In this document: positions 1 to 64,000 of the stretch, one piece after another
Position numbering within the stretch: position 1 is the stretch's first letter
Layout of the letters: each line of letters starts with the position of its first letter
NCBI GenBank assembly: GCA_016795155.1
Contig: JAEUIE010000027.1
Location: 1 to 64,000 of the forward strand
Length of the DNA stretch: 64,000 bases
Direction of reading: 5' to 3'
Origin: Planctomycetia bacterium
GTDB taxonomy: Bacteria > Planctomycetota > Planctomycetia > Gemmatales > HRBIN36
The notes under the pieces: model-generated
The model's database searches: none
What the model was told of the DNA's origin: nothing
Seen by the model: only the letters and a program-made list of their open reading frames with translations
Position numbers and translations under genes: made by a program

Positions 1-129
1 CGCAAACGCAAGCCACGCACCAAGGAAGCATGTGATCAACTCTGCGGCCAGTGCCTCGACTGGTTCTCGCCTAATGAATGCGCCAACTACCTCCGACATG
101 CAGGATATGCGCCGCAAGAATGGAACTGA
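1..129 (+). CDS. Transposase C-terminal fragment, IS630-like
   Basis: Frame 1 is open from the window edge to a TGA at 127-129 and encodes 42 residues. The tail reads LDWFSPNECANYLRHAGYAP, which resembles the C-terminal end of IS630/IS-Tc1-type transposases common in planctomycetes, where a W-F/S-P-x-E-C-x-N-Y-x-x-x-A-G-Y ending is usual. Only the end is visible, so the DDE catalytic core, the terminal repeats and whether the element is intact cannot be judged. The family call rests on recall of similar tails and not on a search. Confidence 0.6.
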   Translation, partial: RKRKPRTKEACDQLCGQCLDWFSPNECANYLRHAGYAPQEWN

Positions 130-164
130 AAATGCTCTAGAGCCTTCCGCGGCGTACTAAACGT

Positions 165-1259
165 CTAGCGATACCGCGCCAACCAGTGGGCATACGGCGC
201 GGGCAACGTCTTCCAGGCTGCATTCTCCACACCGAGTTCCTTGGCGGCCTGGTAGGGCCAATGGGGGTTGGTCAGGAATGGGCGGCCGATGGTGGCAAAG
301 TCGATCTTGCCTTCGCGGATCAAGGTGTCAGCCCCGGCTGCTCCGTTGATAAACCAACTGGTGGTGCCGGGCAGACCTGTCTCGCGGAGCACTCTTGCAG
401 CAATATCGCCCAGCAGGTTCGGACCCCAGGGAATCTTCGCGGTGGGAGTGTTGAACCCGATGGAGACATCGACCGAATCGAGTCCATTCTGCTTCATCCG
501 TTTCAGCAGGACGATTGATTCCGAAATCATCTGCTCATCGTTGCCATCAAACTCGACGACACTGAAGCGAACGGTAAGCGGGCGGTTCTGCGGCCAGACT
601 TTACGAACAGCCTGCAGCGTTTCCAGCAAATAGCGTCCCCGGTTCTCGGCACTGCTACCGTACTGATCGGTCCGTTTGTTCGAGTAAGGCGACCAGAAGT
701 TCTGGGCCAGGTAGCCATGCGCGAAGTGGAGTTGAAGCCACTCAAAGCCCACGTCACGGGCACGTTCTGCAGCACGCACCACGTCGGCTTGCACGCGTGC
801 AATATCCTTCAGCGTCATCTCACGGGGGACACGCGAGAGGTTGGCACCAAACGCAATCGATGACGGTGCAATCGTCGGCCAGGACTTAGGCTGCCCCTCG
901 GGAATGTGATCATCCCCTTCCCAAGGCCGATTAGCAGAAGCCTTCCGACCCGCATGGGCCAACTGAATGCCAGGCACCGCTCCCCAGTGCTTGATGGCCT
1001 TCACGATAGGTGCGAGCGCCTTGGCCTGTGCATCGTTCCAGAGACCAGCATCCGCCCAGGTAATACGCCCTTCAGGCGACACTGCTGTCGCTTCCACCAT
1101 CACCAGACCCGCCCCACCCCGTGCCAGCGACGTGTAATGCACCCGATGCCAATCGGTAGCTTGTCCCTCCTCCGACATATACTGACACATCGGCGACACC
1201 ACGATGCGGTTGCGTAACGTGACATCCTTGAGGGTGTAGGAATCGAAGAGCGTGGGCAT
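165..1259 (-). CDS. NADH:flavin oxidoreductase (old yellow enzyme, YqjM class)
   Basis: The 364-residue product starts MPTLFDSYTLKDVTLRNRIV, the usual start of FMN-dependent TIM-barrel ene-reductases. PMCQY near residues 24-28 is the flavin-contact segment of the YqjM subclass. LHFAHGYL near residue 178 holds the paired histidines that bind the substrate carbonyl, and the C-terminal FATIGRPFLTNPHWPY is the phosphate-binding end. The family reduces activated C=C bonds of enones or nitro compounds with NAD(P)H in the cytoplasm; the natural substrate cannot be told. It is full length for the class and appears monocistronic. Confidence 0.9.
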   Translation of the reverse strand: MPTLFDSYTLKDVTLRNRIVVSPMCQYMSEEGQATDWHRVHYTSLARGGAGLVMVEATAVSPEGRITWADAGLWNDAQAKALAPIVKAIKHWGAVPGIQLAHAGRKASANRPWEGDDHIPEGQPKSWPTIAPSSIAFGANLSRVPREMTLKDIARVQADVVRAAERARDVGFEWLQLHFAHGYLAQNFWSPYSNKRTDQYGSSAENRGRYLLETLQAVRKVWPQNRPLTVRFSVVEFDGNDEQMISESIVLLKRMKQNGLDSVDVSIGFNTPTAKIPWGPNLLGDIAARVLRETGLPGTTSWFINGAAGADTLIREGKIDFATIGRPFLTNPHWPYQAAKELGVENAAWKTLPAPYAHWLARYR

Positions 1260-1588
1260 AGGGGGTCTCGTGGGGTTGGGAAGTGTTTAGGATATGATGC
1301 AACTTGAGTGGTGTCATGCATATGTGTACAGACAGGTTTACCAACATCATAGCCTGCTTGCACTGGCTTGATTCCTTGCCCTACTAACGTTGCCTATGTG
1401 ATATAATAACTGCAGCAAACTGTTTAACAGAACTTGCGAAGCCATCGCGAATGGTGTCTTATCTTTGATATATAAGGTTCGTGCGAGTACACGAAAGCAA
1501 GTGCATTCGCGAGGATAGAGAGGCTTCTCACTTATCAAGTAACCATCTCTTGCTTTGTGAAACAAATGAGAGATGCATTGGACCGCTC
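1260..1588. other. Intergenic region between divergent genes
   Basis: This 329-base gap separates the reductase start (minus strand) from the XRE/ImmA gene (plus strand). An open frame continues upstream of the chosen XRE start to 1481, but the extra 36 residues have no similarity I recognise and no ribosome-binding site. The clearest signal in it is the extended -10 promoter element listed separately. Confidence 0.5.
1399..1407 (+). promoter_or_regulatory. Extended -10 promoter for the XRE/ImmA module
   Basis: TGATATAAT is a perfect TGn-TATAAT extended -10 element reading toward the XRE/ImmA gene. No convincing -35 lies 17 bases upstream, which extended -10 promoters can tolerate. It would give a leader of about 175 bases before the ATG at 1589. 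Confidence 0.45.
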
Positions 1589-2734
1589 ATGGATCGTATA
1601 GAATCGATCAATACGAAACGAATCGAGTGGTGCTGTGCCGAACGTGGAACAGCCCTTGAGGACGTTGCTAATGCGATCGGTATCTCCGACTCTACACTTC
1701 AGCGAGTCATGGATGGTGAAAGCGGTCTAACGTTCAGGCAACTGCAAAGCCTCGCGGCTTACTTCAACCGAGGAATCCTCTTTTTCCTTGAGCCTGGACG
1801 TGTAAATGAGCAAAAGCTGTACACGCCACAATTTCGAACACTTACAAGCCAGAAGCCGGACTTGTCTCCAAAAGTCAAAGATCTCATCGAGAAGGCTGAA
1901 TGGTTTCGACATGTATTTTTGCATCTTCAAGAAGAGCTTGGAAAAGAGTGGCGCGAATTTTCACCACCGGAAATCGACCCAAGTAACATTCAGGTTGCAG
2001 CACGGGAAGTAAGAAGGTGGCTCGGACTTCGAGACCACAACACATTTGAATCATATCGTAAAGCTGTCGAGTTAAAGGGAATACTTGTACTTAGGAGCAT
2101 GGGATATGCGGGAGCATGGCAGTTCCCACGAGAGAGTACAATCGCTGGGTTTTCACTTTACTTCGAGCGCTGCCCAGTAATTGTCGTTCGAAAGCAAGAA
2201 TTCGAGGCCAGACAGGTTTTTACTCTGATCCATGAATTAGGACACATCCTACTTCACAAAGGCAGTTTCATAGATGAGGACAAGGATCTTTTTCACTATC
2301 AAGGTCGTGAACGCGATGCAAACCGTTTTGCCGGGCGCGTGCTCGTACCAAAGGCATTCTTGGATCAGATTAATGACCGTACACGACCCCAGAATGTATC
2401 TGCGTATGATGATTGGCTTTGGGAATATAGGGATCGCTGGGGCGTCAGTGCCGAAGTGATTCTTCGTCGACTATTGGATATCGGGCGACTTGAAGAAGTT
2501 CAGTACGAGGCATACCGAAAGTGGCGTGCTCAAGTGCGAACACCAATGACAAAGGGAGGAAGCAGACAATATCGACATCGCGAACCAATTCATATTTTTG
2601 GTCAATCGTATGTGCGATCAGTATTCGACGCGTTGCATACTAAGCGCATTACATTAGCTAAGGCTAGCACATACCTAGACAACCTTAAGGTGTCGGACTT
2701 GCATGAATTGGAGGCGCATCTTGCAAACAGTTGA
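1589..2734 (+). CDS. XRE-type HTH protein with ImmA/IrrE metallopeptidase domain
   Basis: The ATG at 1589 gives 381 residues. Residues 10-65 form a helix-turn-helix of the XRE/Cro type (ALEDVANAIGISDSTLQRV). The C-terminal half carries HELGH at about residues 215-219 and an ERDANRFAG segment near 241, the zinc site of ImmA/IrrE-family (DUF955) peptidases. Such fusions act as DNA-binding regulators or antitoxin-like partners, some cleaving a repressor. The next gene, a DUF4411 PIN-like protein, overlaps this one by 14 bases, a pairing I know from many genomes and read as a toxin-antitoxin-type module. The region is more AT-rich than its neighbours, which fits horizontal transfer. Confidence 0.85.
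   Translation: MDRIESINTKRIEWCCAERGTALEDVANAIGISDSTLQRVMDGESGLTFRQLQSLAAYFNRGILFFLEPGRVNEQKLYTPQFRTLTSQKPDLSPKVKDLIEKAEWFRHVFLHLQEELGKEWREFSPPEIDPSNIQVAAREVRRWLGLRDHNTFESYRKAVELKGILVLRSMGYAGAWQFPRESTIAGFSLYFERCPVIVVRKQEFEARQVFTLIHELGHILLHKGSFIDEDKDLFHYQGRERDANRFAGRVLVPKAFLDQINDRTRPQNVSAYDDWLWEYRDRWGVSAEVILRRLLDIGRLEEVQYEAYRKWRAQVRTPMTKGGSRQYRHREPIHIFGQSYVRSVFDALHTKRITLAKASTYLDNLKVSDLHELEAHLANS
2710..2714 (+). promoter_or_regulatory. Shine-Dalgarno that sets a TTG start
   Basis: GGAGG lies inside the end of the XRE/ImmA gene, six bases before a TTG at 2721. An in-frame ATG at 2703 precedes this site and has no ribosome-binding site of its own, so TTG 2721 is the better start for the DUF4411 gene and implies translational coupling. 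Confidence 0.65.
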
Positions 2735-3200
2735 CGCCTCTTCAATAATCCATGCGTGGGATACTTATCCGATCGAGAACTTTCCAAGACTCTGGGAATG
2801 GGTCGCGGAGCAGATTAACGATGGAGAACTTGACATCTGCCGCGTGGCGTACGACGCGATCACCCGCAAAATACCCGATTGCGACACATGGCTAAAAGAA
2901 AACGGATTCAGATGCTCCGAGATTACGAACGCTATTGCTCAAGAAGCATTACGCATAAAGACAATTCTCGGAATTCGTCAGCGATATAGTCCGAAAGGTG
3001 TGGACGAAAACGACCTCTTGATCATAGCTCGCGCATCGGTTGATGAAATTGATCTTGTATCTGAGGAGCGGCTACAACATCAGCTTCCATCCGAGATGGC
3101 ACATTGGAGAATACCTGCCGTTTGCAGACATGTTGATGTTGGAGTAAACTGCGTCCAATTCATTGAAATTATCAAGCAATCGGGGCGCGAATTGGGTTAA
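2721..3200 (+). CDS. DUF4411 family PIN-like protein, putative toxin
   Basis: The 159-residue product begins LQTVDASSIIHAWDTYP, with the early Asp expected of a PIN-type nuclease fold. LDICRVAYDAI carries the conserved E/D-x-C/V strand pattern, and a later segment reads GVDENDLLIIARA, matching the D-x-x-I-I-A-x-A motif of this family. DUF4411 proteins commonly follow an XRE/ImmA gene and are viewed as probable RNase toxins; that function is inferred from fold and context. It overlaps its partner by 14 bases. The C-terminus looks complete (about 160 residues is normal). Confidence 0.75.
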   Translation: MQTVDASSIIHAWDTYPIENFPRLWEWVAEQINDGELDICRVAYDAITRKIPDCDTWLKENGFRCSEITNAIAQEALRIKTILGIRQRYSPKGVDENDLLIIARASVDEIDLVSEERLQHQLPSEMAHWRIPAVCRHVDVGVNCVQFIEIIKQSGRELG

Positions 3201-3321
3201 TGTCCATTACAAGTTACGCTTGTTCGGAGAGGCAGTGCCGAAAGCAACCCATTCCGTCGATTCTAGCCAACTATTTACTGAAAATCATCTGCACTTACGT
3301 TGCACATTAAGTTCTCCACAC

Positions 3322-4128
3322 CTACTTCGAAAACCGATGTCTCACCGCCTTCAGACACAACCAGGTCATGAGCAACACCACGATGCCAAAGATCGTGGTG
3401 AATACTCCAGCTACGATCCATTCCTTGGTAGTGCGGGCGAGGCGTTCGGTGCCATCACGGTTCAGCTTCTCGCTAGTCAACACGACATTGGTAAGGAGTG
3501 CGAAGAAGAGCCAGAGAACGATGGTGAGCATGAACACGCCACCCGTCCAGTGAGGCCACTGGCCAGGGCCAGCAGGCTGCCTGTTCGCCATCAAAGCTCG
3601 ACGTTTTCCCCGGCGAATAAGCAGCACACCGCTGACAAGCAGAAATAACAGGATCAGCGAATGTAGTAGCAGATGTCGCAGTTCAGGGATCGAACCCGAC
3701 ATCGTTGCAGCTGGCTGCCACCACTGTTGCTCGTGGTCAGGCCAGTGAATCACCTTGTATCTCTTCCCTTCCACTTCCTGGCGTGTAGGCTGCGTACCTA
3801 CTGCACTGCTTTCGGTTTCAAACACCATCACGGAGACATCGCGGTCGTTGGTGTAAACCTTCTGGCCGCCAGGATGAAAGATGCCTTCAATCTGATTTTG
3901 ATGGGATGAAGGTCGGCTCCTCCCGTACCTGTTGCGATCAACCTGTTCCTGATAATGGTAAGCAGTTACTTCAAGTTCGCCTTCGATGTAGTGGGCCCGG
4001 TGCCAGTAAAGGTTGAACATCCCTGCTACCATGAACAGCCACATCAGTCCGATGACAAAGAGCAACACGCCCGCCACGATGGAGCCTAACCCTCTCCCCG
4101 GTGCTCGATTGCGGTAGACGATTTGCAT
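3322..4128 (-). CDS. Membrane protein, DUF3592-like
   Basis: The 268-residue protein has an N-terminal membrane helix (about residues 14-40), a soluble segment of about 110 residues, and three more helices (about 150-170, 195-220 and 238-262). The soluble part contains GIFHPGGQKVYTNDRD, similar in layout to DUF3592 proteins in which two helices flank an extracytoplasmic beta domain. No catalytic motif is seen. It is a stand-alone gene between the toxin-like module and the propeller gene; function unknown. Confidence 0.6.
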   Translation of the reverse strand: MQIVYRNRAPGRGLGSIVAGVLLFVIGLMWLFMVAGMFNLYWHRAHYIEGELEVTAYHYQEQVDRNRYGRSRPSSHQNQIEGIFHPGGQKVYTNDRDVSVMVFETESSAVGTQPTRQEVEGKRYKVIHWPDHEQQWWQPAATMSGSIPELRHLLLHSLILLFLLVSGVLLIRRGKRRALMANRQPAGPGQWPHWTGGVFMLTIVLWLFFALLTNVVLTSEKLNRDGTERLARTTKEWIVAGVFTTIFGIVVLLMTWLCLKAVRHRFSK

Positions 4129-4243
4129 GGCTGGTCTTCGCTGAGATGTCTGCTATAGATCATAGCGACTTTGCAGGCAGAAAACCCCGGCTCATTGGAT
4201 CGCGCACCCCAATAATCATGACATCCTTCATTTGCTTCAATCT

Positions 4244-5323
4244 TTACGGTTTGAACTCCTCAAATGTCTTTCCGTTAAACTTAAACACTCCGGCACCATT
4301 GGTGCCTACCCAGAAGTCGCCACGTTTGTCCTGGTAAATGGACTGAATCCAGATTTGCTTGGTATCTGCTTGTATGGGATAGCGGGTGAGGGTTTTGCCA
4401 TCGTACCGCCAGACGCCTTCGTTGTAGGTGGTCATCCAGAGGTGGCCTTGCTTGTCGGTCATGGCGGACGCGAAGTAGAAGGAGTCTTCTCCGACTTGGG
4501 CTTTCAGATCGCCCAGGCCGGGTTCTTGCTGGTAGTTGATCTGACCGCTATTACTCTTCGGCGAGATGTTGTAACGGTGCCTGGTGTTGCAGATCCAGAA
4601 CTTCCCTTCGTTATCTTCCACAATGGAGCGGATGCCAAAGGAGCCACCGCCAGGCACATTGGTCAAACGGTCTTCGTACAGCCAGTCGAAGGTCTTGCCA
4701 TCGTAGCGGACAGCACCCAGGTCGGCGGTGCCAAACCACAGGCTGCCACGCCGGTCTTTATAGATGGAGTAAACGTCGTACGGGGTATACCTGGCATTGG
4801 GGAATTTATCACGCGGGAGGCTAGCATAGTGGTCATCGCCACGCTTGGTTGTCGGGAAGGCCAACTGGTGTAAGGCGGTGCCATCATAGCGATAGACGGA
4901 CCCAGAGTTCTGGGCACCGCCGAACCACAAGTCATCTGGCTGCAGCTTCCATCCAGTACCGGGAGGATGCTTCTCTGCTACTTTCACCGTAGTGAATTTT
5001 TGCCCATCATAGCGGCTGACACCTTTGGTGGTATTGATGAAGATGTCGCCTGATTTGTGTTGCTGGATGCCACGAATTCGATTGTCAGGCAACCCGTGTT
5101 TCGTGGTGAACTGCGTCAGGGTTTTTCCATCATACCGAAAGACACCCTGGCCATCGCTGCCGAACCAGTGGTGGTTGCTCTTGTCCTGGAAAACGCTCCA
5201 GATACTCTTGCTCATTTCAGAAACAATGTCGCCTGGAATATGCCTTGGCTTTTGGTCGTTCCACGCGAATGTAGACTTTGTGACTAAAAGCGAGAAAAGA
5301 AAAACAGCATGATAAATAAACAT
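4244..5323 (-). CDS. Secreted beta-propeller protein (two-component regulator propeller repeats)
   Basis: A signal peptide (MFIYHAVFLFSLLVTKSTFA) is followed by about seven or eight repeats of roughly 45 residues, each centred on W-F/I-G/N-T and ending in a V-x-R-Y-D-G-K-T/F motif, for example GVFRYDGKTLTQF and GVWRYDGKTLTRY. This is the Reg_prop pattern that builds the periplasmic sensor of hybrid two-component systems. Here the protein stops after the propeller, so it is a free periplasmic propeller with no kinase attached. Its ligand and partner are unknown. Confidence 0.8.
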   Translation of the reverse strand: MFIYHAVFLFSLLVTKSTFAWNDQKPRHIPGDIVSEMSKSIWSVFQDKSNHHWFGSDGQGVFRYDGKTLTQFTTKHGLPDNRIRGIQQHKSGDIFINTTKGVSRYDGQKFTTVKVAEKHPPGTGWKLQPDDLWFGGAQNSGSVYRYDGTALHQLAFPTTKRGDDHYASLPRDKFPNARYTPYDVYSIYKDRRGSLWFGTADLGAVRYDGKTFDWLYEDRLTNVPGGGSFGIRSIVEDNEGKFWICNTRHRYNISPKSNSGQINYQQEPGLGDLKAQVGEDSFYFASAMTDKQGHLWMTTYNEGVWRYDGKTLTRYPIQADTKQIWIQSIYQDKRGDFWVGTNGAGVFKFNGKTFEEFKP

Positions 5324-5512
5324 GAATGGCCTTATCTGGGTTTATGTACTGCCTAAAGGCTAACTGGTAATCTCAGGAAGCACAACTACTCAGACGCATG
5401 GATCGCGGAATGCAATAGCTGAAAAACCGTGAATTTGACAACTTCGCTCGTCCAATAAGGCCATTGGACAGCAAAAAGTCGACTGACCACACCGATTGCT
5501 GACCATCATTCA

Positions 5513-6394
5513 TCATGGTGTGATGTGGAACTGTCTGGGTTGTAACCCCATCGACCGGTCGCGGCAGTATCTGGTGCGGTAATCGGTGTATCGACGGGTT
5601 TGGGTATGATCACAGAGAACACATCCATACGTTTCGCTTTCTGTCTGCTGGGATGGTTGTCCATAGTAGTTACGTGAGAGTCGCTGATCCTTGCCAACAG
5701 GTCCCCAGCCGGGTGCATGGCACATCGGACATGGTGTAGACAGCCGACGTGCCAGCTTGCGTGCCAGCAAACCAATTTCCGCCATGCGTGTCGGATTGAC
5801 ATGGGCACGCATATCAGTCGCAACCCAGACCAATCCATCGGCGGACTGTTTTCTTGCGAGCTGGTAGTAGTATGCCAGATTTTTGGCATTATCGATGCCA
5901 GGGTAGATAGGCTCCCCGGGCTTCCAGACGTTGGGCCGCAATACCAGTGCATGCGAGGGGAACTGTGTCCTGGCGGCAAACTGTAGCAGTGCTTCGACGG
6001 AGTCCACCGTCTCGTGCTGGTAGCTGGTTAAGGTGTGAAATCGACGCATATACAGATGAAAATTCCGCCTGCGGTCGATGAAATAGAGCACTTCCAGAGA
6101 GAATGGAATGAAGGGATATCCTGGATTTGGTTCGAAACAGGCCTCGTTCGCCAGCCCATAGTCAGCATCGATTTGGTTCATTCCCCATTCGCATTTGCGA
6201 CGAGCGGTCTCCAGCACCGTACCAGTGGGTTCCACCTCCCTGGTAAAGGTACCAAGTTGATCGGTGTCCAGGGTATACTCAGTGACTGTTGCACCCAGAA
6301 TTTCCTGAAACGCTGGAGCCACTGCTATAGATTTCGCATGTTTCGTCGTCATGAGTATACATGCGTCATGATAGGGCGATGATTTATTCAGCAT
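5513..6394 (-). CDS. DUF6671 family protein, overlaps dabA
   Basis: The 293-residue protein fits DUF6671: an N-terminal segment ACILMTTKHAKSIAVAPAF, then LDTDQLGTFTREV, a central NEACFEPNPGYPFIPF-like stretch, and a C-terminal zinc-ribbon-like part with CPMC near residue 219, CVLCD near 256 and a final RYC. The family has no established function. The ATG lies inside the last codons of dabA, an 11-base overlap that implies coupled translation in the order dabB, dabA, DUF6671. That context suggests, without proof, a role linked to inorganic-carbon uptake. The extended N-terminus aligns with the family, so the first ATG is preferred. Confidence 0.75.
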   Translation of the reverse strand: MLNKSSPYHDACILMTTKHAKSIAVAPAFQEILGATVTEYTLDTDQLGTFTREVEPTGTVLETARRKCEWGMNQIDADYGLANEACFEPNPGYPFIPFSLEVLYFIDRRRNFHLYMRRFHTLTSYQHETVDSVEALLQFAARTQFPSHALVLRPNVWKPGEPIYPGIDNAKNLAYYYQLARKQSADGLVWVATDMRAHVNPTRMAEIGLLARKLARRLSTPCPMCHAPGWGPVGKDQRLSRNYYGQPSQQTESETYGCVLCDHTQTRRYTDYRTRYCRDRSMGLQPRQFHITP

Positions 6395-8624
6395 GGTAAC
6401 TCCACTTCAGGTCGCGATTGAGCAGGTAAGGTTGATGATCGGTCGGGTCAATACAAGCCAAGGTGACCCAGCCATTGCCAAAGAGTTTCTTCAATACATC
6501 CTGTTTCTGGATGATGGAATCTACCGTGGTGCGCTTCGCATACACCACAGTCAGCAGACGCAGTGGTTCATGGTAAGGCTGATCATGGGCGGCATAGACT
6601 GATTGCAGCGGAAGTCCATGCATCAGGTCGCTGGCATTACCCTGCATCACGCCGAGCTTGCCAGCTACGTTGTGCGTGATCTTGCTTCCTGAGCCGTAAG
6701 CGACGTTGTTGAGAGTTGAAAAGAGATACTGGGAATTGATCCACTGTGCTACCACCATGGGTGCAGTAAGGATCGTGGTCAGAAACTTGCCTTCCGGATC
6801 GGTCTTCCAGTCGTAGGAGTGGAGGAAACAGCGACCATCGAGGTTGAGGTGCCGTGTCAGTTCCCTGGGCCCGACGATAAAAGCTGCGTTTCGTGCCAGT
6901 CCCCATTCCGGCCGTACTTCCGCCCAGTCACTGCTTCGCCTGACGGTTTCCCGCACCGCTTTCTGGCCCGTCAACGAAGGCAGGCCAAAGGTTCGGGTTC
7001 GTGTTTGTGCGTTGGCTTCCCGGGCTTTGGCCAGATCGGTTTGTAAATGGCTTAATTGTTCCTGGTGCTGCTCGGAAAGGCTCTGTTGCTGGAACAACTC
7101 GACCTGATCCGTAGTGGTATCATGCTCACCGGCAACAAACAGCGTATCCGATGGGATAAGCAATCCTCGTTCAGCCAGAGCAGAACGCACTTCATGGCGA
7201 TTCAGGATGGCAGCCAGAATCCGTGCGTTCCCCCCGCCGTGATTGCCTCCGCATGCACCGCAGTCCAGAGCCGAGGCATAGGCGTTGTTGGTAGTGCTGC
7301 TGCCATGCCCGCAGAATACCACCAGGGGAGCCAGGTTTTCTGTGAGACCCATCATGCGTAGTGCTGCTTCACCATAGTCGGCCTGCTGAGTAAGCGTGAT
7401 GTCATCGAGTACAGGTTCCGTTAATACCGGCGGAACTACCCTGCTGCGAACTGCTTCTGCCAGGTTCGATAAGCGGGCAGGCATGATGCTCTGCGCCAGC
7501 ATTTGCACGCCAAACCAGGGGCCCAGCATTTCCACGAGGGCGAAAGGTGTGGTGAAGTTGTACTTGAGCCATTGATAAAACCGGGTCGGCATCCGGAGCA
7601 GCGAACGACCCCTTTCATGCCGTTTCACACAACCAGATGGGGTATCGCATGCCTGCTCACCCACCTGATGCTGAGGCTTGAGCAGTACCGGGCAGGAATC
7701 ATAGGATTGTTCTTCACCATACTTCTTCACCTGCACAGACAGACCGAAGAATCCTGCAAACCCCAGGGTGTCATAGGAGCCTTGTGCTTCGATAGACCGC
7801 CGGAATGGTTCAGAGCGAACATCGATACAGAAGACCAGTTGAGCCTTCGGCCGCTTCTTAGTCGTGATAGCGGTTGTTCCGGTCTGCAATGCCAACTGCT
7901 GCAGCAGCGTGGTACGATACCGCTTTTCCCTGACTGGCATATCTTCCAGAAAGGATGGCTTGGGAGTATCAGCGGCATTCTGTGCCTTGACTCCCGGCCA
8001 CAGGATCCGTGTCAGTATCAATCGAACTGCAACATACTCCACGAGGGTGGCTGGACGCCGGGCAAACTCTGCGCGATTCTGCCAGAGTTCTTTCCATTTC
8101 ACATAGCCTGACCACCCGGGCAATGCCGCCAGGGACTGTCTGACGAAGTCCTCCTGTTCTTCTCGTGCGATTCCCAGTTCCCGCAGGCATTGCACGATGG
8201 CTGCCTCCGGCGATTCCGGCAACACTTCGAGCAGTTGGGTCGAATGCAGATCAGAATTCAGACGAGCATCGAAGCGTGCCAGATCTCGGAAGGACTGGTA
8301 CAACCCCTGTTCGCGGCCCGGCATACCGATGGTTGCTTGCCCTTCATCAAAATAGGCGGCACACCACTTGATCATTTCGCGATTCACCCGTTCACGACCG
8401 CTGCAAGCATCGCTGCTTGCCATGCGCTGCCGATCTGCCTCCAGAACTGCCTGCTCAAAAGGCAGATGTTCCAGTCCTTGAAGCGGATTCACGGCAATAA
8501 AGGTTTTCAGGGGCCAGACGGGGGCCACCATATCACTGGCACTGGTGACCAGTTCCTTGATGGAAATCCTTTCCGGGTTCGTTGCAGAACTGGCTCGTCG
8601 GGCGGACTGGGTCTGCACAAACAT
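6384..8624 (-). CDS. dabA: Inorganic carbon transporter subunit DabA (DUF2309)
   Basis: The ATG at 8624 follows AAAGGAG at a spacing of six and gives 746 residues; a longer frame upstream overlaps dabB and is less likely. LVFCIDVRSEPFRR near residue 265 and VVFCGHGS...DCGACGGNHGGG near residues 435-465 hold the Cys-Asp-Arg and His-Cys zinc site that resembles a beta-carbonic anhydrase active site. In the DAB system DabA sits on the inner face of the membrane with DabB and is thought to hydrate CO2 vectorially, driven by the cation gradient. The gene starts 10 bases after dabB ends, so the two are one operon. Confidence 0.93.
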   Translation of the reverse strand: MFVQTQSARRASSATNPERISIKELVTSASDMVAPVWPLKTFIAVNPLQGLEHLPFEQAVLEADRQRMASSDACSGRERVNREMIKWCAAYFDEGQATIGMPGREQGLYQSFRDLARFDARLNSDLHSTQLLEVLPESPEAAIVQCLRELGIAREEQEDFVRQSLAALPGWSGYVKWKELWQNRAEFARRPATLVEYVAVRLILTRILWPGVKAQNAADTPKPSFLEDMPVREKRYRTTLLQQLALQTGTTAITTKKRPKAQLVFCIDVRSEPFRRSIEAQGSYDTLGFAGFFGLSVQVKKYGEEQSYDSCPVLLKPQHQVGEQACDTPSGCVKRHERGRSLLRMPTRFYQWLKYNFTTPFALVEMLGPWFGVQMLAQSIMPARLSNLAEAVRSRVVPPVLTEPVLDDITLTQQADYGEAALRMMGLTENLAPLVVFCGHGSSTTNNAYASALDCGACGGNHGGGNARILAAILNRHEVRSALAERGLLIPSDTLFVAGEHDTTTDQVELFQQQSLSEQHQEQLSHLQTDLAKAREANAQTRTRTFGLPSLTGQKAVRETVRRSSDWAEVRPEWGLARNAAFIVGPRELTRHLNLDGRCFLHSYDWKTDPEGKFLTTILTAPMVVAQWINSQYLFSTLNNVAYGSGSKITHNVAGKLGVMQGNASDLMHGLPLQSVYAAHDQPYHEPLRLLTVVYAKRTTVDSIIQKQDVLKKLFGNGWVTLACIDPTDHQPYLLNRDLKWSYHAE

Positions 8625-8634
8625 GAAGTCTCCT

Positions 8635-9984
8635 TTAATACTGATAAGCGGTTCGGGTTGCGGTAATGGTGGTGGCGTGGGGTTGGCTTGCGTTGAGCGC
8701 TGCCACATAGAGTTTTTTCCACCAGCGAAGTTGCTGAACCCTGGCGGGAATATCGAAAAGCATGGCTAACCACATCAACGTGATCATGCCTAATCCAGAC
8801 AGGTAAAGGACATTCATGGGCTGAGGTGCGATGCGGTGTAGCGAAGCGAGGGCAGAATCCACCAGCAGGATACTCAAGCCATACAGTCCACCGGCGAGAG
8901 TACAGGCCAGCATGGTACCCAATACCCGGATGATGTGGATTCGCTCACCCAGTAATCCCACAGCAAGCTGAGTGGTAACCATCATTGCCAGGGCAAGCAT
9001 CAGGCAACGCGTATCGGCCAGGCTGAAGGGTGTTCCACAGATGATGGCAAAGGTCGCAGCCCCGACTACACCCGCGATGATGGCAACAAGTATGCCTGCA
9101 GGCGTTAAGGCGGCAGCCCGGGCGCGGCTGCGTTGTTCCCGTATGTAAGACCCGGCGCTCAGAAACAGATAGGCCTTGAAAAGACCATGCCAGCACAGAT
9201 GCGAAATGGCGGGGGCAAACAGACCCATCCCGCATTGCATCAGCATGAACCCCATCTGACCCATGGTGGAACAGGCCAGCATGCGCTTGATATCTGTCTG
9301 CAGCAGTTTCCAGAACGTGCCCAGCACGGCCGTAATCAGCCCGGCGACAAAAAGGAATTGCAGGAGCATCGGCTGCGTGGCATAGACAGACGCGAAACGC
9401 ACCAGCAGAAAACCGCCACCATTCACCAGCCCGGCATGCATCAGGGCTGAGACCGGTGTGGGCGAGTTCAGTGAAGAAATCAACCAGCGATGAAAAGGCC
9501 AGGCAGCAGATTGAGTCAAGGCAGCCAGGGCAATCAGCACTAACCCCGCCACACTCATGGTGTTCAGTTCAGACTGGTTTTGCATCAGGTTGCTGATCAA
9601 GGCAGTACCCGCTCCTTCCGCTAGTAACCAGAAACCTGCACCGAGCAAAACCAGACCCACGCCGAACGTTTTCAAGGCCAGCCAACCGGACTGACGGGCA
9701 GCCTTCCATAGCGGCTGGTGAATCATCAGTTTCACCAGAAGTGCGTTGCTGACAGCCCAGGCTGTGAGCAGAAGCAGCAGATGGTTGGAAAAGACCATGA
9801 TGATAGTGGTTACAGCCAGCAGTAGCATGGTTCCCTGATGACGTGCCTGCCTCCGATCCCCCGCCAGATAGCGTTGTGAATACACGGTCACATTGGCAAC
9901 GATGAACACCACTAATCCCGCCATGACCCATGCCAGGCCATCAGGCAGAATGAGGTTCGCATCGTGAAAGTGAAACAGCGGCAT
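8635..9984 (-). CDS. dabB: DAB cation-coupled subunit DabB (NuoL/MrpA-like)
   Basis: The ATG at 9984 follows AGGAG with a five-base gap (an upstream ATG at 10008 has none), giving 449 residues. The protein is almost wholly membrane-embedded, with about 12-14 hydrophobic helices. Segments such as AAWPFHRWLISSLNSPTPVSALMHAGLVN are typical of the proton-conducting transporter family (ND5/NuoL/MrpA), including the conserved P-T-P-V-S-A-L-x-H-A-G motif. In DAB complexes this subunit supplies the proton or sodium path that energises DabA. Regulated probably by the divergent LysR gene. Confidence 0.92.
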   Translation of the reverse strand: MPLFHFHDANLILPDGLAWVMAGLVVFIVANVTVYSQRYLAGDRRQARHQGTMLLLAVTTIIMVFSNHLLLLLTAWAVSNALLVKLMIHQPLWKAARQSGWLALKTFGVGLVLLGAGFWLLAEGAGTALISNLMQNQSELNTMSVAGLVLIALAALTQSAAWPFHRWLISSLNSPTPVSALMHAGLVNGGGFLLVRFASVYATQPMLLQFLFVAGLITAVLGTFWKLLQTDIKRMLACSTMGQMGFMLMQCGMGLFAPAISHLCWHGLFKAYLFLSAGSYIREQRSRARAAALTPAGILVAIIAGVVGAATFAIICGTPFSLADTRCLMLALAMMVTTQLAVGLLGERIHIIRVLGTMLACTLAGGLYGLSILLVDSALASLHRIAPQPMNVLYLSGLGMITLMWLAMLFDIPARVQQLRWWKKLYVAALNASQPHATTITATRTAYQY

Positions 9985-10029
9985 GCAAACTCCTTTTTCC
10001 AAATGCATATGATTTTCTGTTTATCTTCC

Positions 10030-10057
10030 TTGACAACATACACGGTGCAGTTATATT
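10030..10057 (+). promoter_or_regulatory. Candidate promoter of the LysR gene
   Basis: TTGACA at 10030-10035 and TATATT at 10052-10057 are separated by 16 bases and read toward the LysR gene, giving a leader of about 47 bases. The site lies between the divergent dabB and LysR genes. Confidence 0.45.
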
Positions 10058-10085
10058 TGTAAAATTGATTGTTTTTATGTTAACG

Positions 10086-10100
10086 ATAAGTATTTCTTAT
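10086..10100. promoter_or_regulatory. LysR-type operator palindrome
   Basis: ATAAG-TATTT-CTTAT is a perfect 5-5-5 palindrome that contains T-N11-A (10087-10099), the classic LysR recognition core. It lies 11 bases before the LysR ATG and about 100 bases upstream of dabB, in the position expected of an autoregulatory and activation site. Confidence 0.55.
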
Positions 10101-10110
10101 AGGTTGTACC

Positions 10111-10977
10111 ATGTCCTTCTTCATCGATTCTCTGCAGCTCAAGAGCTTCATTGCCATTTCAGAAACGGGAACCTTCGGCCAGGCAGCCGCCACCGTCAAT
10201 CGAACCCAGTCTGCCCTGAGCCTGCAGATCAAAAAACTGGAAAGAGAACTGGGCTGTGAGTTGTTTGACCGGACCAACCGCAGAGTGGCACTCACCCCGC
10301 AGGGGGAGTTATTTCTCGGCTACGCCAAGCGCATGATGCAGTTGCAGTGGGAAGCCTACAGCCGGCTTCGCGAACCGGAAGTGGAGGGGGAAATACACTT
10401 CGGCACTCCGGAGGATTTTGCCACGCACTATCTGCCTGACGTGCTGGCCAGCTTTCGGCAACATCATCCACGAGTAGTACTGAATGTCTCCTGCGATCTG
10501 ACGTTGAATCTGAACGAGGGCTTTCAGCGCGGTGAATATGATGTCATTCTTGCCAAGCGTGATCCGCAGCGAGTGATTGGCGGCACGAAAGTCTGGAGAG
10601 AACCACTGGTGTGGGCCGCCGCGGATGGCTACCAGCCTGAAGAGCCGCTATCGCTGGTGCTGGCTCCTCAACCCTGCATTTACCGGGCACGGGCCTTGGC
10701 TGCCTTGAACCGCGCTAAACGCAGTTGGCATATCAGCTATGTCAGCCCCAGTCTCGCAGGGACCATTGCAGCCGTCAAAGCAGGCCTGGGCATTACCGTT
10801 CTTCCGGTACATATGATCCCGCAGGGTATTCATCAGATTCGGAAAGAAATCAAACTGCCACGACTAGCCGATGCAGAAATCGCACTGATGAAGTCGGAGG
10901 AACTCTCGAAGATTGCAGATATGTTTGTGGAACACATCGTGCAAAGCCTGGAAAAAATATCGGTGCAATCAGCGTGA
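10111..10977 (+). CDS. LysR family regulator divergent to dabBA
   Basis: The 288-residue protein has an N-terminal winged helix (TFGQAAATVNRTQSALSLQIKKLE, listed here in part by residues 20-45) and a periplasmic-binding-like effector domain from about residue 92. Length and layout are normal. LysR regulators of the CcmR/CbbR type often sit next to carbon-concentrating genes, and its divergent placement beside dabBA makes those genes the probable target. The effector is not known; a metabolite that reports carbon status is an inference. A T-N11-A palindrome lies just before its start. Confidence 0.88.
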   Translation: MSFFIDSLQLKSFIAISETGTFGQAAATVNRTQSALSLQIKKLERELGCELFDRTNRRVALTPQGELFLGYAKRMMQLQWEAYSRLREPEVEGEIHFGTPEDFATHYLPDVLASFRQHHPRVVLNVSCDLTLNLNEGFQRGEYDVILAKRDPQRVIGGTKVWREPLVWAAADGYQPEEPLSLVLAPQPCIYRARALAALNRAKRSWHISYVSPSLAGTIAAVKAGLGITVLPVHMIPQGIHQIRKEIKLPRLADAEIALMKSEELSKIADMFVEHIVQSLEKISVQSA

Positions 10978-11009
10978 TACCTGACTGAGGAATGGCTTGC
11001 TCAAGGCAG

Positions 11010-11297
11010 TCACACTCCCTCGACAATCAAGCCACGATAAATGGCACCACGATGACGATGCTGGGCTGCCTCCTGGTAAGCCGGGCTTTCGTACCAGTTG
11101 CGGGCTTCTTCCAGGGTCGGGAACTCAGCTATAACAACCCCTTCAACATCTGGTCCTTCCAGCGTCAGATGCTTACCGTAGGCGACAAGCACCTTCAGCG
11201 GGCGGCCATCCAACGTCCCTGCAACCTTTTCCCAGTAGACTTCCAGTTCAGACTGGTCGAGCGTCTTTTCACGCATGAACACCACGTAAGCGGGCAT
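11010..11297 (-). CDS. DUF1330 family protein
   Basis: The 95-residue protein begins MPAYVVFMREKTLDQSELE and contains GPDVEGVVIAEFPTLEEA followed by WYESPAYQ, the hallmark of DUF1330, a dimeric ferredoxin-like alpha/beta barrel family. Its role is unknown; relatives are small cytoplasmic proteins, some with monooxygenase-like folds. It lies 32 bases after the SDR gene and is probably the last gene of the sigma-SDR-DUF1330 operon. Confidence 0.88.
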   Translation of the reverse strand: MPAYVVFMREKTLDQSELEVYWEKVAGTLDGRPLKVLVAYGKHLTLEGPDVEGVVIAEFPTLEEARNWYESPAYQEAAQHRHRGAIYRGLIVEGV

Positions 11298-11329
11298 AGG
11301 TTTCTCCTATAAAGGGGAGGGAATCTGTA

Positions 11330-12085
11330 TCAGCGCAACCCGCCGGATGCGAGGATAACTTCGCCGGTCAACCAGCCGGAATCATCCGAGGCAAGAAACG
11401 CGACGACCTTGGCAATATCTTCCGGCGTGCCCATTCGTCCCAGCGGGGTCATGGCAATGAGTTGCTTTTCAATGTTATTTCCAACACCGTAGAGCCCCGC
11501 CTCCTTCGTTCCTTCACTGAGCGTGGCACCGGGATTGACGGAGTTCACGCGAATTTTTCGGGAGGCGAATTCTTTGGCCAGCACGCCGCTCACGGCATCG
11601 AGGCCCGCTTTGCTGGCGGAGTAAATTGAGTATCCGGGCGGATGCGAGCGCGAGGCAACGGAGCCGATATTGATGATGCTTCCGCCATCCGGTCCGAAGT
11701 GCCGGAGCGATTCGCGGATGACCAGCAACGGCCCGAGCAGGTTGACGTTGATCTGGCGATGGAACTCTTGCTCTGTCAAATCCGCGACAGGCATGGCGTG
11801 ATAGACTCCGGCATTGTTGACCAGAATGTCGAGAGAGCCAAAGGCTTCCTTCGCCCGCTCAAAAAGCCGGGCGACATCGGCGGACTTCGCGACATCCGCC
11901 TGAATCGCGATGGCACGGCCACCCCCAGCGATAATCGCATTGACCACGGATTCCGCGCCATTTCGGTCGCTCGCGTAGTTCACCACAACTGCCGCACCAG
12001 CAGCGGCAAGTTCCCTGGCGATTCCCGCTCCAATGCCTTTGGACGCTCCCGTTACGAGAGCCACTTTGCATTGCAATTTCGACAT
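11330..12085 (-). CDS. SDR family oxidoreductase (FabG-like)
   Basis: The 251-residue protein is a classical short-chain dehydrogenase: [11 protein letters not shown] at residues 13-23 binds the cofactor, NNAGVY near residue 90 is the NNAG motif, and the catalytic Ser with YSIYSASK supplies Tyr and Lys. The ending [15 protein letters not shown] is standard. The Asn-Tyr-Ala-Ser after the second strand suggests NADP(H), as an inference. The substrate cannot be read from sequence. The gene sits between an ECF sigma gene and a DUF1330 gene on the same strand. Confidence 0.92.
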
Positions 12086-12102
12086 GTCTTGTCCTCCTTA
12101 CC

Positions 12103-12119
12103 CCTGTAGACACTACAGG
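12103..12119. promoter_or_regulatory. Palindrome between sigma and SDR genes
   Basis: CCTGTAG-ACA-CTACAGG is a perfect seven-base inverted repeat about 18 bases upstream of the SDR start. Its TGTAG/CTACA core resembles operators bound by BlaI/CopY-type repressors, so an operator is more likely than a terminator, since no T-run follows on the minus strand. No such regulator is seen in the window. Confidence 0.4.
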
Positions 12120-12151
12120 AAGGAGACTGTGACAAGCGATTTCAAGATTCT

Positions 12152-13033
12152 TCAGTTGAGTTGAAGGGCTTTCCCAAAATCGCCTTGGTCGAGCAGTTGC
12201 TGCAGCCAGTCGAACTGGTTCTTCGGTTCGAGAAACGGGTGCTCGCGGAAGATCGCCGCGTATTGTTCATCCACGGTATTCTCGATGGTCCGCACGATAC
12301 CTTCTGCCGCTTCCGAGATACGTCGCATATGAAGCGGGACGAATTGCAACTGTCCGGGATCGACATGTCCCGCCTCGATAAAGCCCTTGGTCTTCTTCGG
12401 GCAGCGACAGGGGTTGTTTGCGTTGACCAGACCGCACTGGCCGTGCATGAACTGGTAAAGGTCGTGGCGGGCGCGAGAGAGGCTCTGCCGGAAATTGTCA
12501 GCGGACATTTCCAGGATTTCGCTGCCGACCGTATCGCTGGCTCCGAAAATTTCGCCGAGGGTGAAGATCAGCCGTTGCTTGCGGTCGAGGCAAAGCAGCA
12601 TCCCGGTGGTGCAGGAGATTTTGGCCTCTTCGACCAGCAGCGGCACCTCGACCGGCACGCTCTTGGGATCTGGGAGATCAAGGTCAGGTGTTTCGTTGAT
12701 GGCCTGGGCGTAACTGGAGAATGACTGATGCATTCTCTCCCCGCCGCGCCGCTTCATGTTCAGCACGTGGTTGGCCGTGATGCGGTAGAGCCAGGTCCGA
12801 AACAGGCTTTCTCCCTTGAACGTACTCAGACGGGTGATGGCCTTGATCAGCACTTCCTGCGTCACTTCCTCCGCATCCTGCGCGTGAAAGACCATGCGGA
12901 CGGCAATGTTGTAAATCCACGATTGATGTCGCAGTACCAGTTTTTCCAGGGCGTCACGGCTGCCGTGCCTGGCCTGCTCAACCAGGTCGACATCAGTCGA
13001 TTCATCGACGATTTCGGTAAAGGGATTGGGCAT
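12152..13033 (-). CDS. ECF-type RNA polymerase sigma factor with C-terminal extension
   Basis: Residues 17-85 match sigma region 2 (DALEKLVLRHQSWIYNIAVR, then AEEVTQEVLIKAITRL), and residues 145-200 match region 4 (RLIFTLGEIFGASDTVGSEIL). A further 90-residue tail begins with CGLVNANNPCRCPKKTK, a Cys-rich segment that could bind metal, and continues with helices of no family I recognise. No anti-sigma gene adjoins, so the tail may do the regulating. Downstream SDR and DUF1330 genes on the same strand are likely members of its operon or regulon. Confidence 0.85.
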   Translation of the reverse strand: MPNPFTEIVDESTDVDLVEQARHGSRDALEKLVLRHQSWIYNIAVRMVFHAQDAEEVTQEVLIKAITRLSTFKGESLFRTWLYRITANHVLNMKRRGGERMHQSFSSYAQAINETPDLDLPDPKSVPVEVPLLVEEAKISCTTGMLLCLDRKQRLIFTLGEIFGASDTVGSEILEMSADNFRQSLSRARHDLYQFMHGQCGLVNANNPCRCPKKTKGFIEAGHVDPGQLQFVPLHMRRISEAAEGIVRTIENTVDEQYAAIFREHPFLEPKNQFDWLQQLLDQGDFGKALQLN

Positions 13034-13147
13034 TGACGCGTTCCTCGTTCAGGACAACCTATGCTGTTCGGATGGACAACAACTCCTTTGACACGCGACC
13101 TAATGCACTGTGACAACCGCCGCTGAAATTGCATTTACCGCATCAAA

Positions 13148-13195
13148 AAGTTCAAATCCCGCCAACAGTCGCTTTCGCAACCAGTGACGGGATTT
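13148..13195 (-). terminator. Terminator of tRNA-Pro
   Basis: Reading on the minus strand after the tRNA, AAATCCCG (13195-13188) pairs with CGGGATTT (13161-13154) and an inner GTTGC-GAAA-GCGAC hairpin caps the structure. GAACTTTTT follows. This is a strong intrinsic terminator with a GNRA tetraloop. Confidence 0.65.
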
Positions 13196-13210
13196 ATGAT
13201 AACGAAACAA

Positions 13211-13285
13211 TCGGGGTGACAGGATTCGAACCTGCGACGTCCTGGTCCCAAACCAGGTGCTCTAGCCAGGCTGAGCTACACCCCG
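13211..13285 (-). tRNA. tRNA-Pro (anticodon TGG)
   Basis: The minus strand folds as a cloverleaf: acceptor CGGGGTG pairs with CACCCCG, the D arm is GCTC...GAGC, the anticodon arm is CCTGG-TTTGGGA-CCAGG with anticodon TGG, and the T arm is GCAGG-TTCGAAT-CCTGT. The discriminator base is A. CCA is not encoded (ATTG follows), so it must be added by nucleotidyltransferase. Confidence 0.97.
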
Positions 13286-13296
13286 TCGTACTTCAC

Positions 13297-13324
13297 ATGA
13301 TACAGACGAAATGGCATTCACCAA
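13297..13324 (-). promoter_or_regulatory. Candidate tRNA-Pro promoter
   Basis: On the minus strand TTGGTG (13324-13319) and TATCAT (13302-13297) are separated by 16 bases and lie just after the parB stop, 11 bases before the mature tRNA 5' end. Weak matches, supported mainly by position. Confidence 0.35.
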
Positions 13325-13327
13325 GGT

Positions 13328-14224
13328 TCACGCTGCTTGTCTTTGCATTTCTCCTCGCAGTGCCTGCACTACCCGTTCGAAATCATCCTGATTCTCAAAA
13401 TGGATGACAAACTGGCCCTTATCGTGCGAGCGCAATCGTATCGCAATCTTGGTAGATAATCGCTGTCGCAGCTCATCTTCAATCTGCTGAACATGGGCAG
13501 TTTTCACAGGTTGTGACTCAGCGTTTTTCGCAGTCGCTGTCACAGCAGGTTCTTCTGATTTGATCAGAGATTCGACCTGCCGAACCGACAAACCCTTGGC
13601 AATAATCTCCTGCATCAGCGTGGTCTGCCTGACGGGATCTTCCACGGGAAGCAAAGCCCTGGCATGGCCAGCGCTGATCTGTCCATGTCGCACTGCTTCC
13701 TGCACTGCAGGTGCAAGTTCGAGCAGGCGTATCATATTAGCAACGGTCGAACGATCGAGGCCAACGACCTTGGCCAGTTCATCCTGTGTTACCTGGTAAC
13801 GCTGCAGATAATCCTGAAAGCCTTGTGCCTTCTCGATGGGATTCAAATCACTGCGCTGCAGGTTTTCGACCAGGGCTGCTTCGAAAACTTTCTGATCGTT
13901 GAAATCAACCACGTGTACTGGAATCTCTGACCAGCCTACTTCACGAGCTGCCCGGTATCGGCGTTCGCCAGCAATAATCTGGTAGCCATTCTCGCAGGGT
14001 CTTACCAGGATGGGCTGCAGCAAGCCATGCGTACGCAGACTGTCTTTCAATGCATCGAGATCATCCTCATCAAAGTCTTTGCGTGGCTGTTGTGGATTGG
14101 CATGAATGCGATCCAGCGCCATCGTCAGCGTGGAACTGTTGCTGGCAACTGCTGTTGCTGTGGTGGCTGAGGAGCCACCTAACAATGCATCCAGGCCGCG
14201 ACCTAAACGGCGTTTATCTGTCAT
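13328..14224 (-). CDS. parB: ParB/Spo0J chromosome partitioning protein
   Basis: The ATG at 14224 follows GGAGG at a spacing of eight and gives 298 residues beginning MTDKRRLGRGLDALLGG, the conserved ParB N-terminus that stimulates ParA. NPQQPRKDFD and IIAGERRYRAAREVGW are the CTP-binding boxes, and VTQDELAKVVGLDRSTVANMIRLL is the DNA-binding helix-turn-helix. The C-terminal FVIHFENQDDFERVVQAL is the dimerisation part. No parA lies beside it: the upstream gene on the same strand is polX. Two sequences close to parS lie within 4 kb. Confidence 0.94.
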   Translation of the reverse strand: MTDKRRLGRGLDALLGGSSATTATAVASNSSTLTMALDRIHANPQQPRKDFDEDDLDALKDSLRTHGLLQPILVRPCENGYQIIAGERRYRAAREVGWSEIPVHVVDFNDQKVFEAALVENLQRSDLNPIEKAQGFQDYLQRYQVTQDELAKVVGLDRSTVANMIRLLELAPAVQEAVRHGQISAGHARALLPVEDPVRQTTLMQEIIAKGLSVRQVESLIKSEEPAVTATAKNAESQPVKTAHVQQIEDELRQRLSTKIAIRLRSHDKGQFVIHFENQDDFERVVQALRGEMQRQAA

Positions 14225-14311
14225 GGGATTCGCCTCCTTGCTATCCCTTCGCTGTTGCTTCTCAATCGGGGCGAAGCATAGCACGGATGCGATTTTTACA
14301 CAACAGCCGTT

Positions 14312-16027
14312 TTACTGGTAGCGTTTCAGCAACTTCCTCAATTTGCCCCAGGGCAACGTGTTCACCACATCAGCCTTCGTGAGCCAACCCCGCCGGGCGA
14401 CATCGATGCCGTATTTAATCAAGGCAATCTCAGTAATGGAATGGCCATCGGGGTTGATGGCAAACTTGACACCGAGCGACCGGGCTTGTTTCACGTGCAA
14501 CCAATCGAGGTCAAGACGGGCTGGATGGGCATTGATTTCAATGATCGTCCCTGTCTCCGCAGCAGCCTTCATGACTGCATCAATATCCATGGAGTAGCCT
14601 TCTCGTCGCAAAAGCAGTCGGCCGGTGGCATGGCCCAGTATATCGACATGTGGGTTTCTGATCGCCTTGATGACCCGTTCGGTCATCTGCTCCCGGCTCA
14701 GCGTGAAATGGGTATGCACGCTGGCTACGACATAGTCGAACCCAGCCAGCAGCTTATCTTCAAAATCCATGCTGCCATCAGGCAGGATGTCGCACTCGGT
14801 ACCCTTGAGCAGTTGGAAGCCTTTCAGCTTTTCGTTCAGTGCATCAATCTCTTTCCATTGCTTTTTCACCCGTTCCGGCGTCAAGCCACGAGCCACATTC
14901 AAAGATTGCGAATGATCGCCTATGCCCAGGTACTTCAGCCCCAGAACCTTGGCGGCTTGCGCCATTTCTTCCAGGGTGTTGGCGCCATCGCTGTAGGTGG
15001 TGTGACAATGCAACGTGCCTTGCAGATCATCAAGCGTAATCAACACCGGCAACCTATGCTCACTGGCAGCCAGAATCTCACCGGTGTTCTCACGCAGTTC
15101 GGGCGGGATGTAGTCCAGCCCCAGATGGGCGAACAACTCTTCCTCGGTGTGTGCCTTCAGCTTCCTTTTTTCATCAAGGGCATACTCATTGAGTCGAAGC
15201 CCCTGGTCAATAGCTCGTTGCCGCATGGCAATGTTGTGTTCCTTGCTGCCGGTGAAGTAGTGCAGTGCGAAAGCAAAGGATGCATCTTCCACCACACGGA
15301 TATCAGCCTGCATGCCATTGCTCAGGAGCACGCTCGACTTGGTAGGTCCACGCCCAAGAACCTGCTTGACCTCAGCACCAGTCGTAAATGCCTCCATGAC
15401 CTTGTCAGCATCCTTTGCACTCACCAGCACATCCAGGTCAGCAATGGTTTCCTTGCGACGGCGCAGGCTGCCACACAGTTCTGACCGAATCACTCCAGGT
15501 ACACTGCGTACCAGTTCCAGCAGCTTGATCCCGGTCTGCTCTGCATCGGAGATGAGGTAGCGATTGCCGACCTGTCCAAGGAAGGCGATGCCTTCGAGTA
15601 TCTTGGCCTGGGTCTTTTCGCCGAACCCTTTGAGCTTGGCAATGGTGCCAGCCTGGCAAGCCTTCTCCAGTTCTGCGACGGAGTTGATCTTCAGTTCCTG
15701 GTGGAGGATGGCAATCTTCTTCGGCCCCAGCCCTGCAATCTTCAGCATCTCCAACAGGCCCGGCGGAATCTCCGCCAATAGTTTCTCGTGAAACAACAGC
15801 TTGCCGGTGGTGACGATTTCCTTGATCTTGGCTTGCAGCGTTTCGCCAATGCCAGGCACATGTTCCAGTTCACCCCTCTGTACTTTGCCGACAAAGTCTC
15901 CTTCATAGTTCTCAATGGCACGCGAACCTGCATGGTAAGCCCGGCAACGGAAATCGTTTTCCCCTTTGAGCGCCAACAGCGTACCGCAATCATCCAGAAT
16001 CCTGGCGACCTGCATTTTGTCAATCAT
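14312..16027 (-). CDS. polX: DNA polymerase/3'-5' exonuclease PolX
   Basis: The 571-residue protein has an N-terminal 8-kDa helix-hairpin-helix region, a family X nucleotidyltransferase core with GSLRRRKETIADLDVLVSA near residue 190 and ADIRVV near 245 (the metal-binding Asp residues), and a C-terminal PHP domain starting LQGTLHCHTTYSDG with later GDHS, VASVHTHF and HATGRLL motifs. PolX proteins fill gaps in base-excision repair and the PHP part gives exonuclease or AP-endonuclease activity. Full length for the family. It lies 87 bases upstream of parB on the same strand. Confidence 0.95.
   Translation of the reverse strand: MIDKMQVARILDDCGTLLALKGENDFRCRAYHAGSRAIENYEGDFVGKVQRGELEHVPGIGETLQAKIKEIVTTGKLLFHEKLLAEIPPGLLEMLKIAGLGPKKIAILHQELKINSVAELEKACQAGTIAKLKGFGEKTQAKILEGIAFLGQVGNRYLISDAEQTGIKLLELVRSVPGVIRSELCGSLRRRKETIADLDVLVSAKDADKVMEAFTTGAEVKQVLGRGPTKSSVLLSNGMQADIRVVEDASFAFALHYFTGSKEHNIAMRQRAIDQGLRLNEYALDEKRKLKAHTEEELFAHLGLDYIPPELRENTGEILAASEHRLPVLITLDDLQGTLHCHTTYSDGANTLEEMAQAAKVLGLKYLGIGDHSQSLNVARGLTPERVKKQWKEIDALNEKLKGFQLLKGTECDILPDGSMDFEDKLLAGFDYVVASVHTHFTLSREQMTERVIKAIRNPHVDILGHATGRLLLRREGYSMDIDAVMKAAAETGTIIEINAHPARLDLDWLHVKQARSLGVKFAINPDGHSITEIALIKYGIDVARRGWLTKADVVNTLPWGKLRKLLKRYQ
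14487..14502. promoter_or_regulatory. parS-like site inside polX
   Basis: TGTTTCACGTGCAACC matches the consensus parS (TGTTTCACGTGAAACA) at 14 of 16 positions and lies about 260 bases upstream of the parB start. It is inside polX coding sequence (HVKQ codons), so chance similarity is possible. Confidence 0.4.
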
Positions 16028-16045
16028 GGGATGTCACATAAAAGA

Positions 16046-16075
16046 AAAGAGCCAGTAGAAATATTCTACTGGCTT
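16046..16075 (-). terminator. Intrinsic terminator of the PseG-like gene
   Basis: AGCCAGTAGA and TCTACTGGCT form a perfect ten-base stem with a five-base loop (16051-16075), 27 bases past the stop at 16102. On the minus strand a T-rich run (CTTTTCTTTT) follows. Confidence 0.75.
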
Positions 16076-16101
16076 CAATTCAATTGCTACCAGCTACTTC
16101 G

Positions 16102-17169
16102 CTATGCTGCTTCCCGCAGATCAATACTGCGCGATGGATGCAGCATGATTTCAAGTGCTGTCACCAGGCGATCCGGGCCTCGGCCATCAATCAGGGCACG
16201 ACCAGCGCGAGCCATTAAACGCCGTTCCGCAGCATCCTTCATAATGTTCTCGGCCGCCATGCGAACCGTATTTTCCTTGATGGCTTCATGCCAGCCCATC
16301 AGGTTGGCAGCCCCTTCTTCTTCCAGCCTCTGAGCAGTTGGCCAGTAGACTTCCTTCTGCACCATGATGAGCATGGGCACGCCAACACAGGCCAGTTCCA
16401 GCGAGCCGGTATCTGCTTCCGTCACAGCAAAATGACATCGGGAGATACGCCGCGATTGATCCTGCGTATCGATCGATACCGTCACCCGTCCCTTGTGGGC
16501 TTCCGCCAGGTCTTCCCATTGCTTCAGTTTGGGATGACCCATGCGGGCAAGAATATCAATTCGACTCAGCTGCTTCAAAGGCAGCAGTGCCTTGACGGTG
16601 CGTGAGGTCCAGTTGGCGGGATCGTCCCCAAGAGAGACCACGCAGCGGAATGGTTCGGGTGGCTCCTGACCTCGAATAGGACGAATGCGGCGAATGCCCG
16701 GCCTGACAATGGCATAGCGTGGGCCAGCCAAAACCTGTGATCCGGGACAGACATCGTATTCCGTAATGGATTTGTTCAGCATGGGATGCACCACCAGCTG
16801 GCTGGCCATCCGGTAGCTTGCTTCGTTGTCCATGCAGAAAACCATTGGCCCCAAGGCCGTTATCTCTGCCAGATATTCCGGACTGCAATTCGGGTCATCA
16901 ATGACCACAGCAGCTGGACGCAGACGACGAATCTCACGCGTGATCTCTTCCAGATCATCAGGCGTGCCCACCTGAGCTTCAGCGCTCAGCCACTGGTTGT
17001 CGCCTTTTTTCACCAGTGCTCCCAGCAGGGAAGGTTCCAGCCTGCTGAGGAAATGTGCCGGGCGACGCCGGCGCTGCAGGGCATAAGCAAAAGTCAGGCA
17101 GCGGGAAAACGATTCCCAGCCACCAGCACGTGTACCATCCACTCGGAACAGAACTGCATTGCGAATCAT
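16102..17169 (-). CDS. PseG/SpsG-like nucleotide-sugar hydrolase or glycosyltransferase
   Basis: The 355-residue protein begins MIRNAVLFRVDGTRAGGWES, like the R-x-D-x-x-x-x-x-G-x-GH start of PseG, though here the second half reads AGGWES and the usual GH pair is lost. AAVVIDDPNCSPEYL and the C-terminal CHFAVTEADTGSLELACVGVPMLIM follow the two-domain GT-B arrangement with a donor-binding E-x-x-x-x-G-x-P. PseG removes UDP from an activated sugar during pseudaminic acid synthesis. No other pse gene is near and the changed N-terminal motif argues for a different substrate. Confidence in the family is good, in the reaction low. Confidence 0.65.
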   Translation of the reverse strand: MIRNAVLFRVDGTRAGGWESFSRCLTFAYALQRRRRPAHFLSRLEPSLLGALVKKGDNQWLSAEAQVGTPDDLEEITREIRRLRPAAVVIDDPNCSPEYLAEITALGPMVFCMDNEASYRMASQLVVHPMLNKSITEYDVCPGSQVLAGPRYAIVRPGIRRIRPIRGQEPPEPFRCVVSLGDDPANWTSRTVKALLPLKQLSRIDILARMGHPKLKQWEDLAEAHKGRVTVSIDTQDQSRRISRCHFAVTEADTGSLELACVGVPMLIMVQKEVYWPTAQRLEEEGAANLMGWHEAIKENTVRMAAENIMKDAAERRLMARAGRALIDGRGPDRLVTALEIMLHPSRSIDLREAA

Positions 17170-17501
17170 GCCACCAACTCCCTTCGGGGGCAGGGAACAG
17201 AATCACCATCCTCAGCTTTTGCAAGCTGCGTTGTCGCTGATCAACATCCGTGTCGAACAGTGACATGATGGTGTCACTCCAGATGACGCGATGAATGTCA
17301 TGCTGAAGCGGGGCGAATCCTACACCAAGAAACTTGAATCAAAAAGGCCAGTTTCGATGATTTTCCAGAAGATATTTTTTCGTGCGTCAGTCTGGGAAAG
17401 CAGCGTACTTTGCGAGAAAATCACAGTTCAGGACAGTGACGCGACGGCATCTGCAAGGCATCGATAACTTGTTGCAATTACCTTACACGTGCTGTAAGAG
17501 A
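17170..17501. other. Intergenic region, no gene seen
   Basis: This 332-base gap has no open frame I would support. The only structure is CTTACA-CGTGC-TGTAAG at 17482-17498, a six-base stem four bases after the stop of the next minus-strand gene, possibly a weak terminator for it. It should also hold the promoter of the PseG-like gene. Confidence 0.4.
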
Positions 17502-17999
17502 TTAGCGCGCCACATCGGGCTGATGATCAAAGTCTTCAAACGATACTGGCCTGTGTTCTTCCACAGCAGGCTTGCTCTCTACCACTTTGGGAGTCTCAAC
17601 TACCGGCGGTGCTGATGGTGGAGTTTCTACAGGTCTGGTTTGCACCGTTTCCTGCGGAGGTTCCACTGGCTTGCTCGCCGGCGGAATCACTGGGAGCGCG
17701 TCTACCTGCTGATAATCTTTCAGCGTGCGCGGTTTGCCCGGACCCGTGCCTCTACTTTTGATTGCAGCGTTCATCACGCCTGCATGTGCAGCCAACCCCA
17801 TAATCATCGAGCCAGCCAATGCACCGATGAGTATGCACTGCGATCCAAACACATCGTTTGTCAGAGTGGCTTGCGTCGCAACAACATAAACTACGCCCGG
17901 AGTGGATCCGAGTAATGCGCCAGTCAGGCCACGCACCAGAACCATCCAATAAGCTTTATGATCAAACTCGCTCTTGAGAGGCACGCGATTCCCCCACAT
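17502..17999 (-). CDS. Small membrane protein with Pro-rich tail, unknown
   Basis: The ATG at 17999 gives 165 residues; a GTG at 18017 would add six. Two hydrophobic helices (about residues 22-45 and 55-78) are followed by a hydrophilic Pro/Glu/Val-rich tail of about 75 residues with PVEPPQETVQTRPVETPPS-type repeats, which looks disordered. I recognise no family. It begins 9 to 27 bases after the xylulokinase stop on the same strand, so the two are probably cotranscribed, but the sequence gives no functional link. Confidence 0.6.
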   Translation of the reverse strand: MWGNRVPLKSEFDHKAYWMVLVRGLTGALLGSTPGVVYVVATQATLTNDVFGSQCILIGALAGSMIMGLAAHAGVMNAAIKSRGTGPGKPRTLKDYQQVDALPVIPPASKPVEPPQETVQTRPVETPPSAPPVVETPKVVESKPAVEEHRPVSFEDFDHQPDVAR

Positions 18000-18009
18000 C
18001 ACGCTGGCA

Positions 18010-18025
18010 CGTTTCACGGGAAACC
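18010..18025. promoter_or_regulatory. Second parS-like site
   Basis: CGTTTCACGGGAAACC matches parS at 13 of 16 positions, with 12 of the 14 inner positions being part of the palindrome. It lies in the short gap between the xylulokinase stop and the next gene, about 3.8 kb from parB. Confidence 0.3.
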
Positions 18026-18026
18026 G

Positions 18027-19535
18027 TTACCACAATTGTTTCAGCGTTGGATACAGTTTGTGATAGCGTTCATAGATCGATTCGTATTCTTTCTTCTGTA
18101 CTGCATCAGGCAAACGCTCTTCCGTCACGCGAATAGTCGCAGCACAGGCTTCGGGTACCGAGCGATACGCCCCGGTTCCCACCATCGCCAGGAGTGCAAC
18201 TCCAAACGCAGGCCCCTCCTGAGCATTGATCTGGGCTACTTTCTGTCCATAGATGTCCGCCTGCAGTTGACGCCAGTATTCCGACCGGGCGCCACCGCCG
18301 GACAGACGTATCTGTTCAGCCTGCACACCCAGGCCTCGCATCACCTCCAGGCAATCGCGCATAGCAAAGGTAATGCCTTCCACCACGGCACGTGCCATAT
18401 GATGACGGGTATGACGAACGGTCAGACCAACCCAACTTCCACGGGCTTGCGGATCGCTATACGGATGCCGTTCTCCTGTAAGATAAGGAGCAAACAGCAA
18501 TCCCTCTGCTCCTGGAGTTATCTGTTCCACGCCCTGCATGATCAGATCGTATGGGTCACACCCCTTCTTAGTCGCATCCTGCATCAAATCCGCACACAAT
18601 TGATTGCGAAACCACTGCAGCGATCCACCTGCACTCAGCACCACACCCATCTGATGCCAGGCTCCGCGCACTGCATGACACATCGTATGCACTTTACCTT
18701 CCGGATGTGTTTCAGGCTTTTCAGCATGAGCGAATACCACACCACTGGTTCCCATGGTGGCACTGAGAATCCCCGGCTTCACGATGCCATTGCCTACCGC
18801 ACTCGCTGCCTGATCCCCTGCTCCGCCCACCACTGGAACACCGGGTGAAACACCTAACTCTTTTGCTGCCTGGGCTGTCAGCTTGCCGGTTACCTCATCT
18901 GATTCCACACAACGAGGTAACAGTGATGCATTCAGTTGCAACATGTTTAACAGACCGGTGTGCCAGCATCGTTCCCTGACGTTAAGCAATAGTGTGCCTG
19001 AAGCATCGCTTACTTCAGTAGCTAACTCGCCGGTCAGTTTCAGGCGCAGATAATCCTTGGGCAGCAGAACGTGTTGCAGTCTTTCAAATATCCGAGGTTC
19101 ATTATTTCTGAGCCAGAGAATTTTAGGGGCAGTGAAACCGGTAAAAGCAGGGTTGCTGACCATGCTGATGAGTGCCAGCCTGCCACCGGCTGCCTGTTCA
19201 ATCTCTTCACACTCACGTTGAGTTCGCTGATCATTCCACAGAAGTGCAGGCCTGAGCACCTGGTGTGCGCGATCGAGAAACACCGAACCATGCATCTGCC
19301 CGCTCAGGCCGATGCCTTTCAGTTCATCTGGCTTGATGCCACTTTTAGCGATGGCTTGGCGGGAACTCTCGCAGGCGCTCTGCCACCAATCTGCCGGGTT
19401 CTGCTCCGACCAGCCAGGCTGTGGATGAGAGATGGGATGTTCCACGGTGACCGTTGCCAGGATGGTTCCATCCGCCCGGCAAACCAGTGCCTTGGTGCCA
19501 CTGGTGCCCAGATCAATTCCAAGATATGCGCTCAT
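18027..19535 (-). CDS. xylB: Xylulokinase
   Basis: The 502-residue protein is a FGGY-family sugar kinase: YLGIDLGTSGTKALV at the N-terminus is the phosphate-1 loop, LKGIGLSGQMHGSVFLD near residue 75 carries the Q-M-H-G segment typical of xylulokinase, and the C-terminal IRLSGGGARSEYWRQLQADI binds adenosine. ATP phosphorylates D-xylulose to xylulose 5-phosphate for the pentose phosphate route. No xylose isomerase or transporter lies beside it. Length is normal. Confidence 0.94.
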   Translation of the reverse strand: MSAYLGIDLGTSGTKALVCRADGTILATVTVEHPISHPQPGWSEQNPADWWQSACESSRQAIAKSGIKPDELKGIGLSGQMHGSVFLDRAHQVLRPALLWNDQRTQRECEEIEQAAGGRLALISMVSNPAFTGFTAPKILWLRNNEPRIFERLQHVLLPKDYLRLKLTGELATEVSDASGTLLLNVRERCWHTGLLNMLQLNASLLPRCVESDEVTGKLTAQAAKELGVSPGVPVVGGAGDQAASAVGNGIVKPGILSATMGTSGVVFAHAEKPETHPEGKVHTMCHAVRGAWHQMGVVLSAGGSLQWFRNQLCADLMQDATKKGCDPYDLIMQGVEQITPGAEGLLFAPYLTGERHPYSDPQARGSWVGLTVRHTRHHMARAVVEGITFAMRDCLEVMRGLGVQAEQIRLSGGGARSEYWRQLQADIYGQKVAQINAQEGPAFGVALLAMVGTGAYRSVPEACAATIRVTEERLPDAVQKKEYESIYERYHKLYPTLKQLW

Positions 19536-19632
19536 ATGGTGTCCAGCAAATGATGATCATCTTCGTTGTATCAGAAGAATGGGTGCATTGCTCAGGAAAA
19601 GAGACTGAGATTTGCGTCAATCAACAGAAGTC

Positions 19633-19671
19633 GTGCCACACTCCGGCGGTACTCCGCCGGGGTGTGCCTGC
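19633..19671 (+). repeat. Dispersed hairpin repeat, copy 1
   Basis: GTGC is followed by CACACT, CCGGCGG, loop TACT, CCGCCGG and GGTGTG, a 13-base stem (one G-T wobble). It is nearly identical to copy 2 at 20760; the two flank the DUF1559 gene in the same orientation. Copies 3 and 4 at 61.6-61.7 kb keep the base and loop but have other stems. Confidence 0.85.
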
Positions 19672-19700
19672 AGCATCCTGTCTTGGCAACAACCTATTCT

Positions 19701-20672
19701 TTATTTGATTTCATCCAGACAGCTGGGTGATGGCCCACGCCACTTGATAAACGGTCCGAGTCTATTCAGTGCTCCATCGTATACCACGCTGTCGGTATGC
19801 CCATCTGCGAATGCGAGACGATATCGACGATTCCCCTCTCCTGGTGCATTATCTTCATTGATGTTGACACCAATAAGGAAAGGAACAATTGGAGCCGGGG
19901 TGTGTCTTACTACTCGACCCAATGCCAGTGGCTTACCTTCTGCAAATTCAAGATCGGCTGGCTTCGTCCACGGCACTGCTTCTTGAGCAATTCCAGCAAT
20001 GATGACGCTATCCATTCTTCCCTGTGCTTTGATTTCCGGAATCGTCGCTTGCTTGTCGTGTTCAAACACTGCTCCGGGCCCAACTATTAATTGATAGAAC
20101 GTACCACCCCATGGTTCCTGCTGACCATAGCCAGGAAGTCGATAACAGTTTGGGAGGGATTTCAATAGTGTCAGATTGTGATTGCTGTTCCAAGGTTCAT
20201 CGAGATGAAATTGACGATACAGTTCTTCTCTTCCGAGAAAAGGAAGCAAATGGACGCGCCAACTGAGTAAAGGCTGACCAGTCGAAGAATAGCTGGCTAC
20301 AGCCGGGAACTGACCATGTTTTTCATGCCATTGATGAAGGCCAGCAACTATGGTCTCCAACTGTTTTGCCGCATATCCACTCGAATAGTTTGATGCATAG
20401 AGCGTACTCAACAGTGGTACTATTGAATAAGCAATCAAGACCAGTGGGAATAACAATATCGATCCGATCAGTATACCAATGATTCTTCGAATAACTGTTT
20501 TTGGTTCCTTCCACCAGCGTAAGATACAACTGAACATGATGTATAACCCAATGAAAAAGGCGGTAGCATCGAGCGCCAATACTGGGTCGTAGAAAATAGT
20601 AATACTCATTGCCAAGATAAACAGCATAACGGCAAGAACCGCACGTCGTTCCCGTGTCATGGAGATGCTCAA
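19701..20672 (-). CDS. DUF1559-type protein with three N-terminal membrane helices
   Basis: The 323-residue protein has three hydrophobic helices in its first 100 residues, then a DUF1559-like domain with the typical LLSWRVHLLPFLGREELYRQF and LDEPWNSNHN segments and an H-x-G-H-like FADGHTDSVVYDG ending. DUF1559 proteins are abundant in planctomycetes and usually carry a type IV pilin-like N-terminus; here that is replaced by a multi-pass membrane segment, so this is a variant. Function unknown. Hairpin repeats lie on both sides. Confidence 0.75.
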   Translation of the reverse strand: MSISMTRERRAVLAVMLFILAMSITIFYDPVLALDATAFFIGLYIMFSCILRWWKEPKTVIRRIIGILIGSILLFPLVLIAYSIVPLLSTLYASNYSSGYAAKQLETIVAGLHQWHEKHGQFPAVASYSSTGQPLLSWRVHLLPFLGREELYRQFHLDEPWNSNHNLTLLKSLPNCYRLPGYGQQEPWGGTFYQLIVGPGAVFEHDKQATIPEIKAQGRMDSVIIAGIAQEAVPWTKPADLEFAEGKPLALGRVVRHTPAPIVPFLIGVNINEDNAPGEGNRRYRLAFADGHTDSVVYDGALNRLGPFIKWRGPSPSCLDEIK

Positions 20673-20759
20673 ACCAATTATTGCGACTGCTGACAGTTGC
20701 CTCCCACACTAACATCCGAACGGTATCGAGTACAGCGTATTGCGTCAAATCCGCAGACC

Positions 20760-20798
20760 GTGCCACACTCCGGCGGTACTCCGCCGGGGTGTGTCTGC
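20760..20798 (+). repeat. Dispersed hairpin repeat, copy 2
   Basis: Same unit as copy 1: CACACT at 20764-20769, CCGGCGG, loop TACT at 20777-20780, CCGCCGG and GGTGTG ending at 20793. The 39-base unit differs from copy 1 at one position after the stem. It lies about 88 bases upstream of the DUF1559 start. Confidence 0.85.
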
Positions 20799-21008
20799 TG
20801 TAACCAGTCGAGGCAAAAACTGGACATCGAAATGAGTCACTCTTGAAAAAATAACATCCTTACACTAATATAGTATACTATTGTTTATTGACCTCTGATT
20901 CCCTGCAGTTGGCCAGGTAAATGACAATCAACACGGCCAATCCGCTTTCATACATGACAGGAAAATATCTTGTGGTGTATGATACTGCCATGCACAACGC
21001 GAATATCC

Positions 21009-21054
21009 CTGTAAACATGGCGCGCGCACGAGCTGCTGCAGGTGGCCCATTTCG
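21009..21054. repeat. 46-base direct repeat, unit 1
   Basis: CTGTAA[A/T]CATGGCGCGCGC opens a 46-base unit that recurs at 21123-21168 with 40 of 46 identities and a period of 114 bases. The unit is much more GC-rich than the bases around it. Confidence 0.75.
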
Positions 21055-21084
21055 CGAAGTAACCTTATCTAGTGAAGGCAAAGC

Positions 21085-22269
21085 ATGATCCAACTCCAGC
21101 ACTCAAGCCAACGCCAAAACCACTGTAATCATGGCGCGCGCACGGGGCGCTGCAGGTGGCCGATTCCGATTCTCATCACCAGCGGCTTACTTCTTCTACA
21201 CCTTTTCGTTACCGCCTCAACTTTTGCAGTAGCTGAATTTTTACAGGAGTATAATATTGTACACTATACCGATCATACACGGTTACTGTTGTGGAAAGAT
21301 AGTCACGGCGCTCTGCAGCCAGTGAAAACTGCCGACGATTGGAAGAAAAGACGAGCACACATCATCAACAACTTCGAAGCAGCTGCAGGCAGAAGGTCCG
21401 AAAAATCTCGCGACCCGGAACAGATCACTTATCAAACTCACGAATCCGTTTCACTGGGCAACATCGTTCGCAAGAAGATCACTATTCCCATAGATGACAA
21501 CGATATCATCCACGCCTACCTGTTCCTGCCTGCATCTAAAGTCAAACTCCCAGCCATGCTCTGCCTGCATCAAACCACGAAGTCTGGCAAAGGCGAACCG
21601 TCAGGCCTGGCTGGCTTGCCTACCCTGCACTATGCCCTGGAGCTGGCCCAGCGAGGTTACATCACCATCGCACCTGATTACCCGCGCTTTGGCGACTCCA
21701 CCACCGATGCCTATCAGCTAGGCTATGTAAGTGCCACGGCCAAGGGCATTGCCAACCATCGGCATTGTGTCACACTGCTGACGCAACTGCCTGAAGTCGA
21801 TGCGGAACGGATTGGCTGCATCGGCCATTCGCTGGGCGGTCACAATTCCATCTTTGTTGCACTGTATGAACCACGCATCAAGGTAATTGCCAGCAGTTGC
21901 GGATTCTGCTCATTCCCGAAATACTACGGCGGCAATCTGAAAGGCTGGACGCATGCAGGCTATATGCCACGCATCGCGAGTCTGTTTGACAGCGATCCGA
22001 AAAAAGTGCCATTTGACTTCACCGAACTGCTGGCAGCCCTGGCTCCCCGGCCTGTGTTCATCAACGCTCCACTGCGTGATGCCAACTTTGATGTGGAAGG
22101 CGTCCGCGATTGTGTCAAAGCTGCCTTGCCGGTCTATCAACTGTTTGGCAAAACAGAAAATCTGGTTGCAGTTCACCCTGATTGTGAACATGCTTTCCCT
22201 GATGACATTCGTGAGAAGTGTTATCGCTTTCTGTATACTCACTTACGCGATCGCAAGGAGAGTAAATAG
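21085..22269 (+). CDS. Secreted alpha/beta hydrolase (dienelactone hydrolase-like)
   Basis: The 394-residue protein has a hydrophobic export segment around residues 31-50 (ITSGLLLLHLFVTASTFAVA). The hydrolase core shows IGCIGHSLGGHNS with the nucleophile Ser near residue 252, an acidic residue in the ANFDVEG region, and a late VHPDCEHAFPDD that supplies His. The family hydrolyses esters or lactones in the periplasm; planctomycete relatives are often near carbohydrate genes. Residues about 13-28 are encoded by the second unit of a direct repeat, so the N-terminus may have been altered by that repeat. The 3' end overlaps the PVC gene antisense by 31 bases. Confidence 0.8.
   Translation: MIQLQHSSQRQNHCNHGARTGRCRWPIPILITSGLLLLHLFVTASTFAVAEFLQEYNIVHYTDHTRLLLWKDSHGALQPVKTADDWKKRRAHIINNFEAAAGRRSEKSRDPEQITYQTHESVSLGNIVRKKITIPIDDNDIIHAYLFLPASKVKLPAMLCLHQTTKSGKGEPSGLAGLPTLHYALELAQRGYITIAPDYPRFGDSTTDAYQLGYVSATAKGIANHRHCVTLLTQLPEVDAERIGCIGHSLGGHNSIFVALYEPRIKVIASSCGFCSFPKYYGGNLKGWTHAGYMPRIASLFDSDPKKVPFDFTELLAALAPRPVFINAPLRDANFDVEGVRDCVKAALPVYQLFGKTENLVAVHPDCEHAFPDDIREKCYRFLYTHLRDRKESK
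21123..21168. repeat. 46-base direct repeat, unit 2
   Basis: Second copy of the unit at 21009-21054, lying within the first codons of the hydrolase gene. Differences from unit 1 are six substitutions and no indels. Confidence 0.75.
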
Positions 22270-25145
22270 CCGATGATGTCGGCAGTATCCTGCACAGATA
22301 CCTGTTCTTCGAAGTTTTCAGGCATCAACGATTTTCCGGTGCCCTGCACTTCTTCCAGATCGCTGCGCAGGATAGTCTCTTCGACACCTTCAGCCCGCTT
22401 GAGCGTGATGCTCGATGCTGATTCACTGCTCATCACCCCTGTCACGGTTCTGCCTGTTTTGGTAATCACCAGGTAATTGACATAACGCGGATCGACTTCA
22501 CGGTTGGGATCGAGCATATCAATCAGCAAAGCTTCCGGCGTTTTGTTGCCAAGCGCTCCTAAAAGGTCTGGCCCAACAACATGCCCCTGCCCCTGAATCT
22601 GATGGCAGGTGGAGCAATGCTTGGCAAAGAGAGCTTTGCCACGTTCTACATTAGCTGTCATCTGAAGCGATGGAGCATAGCGGATCAGTATCTGCTGACG
22701 GCTCGTAACCTGGGCGCTGGTCTGCAACTTCTCTGCCCGCTGGCGGATGTTCGCATTTCGCGAACGTAATAATTGCTCCCGACGCGATTGATCAAGCTGC
22801 AGCCAGGCAAACTCTTTCTTCTCCGCTCGCTCCAGAAGGTACTCGATGAAAATAGTCCTGCCCAGCAATACTTCCTGTGCTTCCCGACGGATAGTCGGAC
22901 TCCACGTTGGCCAAAGTGTCAGCAGCAATACTGTAACTTCCCGTTCATCAAAACGGCTGATGGCCTGCAGTGCGTTCCGCTGATCATCTAAAGAAGACGT
23001 AGAACTGAGCAGTTCCTGCAGCAATGGCTTGGCTTCTTTCCAGTTGGTATAGCCCAACAGACTGATGGCCATCTGCCTGGTGTTCGAACTGATTTTGGCT
23101 TGATGAATCAGGCTGTTCAATCTCGAAGTGATATCTGGCAAGGTGCGCAGATAACTTGATCCAATCCCTTTCAAAACAGCCAGTTGACTATCTGACCAGT
23201 CTTTTTGCAAATACCTTTTCAATGACTGATCCGACTGCAACTCCAGCAGCGGTACCTTTTTACCGACCAGTTGTGCCAGCCTTTCCAGAAAGGCATTGGA
23301 TATCTTCTCATTAGCCATGACCGATCGCAATAACTGCCATTCCAAACCCTGGAGTGAAGACAGTAGAGCAGTATCGAACCAGGTATCTCTATCTCTTCGC
23401 TTCAGTAGTTGATACGCCAACTGTAGCCTTTCCTGATGATCCAGTGGCAGCGAACCCAGGCTGAGCGCCAGTTGAAACCGTACCTGCGGATGCTGATCTT
23501 CTGCAATATACATCAATTGCTGTTTCAGTGGTTCTGACAAACTGCGTCGCGATTCACAGAATTGCAGCGCAGCCATGCGTACTGCATATTCATCCAGCGA
23601 AGTACTTTTCAGCGCCGATTCCAAGTTGCCATCATCTAAATGATTGCACAACGAAAGTAAGCTTAATGACAGAATGCGCGCATGGGGCAGGGGATGTGAT
23701 GTTAACTGTTTCAACTCCGACACATTGTGCTTAACATCTTTCTCCAGCAGCAACCGAAATGCAGTCTCTCTTCGCCAACTAATACTGGAACCCAGTTCCT
23801 GAATCAGTTCTTGCTCGCCGAGTTGATCTAAACGTTTCTGTTTCACTATTGTTGTTTGCTTTGGCTTGATCCGCCAAATGCGGCCCCGTTCCCTACTATT
23901 CAGGTTCCATTTTGCCTTGATGTCATCAGGCAACGACAAAGGTGTTTCAATGATCTCACGGTAGAAATCGGCCAGGTAAAGCGATCCATCCGGGCCGTTG
24001 GCGAGAAAGACAGGCCGAAACCAGGTATCGGTTGAGGCCAGGAACTCGCAATCCTTATCATGGCGTTGTGCCTGAAAAGTCGAGCCTTGCACCTTCAGCA
24101 CATCCCGATGCACCAGGTTATTAGCAGGATCGCAGACAAAGACCTGATTGTCATGCCAGGCTAAACCCGTTGCCGAAGTGAAATATCCGCCCGGCACCAA
24201 TTCTGTTGTCGGAAACCGCTTGGCATCACTCCCACCAGCACGGCGTGTGGTGCGTTCCAGCCGCCAGGCTTCAAAAGGGCTGATGCGAAAGACGCGAGCT
24301 GCAGCACCGTGATCGGGAATGTCCAACACCACCGAGGGAACCGACAGATCAGGATTGCGTTTCAAATAATGATGAGGCAACACAATATGCCGCAGGTGCT
24401 GGCTGTTGGTACACGTCAGCCATTGACCACTGGGTGTCACTGCCAGTCCATACTGCCCACCGCCTGAACAAGGCTCGAGGCTGCCAGGCACATCGGGTTT
24501 GAAACGGAAATGCATGCCGCGCAGTTGAACTATGGGAGCATCAGGCTTTTCGACCGATTTAACAGGGCTATCGTTGCCCCCATTGCAGCCATACACCCAG
24601 CCATCGTAATGGAGTTGCAAACCATTGATCATCTGCTGAATGTTGCTGTTGCCGAAGCCGGTGTAGAGTACCCGTTTCTCCTTACCATCACGCGAGACAA
24701 AAAACAGATCGGGGGCATCACCCACCAGGAAACCATCGCGATAAGGCGCAATCCCACACGGAAAACGTAAGCCATCAAGCACTATGCTGGATTTTTCAAA
24801 GTAACCATCGTGATCGGTATCCTGCAATCTGCGGATGCGGCCTGCCAGGTTGGGAGTCCCCGTGCCTACACCTGCGTTGGGGTAGCCCCGCATTTCCACC
24901 ACGTACAGATCGCCAGCCGCATCAAAGCAAAAACAGACGGGATCAACCACTTCAGGTTCCGCTGCTGCCAGTTCTATGGTGTAGGCGGGGTCCAGCTGAA
25001 ACGTGCCCAGTTCCTCGCGTGCTGAAAGTGGCACCGTCTGGTTCTCTTTATTGCGAGGCAACTCACGCTTTTCCTGAGCCAGCAGAGTGAACGAAAAGAG
25101 CAGGGCACCTATCGAAAACACCATCAGTCGCATGGAAGGCATCAC
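22239..25145 (-). CDS. PVC-type heme-binding CxxCH protein (membrane-bound dehydrogenase type)
   Basis: The 968-residue protein has a signal peptide (MRLMVFSIGALLFSFTLLA), an N-terminal six-bladed propeller region (about residues 50-400, with CFCFDAAGDLYVVEMRGYP and LPDDIKAKW segments), a HEAT-like alpha-solenoid (about 430-820) and a C-terminal cytochrome c domain with CSTCH near residue 877 and later VVGPDLLGALG. These proteins are numerous in planctomycetes and are taken to be periplasmic sugar or alcohol dehydrogenases passing electrons to heme; the substrate of this one is unknown. The heme axial Met may lie in the SLMPENF segment. Confidence 0.93.
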   Translation of the reverse strand: MMPSMRLMVFSIGALLFSFTLLAQEKRELPRNKENQTVPLSAREELGTFQLDPAYTIELAAAEPEVVDPVCFCFDAAGDLYVVEMRGYPNAGVGTGTPNLAGRIRRLQDTDHDGYFEKSSIVLDGLRFPCGIAPYRDGFLVGDAPDLFFVSRDGKEKRVLYTGFGNSNIQQMINGLQLHYDGWVYGCNGGNDSPVKSVEKPDAPIVQLRGMHFRFKPDVPGSLEPCSGGGQYGLAVTPSGQWLTCTNSQHLRHIVLPHHYLKRNPDLSVPSVVLDIPDHGAAARVFRISPFEAWRLERTTRRAGGSDAKRFPTTELVPGGYFTSATGLAWHDNQVFVCDPANNLVHRDVLKVQGSTFQAQRHDKDCEFLASTDTWFRPVFLANGPDGSLYLADFYREIIETPLSLPDDIKAKWNLNSRERGRIWRIKPKQTTIVKQKRLDQLGEQELIQELGSSISWRRETAFRLLLEKDVKHNVSELKQLTSHPLPHARILSLSLLSLCNHLDDGNLESALKSTSLDEYAVRMAALQFCESRRSLSEPLKQQLMYIAEDQHPQVRFQLALSLGSLPLDHQERLQLAYQLLKRRDRDTWFDTALLSSLQGLEWQLLRSVMANEKISNAFLERLAQLVGKKVPLLELQSDQSLKRYLQKDWSDSQLAVLKGIGSSYLRTLPDITSRLNSLIHQAKISSNTRQMAISLLGYTNWKEAKPLLQELLSSTSSLDDQRNALQAISRFDEREVTVLLLTLWPTWSPTIRREAQEVLLGRTIFIEYLLERAEKKEFAWLQLDQSRREQLLRSRNANIRQRAEKLQTSAQVTSRQQILIRYAPSLQMTANVERGKALFAKHCSTCHQIQGQGHVVGPDLLGALGNKTPEALLIDMLDPNREVDPRYVNYLVITKTGRTVTGVMSSESASSITLKRAEGVEETILRSDLEEVQGTGKSLMPENFEEQVSVQDTADIIGYLLSLRSRK

Positions 25146-25175
25146 ATCGTAAAGAAGGCAGGCAGGGATTCAGCA

Positions 25176-25208
25176 TAACAAAAAACCGCCGGGAATGCCC
25201 AGCGGTTT
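25176..25208 (-). terminator. Intrinsic terminator of mdh
   Basis: On the minus strand AAACCGC-TGGG pairs with CCCGGCGGTTT around a short loop, followed directly by a run of T. It lies 28 bases after the mdh stop. Confidence 0.8.
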
Positions 25209-25235
25209 ATCACGATATTCCTCGAATCATAGGCC

Positions 25236-26222
25236 TTAGCCCGGCAGCAGGTCTTTCACTGCTTCGTACTCTTCCTTGAGTTCCTTGTGTGTTAGATCGA
25301 ATTTGGCTTTCCCGAACGCATCCAGTTGCAGGCCGTTGACCGGCTTGTACTGCCCCTGTTCATTGCGGCATGGATAGCCGAACACCAGGCCATGCGTTAC
25401 GCCATATTCACCATTGGAAACGATGGCGGCACTTGTCCAGTCGCCTGCAGGAGTTGGGGCGAGCAGACTTTTCACATGATCCAGTGTCGCATTGGCTGCA
25501 GACATGGCAGAGCTGACCCCTCGAGCCTTGATGATCGCAGCACCGCGATTCTGCACCTGATGAATGAACGTGGTTTCCAGCCAGGCACGATCGGTGATGA
25601 CTTCGGTCGCTGACTTGCCCTTGATGCGGGCATGCTGGAAATCGGGATACTGGGTGTTGGAATGATTACCCCAGATGGTGACGTTGGTGATATCGCTGTT
25701 GCCAACCGATGCCTTCTTGGCGAGTGCCGCTACAGCTCGATTGTGATCGAGACGGGTCAGTGCTGTCCATCGTTCAGCAGGTACATCCTTGCCATTACGC
25801 TGTGCTACCAGGCAATTGGTGTTACAGGGATTACCCACTACGACGACACGAATATCCTTGGCGGCATTGTTGGCAATGGCCTGTCCCTGGCTGACAAAGA
25901 TCTTCCCATTCATCGATAAGAGATCCTTGCGTTCCATGCCTTGCTTGCGTGGGAACGCTCCTACCAGCAGTGCCCAGTTGGCGCCGGCAAATGCCTTGTT
26001 GGCATCATCGGTAAATACGACGCCTTCCAGGTTCGGTGAGCCCAGATCTTCCAACTCCATCACCACGCCTTCCAGCGCTTGCAGTGCCTGGGGAATTTCC
26101 AGCAGTTGTAGAATGACCTTCTTGTCTTTGCCAAACACTTCACCGGCGGCTAGCCTGGCCAGCATGGCATAAGCCACCTGCCCGGCTGCACCTGTCACAG
26201 CAACGCGAACCACCTGACTCAT
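25236..26222 (-). CDS. mdh: Malate dehydrogenase
   Basis: The 328-residue protein begins [20 protein letters not shown], the NAD-binding glycine motif of the cytosolic-type malate dehydrogenases. [14 protein letters not shown] and [14 protein letters not shown] follow, with the catalytic Asp in LTRLDHNRA and His in [13 protein letters not shown]. It oxidises malate to oxaloacetate with NAD in the citric acid cycle. Single gene with its own terminator. Confidence 0.96.
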
Positions 26223-26300
26223 GTTGAGACCTCACAAGATGAAAGAACACTATCACCTTATGAAGCCGATACTCCAGCGGGAAGTTGACCTGAAACGAAA

Positions 26301-26327
26301 CAGCCCTTGAGGATCGCTCAAGGGCTG
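26301..26327 (-). terminator. Terminator hairpin of the giant surface protein gene
   Basis: CAGCCCTTGAG and CTCAAGGGCTG form a perfect 11-base stem with a five-base loop, 21 bases after the stop codon at 26349. The following minus-strand bases (TTTCGTTTCAGG) are only moderately T-rich. Confidence 0.7.
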
Positions 26328-26348
26328 CAGAATGGTTAACTATTCAGA

Positions 26349-29300
26349 TTATTTGAAGCGTGCCAGCAGGTTGTTCACCAGGCTAACGGCTGCACTTCGG
26401 CTGCGTTTAGCAGTCGAGAAGAACTTGTCCGCCTCGCTGCTGGTCTTCTTGGCTGTAGTGGTGCTGGATGCCAGACTCTGGGCTACCTTGCTGGAAAGGC
26501 CTGCTGCATAGCTGGCTGTTCCCGTGCTGGTGCCTGCCTTGGATGAGCTGCCTGTGAGGGCTGCTGCCAGTGAGCTGTCACCCTGCATCTCGGCAGAACC
26601 AGCGTTGGCGCTCATTGCAGCAAAGAAGCTTGGTGGAGGCAGATCTGGGCCACCCGGATTGGGATCGAACTGAGTGGTACCCAGCCAGAACCCAGTGACA
26701 TTGGTATGGCCATGACCAAAGTCCGAACCACGCAAGGCAACAGAATCAAAGGTCGCACCCTGAAGTGCTTCACTTGGCTGGCTGGTTCCCGTTGCATTAA
26801 ACTTCAGCATATCGCTGCTGTTACCAGTCAGAGCGACAGGAACCGTAAAGTTGCCTGAAGTAGACATGTACAGCGTTGGCGTGCTTGGATTTGCGTTAGT
26901 TTGATAGAACAGTGCATCCACGTTATGTTGCGATGGATTGGTTAATCCTCGCGTAGACCCAAGGAATGCCTTCTTGAATGTACCAGCAGTGTTATTACCG
27001 AGCGAGATAGAGCTGGTTGGCCTGAACGACAGGATGTCCTGTGGGTTTGCGGAACCTTGAGCCACCAGTGCTGTGCCGGAGGTAGAAAGCAGGATGCGAG
27101 ACAGGGTGCTGCCACTGTAGATCAGCGAGACAGCATCCACATTCTCGGAAGAACCCGAGAGACCGACCCGGCTGCCATCGAAGAACAGCGACCAGGTACC
27201 GGTGGTCAGACCACTGCCAGTATTGGAGCTGGTGGGTGTAAACCGGATCAGATCTTCACCAAATCCACTGATGTTCGATCCTGAAGGTACACCGTTGTTG
27301 TAACTGGTGTTGACCGAGAAGCCGCCTCGTGTCGAGATCAGAATCTGGCCAGTGTTAGTGAAGGTGAATGCATCAATGCTCTCGTTGCCACTGGTCAATC
27401 CGAAGTTGGAGCCTCGGAAGTAAACACTGTAATTCCACTCGCCCGATTGCAGAGCTGTCAGGCGTACGATGTCCGTATCGGATACTACCAGCGAGCTGCC
27501 ATCACTGTTGAACAGCGTGGTGGAACTGCCTGCGTAAGTGAAGTACCACACACCGGTCGTCTGTGAACCTGCAAACTGCACTGGGAACTGACGGGTTGAA
27601 CCAACACCTGCTCCCAGAGTGAATTCCTGTGGGTTACCCGGGTTGGCGGGTACGGTTCCACCATTGGGCAGTGTCGTTTCCACGCGATACTGTCCCGCAG
27701 GCAGGCCTGTGAAGTTGAACGTGCCATCCGAACCTGTGACAAAAGTGCGTGGGTTCGTGAAGTTGGCTGGCACTGGTGAGCCAATGAAAGTCAGCGTGAT
27801 GGTCCGACCAGGTGAACCTACTTCATTGTCATCGGCGTTCCCATTATTATTAGAATCAAGGAAGACTCGGCCGCTAACAGTCGAATTACGCTGTTGCAGA
27901 CCCAGATCCTGTCCAAAGACATGGGTATCCGGTGGCAGGGAAACCAGCAGTGTGCCGGTGGATGGCACGAACCCTGCGGGAACCGAAGGAGGAAGTGTTG
28001 CGGTATCGATCATTACACGATAGCCAGCCAGGTTGGCAGGCAGACCGGCAATGCTGTAAGCACCCGTTACTGCAGCCGATACGGCGTTGCGTTCACCGAT
28101 ATCAAACTGATTATTGTTGTTCGCATCGATGAAGACTCGCACACCAGCAAATACCGTGGTTTCAAGAGCCTGTTTGATGCCATCGCCATTGAGGTCGCTG
28201 AAGACCACGCCGTTGATGGAGGAATTGGCTGCCTGGTATCCGAAGAAGCCCAGTGATGCATCGATTCCTGCATAGCCCAGGGTGATCAGCTGTGGAACTG
28301 TTGCTGGGCCCGTCAGAGCATATCCAGCAGGCACACCACTGATTGGTTCGACATAGAAATCGCCGACAGGTAGATTCGTAGCAGAATAGGCTCCTGACGC
28401 ATTGGTTGTTGCACTGTACAACTGATCGTCGCTGTCACCCACCACTCCGTTGCGACCTGCCCAGCGGAGCTGAACTGTCACATTGTTGAAGCCTGGTTCG
28501 CCAAGATCAAACTGTGCGTTGCCGTTCAGATCGTTGAATACCAGACCCAGAATCTGGCCAGCGAATGGATCCTGGCGGTAACCCACGTCAGCAGCACTGA
28601 AAGTGCCATTTCCATTGGTAAGCAGCAGTGACTGTGTATCGTTTCCAGTGGTCAGATAGAAGTTGGCCAGAACTGCCGAACTGCTGACCACCACCACCTG
28701 GTAGGACCCTGCAGTCAGTGGGAAGAAGCTGTAGCTGCCATCTGCCAGTGTTGAGGTGTTGAGTTCGGGAAGGTCATCCGCAGTACCGAACTGACCATCG
28801 ACACCTGCACCGAGCAGGCGAACAGTTACGCCAGCGATGCCGCCTTCGCCACCATTTCGGACACCATTGCCATCAGCATCATTGAAGACGATACCGTTGA
28901 CGGTAGCCTGCTTTTCCTGATAGCCGAAGTTCTGGGTACGACTTCCACCAGGCAACAACGAGAAGGTCACTGCATTGCTGGCTGGAGAAGTACGGACAAA
29001 GGTGGAAGGCAGAGGAGTTTCATTGATTTCCAGGCGATAGGGGCCTGCAAAGACAGGATTCTGTGTCGTTCCCGTAAAGCTGAAATTGCCGTTGCTGTCT
29101 GTCGTGGTCACATAGGTGATGTTGTCAGACAGGGTTGACAGGTCGAAATCAGCGCCACCACTGGTGAGTGTCAGCGTGAAGATCACAGGATTCGGTACGG
29201 AATCAGTAATCCCGGGTTCGCCTACTTCGATGACTCCATTTCCGTTGATGTCATTGAATACCCGGCCATTGACCACGCCATTGCCACTGTCGAGCCAGTA

Positions 29301-32300
29301 ACCGAAGTTCAGATTAGCTCGTGTTCCGCCGATAGGCAGATTGACTGGCTTCTGAGCAGGTGGAGTGTTCAGGCGGTAGTCCGTTGGCAGTGTGGATTCA
29401 TTAACTGCAACATAGTATTGTCCACTGCCAAGATTAGCGAAGGTGTATACACCACCCAGACCCGTAGTCACTGATTTTTCGAGCACGTCATCTGAAGTAA
29501 AGAGGATGCCATCGCTACCAGCGCCAATCAGGTTCACGCCAATCCCAGGAATGCCTTGTTCGCCAGGATCAATAGTGCCGTTGCCATTTGGATTCAGCCA
29601 GATGTTTCCAGTAATGGTGCCGGTGCGGATCGTGAACGGATAGACGAAGGTACCACCTGCCGTTCCGTTGCCGGAAGGCAGACTATAGGGGGCAGGGAAT
29701 TCACCATCGAGCAGTTGGCCAGCGATATCGCGTACCGCAGTTCCAGTCGTTGTTCCATTCATCATGAAGTAGAACGTGCCCGATGTCAACTCGGTAGTAA
29801 GCGGCAGGACGAAGGTATGAGTATCGGAGTTGGCATCGTATATGTTTTGTGACAGATTGAAATTGATAGGTACTTCAAGACCTGATGTTGAGCCAATTCG
29901 CAATACTACTGAATCCTCATTGAATGTAGAAGTATCAACACGACCAGAGAATACGACAGTGATACTGGATACTGGTGACCCAACAATATTGTTCACACTC
30001 AGTACCGACAAGCTGATGACTCTCAGAGAAAGCTCATTGGCTTCCAATGCACCACGGTCATAGAACGGGAAGGCCCCGGAACCTACATTGGGACGATTCG
30101 GATTGTCCACACGTGGACGACCACGGAGATCAAGACCAGGAGCACGCGTAGGAAGTTGTGGCGATCGTGCAGAACGTAGCCGATCCTGGAGATCGCTCAC
30201 AGCCGAATCAATAGCGGGCGAATTCGGACGTATACGATAGTCTTGCGAACTCGGATCGACGTACAACGGATTGGCGGATGCACCATTGCCAATGATGTTT
30301 TGTACACCCGTGAATGGGCTCCCTGTCACCGCATTGTTGTAGAAGATGTTATAGGACACCACAGGAAGAACAGGTGGTGTGAGGTTGGTTATGTCATAAC
30401 CATCAATAATGGCTAGACCAGTTCCATTGTTGGAAACAATGTTGTTTTGAACCGTGGGTCCGCCACGTGTTTCCAGCAGAATTCCAACACCGGCATTGCC
30501 ATCAATCGTATTGTTGGAAATTTCGGTGAATGCTGTTGGTGTAATACGGTTACCGGGAGTGACCGCATTGGTAGTGCGATTTTCTCGCAAGTGAATACCA
30601 TTTCCCTGATTATTGATAATCAGGTTATTCTGGATAGTCGGCCCAGGGATAAAGTTCGCTGGCGAACTTTGAGAAGGATTGACGTTATTGACATCTTCAT
30701 TTCGATAAATGGTGTTCGCACTGCTTGTTGCAGCTGTATTGTTTCGGTTTGGAAATTCAGACACTGGGAAGCGGGCTGCCTGAGTGGGCAGGTTGGCGCC
30801 CAAGTTGGTGTTGCTGGCATTCATACGCGAATCTTGCAGCAAGATTGCATCGCCTGAACTACTGAGGATGGTATTGCTACGGATCAGGATTTGGCCTTCG
30901 GCAGGCTTGGGATGATTCAGATTACGTTCGAAACCACTGAAGCGGAGATTCATTTCATATCCGCCAACTGATGTTCCATCACCTCTTCCCGCAAAATCGA
31001 TAATGGAATCATTCGTGATGGTTACTCTATCACCATTCTGATTAAACAGACTTATCGCACCACCATCTGCACCATAACCAGGCGGGTTCAGCGGGCTTAC
31101 TGGACTCATTCTGTCGGATTGGAAAGGTGTCAGAACATACGTGGTCTGATTTGGCTGTAATCCATTCTCCACTCCTGAATTGAAGTCGGTAGAGAAGAAG
31201 GAACGTGGTGCGCGATCAAACGGCATGACGGCTATATATTTCGCATCACGTGCAAATCCTGTTCCTTGATTGTAGGGGACATTGCCATTGAGAATTTGAA
31301 CGGGTCCCAGGGTATTTCCCATTAATCCTGGATTGTCTGGATAACCGAATCCAAATCCTCCAAATCCATCGCCACTCCAGTAGATGAGCTGGAAGTCAGC
31401 ATTAAAGACAGCTACGTTGATCTGGCGTGTATTCGGTTCATCGGAAGCAGTAGAATAGTTGCTGCCACGTGTTCTCCGCCCTTGCTCAATATCGATGTAC
31501 AATAAGGCTGATACTCCTTCAGGAGTATTGGAAGGAAGTTCGTACCAATCGACATCATCAGTGAATTGTCCTTCACCGCGTGCAGCAGCGCTTCCTCCAA
31601 GTTGTCCAGCAACGGTATAACTGCCATCCGTAGTTTCAAACCGCAAAAATCCGTCATAGTTGAATTCCAAGGCCGGCACAGGCTGGAGAAGTTCAGTTGC
31701 ACTTGGTCGAGCACCATTCGGTTCTGCCAAGGCCTCATACTCATTACCATCAATGGCCAGTTTGGTCTTGGGATATGTCCGAATATCTACGCCAGTAGTG
31801 GCAAAACGGACTTCCGCGTATTCGAGAAGTGTACCATCCTGCAGATTGTAACCATCGAAGGAATCGAACGGTGCTCTGGTGGCTACGAGTAGACCATCAT
31901 TGTTGCCCGCAAGGCTGTTAAGAATCTTGTCCTGTGTAGACAAGAGTACACCATTGGGGTTATTGAGACCAGGGTAAGTTAACCCTTCATCGCCTCGTGT
32001 ATATGGGTTGAGATCGGCGTATCGTCGATTGATAGTACCGTTAGGATTGGTGGTAACGACTTCAGACATCGACGTATTCACGCCGGGCAGAATTTGAATC
32101 CCCTGCCATTGTCCGGGACTGGCAGTTGATGGACCGTTGCTGCCAGTATCACGTTGAACATGCCCAATGGGACCTGCGCCAACCGTGTCATCATCTATTC
32201 CAGTTAGGATAACAGGATTTGCGCCCTGACCAAGAATACGAAGAGTACCGCCTGATCCGCTCACTGGTGCCCGGAAACCGATGGTAAAATTCTGCAGTGT

Positions 32301-35300
32301 TCCAGTATTGGCAGCTACATTCTTGGTGACAATCAGGCTCCAGATGCCACGTACATTTTTACCACGATAGAAACCAAGTCCAAAAGGAGTAGTTTGTGTC
32401 GGGTTATTCAACAACGTGTTGGTGTAACTGGAGGACTGGAAGGAAGTAAATGTGCTATCGTACGGTGACTGGAAGGGCTGCCCGAAAAGAGTGTCGTAAG
32501 AGTTCAGTGCAGCTTGAGACTTATCATCAAAGGTGGTATTGATGAAGGACTGATTGCCATTGCCTTGTCCAGCGCCTGCAGCAACCAGATCAATCCTTGA
32601 TCCATCAGGACCTTGCAACTGAATTCGCAATTGATTGGTAGGACCACTGTAGTTCAAGTTCAAGTTAACAACGATTTCGTTCGCCACAAAATCGCTGTTA
32701 ATCTGGAGTGGAATAACAGTATCTCCAGTAAAGTTCAAATTGGTGGGTGTGTTCTGCTGGAAAACCGTATTGGTATTCTGGCCGAAAGTGAATTGTCCTG
32801 CTGCATTGAATCCAGTTCTCAGGTTATCCATGGTAGGCACAAAGCCACTGACAATATTGCCTGTGCTACCTTGTGACAATCCTACACCACGGTAGATGGC
32901 ACGCAACGATGCAGCCGTGATAACAGTATCTTCACTGTTGGCCTTTACTACCAGACTTTCCCCCGCATCTACCCATGTCAAACCTGTAATACCAGGGTTA
33001 TTCAGAGCCAGGCCCGATCCTTTGAACGTAATGTTGAAATTATTGATTGCACCTGTGGCACCTGTTGCTGCATCACGAACTCGTAATCGCCACGTACCAG
33101 CAGCATTAATGCCGTCCAATACACCCAACCCGGTGGCACTTGCTGAGAAGGGATCGTACGAAACAGGGTAGAAGGTACCACTGAATGGCGCGAGACCGGC
33201 GGTAATCGGCGTGGTAAAGTTGTCAGCGAAATGAGTATTAGTGTAATTCGCACCGCTGATTGTACCACCTGTCCTGTTGGCCAATTGAACCACAGTTCCA
33301 TTCGGCGCCACAAGTTCAAGGATCAGATCGCTGGCGCGAGCATGGGTGATAGTCAGATTGACGCGAATGTCATTGATGTTGGAGATCGATGGCACATTCA
33401 CCAATGCTTCAACTGCTGCTCCGTTATCTGGGATCGCAATATTTACATTGCCTGTGGTGAAATTGGAAACAGCAGCAGGCGAATCCCCGGCTTCATCAAT
33501 GATGCGGACTTTGTAAATCGGCGTGCGGCTTACTCGCCCAAAGAAAGCACGACCATTGGCAGTCGTCGTTGGTATCGCTGCTGTTTCAATCAGCTTACCG
33601 TCGGCACCTATCAGTTCGATGCGTTGTGTGGGACTGTTACTCTGATTACCCACTACCCAGAATCCTACTGCAGAAACTGCATTCGGGAACACCATCTCAT
33701 AGGTGCCATTGCCGTCCAGCGTATTAGGCTGGAGCATGAATCCACCTGGATTGCTGGGATCAGAAACTACATGAAAGGGGCGGAGCGGATCGCTGATGTT
33801 TCCGACTGCTCCACCATAATTGAAATTCACCCCCCAATCGCGCCATTCTTCACCACGCAGATCCATACCGTTCGTAGTAACCAGACCGCGTGCAGTCGCA
33901 TCGAATTGTGTCTGATAATAGAAGAGACCTGCATCCACGAGGTTTGGATTGACCTGGAATGGCCCACGTTGTAGCGGCAGGTTAAGAGGCTTGGTCGTGT
34001 CTGTCGGCAGATTACCAGGCAGTCGCATTACCAGGTTGCTTAAGAAGACAGCGGGATCGGTGAAGCGTTGCAGGTAACCACCGCTGGATGAATCAGGCAC
34101 TACTGTGCGGCGGCTCATCATTGCGAAATACTGATCAGGGCGTACGATCAGCAATTGTCCATCAATGGTCGTGACGATGTCCGTATCATCCATCACCGCG
34201 CCGACAAGTGGCAGATTCGCATCGATGGCGCCACGGTCATTGTTATTGAAGAACGAGAGATCGAGGATAAACGGAACGTAGAGACCGTTATTGGAATTAT
34301 TCTCGATAATGTTGCGTCGGTAAAAGACACCGTAGCCACCCATGCTGTTACGAGCATCCTGCAAGTACATGGGATGAGCTTGAAGAGCCTTCCCTATGTT
34401 GTCGTGAATGTAGTTATCGATGATTTGCACATCGCCCGTACGCAGGAATGGATTATTTGGATCGAATCGCGCATCTTGATCATCCCGACTGAAAAGGTCA
34501 ATTGCTGGCGAATCGACGAGGTTTTGTGGGTTTTCGTCATCCACAACACTATAGGTTTGAGTGACTTCCGTGTTGGAAATACGTAGACGCTGCAGTTCGC
34601 CGCCTGAGTCTCTCAAATCACGAGTAAATACACGAATGGCTGGCCAATTAACAAAGGTACCAGAAACTTCTGCAAATCCTCCGCCAAATCGAACCAGGGC
34701 ATGATCGATATTACCCTGGGCAATACGGATTCCAGCCCAATCACCTGGTGCCGGAGTTGTGGTATTTCCATCATTGTTGGTGTCTGTCGAACCGTTGTTG
34801 TACAAGCTGGCAAGATCAGTATTGGGTATCAGTGAATCGTCATTGAGCGAGGTGAACAGGACTGGACGATTGACACTACCATTAACAACGATGGTTCCAA
34901 AAGTACGATCTCGTGGCTGTCCAAATTCAATGCCGTCAAGACCTGTGTTTTGAGCTTTGAATACAATCGCTTCATTGAAAGTGAGAGTAATTCCGGAAGC
35001 TGGCAAACCCGGAGTTGTCAGAGGCCCAGCGAGAATGAGTCGCTTGGTGATCACATAAGGAACGCCAACATCATCCAGAGTGGAGTTAACATACAATTGC
35101 TGAAGTGAGCCACTGCCAGGATTGGTTGGGATAAAGATGAATGCGCCGTTGATAGAATTATCGATAAAGGTAAGTGGCTGAGCAGTCGCAGCACCAAGGT
35201 CTGGACCGGTTACAACACTTGAAGCTTTTCCACCTCGACCCAATGAATTAAGATTGATGTCTAGAGCACGACCGCCTTGATTGAAGATTGTATTCCAGAC

Positions 35301-36131
35301 ACGAACCTGCGCACTTCGCACATTGGCGGCATTGGTCGCATCGGCTTCCATGCGGATTGAACCAAATTCGCTGGGGAATCCAGAAACTTCATCGAAAATA
35401 GTCGCGCCAGTATAACGAATATCAGCAAAGTTAATAATTGACCCTGTGGCACTGGTGACACCTTGATCGATTGCATCGGCACGGTAACGAATTCCACCCC
35501 AATTGGCTCGTTGTGGTGCGTTGATGTCACCATCGCCATTGGCATCACCACCTGCTGCATCATCGAAGACTGATGTAAAGATGACGCGTGAGATGGAATT
35601 ACTTCCCTCAATTCGGAGTTGACTGCCATTATGCACGTCAACAATATTGTCTCGCATTTTGACTATCAGATTAGCTGGAGCACCGCCTGAACCATCGGAT
35701 GAGCTGATATTTCTAACAGATGCCCGGAAAAACATGTTGACAGCATTGGCTCCGTCAATGCCGATGTCCATGTTTCCATCGAGCAGCCCGTCGTTGTTGT
35801 TGTCTTCATCTCGTGACCAGACATAGGCTGCTACGCTGGGGTTAGAAGTGCCGCTACTGGCAGGGTTGCCATAAACATACACGTTGTCGAGGCCTAGATT
35901 GTTATTGGCCGCAATCAACGCATCCTGAATCTTGGTGAAAGGTTGAGTCAGTGATCCAGTGGAAACACCTACATAGGATGCATCCACAAAGTAGTTGGCG
36001 GGAACCACTCGATCTTCGAGAAGCTCCACCTTTATCTGTGGCTTGCGGAGGGGCTTGTTGTTTTTGCGTCCACGTCGAGTTGCGTCTTGTGTCTTGGGAC
36101 GACCTGTAATGAGTGACCAGGGGAGAAACAT
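26349..36131 (-). CDS. Giant secreted surface protein with SdrD B-like, P-domain and beta-helix modules
   Basis: At 3260 residues this fills about 15 percent of the window. Residues 1-37 are basic and end in LEDRVVPA (38-45), a motif seen at the N-terminus of many exported planctomycete proteins. Next come parallel beta-helix-like stretches (to about 890), a proprotein-convertase P-like domain (about 890-1035), a second one (about 1134-1287), another beta-helix part with NNxI repeats (about 1830-1907), and six SdrD B/Cna-B-like domains starting near 2174, 2287, 2409, 2524, 2639 and 2752, each opening with G-x-V/I-F-x-D-x-N-G-N-G. The C-terminal 400 residues hold about five repeats around F-x-G-S-x-x-G-L and D-A, of 60-75 residues. 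The tail is Ser/Lys-rich. D-x-N-x-D/N-G motifs suggest calcium binding. Likely role: adhesin or cell-surface scaffold. Confidence 0.88.
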   Translation of the reverse strand: MFLPWSLITGRPKTQDATRRGRKNNKPLRKPQIKVELLEDRVVPANYFVDASYVGVSTGSLTQPFTKIQDALIAANNNLGLDNVYVYGNPASSGTSNPSVAAYVWSRDEDNNNDGLLDGNMDIGIDGANAVNMFFRASVRNISSSDGSGGAPANLIVKMRDNIVDVHNGSQLRIEGSNSISRVIFTSVFDDAAGGDANGDGDINAPQRANWGGIRYRADAIDQGVTSATGSIINFADIRYTGATIFDEVSGFPSEFGSIRMEADATNAANVRSAQVRVWNTIFNQGGRALDINLNSLGRGGKASSVVTGPDLGAATAQPLTFIDNSINGAFIFIPTNPGSGSLQQLYVNSTLDDVGVPYVITKRLILAGPLTTPGLPASGITLTFNEAIVFKAQNTGLDGIEFGQPRDRTFGTIVVNGSVNRPVLFTSLNDDSLIPNTDLASLYNNGSTDTNNDGNTTTPAPGDWAGIRIAQGNIDHALVRFGGGFAEVSGTFVNWPAIRVFTRDLRDSGGELQRLRISNTEVTQTYSVVDDENPQNLVDSPAIDLFSRDDQDARFDPNNPFLRTGDVQIIDNYIHDNIGKALQAHPMYLQDARNSMGGYGVFYRRNIIENNSNNGLYVPFILDLSFFNNNDRGAIDANLPLVGAVMDDTDIVTTIDGQLLIVRPDQYFAMMSRRTVVPDSSSGGYLQRFTDPAVFLSNLVMRLPGNLPTDTTKPLNLPLQRGPFQVNPNLVDAGLFYYQTQFDATARGLVTTNGMDLRGEEWRDWGVNFNYGGAVGNISDPLRPFHVVSDPSNPGGFMLQPNTLDGNGTYEMVFPNAVSAVGFWVVGNQSNSPTQRIELIGADGKLIETAAIPTTTANGRAFFGRVSRTPIYKVRIIDEAGDSPAAVSNFTTGNVNIAIPDNGAAVEALVNVPSISNINDIRVNLTITHARASDLILELVAPNGTVVQLANRTGGTISGANYTNTHFADNFTTPITAGLAPFSGTFYPVSYDPFSASATGLGVLDGINAAGTWRLRVRDAATGATGAINNFNITFKGSGLALNNPGITGLTWVDAGESLVVKANSEDTVITAASLRAIYRGVGLSQGSTGNIVSGFVPTMDNLRTGFNAAGQFTFGQNTNTVFQQNTPTNLNFTGDTVIPLQINSDFVANEIVVNLNLNYSGPTNQLRIQLQGPDGSRIDLVAAGAGQGNGNQSFINTTFDDKSQAALNSYDTLFGQPFQSPYDSTFTSFQSSSYTNTLLNNPTQTTPFGLGFYRGKNVRGIWSLIVTKNVAANTGTLQNFTIGFRAPVSGSGGTLRILGQGANPVILTGIDDDTVGAGPIGHVQRDTGSNGPSTASPGQWQGIQILPGVNTSMSEVVTTNPNGTINRRYADLNPYTRGDEGLTYPGLNNPNGVLLSTQDKILNSLAGNNDGLLVATRAPFDSFDGYNLQDGTLLEYAEVRFATTGVDIRTYPKTKLAIDGNEYEALAEPNGARPSATELLQPVPALEFNYDGFLRFETTDGSYTVAGQLGGSAAARGEGQFTDDVDWYELPSNTPEGVSALLYIDIEQGRRTRGSNYSTASDEPNTRQINVAVFNADFQLIYWSGDGFGGFGFGYPDNPGLMGNTLGPVQILNGNVPYNQGTGFARDAKYIAVMPFDRAPRSFFSTDFNSGVENGLQPNQTTYVLTPFQSDRMSPVSPLNPPGYGADGGAISLFNQNGDRVTITNDSIIDFAGRGDGTSVGGYEMNLRFSGFERNLNHPKPAEGQILIRSNTILSSSGDAILLQDSRMNASNTNLGANLPTQAARFPVSEFPNRNNTAATSSANTIYRNEDVNNVNPSQSSPANFIPGPTIQNNLIINNQGNGIHLRENRTTNAVTPGNRITPTAFTEISNNTIDGNAGVGILLETRGGPTVQNNIVSNNGTGLAIIDGYDITNLTPPVLPVVSYNIFYNNAVTGSPFTGVQNIIGNGASANPLYVDPSSQDYRIRPNSPAIDSAVSDLQDRLRSARSPQLPTRAPGLDLRGRPRVDNPNRPNVGSGAFPFYDRGALEANELSLRVISLSVLSVNNIVGSPVSSITVVFSGRVDTSTFNEDSVVLRIGSTSGLEVPINFNLSQNIYDANSDTHTFVLPLTTELTSGTFYFMMNGTTTGTAVRDIAGQLLDGEFPAPYSLPSGNGTAGGTFVYPFTIRTGTITGNIWLNPNGNGTIDPGEQGIPGIGVNLIGAGSDGILFTSDDVLEKSVTTGLGGVYTFANLGSGQYYVAVNESTLPTDYRLNTPPAQKPVNLPIGGTRANLNFGYWLDSGNGVVNGRVFNDINGNGVIEVGEPGITDSVPNPVIFTLTLTSGGADFDLSTLSDNITYVTTTDSNGNFSFTGTTQNPVFAGPYRLEINETPLPSTFVRTSPASNAVTFSLLPGGSRTQNFGYQEKQATVNGIVFNDADGNGVRNGGEGGIAGVTVRLLGAGVDGQFGTADDLPELNTSTLADGSYSFFPLTAGSYQVVVVSSSAVLANFYLTTGNDTQSLLLTNGNGTFSAADVGYRQDPFAGQILGLVFNDLNGNAQFDLGEPGFNNVTVQLRWAGRNGVVGDSDDQLYSATTNASGAYSATNLPVGDFYVEPISGVPAGYALTGPATVPQLITLGYAGIDASLGFFGYQAANSSINGVVFSDLNGDGIKQALETTVFAGVRVFIDANNNNQFDIGERNAVSAAVTGAYSIAGLPANLAGYRVMIDTATLPPSVPAGFVPSTGTLLVSLPPDTHVFGQDLGLQQRNSTVSGRVFLDSNNNGNADDNEVGSPGRTITLTFIGSPVPANFTNPRTFVTGSDGTFNFTGLPAGQYRVETTLPNGGTVPANPGNPQEFTLGAGVGSTRQFPVQFAGSQTTGVWYFTYAGSSTTLFNSDGSSLVVSDTDIVRLTALQSGEWNYSVYFRGSNFGLTSGNESIDAFTFTNTGQILISTRGGFSVNTSYNNGVPSGSNISGFGEDLIRFTPTSSNTGSGLTTGTWSLFFDGSRVGLSGSSENVDAVSLIYSGSTLSRILLSTSGTALVAQGSANPQDILSFRPTSSISLGNNTAGTFKKAFLGSTRGLTNPSQHNVDALFYQTNANPSTPTLYMSTSGNFTVPVALTGNSSDMLKFNATGTSQPSEALQGATFDSVALRGSDFGHGHTNVTGFWLGTTQFDPNPGGPDLPPPSFFAAMSANAGSAEMQGDSSLAAALTGSSSKAGTSTGTASYAAGLSSKVAQSLASSTTTAKKTSSEADKFFSTAKRSRSAAVSLVNNLLARFK

Positions 36132-36192
36132 TCAACCCACTCCTATCCGAAGGGCCTAAAATGACGGATGTTATAACATATCACGCATGTTT

Positions 36193-36308
36193 GCAGGGTG
36201 TGGCCCATTACACGCCTGCATTCCCGGAATATCCGGGTTCGCTGCCCGCACCAATCGACCTGCTTACTATGGACATGTTTGAAGGTATATCCGATACGAC
36301 ATGTCCAT
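36193..36308. promoter_or_regulatory. Cluster of three inverted repeats upstream of the giant gene
   Basis: Three inverted repeats lie 60-180 bases upstream of the giant gene. The first pairs GCAGG-GTGT with ACAC-CCTGC (36193-36219, one bulge). The second is CCCGGA-ATA-TCCGGG (36223-36237). The third pairs ATGGACATGT (36269-36278) with ACATGTCCAT (36299-36308), perfect over ten bases with a 20-base spacer. They could be operators or mRNA leader hairpins. Confidence 0.5.
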
Positions 36309-36480
36309 TTTGGCTATCCAGCCTGATTTGAAGGTAGAACATCAACTTTAACCGGTATTACGTTAAGAACTGCTAAAGTTTGGATATCATCCCTTCATGA
36401 CGTAGACGAAAAGGTTTGCCGGGAAGTTCCACAAATTATGCGTGAGGAATGAACGCAGGTCTAGCCGAACCTGCCTCACA

Positions 36481-36512
36481 AAACAAAAATGCCCCGGCTT
36501 TTGACCAGGGCC
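36481..36512 (-). terminator. Intrinsic terminator of csrA
   Basis: On the minus strand GCCCTGG and CCGGGGC pair around TCAAAAG, and ATTTTTGTTTTG follows. It lies 30 bases past the csrA stop. Confidence 0.75.
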
Positions 36513-36541
36513 TGGATTACCGTTATGGCACTTAACTACAA

Positions 36542-36748
36542 TTAGAGGTCACCCGTCGGTGACAGAGGAGTCTTGCCATTGGCTTCTTTGCCGTGAATGG
36601 CATCGTGAACCTCCTGCCGATGCACCGGAATTTCCTTCGGTGCAACAATACCCAAGCGCACTTTGTCGCCCCGTATTTCTACCACGGTTACTGTAATGTC
36701 GTCGTTGATGACGATACTTTCATTCTTTTTTCTGGACAGTACGAGCAT
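36542..36748 (-). CDS. csrA: Carbon storage regulator CsrA
   Basis: The 68-residue protein starts MLVLSRKKNESIVI and contains VRLGIVAPKEIPVHRQEV, the RNA-binding surface of CsrA, with the critical Arg near residue 44. CsrA dimers bind GGA motifs in mRNA leaders and block or stabilise messages. The leader of this gene shows two GGA motifs overlapping the ribosome-binding site (AGGAAGAGGA about 10 bases before the ATG), the usual arrangement for negative autoregulation. It is transcribed alone. Confidence 0.95.
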   Translation of the reverse strand: MLVLSRKKNESIVINDDITVTVVEIRGDKVRLGIVAPKEIPVHRQEVHDAIHGKEANGKTPLSPTGDL

Positions 36749-37095
36749 TGCTGCCTATCCTCTTCCTAAGATGTACGTCGCGATCCATAGGTTGCGCGGC
36801 AGGAACGGGTTGTGCCAGCGGGGACGCAATCCCCAGTGCAGTGAGTCAGGTTCGTTGGGGTCATGAAGACATGGACCCAGCGGTGGGGGTACAGAAATTC
36901 TCTGTAGAACCCTAACCCATCTCTACTTAAATTTAAGCGTTGACTTTGCCTACGTCAAGTTATAGGAATCCAAATTTGTTGCATTTTGGCACAGGAGTTG
37001 GACAAATCTGTACAATCGTTAGCCAACACGCAACAGGCACAGTCGACAGCGTTAAGCTGTAACAATCGTAATAGTCAGTCCGTTACACTCCAATT
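36749..37095. other. csrA leader region with several hairpins
   Basis: Between csrA and the HEAT-repeat gene lie 347 bases with no supported gene. If the promoter at 36930-36958 is right, csrA has a leader of about 175 bases. It can form small hairpins: GGGGA-CGCAA-TCCCC (36820-36834), GGGTC...GACCC (36858-36878) and TACAGA...TCTGTA (36890-36906). Confidence 0.45.
36930..36958 (-). promoter_or_regulatory. Candidate csrA promoter
   Basis: On the minus strand TTGACG (36958-36953) and TAAATT (36935-36930) are 17 bases apart, reading toward csrA. Confidence 0.4.
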
Positions 37096-38190
37096 TTAAC
37101 GCTTTTTCAGATAATACTGACTGATTTCCTGCACCGTGGGGTCCTTGTCTTGCGTCAATTGCAGTAACAGCCTGGCAGTCTGCTGGTCTTCCAGTTGTGA
37201 CAGTGCTCTGGCAACGGCTGCACGGACAGCTGGTTCCGGATCTTTAGATAACCGCTCCAGCCAGAGCATTGAATCGATTCCTTTGGTTTTTAATACATAA
37301 TCTGGAACCTCGGCTCGAACCGATGCGTCCCGACTTTTCATTTTCTGGGCCAGTTGAATCTGCCCATCACTTAATCCCCGAACTTTGAGTGCCCGGATGG
37401 TGGTATTTACCACCTCCGCTGATTCATCATTGAGAAAACGACACAGCTCATCGGTAGACAGCAATGCCTCGTGTTCACCCAGTGCGAGAATAACCAGTTG
37501 CCTGACTTCTGCCGATTTCTCTGTGCCGTTCTGAGCGAGCATAGGTACTAATGCTTCCTGCATTAAAACTGATGGGCATACAGCCAGCCTAACACTTGCG
37601 GAGCGCACCACTGTTGATGAATCATTGATGCCTTTTCTGACGAGGGCCTGCATGAACGGAACTAAATCCTTGGGAAGCGAATCTCGGCTTTTGACCACTT
37701 CCATCAGAGTGTCATAAGCCTCTTCGTGAACAACGGGAAAATCTGTCAACCTGATCAATGCACGCATGGCACACGCATTTTCTACTTGCAGATAAGGCTC
37801 ATCAACCACCAGCGAATGGAACAGCTTTTGAACGGAACGCCTGCCCTGGTCAGAACATGCAGGCAACTGGCTTTCAAGGACGTTGAACACCTGTTGGGAT
37901 GATTCGCTGACTGGTTCGAGTTGTCTGATCAGATGATTCAGTGCCGTGGAGGCATTCAGACAGGATTGTTCATTCTCGGATTGCAGCAGGCTGATAACCG
38001 CTTCAATACCCGGCATGCCGAGCTTCTCAATGCGGTTGATATGCCAATCCAGTTGTTCTGATGAAGCAGACTTCAGTCCTCTGACCTGATACCAGGCAAA
38101 GAGCGCATTCCAGTTCAGGTAAGCAAATACGCCACCAACTGCCAAAACTAAACCAAGAACACCTGCGGCATATTTCGATTTCGAAGCCAT
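37096..38190 (-). CDS. HEAT-repeat protein with N-terminal membrane anchor
   Basis: The ATG at 38190 follows GGAGG at seven bases (the frame extends further upstream without support), giving 364 residues. One hydrophobic helix (residues 7-26, KYAAGVLGLVLAVGGVFAYL) anchors a solenoid of about ten HEAT-like repeats, for example DPEPAVRAAVARALSQLED and ESAEVVNTTIRALKVRG. Such repeats mediate protein binding, here probably outside the cytoplasm. No partner is indicated by the neighbours. Confidence 0.75.
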   Translation of the reverse strand: MASKSKYAAGVLGLVLAVGGVFAYLNWNALFAWYQVRGLKSASSEQLDWHINRIEKLGMPGIEAVISLLQSENEQSCLNASTALNHLIRQLEPVSESSQQVFNVLESQLPACSDQGRRSVQKLFHSLVVDEPYLQVENACAMRALIRLTDFPVVHEEAYDTLMEVVKSRDSLPKDLVPFMQALVRKGINDSSTVVRSASVRLAVCPSVLMQEALVPMLAQNGTEKSAEVRQLVILALGEHEALLSTDELCRFLNDESAEVVNTTIRALKVRGLSDGQIQLAQKMKSRDASVRAEVPDYVLKTKGIDSMLWLERLSKDPEPAVRAAVARALSQLEDQQTARLLLQLTQDKDPTVQEISQYYLKKR

Positions 38191-38413
38191 GACTGTTCCT
38201 CCCTGAACAATCGAAAACTTTAAGCAAATTTCCCGAAAACCACAAGCAGAGCTTGCCGTATTACCCCGCTTACGCTTTTTGCCGATTAGCTTCAGTCTTA
38301 ACACATCGCTGTTCGATGATGACCATGGGCTATCTTGCCTGTGCAAACCCATATTGCCTGGCCAGTGTGTCTTTTACCTTTGACTAGATGATCTCTTTCC
38401 CGCTAGAGATCCT

Positions 38414-39223
38414 ATGTTACAACATGCGTTTTCATCCAGATTGCGTATTTTCCATGTCTTGACATGGTTTCTATGCATTGCATCGCCAGGCTGGGCGTTC
38501 ATTGATATTGAACAGACTAACCAGGCCAGACAGCTCTGCATCGCTCAATTGCCTCTCGAGAAGATGGCTGAGCCTCTCAAGACCAAACTTTCCAAAGTTG
38601 TTCAAAACGCACAGATCTTTGAACGGAGTAAGCCTGAATCTTTCCCCTGCAATCCGGATGTCTATCGCTGGCTGCTCGAAAGCCCCGATGCTTCACTGTT
38701 TGCCTGGAAAAAACTCGGCGCCACCAAAGCGGAAATTGTCCGACAGGAGAATGGCAGCTTCCTGGGTAAGGATGGCACAGGTGGCGAGTTACGCTGGAAC
38801 CTGGTCGCGAGTGGCCCACTCACCCGTATCTGGTTCGCGGAAGGCAGTGGCAGAATTGGGCCATTGCTGCCCACTATGACCATTCGTGCTCTCGTCTTCC
38901 TCCACTTCAGCGAAGTCAAAGGCATTGATGGCAGAACAGGCATCAAACACCGCATCGAAATTCTCGTGCATTACGATTCCATCCCCCTGGTGAATCGCAT
39001 CACCAGCATGACTGCAGAATCCACAGGTAAGAAAGCAGTCCAGCAACTGGAACTCTTCTTCTCAGGCATGGCATGGTATGCTTCCGAACATTCCGCCTGG
39101 ACGCGCAAGACATTTCAACACTGGGCTAGCAACACGGAAAACAGGAATCGAGTCCAGCAGCTTTTCTCCTGCCTGGAACCCATCGAAACCGAAGTGCCCC
39201 CGCTTCCGCCAGGTTCCCGCTAA
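38414..39223 (+). CDS. Secreted protein of unknown function
   Basis: The 269-residue protein has a signal peptide (about residues 10-29, ending SPGWA-F). The mature part holds paired cysteines (C43 and C79 regions), a W-rich core (YRWLLES, LFAWKKLG, LRWNLVASGPLTRIWFAEG) and a predicted lipid-like beta region near VFLHFSEVKGI. It resembles planctomycete-only hypothetical proteins, but I cannot name a family. It ends three bases before the convergent metallophosphoesterase stop. Confidence 0.6.
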   Translation: MLQHAFSSRLRIFHVLTWFLCIASPGWAFIDIEQTNQARQLCIAQLPLEKMAEPLKTKLSKVVQNAQIFERSKPESFPCNPDVYRWLLESPDASLFAWKKLGATKAEIVRQENGSFLGKDGTGGELRWNLVASGPLTRIWFAEGSGRIGPLLPTMTIRALVFLHFSEVKGIDGRTGIKHRIEILVHYDSIPLVNRITSMTAESTGKKAVQQLELFFSGMAWYASEHSAWTRKTFQHWASNTENRNRVQQLFSCLEPIETEVPPLPPGSR

Positions 39224-39225
39224 CT

Positions 39226-40149
39226 TCAACTTCCACTTGAAAGTGCTTCAGGCGATTGAAACGACATGAGCGTTTGCTGGGTTCGTTGAAATCGACCAGT
39301 CTCAGGATGGTAGGTATACTGGTTCACCCAGAGGCTGGAATCTTCGAATACGTACTCGCCATACGACCAGTGATCGTGCATGGTGCCACTACCCACGCAA
39401 AGTGCTGACACAGGCCGGTCAGGCTGTGCAGGCACCACGTAGGCCTGATGCCGGTGTCCATGCAGCCAAAGCTGAACGCCATACTTCAAAGCCACCTGAA
39501 GCAGATCGTTCAGGTCACGTAACCTGCGATGCCTGCGTTCAGGCTTGCCATCCGCCAGGGCAAAGGGGTAATGGGTAACCAATACACGGATGCGCTGTTG
39601 AGCCTGTTCGCTGGCGAGTAATCGCTCCAGCCGAACCAATTGATCCACCCCCACACGCCCGGTAGAATCCCACGCCCAGCGGTTCCATTGACAGGAATTC
39701 ACCGCAACGATGAACAGGTCTCCCACCATGCGGGCAAAAGGGTAGATGTCGCCATCTAGTCGATCGCCCTGCTGCCAGGGTGCAAAGTATTTTTCAAACA
39801 AGCCTGACTTCACGCTGTGCGTCGTGTAATAATCGTGATTGCCTGGAACAGCTATGGCATCAGGCGTGCCTGGCTGACCTACTTTCAGAATCTCAGCAGC
39901 ATGTTGAAATTCTTCATCAACCCCTAGTGTCGTCGCGTCTCCTGAAAAGATCACCATGTCGGGCGAACGTGCATACGCATCATCCACCAGTGAACGCAAC
40001 ACCTGGGAAGCCTGCTTGAATCCCTTACTGCGAGGCATGTAGCGACTGTTCACATAACCAGTGATGCGTTTACTCAGATAATCCCGAGCGCGCCAGCGGG
40101 CATCACTGTGAAACAAATGAATATCACTGAAATGAATGAGTCGCGTCAT
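39226..40149 (-). CDS. Metallophosphoesterase
   Basis: The ATG at 40149 (upstream residues are unconserved) gives 307 residues starting MTRLIHFSDIHLF, the D-x-H metal motif of calcineurin-like phosphoesterases. VIFSGDATT, VPGNHDYY, VTHYPFA and WLHGHRHQAYV complete the five metal-binding blocks. Substrate may be a nucleotide, phospholipid or UDP-sugar; relatives near lpxB include LpxH-like UDP-diacylglucosamine pyrophosphatases, but the sequence alone does not assign it. Last gene of a minus-strand run starting at lpxB. Confidence 0.85.
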   Translation of the reverse strand: MTRLIHFSDIHLFHSDARWRARDYLSKRITGYVNSRYMPRSKGFKQASQVLRSLVDDAYARSPDMVIFSGDATTLGVDEEFQHAAEILKVGQPGTPDAIAVPGNHDYYTTHSVKSGLFEKYFAPWQQGDRLDGDIYPFARMVGDLFIVAVNSCQWNRWAWDSTGRVGVDQLVRLERLLASEQAQQRIRVLVTHYPFALADGKPERRHRRLRDLNDLLQVALKYGVQLWLHGHRHQAYVVPAQPDRPVSALCVGSGTMHDHWSYGEYVFEDSSLWVNQYTYHPETGRFQRTQQTLMSFQSPEALSSGS

Positions 40150-40241
40150 TCTCTGCCTGTATTGAATCTGACTGCAACTCAATCATATACGATTCCATGT
40201 CATCATCAAAGTCTGAAGGATAGTAATGCTGTCGGCAAGCA

Positions 40242-41096
40242 TCACACCATAATCTTCATTCGCTCCTGCAACTCCGCTGGCAGCTTCCGTTGCAGATACT
40301 TTCGCACCTGATCAGGATTGTATCGTGTGCTGAAGTGGCCAATGACAATCGCTTCATTACGGAACAGGTGTACACGATCAAGAAAATCATCCAGGTGCAT
40401 ATGTCCGAATTTGTGGATCTTGTCCTTGCGATGTTTGGGCAGAATAAAACTCATTTCGGTAATCAGTATCTTTGCCCGGAACACGTCCGGCGTTTGATCA
40501 AGCCCCGCTGGGCTGGTATCTCCCGTGTAAGCCACAAGAGGCGTGCGCACTTCTTTCGTGACCGGAATGCCACTCAATCGGATATCACGAATCTCCTCGC
40601 CTGTTAAATGCTGATACTCTTCTCTCAACTTGTTACGCTTATCCCAGATCAGGAAACCTACCGAAGGAACAGTATGCGTGGTGGGGAATACGGTAACAAC
40701 ATGTTCCCGACTGAGGGGAATCTCATCTCCTGCATGTACACCATGCAGTTCGCACACCATGCGCCCTCGATCCAATCTCTGCCAGACCAGCAACAGTCGT
40801 TTCACATCCTCCAGGTTTTCAGCAGGTAGGTAAATAACAGGCGGTTCCATCTTCATCATCCGCCGCCTGGCAATGTAGACAGGCAAAGCTGCCATATGAT
40901 CCAGGTGAGCATGGGTGATGAACCATTGAGGCATGTTCATGAAATCCCAAGGCTGGGCGCCCAGATCAAAACCGAGCTTGAGTTCCGGGATTCGCCAGTA
41001 ACTCTGCACTGCCGCCCGCGAATAACCTTCCACAGTTAAATCGCCAACTTTCAGACTGTGGTACGGTGCGTTTTCAACCATGTGATCTTCATTCAA
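40242..41096 (-). CDS. MBL-fold hydrolase (ribonuclease Z-like)
   Basis: The 284-residue protein has the metallo-beta-lactamase motif [12 protein letters not shown] near residue 62, then [12 protein letters not shown], an Asp in VAYTGDTSP, and the late [11 protein letters not shown], an arrangement of tRNase Z and related phosphodiesterases. It lacks the long exosite arm. LITEMSFI follows the Asp as in RNase Z. Its place 63 bases after fhcC suggests cotranscription with one-carbon genes. RNA processing or hydrolysis of another phosphodiester or thioester are both possible. Confidence 0.8.
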
Positions 41097-41159
41097 TCCA
41101 AAAAGTAAGTTCTGATTTCAACATATGGCTGAACATCATTCAACCAAAGGAAATTGCTC

Positions 41160-41990
41160 TCACTCGGAAGACATGCCTGACCAGTGAAAGAGTTCACCTT
41201 TTCCTGTAGTTAGCCGATCACCCGAATATTGCTGGAAGATGCCATCCATTGCCTTTTCCGAAATGGGAAACTGTAGCGACAGTAACCGCTGAAAAATCAG
41301 TCTTAACACCACCGGGTTATAGCTGCAATCAGGCTGAAAATGAGGCTCGCAATCAGGTTTGGTGTGTCTATCAAGACTGATGATGGTGCCTCTTCGCATG
41401 CTGATCCCAGGATGTTGCAGACTACCATTCAACACTACTAACGTGCCACCCTGCATGTGATACCCCGGATGCTGGTCGCAGGAATGCACCGCAATTAGCC
41501 CTCGTCTCATTCGGTAGCCTGCCTGTTCACCGGTGCGACCCAGGATGAGTATCTCACCATCTGTCATGCCATCGAAACTGCCTGGTGCCGGGCCACCCGT
41601 TCGCATACCTGCATCGCCTGCCACGCGAATGATGCCACCCTGCATGCTCGCGCCAACGGCGTGGCCTACCGAACCTTCGACGATGATCTGCCCACCGGTC
41701 ATTTTCATGCCGGCATAGTCGCCCGCATCGCCACGAACTCGCAGGGCAAAGGAAGTCAGCCCTGCAGCAAGGTACAAGTAATTTGGATTGCCAGGCAAAG
41801 ACCATTCATCGCCTTCCATTGCTGTGATGTCAAAAATATCTGACCAGGTGTAACTTCGATTGCCTGCCTGAATGGTTCGGCTTGCCAACTCTGTCAACGG
41901 CACATCGCGCAACTCATAAGGCCGAATGCTACTGGCATCCATAGTTCCTGTGGTTGGCTTCCCGTGTTTCCATTCAAAACGCAGTCCCAT
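41160..41990 (-). CDS. fhcC: Formyltransferase/hydrolase complex subunit C (FhcC/FmdC-like)
   Basis: The 276-residue protein has a right-handed beta-helix of GXGXG-type repeats: MTGGQIIVEGSVGHAVGASM, GGIIRVAGDAGMRTGG, GEILILGRTGEQAGYRM and GGTLVVLNGSLQHPGISM. This is subunit C of formylmethanofuran dehydrogenase, which in bacteria is part of the Fhc complex turning formyl-tetrahydromethanopterin into formate. The start overlaps the stop of the ftr gene (TAATG junction), so translation is coupled. Subunits A and B are not in the window. Confidence 0.9.
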   Translation of the reverse strand: MGLRFEWKHGKPTTGTMDASSIRPYELRDVPLTELASRTIQAGNRSYTWSDIFDITAMEGDEWSLPGNPNYLYLAAGLTSFALRVRGDAGDYAGMKMTGGQIIVEGSVGHAVGASMQGGIIRVAGDAGMRTGGPAPGSFDGMTDGEILILGRTGEQAGYRMRRGLIAVHSCDQHPGYHMQGGTLVVLNGSLQHPGISMRRGTIISLDRHTKPDCEPHFQPDCSYNPVVLRLIFQRLLSLQFPISEKAMDGIFQQYSGDRLTTGKGELFHWSGMSSE

Positions 41991-42886
41991 TATGCTTTCC
42001 CTTCCATGATGGCACGAAGTGGAAAGTGGAACTTACCGAGCTTGCCTCCATAGTTGCCTGCAGAAATGGCAATAACTCCCGGCCCCGCTGCCGCCTCTAT
42101 TCCTGTTTTCATCGCTTGCCGGATCGAAGCTTCCGTCAACCCATCAATGACAATCTCCAGAACACTGTTGACGCCATCGTGCAACTGATGATTAACCCGG
42201 CTTCGCAGCACAGGCGAAAACTGCTCGTTGGCTGAGACAGTCAACCCGCGGTAACGAGAACCGACTTTGCTGCCACTACTCACCACCCCACCAGGAAATG
42301 GGGTGATAACATCCGGAACTTCAGCTATAGCCTGCACTGCCCGCTCTGCTGCTTCCAGGCATGATTTCTGATCCGCTGCTTCGATCTGCAGATTACCACC
42401 GGCAATCGCCTTCATGACTCCACAGGTTTCCTCGCAGACAAATTCGCCGTCCATGATCGGTATCCGCCAATACCGCTTGTCTGCAATCCATTTGCTTTTC
42501 TGCCTGCCATCACCAAAGAAACGTAGATGTTTACCCAGCGGAACACGATCGGTACTGCCAGCCATGCCATCAAACACCGCAGCCGTCGGACAGGTCATCA
42601 GACACTGTCCCACTCGTTTGGGTATCACCTTCATCAACGCATCATGGCTCAAACAGAAGAACAACAAGCTAACGCCAGGCCGGGCATCAGGTGTTTCCCT
42701 GGGCGACAACCATTGTTCAACACCAGCTTCCGCATCACAGCCAATCACCGAGGATCCATAGCCGATTACTACTTGTGCAGCTGTTCGAAGCCACTTCTCG
42801 TTGCATGCAGTGACGATGAGCCGGGCCGCCCACATGCGGAAGGCTTCAGCGTAGGTATCTTCAATCAAGGTGCCACGAAGATGCAT
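41990..42886 (-). CDS. fhcD: Formylmethanofuran-tetrahydromethanopterin formyltransferase, copy 1
   Basis: The 298-residue protein begins GTLIEDTYAEAFRMWAARLI, matching the Ftr N-terminus. SPRETPDARPGVSLLFF, VGQCLMTCPTAAVFDG, PFPGGVVSSGSKVGSRY and the terminal ISAGNYGGKLGKFHFPL are family signatures. In bacteria it moves the formyl group between tetrahydromethanopterin and a methanofuran-like carrier in formaldehyde oxidation. It lies between lpxB and fhcC. A second copy lies at 47259-48179 and differs considerably in sequence. Confidence 0.92.
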   Translation of the reverse strand: MHLRGTLIEDTYAEAFRMWAARLIVTACNEKWLRTAAQVVIGYGSSVIGCDAEAGVEQWLSPRETPDARPGVSLLFFCLSHDALMKVIPKRVGQCLMTCPTAAVFDGMAGSTDRVPLGKHLRFFGDGRQKSKWIADKRYWRIPIMDGEFVCEETCGVMKAIAGGNLQIEAADQKSCLEAAERAVQAIAEVPDVITPFPGGVVSSGSKVGSRYRGLTVSANEQFSPVLRSRVNHQLHDGVNSVLEIVIDGLTEASIRQAMKTGIEAAAGPGVIAISAGNYGGKLGKFHFPLRAIMEGKA

Positions 42887-42922
42887 GGCGATATCTTATG
42901 ATCAAGAATGCATACAGCACGC

Positions 42923-44065
42923 TTAGGCTGCCTGCCTTTTGGTTGGCAACGTCGCCAGCAGATACTGCACCGCACGTTCACAGGCACCTGTGTTGGCAAT
43001 TTTCCCCTTCACCTGCTGCATCTGGTCACGTACCTGATTTCTGGATGCTTCACTTTGCAGCCAGCCAATCAGATGATCAGCAATCTTTTTGGAATCATCC
43101 TGAGCTGTCAGATACTCCGGCGACAATTCCTTTTCTGCGAGCAGGTTGATCAGACTGATGTATTTGGCATGTTTGAAAATCTTTGCCAGCTTCAACCAGA
43201 ACGGACCAGTTTTATAAACCGTTACCGTAGGCAGCGTGGCATTCAACAGTTCCAGGCTGACCGACCCCGATACAGCCATGCACACCTCAGCCCAATGGAT
43301 AATCTCCGGCGTACGGCCAACATGAACTTCAATGTTTAGCTTTGGATACTGTTTCACCTGTTCCTTGATCCATTCTGCCTGTTTACTCTTAAATCCTGCT
43401 ACCAGAAATCGGGCATCTGGAATCGCTTCGTGAACATACTGCGCAGCTCGCAGCATCATCGGCACATTGTCATGCACCTCATGTGTGCGGGAGCCAGGCA
43501 GAATAGCAATTCTGCGGCCAGCCTGATTCTGTTGTTTCAGAAACGATTCATCCAGCGTTTGCTGACTCAACGCATCAAAATAGGGATGACCGATGAACGT
43601 GCAATTCACTCCGCGGCTTCGATACCATTCCGTTTCAAAAGGCAGATTGCAGAAAACGTGATCCACCCACTTTCGCATCCGCTTGACCCGATGCGTTGCC
43701 CACGCCCAGATCTGCGGAGGCACAAACCAGTACACCGGAATCCCCCGCTGATGAGCAGCCTTGGCCAGGTGCCAGTGGAATCCGGGATAATCAATTAACA
43801 CCAGCGCATCCGGCCGATGCTGTTCAAAATGTGCAATGGCCTGGTTGAGAAAACGATAAAACTGGGGCAGGGCAACAATGACTCTCACGAAACCCATGAC
43901 TGCATGTTCTGCCAGCGGATAGAGTTGCTGTTGCCCGGCTGCCTGCAGACGCGGGCCACCAAATCCATCAATCTCTGCAAGCGGATTGGCCTGTCGCAGT
44001 GCCATTGCCAGGTTGCTGCCGTGCAAGTCGCCACTTGGCTCACCAGCACTGATGAAGATTCGCAT
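42923..44065 (-). CDS. lpxB: Lipid A disaccharide synthase
   Basis: The ATG at 44065 follows AAGGA by six bases and gives 380 residues. MRIFISAGEPSGDLHGSNL carries the SAGEPSGD signature; IDYPGFHWHLAKAA and FVPPQIWAWATHRVKRMR follow, then LPGSRTHEVHDNVPMML, and AVSGSVSLELLNATLPTVTVYK. It joins UDP-2,3-diacylglucosamine to lipid X in the cytoplasmic face step of lipid A synthesis. This supports a Gram-negative envelope. First gene of the run lpxB, ftr, fhcC, MBL, metallophosphoesterase. Confidence 0.95.
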   Translation of the reverse strand: MRIFISAGEPSGDLHGSNLAMALRQANPLAEIDGFGGPRLQAAGQQQLYPLAEHAVMGFVRVIVALPQFYRFLNQAIAHFEQHRPDALVLIDYPGFHWHLAKAAHQRGIPVYWFVPPQIWAWATHRVKRMRKWVDHVFCNLPFETEWYRSRGVNCTFIGHPYFDALSQQTLDESFLKQQNQAGRRIAILPGSRTHEVHDNVPMMLRAAQYVHEAIPDARFLVAGFKSKQAEWIKEQVKQYPKLNIEVHVGRTPEIIHWAEVCMAVSGSVSLELLNATLPTVTVYKTGPFWLKLAKIFKHAKYISLINLLAEKELSPEYLTAQDDSKKIADHLIGWLQSEASRNQVRDQMQQVKGKIANTGACERAVQYLLATLPTKRQAA

Positions 44066-44158
44066 TACTAGTCCTTCCATGGTGATAATGTCTTACCATG
44101 AAATGGACAATTACAACAAGCCGAGGTGCTTACTTGTGATGAGAGTCAATTGCAACTG

Positions 44159-44268
44159 GCAGCCCGTGGCGCTAGCCAGGACGTGATCTCGCGGCGACAG
44201 AAACTCATGGCTTGTTGAAAATTATCTCATGCCTTTACACACTCGCCCTGGCTGGCGTCACGGGCTGC
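44159..44268. repeat. Inverted-repeat element (REPIN-like)
   Basis: Arm 1 (44159-44180) starts GCAGCCCGTGGCGCTAGCC and arm 2 (44247-44268) is its reverse complement with 20 of 22 matches, separated by 66 bases. It lies between the kinase stop and the lpxB start. The layout of two short inverted units around a spacer is that of REPIN or MITE elements; the arm sequence recalls units I believe are common in planctomycetes. Confidence 0.65.
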
Positions 44269-44339
44269 TACTGCATGGCACGCCTACGCTGGATTAACAC
44301 ACTATCACGAGGTAGCAAGGCTGGATAACTCGATTACAG

Positions 44340-47204
44340 TTACTTGGGCACCACTACCGTACCGGCCAACTTATCGAACCAGATGCGGTCAGGACGACGG
44401 AGAATCATAAAAAATGTCAGGAACACAAACACAGGAACCGGCAACTGATTCACCCGGATGATCATCTCCCTCCACCTGATGGTCCATTCAAAGTAAGAGG
44501 AGATCAGCAGAAAGAGTAAAATGGGGGTTGCCAGGCAAAGAGTTCGCAACGCCATCCGCCAGCATTCCACCGGCGCTCCATCAAACCGACGAACTTCCAG
44601 CCCCACCAGGCCAAAGCTCAATTTGCCTCGAAATGCATACGACCAGATGGCCATGATAATCAATCCCGCAGCAGGCCCGGCCCACGGAGAGATCGATTTG
44701 ACCATGACATTCCAACTCTGCATCAGTGATTCCTTATCGCTTGACAAGACCAGCAGATAGGCTAACCCCAGGGTAATTGCCAGGGAAAAGATGGCGGCAG
44801 GCACCAGCCACATCGCCTGAACCACGATTGATCGGAACCGTGCCCAGCGGGTTAAATAGAAAGGCTGGAAGGATAGCTCCTTCAGCTCGGTCCGCAACTC
44901 GCTGAAAGATTGTACCGCAGGCGGCTCTCCCAATAGCCGGTTGATCAGGTTGTAACCACCCACCGGAATGGGTTTCTGCAATAGATTACCCGCCAGCATC
45001 ATAGGGCCTTCCAGCGCCAGGCGGCTCACGCGACCGAGAAACTCCAGCAGCGCCGACTGCGAAGGCACCGAGGTCGTTGCAACATCCCTGCTGATTGGCA
45101 CATCCAGCCACTGTGTGCTGCCCCGCGACTGAATCCATAATTGCGATGGGCTTAACATCGTCGGTATTGTCCTGTCCGATTGTGCCTGGTCGAGTTCCTC
45201 AGCACAATCAGTCAGAACATGGAATGTCGCAGTCCAGTCGAGCGTCTGCTGTTGATCCACCAGGTTCTGCAGTGAGAACCCTGCAGTAGCCAGAAAGGCA
45301 TCCCAGGCTCGTCCTTCATGCTGCCCGCTGGCGATCCACCGCCAGCGCGTAGGCCGGCTCAGCTTCCGCCGGGCTGCATCCAGCTTCTGAAATTCCAGCG
45401 GTCGCATCCATATCCACACATTGCGGGACAATCGTTCATCGCGACCAACGTAAACTGTTTGTTCATCGCTGGCCCAAAGCTGATGGGTTACCGTGAAGCC
45501 ACCCAGTGTCATGGGCGTTGGCAAAGGCTGTGCCTGCGGTGGAACGCTCGCTGCCTGCCGATTGAACTTCAGTTCCGAACGGGTGGGAAGTGGAGGAAGC
45601 CAGATCGTCGAAGTACTGCTAAGCAGTTCGTGAAGGCCACGATAGCCATTGCTTCGCCGCATCGTCGAGCAGAGTATCAGCAACCCGACGATGTTGCTGA
45701 GTGTTGGATCTGCGATGTCAAACTGGAAGGCAACCTGTTTACCTGCCGCCGCAGATTGCTTGACCTTCACCGTGTCGGTATTCAGCCCCAAGGCCAACGT
45801 AACCCAGAACAGCAACATGCTGATGCAGAGAAAAATAATATTGCGAACAATGACCTGCCTGGGCCTGGGCTTGCTGCCATCTGAAGGCGACGATAAACGC
45901 AGACGGAAACACCATTTACCAAATGTCGTGGCCCACAGCGATTCAGGAATGATGAAAACCAGCGTGTGAGCGAACAGGGTAATCATAATACTACCCAGCA
46001 GCGATTCCTCGAACAGCGAATCCATGGTGACTCGCAGCGACTCATCAGCACTGGCATGTGCGTAGATGCTGAAACCCAATGCCGTGATGCCGGCAATGAT
46101 CATCGTGATGACAAAATCAACTGTAAATGCAGCAATGCGCTGACCGAAGCGAACTATTCTTGCCCGGCCCGGCAAATAGACCGTTAACGCTTGCCTTAGT
46201 GATTCCAGATCGCGAAATCGCCGATGTCGATCCCGTTCCAGTGCCTGCCTGATGATCGCCTCCAGCCCCGGAGGCAAATCCTTCCTCAATTCACCCAGCG
46301 GTACTGGGTCTTCACTGACAATGCGAGCCAGCACAGCTGTGACACTCTGCTGATCTTCAAAAGGCGCTTTGCCGGAGAGCAGAAAATAAAGCGTCGCACC
46401 TACGGAATAAACATCCACCTGCTGATCGACCACATGCCCCTTGATCTGTTCCGGAGCTGCATAAAGTGGCGTGCCAATAAATGCACCGGTTCCCGTCAGC
46501 TCGACTGCTGTGGGAACATCGCCGGCTCCACGTTGATCCAACACTTTTGCCAATCCGAAATCACCCACCTTGGCCCGGCCTTGCTCATCGATGAAACAGT
46601 TGGCTGGCTTGACATCGCGATGCACCAGCCCCAGCCGATGCGCTTCCTGCAAACCGTCAATAATATCAAGGATCAACGTCACCGCTTCGGTAACAGGCAG
46701 CGGACTTTTCTCTCTGACATGGTCAACGAACGTCCGGCCTGGCATTAGTTCCATCACGATGTACGGCTGGCCATGCTCTTCATCAGCAGCGAGCACAAAC
46801 ACACATCGGGGATGACTGATCGAACTGGCCAGCCTGCCTTCCTGCTTGAACCGCTGTGCCGAGGAATCGGAAAGATCAGAACCACGCTTGATCAACTTGA
46901 GTGCGACTTTTTGCCCATTCGCCATGTCTTCAGCTTCAAAGACGGTACCCATGCCACCGCTGCCGAGTTTGCGCAGCAGCCGATAGCCACCCACCTGTTC
47001 CGGGATGCCGGCATACGGTGAAGATATTCTGCGGTCGCTGATATAGGTGCTGTTATCGGGTGTATACACACCCGTTGCTTCCAGGCCGGTGGACGTCGGG
47101 AGTTTCTGCGCAGTCAGCGATGAGCCGCAGCGGCTGCAGAACCGTGGCGGATCATCATCCTGATAGGTGAGGACAGCGCTGCAGGAAGCACATTGCAACT
47201 GCAT
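44340..47204 (-). CDS. Ser/Thr protein kinase with two RDD domains and a second, degenerate kinase-like domain
   Basis: The 954-residue protein begins with a zinc ribbon (C5, C8, C23, C26). Residues 72-340 are a Hanks-type kinase with GSGGMGTVFE, Lys103 in VALKLIK, HRDVKPANC and GDFGLAKV. An RDD membrane domain with about four helices follows (about 350-535). Residues about 568-728 resemble a kinase lobe again (GGFTVTHQLWASDEQTVYVGRDERL, listed in part) but lack the glycine loop, the HRD Asp and DFG, so it reads as a pseudokinase. A second RDD domain (about 790-954) ends the protein. Membrane-bound signalling is inferred; the target is unknown. Confidence 0.88.
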   Translation of the reverse strand: MQLQCASCSAVLTYQDDDPPRFCSRCGSSLTAQKLPTSTGLEATGVYTPDNSTYISDRRISSPYAGIPEQVGGYRLLRKLGSGGMGTVFEAEDMANGQKVALKLIKRGSDLSDSSAQRFKQEGRLASSISHPRCVFVLAADEEHGQPYIVMELMPGRTFVDHVREKSPLPVTEAVTLILDIIDGLQEAHRLGLVHRDVKPANCFIDEQGRAKVGDFGLAKVLDQRGAGDVPTAVELTGTGAFIGTPLYAAPEQIKGHVVDQQVDVYSVGATLYFLLSGKAPFEDQQSVTAVLARIVSEDPVPLGELRKDLPPGLEAIIRQALERDRHRRFRDLESLRQALTVYLPGRARIVRFGQRIAAFTVDFVITMIIAGITALGFSIYAHASADESLRVTMDSLFEESLLGSIMITLFAHTLVFIIPESLWATTFGKWCFRLRLSSPSDGSKPRPRQVIVRNIIFLCISMLLFWVTLALGLNTDTVKVKQSAAAGKQVAFQFDIADPTLSNIVGLLILCSTMRRSNGYRGLHELLSSTSTIWLPPLPTRSELKFNRQAASVPPQAQPLPTPMTLGGFTVTHQLWASDEQTVYVGRDERLSRNVWIWMRPLEFQKLDAARRKLSRPTRWRWIASGQHEGRAWDAFLATAGFSLQNLVDQQQTLDWTATFHVLTDCAEELDQAQSDRTIPTMLSPSQLWIQSRGSTQWLDVPISRDVATTSVPSQSALLEFLGRVSRLALEGPMMLAGNLLQKPIPVGGYNLINRLLGEPPAVQSFSELRTELKELSFQPFYLTRWARFRSIVVQAMWLVPAAIFSLAITLGLAYLLVLSSDKESLMQSWNVMVKSISPWAGPAAGLIIMAIWSYAFRGKLSFGLVGLEVRRFDGAPVECWRMALRTLCLATPILLFLLISSYFEWTIRWREMIIRVNQLPVPVFVFLTFFMILRRPDRIWFDKLAGTVVVPK

Positions 47205-47258
47205 TCGGGTCTCCCATGAACGTTGTGTTGTTCTATGGGTATTCGTGCTGAACGATGG

Positions 47259-48179
47259 TCAGGTTACAACAGGTGGCTGTTTTTCTGCATGCAGGTAAAT
47301 GAAACTCTTGCCGAGTTTGCCGTGGTAATTTCCTGCCGAGATTCTTTCCAATCCCTCGGTAGCCCGTGATGCTGCAATCGCCGCCTGCATGGCTGCAGCA
47401 ATGGTTCCCAGATCGCTGCCATTCAAAATGATTTCCTGGACCGAAGCCACACCTGCAGGCAAGCGTGATTGATCACCCAGTTTACTGCGAAGGGTAGGGC
47501 AGTATTCTGCAAACGTGCTCCCCACGATGAACTTGTATTTGCTTCCCGCCTTGGAGCCACTGCCCGCCAAGCCACCAGGGAATGGCATGATAACTCCAGG
47601 CCGCTTTGCAGCTTCCACACCTTTCATTGCTGCATCCACTGCTGCATCAACCGTGGTACCAAAATACCAGAGGTTGCCTCCCATCAAACCATCGCGATAC
47701 CCGAAACGTCGATCGAGAAAGAACTCTCCACCCAGAATTGGAATCACCCAGCCTTTGCGACCAAACCGTTCATCGCGGAACTGATGGCCATCACCAAAGA
47801 ACGAGAGCTTGCGTCCCAGCTTGAAGAACTGTGCTTCATCACGCATGGTGCTGAAGCATGCCGTGGTTGGGCAGGTCAGCACGTTCTGGCCAACACGAAG
47901 AATGAGCGATTTCTCCAGCCGCTCCGCACGATCTTTCCAGAAACGGGGCACATGAAACTGAACCACCGCGCCAGGCCGGCCATCGGGTGTTTCTGCTGGT
48001 GAAACATCATGCGATTTGCCCGCTTCGCAATCACACATGATGGTGCTGCTGGCATTGCCCGTGCAGGCTTCCACCGCACGTTCCACCCAGTAACGGTCGC
48101 GAGCCGTTATCAGTATCTCAGCATAAATGCTCTTAAATGCTTCCGCATAGGTGTCATCGACAGGGGCCAGGTAGCTCAT
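47259..48179 (-). CDS. fhcD: Formylmethanofuran-tetrahydromethanopterin formyltransferase, copy 2
   Basis: The 306-residue protein matches Ftr from APVDDTYAEAFKSIYAEILI through CEAGKSHDVSPAETPDGRPGA, VGQNVLTCPTTACFS, GGEFFLDRRFGYRDGLMGGN, MPFPGGLAGSGSKAGSKY and ISAGNYHGKLGKSFIYL. It is nearer to the classical form than copy 1. It lies 54 bases upstream of the kinase gene on the same strand, without fhcA, B or C beside it. Two formyltransferase genes in one region imply different partners or carriers. Confidence 0.93.
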   Translation of the reverse strand: MSYLAPVDDTYAEAFKSIYAEILITARDRYWVERAVEACTGNASSTIMCDCEAGKSHDVSPAETPDGRPGAVVQFHVPRFWKDRAERLEKSLILRVGQNVLTCPTTACFSTMRDEAQFFKLGRKLSFFGDGHQFRDERFGRKGWVIPILGGEFFLDRRFGYRDGLMGGNLWYFGTTVDAAVDAAMKGVEAAKRPGVIMPFPGGLAGSGSKAGSKYKFIVGSTFAEYCPTLRSKLGDQSRLPAGVASVQEIILNGSDLGTIAAAMQAAIAASRATEGLERISAGNYHGKLGKSFIYLHAEKQPPVVT

Positions 48180-48341
48180 AGTGGGTCTACTTCGGAAAAA
48201 TGGGACAGAGGAATAAGTACAAATGGCCAGCTTATTGTCACGGTTTTTTCAACTTGCCTGACAAGTAAAGCAGCAGGTTGTTGACTCGACTCCATCATAT
48301 CTTCATAATGCCACTGCAACCCCAGCACAGTCGGGCTATCC

Positions 48342-49298
48342 ATGCTGAACTACGAGATCAAGATTTTTACAGGACGGTCCAACCCCATCCTGGCCCATGA
48401 AATTGCCTCTTATCTGGGGCTGACCCTGGGCAAACACACGCCCGGGAATTTTCCCGATGGTGAAATCTCCTACCGCATTGATGAAGATGTTCGTGGCCGC
48501 GATGTTTTCCTGGTTCAGCCTACCTGCCATCCGGTCAATGAAAACCTGATGGAAATGCTGATCATGATTGATGCATTCCGCCGGGCCTCAGCCGCCCGCA
48601 TTGCCGTCGTGCTGCCCTACTATGGCTACGCCAGGCAGGACCGCAAGGATCAGGGCCGTGTTCCTATCACTGCCAAGCTCGTTGCAGACCTGATTACCAA
48701 GGCCGGTGCCAGTCGTGTACTCACCATGGACCTGCATGCACCGCAGATTCAGGGTTTCTTCGATATTCCGGTCGACCATCTGATGGCTGCACCCATCTTT
48801 GTCCGCTACCTGCGGGAGCAACGCTACAAACCCGAAGACATCGTCTTCGTCAGCCCTGATGAAGGCCGCGTCAAAACCTCTGTCTTTTATCAGAAACGCC
48901 TGGGTGGTGATTTAGCCATCGTCGACAAACGTCGTACCAGTGCAACTGACACCAAGCAGGCCAATCTGATTGGAGCCAGTCTGAAAGATAAAGTCTGCTT
49001 CCTTTTCGACGACATGATTTCAACGGGAGGCAGCATCGTTGGTGCAGTGAACATTGCCAAGAATGCCGGTGCACGGGAAGTGCATATCTTTGCCACGCAC
49101 GCAGTGCTATGTGGACAAGCTGTCGAGAAACTGCGTGAAGCTCCCATCAACAGTATCGTGGTAACAAATACTATCCCGGTTCCACCTCAGAAACAGTTGC
49201 CCAGCATGAAGATCTTGTCTGTCGGCCCGCTACTGGGCGAAGCTATCCGCCGCCTGCACAGCAACGAATCCGTCAGCAGACTCTTCGATCCGCTGTAA
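48342..49298 (+). CDS. prs: Ribose-phosphate pyrophosphokinase
   Basis: The 318-residue protein carries FPDGEISYRIDEDVRGRDVF, PYYGYARQDRKD, TMDLHAPQIQGFFDIPVDHL and the PRPP-binding CFLFDDMISTGGSI. It makes PRPP from ribose 5-phosphate and ATP for nucleotide, His and Trp synthesis. Length and motifs are standard for class I. Monocistronic and convergent with the TIM-barrel gene. Confidence 0.97.
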   Translation: MLNYEIKIFTGRSNPILAHEIASYLGLTLGKHTPGNFPDGEISYRIDEDVRGRDVFLVQPTCHPVNENLMEMLIMIDAFRRASAARIAVVLPYYGYARQDRKDQGRVPITAKLVADLITKAGASRVLTMDLHAPQIQGFFDIPVDHLMAAPIFVRYLREQRYKPEDIVFVSPDEGRVKTSVFYQKRLGGDLAIVDKRRTSATDTKQANLIGASLKDKVCFLFDDMISTGGSIVGAVNIAKNAGAREVHIFATHAVLCGQAVEKLREAPINSIVVTNTIPVPPQKQLPSMKILSVGPLLGEAIRRLHSNESVSRLFDPL

Positions 49299-49308
49299 TC
49301 CGTTTTTT

Positions 49309-49350
49309 CCTCTCTCCCCTGGAGGGAGAGGGGCTAGGGGTGAGGGGGCG
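49309..49350. terminator. Terminator hairpin and GGGGAGAG-type repeat
   Basis: CCTCTCTCCC (49309-49318) and GGGAGAGG (49324-49331) form a stem right after a T-run at 49303-49308, and GGGGCTAGGGGTGAGGGG follows. It sits between convergent prs and the isomerase gene. Purine-rich stretches of this kind are dispersed in many bacterial genomes. Confidence 0.55.
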
Positions 49351-49355
49351 GGTGT

Positions 49356-50192
49356 TCAGCCCACCCGCAAACACTCTTTCATGTACCGGATCGATTCACG
49401 TGCAATCGTCATAGGATCGGGTGTGTAGTCAAACACCTCCACCGAAACCCAGCCAGCATACCTGCAATCTTGTAACGCTTTCATGATCGGCTGAAATGGC
49501 ATCGGGCCAAAACCCGGACCGCGACGGTTCGGATCGTTGGCATGAAAATGCCCGGTCTTCGAAATATTTTCCCTGATCAATGATGCAATGGCCTGGCCAT
49601 CTTCCAGGGTCTGACATTCTGCTGCCATGGCTTTGACATCGAGATGCAGAACGCAAAGAGGATGATCAACCGCCTTGATGAGTGCGTTCGCTTCAGCACA
49701 GGTATTGAGAAAGTTGGTTTCTGCCGTTCCGAGCGGCTCGATGCAGAGGCGAACGCCTTTATCACCCAATGCTGGCATAGCCTGCTTCAGGGTATCGAGT
49801 GCAAACTCAAAAGCCTGTGCTTCTGAAACGCCAGGCAGCCTGTTTCGCTGGAGAGGAGAGCCGAGCACCATGAGTGAACCACCCAGGTCATGGCACAGCA
49901 CCGCTAACTCGGCCAGATATTGCGCTGTGCGATATCGCGTAGTCGCATCCGGGCTGGTTAGATGAAATCCCTCTGTTTTCGCCAAGAGCCAATGCAGGCC
50001 AATAATCTCGATTCCCAGGTCTTTTGCCTGCTGATGTAGGAGAATTCTCTCATTTTTGGGGAGCAAAACGGGTGACGGCCCCAGCGTAAATGGCGCTACT
50101 TCCAAACCCTGGTAGCCCAAATTGGCTATAGATTGGCAGATTTGCTGGTGATTCCAGCCTTCGAAGGTCTCGTTGCAAATGGCGTACTGCAT
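49356..50192 (-). CDS. Sugar phosphate isomerase/epimerase (TIM barrel)
   Basis: The ATG at 50192 begins the barrel (MQYAICNETFEGWNHQQIC) and gives 278 residues; the frame opens farther upstream but those residues look unlike protein. LGYQGLEVAPF, VLGSPLQRNRLPG, RLCIEPLGTAETNFLN, HLDVKAMAAE, GHFHANDPNRRGPGFG and WVSVEVFDY contain the Glu, Asp, His and Glu metal ligands of the xylose isomerase-like family. The substrate is not given by sequence; relatives act on tagatose, psicose or inositol derivatives. Confidence 0.85.
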   Translation of the reverse strand: MQYAICNETFEGWNHQQICQSIANLGYQGLEVAPFTLGPSPVLLPKNERILLHQQAKDLGIEIIGLHWLLAKTEGFHLTSPDATTRYRTAQYLAELAVLCHDLGGSLMVLGSPLQRNRLPGVSEAQAFEFALDTLKQAMPALGDKGVRLCIEPLGTAETNFLNTCAEANALIKAVDHPLCVLHLDVKAMAAECQTLEDGQAIASLIRENISKTGHFHANDPNRRGPGFGPMPFQPIMKALQDCRYAGWVSVEVFDYTPDPMTIARESIRYMKECLRVG

Positions 50193-50591
50193 TGGCACAA
50201 GAATAGGGGGGGCGTCCTTGCCCAGCAAGTCCCATCCTGGGAAGCTCGTGTGCCAAGTTGTCAAGAAGTTGTCGATGACAGGGGACGTCTCCTGCCGTAA
50301 CCCCCGCCTATCGACGAGGAGTAATGTAATAGCGTAATGTGGGTATTTCAAGAAAAATATCCGGAACTTTTTATCAATTTAACAAAATCGTTAAATTCCT
50401 CTTGAATTATACAATCGTTGTATTTGTGCAGGTCAGTGTCAAAATAGACAACTTGGCAACAGTTTAACGACAAGTTATTGACAGGTTATTGACACTATCA
50501 ACTTTCATACCAACCGACGAGCTCATACCGCATCAATCCTTCACTGACTATTCACACTGTACAACCATTCATCGAATCTCATCTAAGTAGA
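50193..50591. other. AT-rich regulatory region with palindromes and a tandem repeat
   Basis: About 400 bases upstream of the isomerase have no supported gene. They hold a perfect eight-base inverted repeat AATTTAAC...GTTAAATT (50376-50397), ATACAA-TCG-TTGTAT (50409-50423), a TATAAT on the minus strand (50411-50406), and two tandem 11-base units [A/G]GTTATTGACA at 50473-50494. Likely the promoter and operators of the isomerase gene. Confidence 0.5.
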
Positions 50592-50620
50592 CAGGCTACC
50601 AGATCATTTCTGGTAGCCTG
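50592..50620 (-). terminator. Terminator hairpin of the glutathione peroxidase gene
   Basis: CAGGCTACCAGA and TCTGGTAGCCTG form a perfect 12-base stem with a short loop, 17 bases after the stop at 50637. The T-run that would follow is weak. Confidence 0.6.
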
Positions 50621-50636
50621 ATTATTCATTCATGCG

Positions 50637-51185
50637 TTATTTACCCAGAGCTGCTTCCACTGCGGAAACCAGTTCCTGGCCATCGGGTTCCACCTTGCTG
50701 CCGAACCGCTTGATGACTTCACCGTTGCGACCGATCAGGAATTTCTCGAAATTCCATTTGATGTCGCCTGGTGCCTTCTCTTTCAGTGCAGCGTAAAAGC
50801 TTGATGTCTCTGCGCCATTCACATCGATCTTGGAAAACATCGGGAAGGTTACCTGATACTTGCTGCTGCAGAACTCCATGATCGCAGCTTCATCGCCAGG
50901 TTCCTGTTTGCCAAACTGGTTACAGGGGAAGCCCAGCACGACCAGTCCCTTGTCCTTGTACTTCTCATACAGACTTTGCAAAGTCTTGTATTGACGGGTG
51001 TAGCCACACTTGCTGGCTACATTTACCACCAGAACAACTTTGCCCTGGTATTCCGACAGCTTAATTTCTTTACCTTCGATGTTCTTAACGGTGTGATTCA
51101 AAACACCTTCTGGTTTTTCTGCTGCCTGCAGAGTGATCCCCAGCAGGCCTAGTACACTCGTCATCGCACAGAGCAGTCTCAACAT
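50637..51185 (-). CDS. Glutathione peroxidase family protein, exported
   Basis: The ATG at 51185 follows GGAGA and gives 182 residues with a signal peptide ([20 protein letters not shown]). [14 protein letters not shown] carries the peroxidatic Cys (Cys, not selenocysteine), [14 protein letters not shown] the Gln, and [13 protein letters not shown] the Trp-Asn of the catalytic tetrad. Such Cys-type enzymes usually use thioredoxin. The signal peptide places peroxide removal outside the cytoplasm. Confidence 0.93.
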
Positions 51186-51278
51186 GATGTTCTCCATGAT
51201 AAGTTCACAGACACTCAAGCAGCTTTTGCTAGATTATCGCTATCTTACAAAATCCATCTGGCTCAAGAGCGTAATCCA

Positions 51279-52676
51279 ATGCGCCTCCATCTAATTCTCA
51301 TTTTCTGCTGGTGTGTTTGTGCAACCTTGCATGCTCAAGAACCTGGTTCTGCTCCGTTGCGTCGCATCGCATTTGGCAGTTGCGCCCGACAGGATAAGCC
51401 TCAACCCATCTGGGATGCCGTGCTTGATCAGAAGCCTGAAATATTCCTCTTTCTCGGCGACAATATCTACGGCGACACCAATGACATGACTGTTCTCAAA
51501 CGCAAGTACGAGCAGCTAGGCAAAGTGCCAGGCTTTCAGCGTCTCAAACAATCAGTCAAACTGATGGCTACCTGGGACGATCACGATTACGGCAAAGATG
51601 ATGCAGGCTACGAGTATGGCCCCAAGAAGGAATCACAGAATCTCTTTCTCGATTTCTTCGGCATACCAGCCGACTCGCCCCGTCGTCAGCAGGAAGGCAT
51701 TTACTCTGCTGAAGCATTCGGCCCATCCGGCCAGCGTGTGCAGATCATCATGCTCGATACCCGCACGTTCCGCACCCCCCTCAAGAAACAGCCTGTTAAA
51801 AATAAGGACGAAGGTCCCTACATTCCCGACTCCAGTGAAACTGCAGACATGCTCGGTGCTACCCAGTGGAAATGGCTGGAAGAGCAACTGAAACAACCTG
51901 CTGATGTGAGGATCATTGCATCGAGCATCCAAGTGGTGGCGGAAGACCACGGCTGGGAAAAATGGAGTAATTTCCCCACGCAGCGGGAAAAACTGTTCAA
52001 ACTGATCGAAACATCAAAAGCCAAAGGCGTTATTTTTGTCAGTGGGGATAGGCATCTCGCTGAAATCTCGATGCTGCCAACAGGCATGGGCTATCCTGCA
52101 TACGATGTCACCTCCAGCGGCTTGACCGAAGCCAACAGACGCTGGCGAACGTTTGAAACCAACCGCCATCGTGTAGGCACTATGAACTTTGGCAACAATT
52201 TCGGAATGATCACTTTTGACTGGTATCAGAAAGATCCGCTGATCCGCCTGCAGATTCGCGATGAACTGGGTGAGGTCACCCTTCAACAAAAGGTGTCGCT
52301 CAGCACCATCCACCCAGATTGGGCACCGAAATTTCCTTCGACAGTTGCTGCCGCCCCACAAGCCACTAGCCCGGGCACCATCAACACTCTGGATGCTGCC
52401 AAGAAGATTGGCGAAGAAGTTACCGTGGAATTCACGGTGAAAGCAACCGGTGGCAGTGGAAGTCGCGTGTTTCTCAACTCCGTAGCTGACTTTCGCGATT
52501 CCAGCAACTTCACGGTGGTGCTGGAAAAGGAGTATCTGAAAGCTGCAACCGAGATCACTGAGCCACGTGAATATTTCAAAGGCAAGAAGATACAGGTAAC
52601 CGGTAAAGTGGATACCTATCGCGACACGGTGCAGATCAAGGTGAGTAATCCTAAACAAATGAAAGTAGTACCGTAA
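51279..52676 (+). CDS. PhoD-like phosphatase with C-terminal OB-like domain
   Basis: The 465-residue protein has a signal peptide (to about residue 19), then the PhoD-like phosphatase core: [72 protein letters not shown] and [14 protein letters not shown], which carry the metal-binding Asp, His and Asn. Residues about 365-465 add a second domain ([19 protein letters not shown], then [21 protein letters not shown]), similar to OB-fold modules in other secreted planctomycete proteins. It should cleave phosphodiester or monoester bonds in the periplasm. Confidence 0.88.
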
Positions 52677-52677
52677 A

Positions 52678-53136
52678 CTACTTCTCTCCCCGCTTCACTT
52701 CCCTGGCAAACAGGTGAATAGCCTCTTCCTGTTCCTCGGTTTCGATGGAACCCGGGCGCAGTTGCCGCACATGCTTGATGGCATCGGACGAAGTCATTCC
52801 TTCAGCGACAAACCACGCAGCTAGAATCGTGCCCGTGCGGCCCAGACCTGCACCACAGTGTACCGCAGCGCCCAGTTGTGAATCTTTCGCTTTGCGAATT
52901 GCATCGATAGCCGTTTGCAAATCGTTCTGCGATGGGGCGGTAAAATCCATCACGGGAATATGCACCTGCATCAGCCCGGCTTGATTGACGGCACGACGCT
53001 GTGGCGGCTCTTCCGTCAGCGAAATGAGGATATCAATACCATGCTGGCGAAGCCATAGAAGCTCTTCCTCGCTACGAGGCTTGGCCATCGCTGCCAGGTA
53101 AGGCTTGACTAACCAGGAAAAGTACAAAGGTTCCAC
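52678..53136 (-). CDS. Dual-specificity / tyrosine phosphatase family protein
   Basis: The 152-residue protein contains AAVHCGAGLGRTGTILA, the H-C-x5-R-T/S active site of the Cys phosphatases, with a general acid Asp likely in VMDFTAPS. LHRHGIDILISLTEEPP-like text opens the domain. It dephosphorylates protein or nucleotide/inositol substrates in the cytoplasm. It is convergent with the PhoD-like gene, one base apart. Confidence 0.87.
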   Translation of the reverse strand: MEPLYFSWLVKPYLAAMAKPRSEEELLWLRQHGIDILISLTEEPPQRRAVNQAGLMQVHIPVMDFTAPSQNDLQTAIDAIRKAKDSQLGAAVHCGAGLGRTGTILAAWFVAEGMTSSDAIKHVRQLRPGSIETEEQEEAIHLFAREVKRGEK

Positions 53137-53244
53137 GCCACCTCCATTCTCTTGTTTTGCAGTATAACCGGTGCCACGTGACAGGAAAGCCTAAATCCGG
53201 AACTGCAATGAACATCGTGGACAGCACCCTGACAACAAGGCATA

Positions 53245-54417
53245 ATGGTGTATCCTTCCAAGTCGAGTCGTACGATGGAAAATCGAGAAATCATCTCTGA
53301 TGCACCAGTGCCACTGGAACACATGGAAGCCCTCAGCCATTTTGCGGGTGAGATTGGCTTAAGGCTCGGCAGATACCTGATGACTGTTCTTGGCGAGAGC
53401 AATTATCTTCTGGGGTTGCACCCGCCGGGTGATCGTTCACGTCCGTGGATTGAACAGATCAAATCTGCTGCCGGTGCTGCCTCACAACTGGTACAGCAAC
53501 TGATAACGTTTTCATGCAGGCACCCGCCCGAAGTGGAACTGATCACACTCCACGCCATCATCAAACGAGTTGCTGAGAAGTTCACGATGCTCTTTGGCAA
53601 CAGCCTCGCCCGGGGTGAATTTCAAATTGATGTGCAATTAAACGCCGGCGATTCGCTCATCCTGGTCGATGCCAACCAGTTTGAATCAGCCATCGTCAGG
53701 CTGCTTCAGTGGATTCATCAGCGAAGCAGTACCGGAACGCTCACGCTCAAAACCCGTGATGTTCCTGGCGGGATACAACTGAGCCTGTGTGACCCTGGCC
53801 CTGCACTTACCGATGCAGAGCAACAACATCTTTTTGAACCTTTTCATGGCGTTGATCCTGAATCTGCCGACATGGGCCTCGCAGTTGCTTACGGCATCAT
53901 TCGCCAGGCACAAGGTAAAGTGCTGCTGAACACCGGTGAGAACGGCACCGAAATCATCATCGAGCTACCCCTGGCTGCTACGGAAGTCAGCAAACCCGTA
54001 ACTCAAGCCAAAGCCAACAAGCAGACCGTTCTGGTAGTGGATGATGAAGAACTGGTTCGCAATTACCTGGTACTGGCACTGCAGCATCTGGGCTATGAAG
54101 TGATCGCAGCCAAGGACAGTAACGATGCCCTTTTTCACTGCCTGCAGACAAGCGTGAATATCGATGTTCTCCTGACCGATATGATTCTGCCAGGCATCAA
54201 TGGTCGTCAGTTGGCAGAGCAGGCCAAGAAGCTTAGACCAACCTTGAAGATGGTTTTCATGTCCGGGTATACCGAGAACATGCTGGGGGAGGGTAGGGTC
54301 TTTCTCCGTAAACCCGTTACGCCAGACCAGTTGCAACGAGCACTTGAACATGTACTCAGCACTTCAGGCGATCCACTTTCCAAAGCATTGTCTAGCATCG
54401 AAGTACAGTTAAAATGA
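53245..54417 (+). CDS. Degenerate histidine kinase fused to an intact receiver domain
   Basis: The 390-residue protein has no membrane segment. Residues about 33-60 (FAGEIGLRLGRYLMTVLGES) align with the DHp helix of hybrid kinases, LAGGIAHDFNNLLT, but the phosphoacceptor His is Leu and the following Asp-Phe-Asn-Asn is Arg-Leu-Gly-Arg. The ATPase part keeps DPGPALT-like G1 and MGLAVAYGIIRQ, but the N-box Asn is changed (AIVRLLQWIHQRS). Residues about 264-380 form a complete receiver: VVDDEE, LLTDMILPGINGRQL with the phospho-Asp, FMSGYT and FLRKPV. It likely acts as a receiver output or scaffold, receiving phosphate from another kinase. Confidence 0.85.
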   Translation: MVYPSKSSRTMENREIISDAPVPLEHMEALSHFAGEIGLRLGRYLMTVLGESNYLLGLHPPGDRSRPWIEQIKSAAGAASQLVQQLITFSCRHPPEVELITLHAIIKRVAEKFTMLFGNSLARGEFQIDVQLNAGDSLILVDANQFESAIVRLLQWIHQRSSTGTLTLKTRDVPGGIQLSLCDPGPALTDAEQQHLFEPFHGVDPESADMGLAVAYGIIRQAQGKVLLNTGENGTEIIIELPLAATEVSKPVTQAKANKQTVLVVDDEELVRNYLVLALQHLGYEVIAAKDSNDALFHCLQTSVNIDVLLTDMILPGINGRQLAEQAKKLRPTLKMVFMSGYTENMLGEGRVFLRKPVTPDQLQRALEHVLSTSGDPLSKALSSIEVQLK

Positions 54418-54447
54418 AAGGTGAGTCATTAACACAAGGAGTTTCTA

Positions 54448-55555
54448 GTGCTTAACCCTGAGTTGCGTCATCGGCTTGATGATGTGGTTGCCCGCCTGAC
54501 CAATCTGCAGGACTCTCTTTGACCTTCCGGGCAAACTAGCCGAGCGAAGCAGGCTAGAAGCACGAATGGGAGAAGCAGGCTTCTGGGATCAACCTGAAAA
54601 AGCCAAGCAGGTCATTGCCCAGCTTAAGCCGCTCAACAATCTCCTGAAGCCTTTTGAAGAACTGAATAAAACCAAAGACGACATGGTTGTGATGGCGGAG
54701 TTCGCCAGCGAAGATCCATCCATGGAAGCAGAGTTGGCTTCCGAATTGGCCCGATTTGAAAAGCGTTTTAACGCATTCGAATTCCAGGCCATGCTCAGCG
54801 GACCAGAGGATGGCAGCAATGCCTTCCTCCGCATCCAGGCTGGCACTGGCGGAACCGATGCTTGCGATTTCGCCAACATGCTCCTCCGCATGTACACCCG
54901 CTGGGCGGAAGATCATGGCTACACGGTCGAATTGACGGATCAACTCGATAACGAAGAAGCAGGCATCCGCAATGCCACCATTCGCATTGCCGGCGATTAT
55001 GCCTACGGCAGGCTGCAATCAGAGATCGGCGTGCACCGGTTGGTGCGCATCAGCCCGTTTGGTTCAGGCGATAAGCGACAGACCAGTTTTGTCGCGGTCG
55101 ATGTGCTTCCGGAAATCGAACAGCCTACTATCGAAATCAAGCCGGACGATGTCGAAATTCAGACGTTTTCCTGTGGTGGTCCGGGTGGCCAGCATGTCAA
55201 CAAAACCCAGTCAGGTGTAAGGCTTATTCATCACCCCACCGGGTTGGTCGCTGAAAGCCGATCAGAACGCAGCCAGCATAAGAACAAGGACAACTGCTGG
55301 AAAATGCTCTACGCCAAGATGTTCAAGATGGAGGAAAACCGCCGACGTGCCGAAGTGGAAAAGCAGTATGACGACAAAGGCGAAGTGGCCTGGGGCAACC
55401 AGATTCGCAATTACGTCATGCAGCCTTACACCCTTGTCAAAGATACCCGGACCGGCACCGAAACCGCCCAGGTGCAGAAAGTGCTCGATGGCGATCTCGA
55501 TCAATTCATGGAGGATTACCTGCAGCAGCTGGTAATGAAACGGAATAAGAAGTAA
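54448..55555 (+). CDS. prfB: Peptide chain release factor 2, with programmed +1 frameshift
   Basis: A GTG at 54448 lies six bases after AAGGAG and opens a 24-codon frame that stops at TGA 54520-54522. A +1 shift at CTT TGA C (54517-54523) continues as DLPGKLAERSRLEAR into the long frame to 55555, total 368 residues. The body carries ISPFGSG (the SPF motif that reads UGA/UAA) and GGPGGQHVNKTQSGVRLIHH (the GGQ motif). RF2 releases peptides at UGA and UAA, and the internal UGA gives autoregulation. An AGGAC upstream of the slip site is a modest Shine-Dalgarno stimulator. It starts 30 bases after the receiver gene. Confidence 0.95.
54514..54523 (+). promoter_or_regulatory. Programmed frameshift site of prfB
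   Basis: TCT CTT TGA C at the end of the 24-codon leader frame reproduces the RF2 recoding site CTTTGAC. Low RF2 lets the ribosome slip one base forward on CTT. Confidence 0.93.
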
Positions 55556-55556
55556 T

Positions 55557-55666
55557 GACACGTTGGAAACGTGTCCCACAGTTTTGTGGGTCACGATTGT
55601 ATCGTGACGTTGCTGAGCGATGTCTAAACGCTACATCCCCGATGACACGTTTCAAACGTGTCCCAC
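55557..55666. repeat. Three-hairpin repeat array (GACACGTT type)
   Basis: H1 GACACGTT-GGA-AACGTGTC (55557-55575), a linking stem CCACA...TGTGG, H2 GTCACGAT-TGT-ATCGTGAC (55590-55608) and H3 GACACGTT-TCA-AACGTGTC (55644-55662) lie between convergent prfB and the gamma-carbonic anhydrase-like gene. H1 and H3 share the following CCAC. H3 overlaps the stop codon of the latter gene. Confidence 0.75.
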
Positions 55667-56152
55667 GGTGAACGCACCATCCGCATGAGCCGCTGCCAGT
55701 TTCAGGTAGTGGGTGTTCAACTCCTTGATGCGAACAACTTCTTCATCAGTTACCTGCCTGACTATTTTTCCGGGCACTCCCATCACCAGGCTGCGTGGCG
55801 GAATCACTACTCCTTCCGGAATCAAAGCCCGTGCTGCAATGATGCTCTCCTCACCAATCACGCTGCGGCCCAATAGTGTGGCTCCCATGCCAATCAGGCA
55901 ATGTTTACTCACACGCGAACCGTGGATAATAGCAGAGTGCCCCACGACAACTCCTTCTTCAAGTTCATTGGGGAAACCCGTGTCGCAGTGGATCATCGTC
56001 AGGTCTTGGATGTTGACATTCTTTCCAACAATGATCTGATCAACATCACCACGAATCACGCAGCCATACCAGATGTTGACACCTTCGGAGAGAGTTACCT
56101 TGCCTACAACGGTGGCGTTGGCAGCGAGGAAGTAGTCACGTATTCGACGCAT
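55652..56152 (-). CDS. Gamma-carbonic anhydrase family protein (hexapeptide repeats)
   Basis: The ATG at 56152 (upstream frame unsupported) gives 166 residues beginning MRRIRDYFLAANATVVGKV. Left-handed beta-helix hexapeptides follow: VNIWYGCVIRGDVDQIIVG, NVNIQDLTMIHCD, GVVVGHSAIIHGSRVSKHCLIGMGATLLG. The three His residues of the gamma-carbonic anhydrase site are visible (IHCD, VGHSAIIHG). Members are carbonic anhydrases or ferripyochelin-binding-type acetyltransferase relatives; activity is not proven by sequence. It is divergent from the cystathionine beta-synthase gene. Confidence 0.88.
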   Translation of the reverse strand: MRRIRDYFLAANATVVGKVTLSEGVNIWYGCVIRGDVDQIIVGKNVNIQDLTMIHCDTGFPNELEEGVVVGHSAIIHGSRVSKHCLIGMGATLLGRSVIGEESIIAARALIPEGVVIPPRSLVMGVPGKIVRQVTDEEVVRIKELNTHYLKLAAAHADGAFTVGHV

Positions 56153-56290
56153 CGTCCGTTTCCTGAGGTTCAAGAATGGTTTCGTTATATCTGTCGAAAC
56201 CATCCTGAGTAGGAACTCTGCTGCAAGCTGACCTTGCGAATCCTGCTGTGATCGGCACAATACCGGTATCTGACATAGGAGTTGACAGAT

Positions 56291-57640
56291 ATGCTCGACA
56301 ACGTTTTGCAGGCCATCGGTCGCACGCCACTGATCCGCCTGAACAAGGTCACCGAAGGCTTACGCACTCCCATCTATGTCAAAGTGGAAGCGATGAACCC
56401 AGGTGGCTCGGTCAAGGATCGAGTCGGCCTGGCCATGATTACCGATGCTGAACGCAAGGGGCATCTGAAACCCGGCGGAACCATCATCGAAGCCACGGCG
56501 GGGAATACCGGTGTCGGCCTGGCGATGGCTGCAGCAGTGAAGGGGTATCGCTGCATCTTTGTGCTGCCTGACAAAATGTCGCAGGAGAAGATCAGCCTGC
56601 TGAAAGCCTACGGTGCCGAGATCGTCATCACTGCCACTAATGTTCCGCCTAATTCCCCCGAAAGCTATGCAGGCGTGGCCGATCGCCTTACTCGCGAAAT
56701 TCCTGGAGCCTGGCGACCCAACCAGTTTGCCAACCTCAGCAACCCGGAAATTCACTACCGCACCACTGGCCCCGAAATCTGGCAGCAGAGCGAGGGACGT
56801 GTCACGGCACTGGTTGCAGGCGTTGGCACGGGGGGCACCTTATCCGGCGCAGGCCGCTATCTGAAGGAACAGAATCCTGACATCAAGCTCATCGGCGCTG
56901 ATCCCGATGGTTCCATTCTCTCAGGCAGCATGCCCAAAAGCTGGAAAGTTGAAGGCATCGGCGAAGACTTTGTTCCACGCACGCTCGATAGCCAGATTGT
57001 GGATGAATGGATCTGTGTTAAGGATGCTGACAGCTTCTATGCTGCACGAGCCATGGCACGCAAGGAAGGATTGCTGCTAGGCGGCTCTGCTGGCACCAAT
57101 GTCGCTGCTGCCATTCAATATGCCCGGCGACTTGGTCCGAACGACCTGGTTGTTGTCATCGGCTGCGATACGGGCAGGAACTATCTCAGCAAGTTTTATG
57201 ACGACAACTGGATGCGTGAAACCGGGTTGCTCAAAGACGATCCCAATAACGAATGCATTGGCGACATGCTGAAGAAACGGGGCGACAGGCCGCTCATCAG
57301 CATTGCACCTACCGCCACGGTGGCAGAAGCTATTGATGTGCTGCAGAAGCGAGGTATCTCCCAGATGCCCGTCGTTCTGGATGGCCAAGCACTCGGTTCT
57401 GTTCAGGAGATTACGGTAGCACGTTTTCTCCAGGAAGGGCACGAGCCTTCCCAGGTGCAAGTCAAGGATGTCATGGCCAAGCCGTTGCCTCAACTTGATG
57501 TCAGCACACATATAGATGAAGCATTCCGCCTGTTGCAGGCTGGCAACACCGGCGTGCTCGCCACATTGCAAGGCAAAGTAGTCGATATCGTCACCAGGAT
57601 CGACCTGATTCAATACTGGAATCAGCGGCGGAAGAGGTGA
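56291..57640 (+). CDS. Cystathionine beta-synthase (PLP enzyme with C-terminal CBS domains)
   Basis: The ATG at 56291 follows GGAG by nine bases and gives 449 residues. AIGRTPLIRLN, MNPGGSVKDRVGLAMI (PLP lysine), IIEATAGNTGVGLAMAA and GVGTGGTLSGAGRYL define the cysteine synthase/CBS fold. Residues about 340-449 carry two CBS motifs (ATVAEAIDVLQKRGISQMPVV, then VKDVMAKPLPQLD), as in cystathionine beta-synthases. It joins homocysteine and serine in transsulfuration; an O-acetylserine sulfhydrylase role is the alternative. Confidence 0.92.
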   Translation: MLDNVLQAIGRTPLIRLNKVTEGLRTPIYVKVEAMNPGGSVKDRVGLAMITDAERKGHLKPGGTIIEATAGNTGVGLAMAAAVKGYRCIFVLPDKMSQEKISLLKAYGAEIVITATNVPPNSPESYAGVADRLTREIPGAWRPNQFANLSNPEIHYRTTGPEIWQQSEGRVTALVAGVGTGGTLSGAGRYLKEQNPDIKLIGADPDGSILSGSMPKSWKVEGIGEDFVPRTLDSQIVDEWICVKDADSFYAARAMARKEGLLLGGSAGTNVAAAIQYARRLGPNDLVVVIGCDTGRNYLSKFYDDNWMRETGLLKDDPNNECIGDMLKKRGDRPLISIAPTATVAEAIDVLQKRGISQMPVVLDGQALGSVQEITVARFLQEGHEPSQVQVKDVMAKPLPQLDVSTHIDEAFRLLQAGNTGVLATLQGKVVDIVTRIDLIQYWNQRRKR

Positions 57641-57647
57641 TAACGGG

Positions 57648-57965
57648 ATGCCTGCCACAATACGTGAACTCATCCGGCGGATTCAGAAGGATGGCTGGTT
57701 TCAGGTAAGGCAAACCGGAAGCTATAGTCAATTCCACCTTCCAACCAAACCCGGAACAGTTACCATTGCAGGCAAAGAATCTATGGAAGTTGCTCTAAAA
57801 ACGGAGCGTAGTATTTTGAGGCAGGCCGGGTTACAATGGAGTAATGGAGATGCACATGAAAAAATATGCCATCCTACTCGAACCAACGTCTACGGGTTAT
57901 TCCGCTTCGGTGCCCGATCTTCCGGGGTGCATCTCCGCTGCGGAAACACGCGAGGAAACCATTGA
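57648..57965 (+). CDS. HicA-like toxin, apparently inactivated
   Basis: The product is 105 residues; HicA proteins are usually about 60-80. The fold matches through IRELIRRIQKDGWFQVRQ, PTKPGTVTIAGKE and SILRQAGL. The catalytic His of the G-S-H motif is Tyr (TGSYSQFH, Tyr26), a single C-to-T change in the codon (CAT to TAT). After QAGL the codon is CAA where relatives often stop, and the frame runs on into the hicB gene for 110 bases. Both changes suggest loss of RNase activity. It starts seven bases after the cbs stop, unusual for a toxin-antitoxin pair. Confidence 0.7.
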   Translation: MPATIRELIRRIQKDGWFQVRQTGSYSQFHLPTKPGTVTIAGKESMEVALKTERSILRQAGLQWSNGDAHEKICHPTRTNVYGLFRFGARSSGVHLRCGNTRGNH

Positions 57966-58098
57966 CCTGTTTCGTGAAGCCATTCCCATGCATCTCGAAG
58001 GAATGTTATCTCGAGGCGAACCAGTTCCTGCCATGCCATCTATACTGGAATATGTCGAGGTTGATGAAGCTGCCTTGCAGGGTGCTTCGAACAAATAG
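57856..58098 (+). CDS. HicB-like antitoxin
   Basis: The ATG at 57856 follows GGAG by six bases and gives 80 residues starting MKKYAILLEPTSTGYSASVPDLPGC, the degenerate RNase H fold of HicB antitoxins; ETREETIDLFREAI-like helices follow. It lacks the C-terminal DNA-binding domain of longer HicB proteins. It overlaps the end of the extended hicA frame. It probably binds HicA; with a dead toxin it may be a residual or orphan antitoxin. Confidence 0.85.
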   Translation: MKKYAILLEPTSTGYSASVPDLPGCISAAETREETIDLFREAIPMHLEGMLSRGEPVPAMPSILEYVEVDEAALQGASNK

Positions 58099-58166
58099 CT
58101 TGCTGTGGCTGTTTTTCAGATCATTGCCCAAACTAACTTTCGAGTTTTCAGGTAGTGCGTGATTCA

Positions 58167-59039
58167 TCATTTTAGAAGTGGAAAAAACTTCCCACCCAAC
58201 GTCTCCCCTTCTTTCAACGGTGGAACGCCATGAAGCAGCGATTCCGATTTCGCGCTGATCACGCCGTCACGCACGTAATTCATCACCGCAGCCCGGCGAG
58301 AGCGTTCCGATCGATTCTCTTTGGAACCATGTACCAACAGTGGATGATGGAAGGCACACTCGCCTGCTTTCACTTCTACCAGAACTTCGTTGTTGAACTG
58401 CTTGATCTGTTCCTCATTGAGCACTTCACGCAAGCCATCCATGTCCCCGGCCAGTGCAGGCATAGGCAAGAGCGGCCAGCGATGACTGGCTGGGATGTAT
58501 CGCAAACAGCCATTCGCTTCATTGCTGTCGTCGAGCGCAATCCAGCATGTCAGATGTGCCATCGGCTGCGTGCGTGTCCAGTAGGAATAATCCTGATGCC
58601 AGGCTACCACACCACCATGATGTGCAGGCTTGCAGAACAATTGATCATGCCAGAACCGCACGCTGCCACCCAATAGCTGCGATGCAGGCATCACCAGGGC
58701 AGGGTTCCACAGCAAGTCATGAAACCCCGGCGTGATCCGCCAATGCCCCAGACAATGGAACAGCACCTTGCTGGGATCCGCCGATTCGTTGCTGTGGAAT
58801 TCGTAGAAGAGTTCATGCCCAGGGTGCCTGGGGTCTGCAATCTCTGCCAACTCTTTTCGCAGAACAGCAACCTGCTCATCGTTCAGAACACGAATACCTT
58901 TCAGGTAGCCATGCTCGTGGAAAAACAGAACCTGATCATCTGACAGTCGGTATTGGTTCCAATCTGCTTCGCTGGCAGGCTGCGGGAAGAGATTGGTAAC
59001 CGGTTGATGCTGTTTGGCCAGGTCTGGATGTTGTGACAT
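58167..59039 (-). CDS. Phytanoyl-CoA dioxygenase family protein
   Basis: The 290-residue protein carries the 2-His-1-carboxylate iron site: [11 protein letters not shown] near residue 155 (H-x-D) and [21 protein letters not shown] near residue 235 (His and the 2-oxoglutarate Arg). [13 protein letters not shown] and [11 protein letters not shown]-like text ([12 protein letters not shown]) are typical of PhyH enzymes. These hydroxylate diverse small molecules; the substrate is not evident. Single gene. Confidence 0.9.
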
Positions 59040-59294
59040 ATAAACGCCATCCGCAGGGGTGGATTGTTGTCAGAGAAGAATTTCGTTAATCTTTGTCGTT
59101 TAATCGCATTCAACAGTGATAGTCTATGTAACTCAGGTAAGCCATAGGGATCATTTATAATTTACCTAATGTACCAATCAAGACAGTAGAGCATCAAGAA
59201 AACGGTCATTCCTTGTGCACCTGATTTGAAGCCTGTGTGGGTTTAACCTATGGTTAGGTTAGCCGCCAAGTGAAAATGCCCAGGAGCTTGCGTC
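59040..59294. other. Intergenic region between divergent genes
   Basis: This 255-base AT-rich gap separates the PhyH start from the CAP-domain gene. I see no gene, and no promoter pair strong enough to report. Confidence 0.4.
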
Positions 59295-61598
59295 ATGAGG
59301 GTTGCCAATATCTTTTCATGGGTCACAGCCAAAGCCACTACTTCCGCCACCAGACGTTTGCGCGTTATCCCATCGATTGAAAATCTCGAAGCACGCGATG
59401 TGCCTGCACTGAATCCCTCGCCCCTCGAGCAGGAAATGCTCGAGTACACCAACCGGATGCGCATGGACCCGGCTGGTGAACTCAACAGGCTTCTCGTCAG
59501 CACCAACCCGCTGCAAGCTCGTGATTCCCAGGTGCAGGCAGCACTTTCCTACTTCGGCGTGAGCGGATCCACGCTGGTCAGCCAATGGGCCAGCTTGTCG
59601 CCTGCAGCTCCGCTGGCCTGGCACGAAGGGTTGATGAACTCGGCACGCAACCACAACCTCGCCATGATCGCTGCTGATACTCAGTCGCATCAGTTGCCTG
59701 GCGAAGCCAGCCTGGGTGCACGCGCTACTGCAGGTGGCTACACCAACTGGAGTGGCGTTGGCGAAAATATCTATGCCTACTCCAACAGCGTGCTCTATGG
59801 CCATGCTGGCTTCGCCATCGATTGGGGTAGTGGCCCCGGTGGCATTCAAAGCCCCGCCGGGCATCGCATCAACATGATGAACAGCAGCTACCGGGAAATA
59901 GGCATCTCGGTGATTGCAGAGAACAATAGTTCCACCCAGGTGGGGCCTCAAGTCATCACCCAAGACTTTGGCAACCGCTTCAGCTTTGGCAATCCCTATC
60001 TGCTCGGCGTCGTCTTCTCCGATTCCAACAGCAACAACTTCTACAACGCTGGCGAAGGGCTAGGCGGCATCAACGTCAATATCAGTGGCGCGGCAGGCAA
60101 CTTCAATACCACCACGATGTCTGCAGGCGGTTACCAGTTGCAGGTTCCCTCAGGCAGTTACACTGTCACCTTCAGCGGTGGCAGCTTGAGTAGCCCCATT
60201 GTCAAAACAGTCACCGTGGGTTCAGCCAACGTGAAAGTGGATGGCAAAGCAGGAGATACCAGTAATCCGCCACCCACCACCAACACCGCGCCGGTACTGA
60301 ACGCCAGCTACAACGCAACGCTGACGAGCATTCTCAAGGGCACTACCAACCCCGCTGGCAATACGGTATCCAGCATCGTCGGCAACTCCATCACGGATGT
60401 GAACACCTCTAATTCACTCGGCATCGCCGTCACTGCTGGCAATTCCACTTCCGGGCAATGGCAGTATTCATTGGATAATGGCTCCACCTGGAACAGCCTG
60501 AGCACCGCCAGTTCCTCAGTAGCCAGACTATTGCGAATGAGTGATCGCGTTCGCTTCGTTCCGAATTCCACCTTCACCGGCACCGACAGCTTCACCTACC
60601 GGGCCTGGGATCAGACTACCGGCACCCCTGGCGGCACCGCTAATGTCTCCACCAGTGCACAAGTGGGTGGCAGTACGGCGTTCAGCACCGCCACCGATTC
60701 TGCCAGTATTAATGTGGTTGCTTCCACCAATAACACCGCACCGGTTCTCAACACGGCAGGCAGCTTTGTTTTGCCTTACGTTGCCCGCAATAGCACGACC
60801 CCGACACCTATCCGCATCAGCACGCTGCTGGGCACCAACGTTTCCGACAGCGATGCCGGTGCCGTGGAGGGCGTTGCCATCACTGCCATCGACAGTACCA
60901 AGGGTGCCTGGCAATATTCGGTGAACAATGGAACCAACTGGTACACTCTCAGCACCGCCAGCAATACTGGTGCTCTCCTGTTGCGTGCAACAGACTTGTT
61001 GCGATTCAAACCTAAGTACAATCTGGTCGGGCAATCGAGCATGGTCTTCCGGGCATGGGATCAGACCTTTGGCACCGCAGGCTCACTGGTGAACGCCAGC
61101 ACTGGTGGAGGCAACACTGCATTCAGTGCTGACCAGGTCTTTGCCCATGTTCAGGTGGGCAACAGTGCACCGGTTCTGAATACATCCTCGCCTTTCGTTC
61201 TGAACCCCTACACACAAGGTACCAGCAACCCAGGAACGCTGATCAGCACCCTTCTTGGAAACGCAGTAAGCGATACAGATATGAATGCCAAGAAAGGCAT
61301 TGCTGTGGTCGGTCTAACCGGCACCGCAACCGGCAAATGGCAATATTCTCTCGATAACGGCACCACCTGGGTCAACTTCCCAGCTACCACGGGCACCAAT
61401 GCCCGTTTACTGCGAGCCAGCGATAAAATCCGCTACGTTCCCAATGCAGGCTTTACCGGCCAGGTGACACTGAAATTCCTCGCTTGGGATCAGTCAACTG
61501 GAGTGGCAGGCAGCATTGCCAAGCTCAGTTCCACCACCGTGGGTGGTTTTAGTGCGTATAGCAAGCTATCAGGTATCGCAAGCCTGGTGGTAAGTTAG
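59295..61598 (+). CDS. Secreted CAP-domain protein with SdrD-like and three long repeat domains
   Basis: The 767-residue protein starts with a short basic region and LEARDVPA at residues 31-38, the same motif as the giant protein. Residues 44-225 are a CAP/SCP domain (LEYTNRMRMDPAGELNRLL, then GVGENIYAYS and HRINMMNSSYREIGI). A Cna-B/SdrD-like domain follows (about 236-300). Three repeats of about 145 residues close the protein (from about 326, 478 and 625), each opening NTAPVLN or NSAPVLN and containing GxWQYSLDNGxTW and FRAWDQTTG. The repeats look like cadherin/VCBS-like beta modules. Secreted, likely cell-surface or matrix; CAP function in bacteria is unclear. Confidence 0.85.
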   Translation: MRVANIFSWVTAKATTSATRRLRVIPSIENLEARDVPALNPSPLEQEMLEYTNRMRMDPAGELNRLLVSTNPLQARDSQVQAALSYFGVSGSTLVSQWASLSPAAPLAWHEGLMNSARNHNLAMIAADTQSHQLPGEASLGARATAGGYTNWSGVGENIYAYSNSVLYGHAGFAIDWGSGPGGIQSPAGHRINMMNSSYREIGISVIAENNSSTQVGPQVITQDFGNRFSFGNPYLLGVVFSDSNSNNFYNAGEGLGGINVNISGAAGNFNTTTMSAGGYQLQVPSGSYTVTFSGGSLSSPIVKTVTVGSANVKVDGKAGDTSNPPPTTNTAPVLNASYNATLTSILKGTTNPAGNTVSSIVGNSITDVNTSNSLGIAVTAGNSTSGQWQYSLDNGSTWNSLSTASSSVARLLRMSDRVRFVPNSTFTGTDSFTYRAWDQTTGTPGGTANVSTSAQVGGSTAFSTATDSASINVVASTNNTAPVLNTAGSFVLPYVARNSTTPTPIRISTLLGTNVSDSDAGAVEGVAITAIDSTKGAWQYSVNNGTNWYTLSTASNTGALLLRATDLLRFKPKYNLVGQSSMVFRAWDQTFGTAGSLVNASTGGGNTAFSADQVFAHVQVGNSAPVLNTSSPFVLNPYTQGTSNPGTLISTLLGNAVSDTDMNAKKGIAVVGLTGTATGKWQYSLDNGTTWVNFPATTGTNARLLRASDKIRYVPNAGFTGQVTLKFLAWDQSTGVAGSIAKLSSTTVGGFSAYSKLSGIASLVVS

Positions 61599-61610
61599 CA
61601 CTCGGAAACT

Positions 61611-61664
61611 GTGCCACACTCCGACTGTCCTCAGTCGGGGTGTGGTTTCGGGAAACCGTGTGGC
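61611..61664 (+). repeat. Dispersed hairpin repeat, copy 3
   Basis: GTGC, CACACT (61615-61620), CCGACTG, loop TCCT (61628-61631), CAGTCGG and GGTGTG: the same base and loop type as copies 1 and 2, with a different inner stem whose changes are paired. A GGTTTC-GG-GAAACC hairpin and GTGTGGCA follow. Confidence 0.8.
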
Positions 61665-61702
61665 ATCTCAATTATTCAAAGTGACACCACGAGCGATACC
61701 AG

Positions 61703-61738
61703 CACACCTCGACGTGAGTACACGTCGAAGTGTGGCAC
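61703..61738 (-). repeat. Dispersed hairpin repeat, copy 4
   Basis: On the minus strand GTGC, CACACT, TCGACGTG, loop TACT, CACGTCGA, GGTGTG. Conserved base, new stem, inverted relative to copy 3. It lies three bases past the stop of the 61741 gene. Confidence 0.8.
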
Positions 61739-61740
61739 GA

Positions 61741-62724
61741 TCATCGATCGCGCTGATTCTGCATCTGCTGCTGAATCTTCATGATGTTCATCGTCTGCTG
61801 ATGGCGGTTTTTAATATCTGCAGCCAGGTCGTGAGGTATTCGTGTATACTTCTTTTCGGTTTCGTTCGGCTCAAAGAGTTTTGCATCGAGCGTTTTAAGC
61901 AATTCAACTTTGTTGAGATCAATCGAAACAAGAACCTTGTCAGGCCCCTGCTTCTCGGTGATGCCCACCATTTCAATCCGCACTAGTTGATCGTTGCTGG
62001 CATTGAAATAAAGTCTCGCCAGCCGGGGCACCTGGAAGAAGTGCAGTTTCTCCTTCCACAGATAGCGCTGATCCTGCTGGTTCGGGCTGGTGCCTTTCTT
62101 GGTCGGTGCAATGATGTCCAGTACCTCGTTCGTCCATTGGCCTTCAATCATTTTGACGTTCAACTTTTCTTTCCCGGGAACTTCCAGCGTGGTGGCTTTG
62201 GGTTCGCTGAAGATCATCCGCTTTTTCAGATCGCCGAGTGCTGCAGACACGCCTGCAAAGCCGTGAATGCCTGTTTGTTCCTTCTCCACATCATCGCGTG
62301 CTACTCGTTCTGTTTCATTGGTCGCCAGTTGATCCAATGCAGTTTGAAGTTCCTGCAACGTGTAACTGACCATGGTGCTCTGCTCTGGTAGAGTTTCCAG
62401 GCGATAGAAGGTGTTGCCATCGCACAGCAGTTTCAGCCGGGCAGTGCGGCCTACCTGTTTATACTCCAGGTCGATATGCACCTTGCGTTTATCTGCAGTG
62501 ATGGAACGCCCATTAATAACTGCATTCTGGGAACGGCCCAGAACAATCTGCTGGTAATCCACCTCAATACCTTCCGGCCTGGTAAAGAGCTTGATGTTGT
62601 TATCCAGTAAAGCCTGGGCTGCAGGATGATGAGCTGGGGCATTGCCAGGAGTTTGCGCATATCCCCCGGATTGCCTGGTTAAACAAACTGAAATGATGAA
62701 CAGGGCAAAGTATAACGGTCGCAT
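61741..62724 (-). CDS. Secreted planctomycete protein of unknown function (LolA-like layout)
   Basis: The 327-residue protein has a signal peptide (MRPLYFALFIISVCLTRQSGG) and a mostly beta C-terminal part with repeated strand pairs (RKVHIDLEYKQVG, RLKLLCDGNTFYRLET, QLVRIEMVGITEKQGPDKV), the arrangement of outer-membrane lipoprotein-sorting (LolA-like) folds. The last 40 residues are Gln/Asn-rich helices. No motif names a reaction. Confidence 0.65.
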   Translation of the reverse strand: MRPLYFALFIISVCLTRQSGGYAQTPGNAPAHHPAAQALLDNNIKLFTRPEGIEVDYQQIVLGRSQNAVINGRSITADKRKVHIDLEYKQVGRTARLKLLCDGNTFYRLETLPEQSTMVSYTLQELQTALDQLATNETERVARDDVEKEQTGIHGFAGVSAALGDLKKRMIFSEPKATTLEVPGKEKLNVKMIEGQWTNEVLDIIAPTKKGTSPNQQDQRYLWKEKLHFFQVPRLARLYFNASNDQLVRIEMVGITEKQGPDKVLVSIDLNKVELLKTLDAKLFEPNETEKKYTRIPHDLAADIKNRHQQTMNIMKIQQQMQNQRDR

Positions 62725-62926
62725 CAGGTTTTTCCGTTGGAATCATTGCAATAAGGATGCTGGAACTGCCGAGTATACAAGACAAGAGACACATGAACAA
62801 GCGCGCTGCCCGGGGGGGACGCGTGTTGGGCTACATTCGGGTGCGGTCCTTACGCCCGTAGCCTTGGATACAGCTATTAGTTTAGGACAGTCCGCCAGGG
62901 AAAGCAGCCTTGGCAGGGGGAGACGA

Positions 62927-64000
62927 ATGAAACGACGAGTCACCGGTTTCCTTCTCGCTATTGCCGCTACCAGCGGTTGCATGAACACCGATGGTGGGAT
63001 GGGTTATAATCAGCCTGGCATGCAGAATGGCGCCATGCGTTTAGCTTCCAGCGAATACGGGCCTGTTGGCCCCTGGAACACTCCCATGATACCACAAGGC
63101 GCTATGGGTGGCATGCAAGCCATGAGCAGTCCCATGGGCGGCGGTTCACCGATCGTTCAAATGGGCTATGCTGGTGGCGATGCCGGAATCCTTCAGGTTT
63201 CTGGCTGCTCCAACGGCGCATGCTCACTGCCTGGCGCACCCCCCATGGGTGGCATGGGTGGTGGCGTGAATATGGACCCAGGCTGCTATACCACAGGCGG
63301 CCGAGTCAACAGCTTTGGACATCTGCCTAACGGTCCCGATGCTGGTCTCTCTTCACAACGAACTCAAGTAAAGTTCTCTGGTCCGGTCAATGCCAAGGTA
63401 GGCTGGTATGTCAACGGCCCCGATGGCAAGCCCGTGCTTTCACCAAGCCAGATCACCATGCCAGGACGATTCAACTTCGCTCAGGCTGCGATCTATCGCC
63501 TCAAGATTTCCGATATCCAGGGCCGTCCTGGTGTTGAACTGTACCCCACCATCGAAGTGGTGCCCAGCAACGCCAAGTCTGACGCTTTCCTGTCTCACAA
63601 TGTTGTGCCTGTCGAATTCTCTGATGAAGACCTCGGTCAGATTCGCGAAGGCAACTACATCACCAAGGTTATCTACCTGCCTGACGCTCAGTACATGAGC
63701 CTGGCTGGTGGTGCTGAAGAACTTTCTTCCACTCGCCTGGAACCTGGTGTTGATCCGATCGCAGAAGCCATGCGACGTGGCCACATCCTTCTGATCATCC
63801 GCGTGGGTAACATCAGCCTGGATGTGCCTAACTCACCTCCACTGAGTGCACCCGGCACCTTCGGTGTTCCACAAGGTGGCCCAGCTCCAATGCCTGCTCC
63901 AGGTGGCGCACCTGGCGCTCCCGGCCAAGGTCCAGTTCATCCTGCTGCCTTCATGATGATGATGCAACAGCAGGGTGGCATGCCTCCTATGCCTCCAGCA
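62927..64000 (+). CDS. Met/Gly-rich lipoprotein, truncated by the window end
   Basis: GGGGGAGACGA precedes the ATG at 62927, and the frame is open through the last base (358 codons, no stop). The N-terminus MKRRVTGFLLAIAATSGC is a lipoprotein signal ending in a lipobox Cys near residue 18. A Met/Gly-rich segment of about 110 residues (PMGGMGGG-type) follows, then a folded part with GWYVNGPDGKPVLSPSQIT and VVPVEFSDEDLGQIREGNY, then a second Gly/Pro/Met-rich stretch. I recognise no family. The C-terminus is missing. Confidence 0.8.
   Translation, partial: MKRRVTGFLLAIAATSGCMNTDGGMGYNQPGMQNGAMRLASSEYGPVGPWNTPMIPQGAMGGMQAMSSPMGGGSPIVQMGYAGGDAGILQVSGCSNGACSLPGAPPMGGMGGGVNMDPGCYTTGGRVNSFGHLPNGPDAGLSSQRTQVKFSGPVNAKVGWYVNGPDGKPVLSPSQITMPGRFNFAQAAIYRLKISDIQGRPGVELYPTIEVVPSNAKSDAFLSHNVVPVEFSDEDLGQIREGNYITKVIYLPDAQYMSLAGGAEELSSTRLEPGVDPIAEAMRRGHILLIIRVGNISLDVPNSPPLSAPGTFGVPQGGPAPMPAPGGAPGAPGQGPVHPAAFMMMMQQQGGMPPMPPA

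Follow-up and report, generated by a model that had tools for sequence, protein, structure and literature searches.

The window, i.e. the whole stretch of 64,000 nucleotides that was analysed, carries the genes dabB, dabA and DUF6671 in this order on its minus strand, next to a divergently oriented gene for a LysR-type regulator (Table 1). The dabB stop at position 8635 and the dabA ATG at position 8624 are separated by a spacer of 10 nt, with AAGGAG as the ribosome site of dabA, and the DUF6671 ATG at position 6394 precedes the dabA stop at position 6384, resulting in an overlap of 11 nt. This arrangement had been described in an earlier reading of the DNA made without database searches (hereafter the sequence-only reading), and its coordinates were confirmed. 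A sequence scan found neither a promoter-like site directly 5′ of DUF6671, in agreement with the single transcript assumed in that reading, nor a terminator between dabA and DUF6671, which would fit cotranscription of both genes. On the 3′ side of DUF6671, the window encodes a two-component-propeller (Reg_prop) protein (4244–5323) and a membrane protein (3322–4128) with a sub-threshold match to TctB.

Table 1. Features of the dab-DUF6671 locus in the window
Feature	Position	Strand	Evidence and remarks
DUF6671 gene, 293 aa	5513..6394	-	PF20376, E 8.5e-39; sole copy in the genome
Zinc-ribbon-like tail of DUF6671, residues 222–261	5612..5731	-	C222, C225, C258 and C261 kept
ATP-grasp-like half domain of DUF6671, residues 122–219 (predicted)	5738..6031	-	Fragment model, Foldseek
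ITPase/YjjX-like lobe of DUF6671, residues 1–121 (predicted)	6032..6394	-	AlphaFold2 model, Foldseek (YjjX, then HAM1), conservation
dabA, 746 aa from ATG 8624 (ORF open to 8708)	6384..8624	-	PF10070, E 5e-246; zinc-site motifs kept
dabB, 449 aa, ATG 9984 behind AAGGAG; earlier in-frame ATG 10008	8635..9984	-	PF00361 (Proton_antipo_M), E 1.5e-36
T-N11-A palindrome ATAAG-N5-CTTAT, probable LysR site	10086..10100	.	0.02 expected in the window; related sites before LysR in dab and sbtA operons
Divergent LysR-type regulator, 288 aa	10111..10977	+	PF00126 and PF03466; 85% identical to LysR of L030

DabA of the window retains the zinc-site motifs CIDVRSE, GHG and CGACGG; the corresponding zinc-site residues of DabA from the DAB2 system are Cys351/Asp353/Arg355, His524 and Cys539 (PMC13144422). 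Together with the adjoining DabB, these residues identify the locus as a DAB system; a search of NCBIfam gave no match for either DUF6671 or DabA. The planctomycetal genome encodes one DabA and one DUF6671, and two matches to beta-carbonic anhydrase are located elsewhere in it. Since neither DabA nor DUF6671 was found in any of six other genomes of the same family, the dab-DUF6671 operon was probably either gained by horizontal transfer or lost from the other members of the family. The nearest known copy (locus L030, genome G208) belongs to another family and shows the identical order LysR-dabB-dabA-DUF6671, with identities to the window proteins of 85% for LysR, 68% for DabA, 64% for DabB and 59% for DUF6671.

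The LysR protein combines an HTH_1 and a substrate domain, and a perfect ATAAG-N5-CTTAT, the sole T-N11-A palindrome of its kind in the window, lies in the divergent gap 10 bp before its start, which places it among the LysR regulators with a divergent site. Regulator and palindrome had both been noticed from the sequence; they hold up and recur at other loci. Perfect T-N11-A arms are present in 14 of 29 comparable LysR promoters, a few of these loci being duplicates, versus 4.0 in shuffles, and ATNAG-N5-CTNAT is the best match at a shuffle p ≤ 0.02 in 12 of the 29. This pattern occurs before both dabB and sbtA at a nearly fixed distance, and isocitrate dehydrogenase promoters contain a weaker ATAAA-N5-TTTAT-like site at a distance as in the dabB and sbtA promoters. 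A perfect site of this kind is missing from the L030 promoter in spite of the 85% identity of its LysR to that of the window. As the site is common to dab and sbtA promoters, one LysR subfamily probably serves both transporters, and the LysR of the window probably responds to low CO2/HCO3-, low CO2 being the signal that we infer.

The DUF6671 protein reaches 134 bits against its Pfam profile (curated cut-off 23.8). For the AlphaFold2 model built from 62 sequences (pLDDT 88.8, pTM 0.83), the top four chains in Foldseek were YjjX (1u14/1u5w; probability 1.00, E 1e-4 to 5e-4), HAM1 came next and viral ITPases were also among the matches, so that the predicted structure has the fold of the ITPase-like (YjjX/HAM1/Maf) superfamily. 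Profile alignment of DUF6671 with YjjX and HAM1 by hhalign, against shallow target alignments, gave a weak match, in register but at a probability of 2–4%. Residues 122–219, modelled alone with a pLDDT of 95, gave Foldseek probabilities of 1.00 to cyanophycin synthetase and carbamoyl-phosphate synthetase and of 0.94–0.99 to biotin carboxylases, all at E ≥ 0.02 and thus not significant by E-value; about 75 residues match one subdomain and not the complete two-subdomain ATP-grasp fold. The weak profile match and these E-values count against the reading of DUF6671 set out below. Foldseek revealed no solved structure in which an ITPase-like lobe is joined to half an ATP-grasp domain, and no DUF6671 relative was obtained from a sequence search of solved structures or from the phage collection. 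The family alignment contains 22 invariant columns, among them H19, K21, T44, D45, G48, F50, K67, E84 and E101 in the ITPase-like lobe and D194, R196, A197, N200, P201 and R203 in the ATP-grasp-like half. The invariant columns, with H19, K21, D45, K67, E84, E101, D194, R196, N200 and R203 among them, look like an active site that would extend across both lobes.

The Cys-rich, zinc-ribbon-like end reported in the sequence-only reading was confirmed, but of the six cysteines conserved in the family only four are present in the window copy (Table 1). R241 and Y244 each replace a cysteine found in 98% of the 62 aligned sequences, P165 replaces the lid lysine of the KGI motif, which is kept in 95% of them, and E88 replaces a glycine (98%). 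The window copy hence lacks the six-cysteine tail and the KGI lysine typical of the family, neither of which is required by the Pfam profile. Gene decay as the cause of these losses was considered and rejected because comparison with the nearest relative yielded a dN of 0.35 at saturated dS, which argues against a pseudogene and for continued purifying selection. Judged from these residues, the activity of the window protein may differ from that of its relatives.

We compared three sets of DUF6671 loci: 12 annotated plasmid loci, the 80 loci of GTDB genomes nearest in sequence, and loci from genomes drawn evenly, irrespective of context, from the Planctomycetia, the Bacteroidota and the classes of an alphaproteobacterium and an Arthrobacter. 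DabBA or SbtA is found nearby in 10 of the 12 plasmid loci, one of which also contains a carbonic anhydrase. DUF6671 is rare in the evenly drawn genomes (11/398, 12/395, 11/289 and 6/297, in the above order). Of the 35 loci that could be read in these genomes, 13 have DabA and eight have SbtA at a distance of up to 5 kb, counted on DabA alone and SbtA alone. One of the two is thus near DUF6671 in 21 of 35 loci, versus about 0.2 by chance, as estimated from the size of the searched span and of the genome on the assumption that each gene occurs once per genome. About 40% of the sampled loci show no DIC transporter in view, in particular divergent copies from Alphaproteobacteria that adjoin peptidase or ABC-transporter genes, and this share counts against the low-CO2 reading set out below.

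Conservation of the coupling, on which the sequence-only reading made a DAB role of DUF6671 conditional, holds only in part: dabA and DUF6671 are neighbours in genomes of many phyla, frequently overlapping by 4 nt (ATGA), but a constant association is absent. Among the 398 Planctomycetia genomes, 261 encode DabA and 11 DUF6671; about six of the DabA genomes have DUF6671 adjoining, and about 250 of the 261 lack it. A quick tree of 123 DUF6671 proteins, supported by SH-aLRT only, requires at least 36 partner changes between 48 dab, 34 sbt and 41 other loci, where the dab label also counts a lone DabB-like match and rows such as L053, L080 and L063 may be mislabelled. Within the well-supported clade of the window (the smallest starred set beyond its sister, 24 rows), 13 loci are dab and nine sbt. 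DUF6671 forms similarly tight junctions with pyrC (1 nt), cysD (4-nt overlap) and ilvD; hence its tight coupling to dabA is not special to DabA.

Recurrent neighbours of DUF6671 further include PurE, PyrC, Sua5, MurF, IlvD, isocitrate dehydrogenase and acyl-CoA carboxylase, and loci with neither transporter often contain PyrC, PurE, Sua5, isocitrate dehydrogenase, IlvD or acyl-CoA carboxylase. Sua5 and acyl-CoA carboxylase use or make CO2/HCO3-, and dihydroorotase and the Mur ligases bear a carbamylated lysine. In the IlvD/EDD enzymes, too, a lysine is carbamylated with CO2 (PMC5770437), and isocitrate dehydrogenase and PurE/PurK have been described as CO2/HCO3- enzymes (PMC10880623). The theme common to these neighbours is the use or production of CO2/HCO3-, a CO2-modified lysine, or the supply of bicarbonate (DAB, SbtA and, at one locus, carbonic anhydrase). 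CysD and TerC are recurrent neighbours with no obvious fit to this theme and count against the low-CO2 reading. Replacement of carbonic anhydrase by DUF6671 was dropped as an explanation: a beta-carbonic anhydrase is present in 19 of 20 DUF6671 carriers, including the genome of the window, so that DUF6671 is not a simple substitute for this enzyme.

Some further features of single loci were apparent. The cysD gene (ATP sulfurylase small subunit) occurs in 14 DUF6671 loci (L016, L025, L026, L055 and others), several of which also contain dabBA. At one locus, AceK (isocitrate dehydrogenase kinase/phosphatase; L231, 6660–8327) directly follows ICDH-DUF6671. Two DUF6671 genes lie close together in L058, L071, L064, L053, L031 and L083, mostly from Bacillota and often with PurE. 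In Bacteroidota, a conserved protein of about 95 aa is encoded directly before DUF6671 (L225, 8722–8994; L226, 9088–9375; L227, 8864–9151; L228, 8768–9052), the one copy scanned giving no Pfam match. A divergent DUF6671 pair from Alphaproteobacteria (L242 and L245) lies beside ABC-transporter genes, in L245 also beside an M20 peptidase gene, with no DIC genes at these loci.

Starting from the observed gene order, recurrent association, partner switching, shared regulator site and predicted fold, we consider it reasonably likely that the locus is a DAB operon under LysR control in which DUF6671 is a soluble nucleotide-binding protein, not a DAB subunit, and belongs to a wider low-CO2 response. 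DabB and DabA would perform the proton-driven vectorial hydration of CO2 to bicarbonate, and DUF6671, which follows dabBA in what would be an inorganic-carbon supply operon under the divergent LysR, is predicted by the model to be a soluble, two-lobed nucleotide-binding protein with an ITPase-like lobe, half an ATP-grasp domain and a zinc ribbon. In the wider response, bacteria would combine a bicarbonate importer, either DAB or SbtA, in varying ways with copies of enzymes that use CO2/HCO3- or need a carbamylated lysine, and some would also have a carbonic anhydrase. We infer that DUF6671 would be induced at low CO2 and would most likely act catalytically, by hydrolysis or transfer of phosphate on a substrate that is a nucleotide, or a metabolite resembling one, and is connected with CO2-dependent biosynthesis, or else sense such a metabolite. 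It probably has a general supporting role in life at low CO2 and is no part of the DAB pump itself; it is best read as an enzyme or sensor that handles nucleotides within a low-CO2 regulon. A bolder version, which we regard as doubtful, would make DUF6671 a new CO2- or bicarbonate-responsive nucleotide enzyme, in which the ITPase lobe and the half ATP-grasp domain fused to it activate or sense HCO3- by way of a nucleotide signal or one resembling carboxy-phosphate. Such an enzyme would control a widespread and as yet undescribed low-CO2 programme in heterotrophs, with CO2-dependent enzymes backed by spare copies.

The sequence-only reading had proposed DUF6671 as an accessory or regulatory subunit of DAB, which would bind DabA. 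While the direct overlap of dabA and DUF6671 in several lineages and the common divergent LysR are in line with this proposal, we now judge it quite improbable: pairing with SbtA is comparably frequent, also in the nearest clade, partners were switched repeatedly, DUF6671 is absent from most DabA genomes and occurs without DAB at many loci of SbtA and CO2 enzymes, and the junctions with pyrC, cysD and ilvD are similarly tight. An unlikely alternative is an alkaline-pH or metal-stress island, in which DUF6671 would be metal-related through its zinc ribbon and the CO2 enzymes would be present because CO2 is scarce at high pH or because they are metalloenzymes. TerC-family neighbours, NhaR at one locus and the fact that DabA, PyrC and carbonic anhydrase are zinc enzymes speak for it; however, none of PurE, Sua5 and isocitrate dehydrogenase is a zinc enzyme, the regulator is of the LysR type and not Zur-like, and SbtA is a bicarbonate transporter. 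Very improbable, in spite of its ITPase-like fold and its occurrence on plasmids, is DUF6671 as a routine house-cleaning NTP pyrophosphatase that travels with mobile DNA and is functionally unconnected with carbon supply, since an enzyme of general housekeeping would not be expected to accompany DIC genes across many phyla and through repeated changes of partner.

The link between DUF6671 and inorganic carbon is stronger and wider, extending over many phyla, than the single locus of the sequence-only reading could show. How non-photosynthetic bacteria cope with low CO2 has been little studied, and the literature searched contained no paper on the DUF6671 family or on its combination with an inorganic-carbon gene set. 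In many phyla, DUF6671 is found beside copies of CO2-dependent enzymes and beside two bicarbonate importers that are unrelated to each other; it would mark a general low-CO2 module and give it a testable centre. The question thereby shifts from a third DAB subunit to the job of DUF6671 when CO2 is short.

When compared to known systems, residues 1–121 of DUF6671 resemble the YjjX/HAM1/Maf NTP pyrophosphatases in predicted fold and in the order of conserved K, D/E, K and E, whereas there is no match on the sequence level and these enzymes lack the second lobe and the zinc ribbon. Residues 122–219 resemble one subdomain of ATP-grasp enzymes (carbamoyl-phosphate synthetase, biotin carboxylase, PurK and cyanophycin synthetase), including the FPxxxLIVRP stretch, but represent only half of their fold, with the E-value limit given above. 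The SbtA-SbtB bicarbonate uptake locus is the alternative DIC partner of DUF6671 and has a similar LysR site, although its transporter, the Na+/HCO3- symporter SbtA, is structurally unrelated to DAB and absent from the window. As in the DAB (DAC) system of DabA (PF10070) and DabB (PF00361), the window has intact, adjacent dabB and dabA genes with the zinc-site motifs kept. The small membrane protein of DAB1 is unlike DUF6671, and DAB2 consists of two subunits with no third overlapping gene (PMC13144422), to which arrangement the window adds DUF6671.
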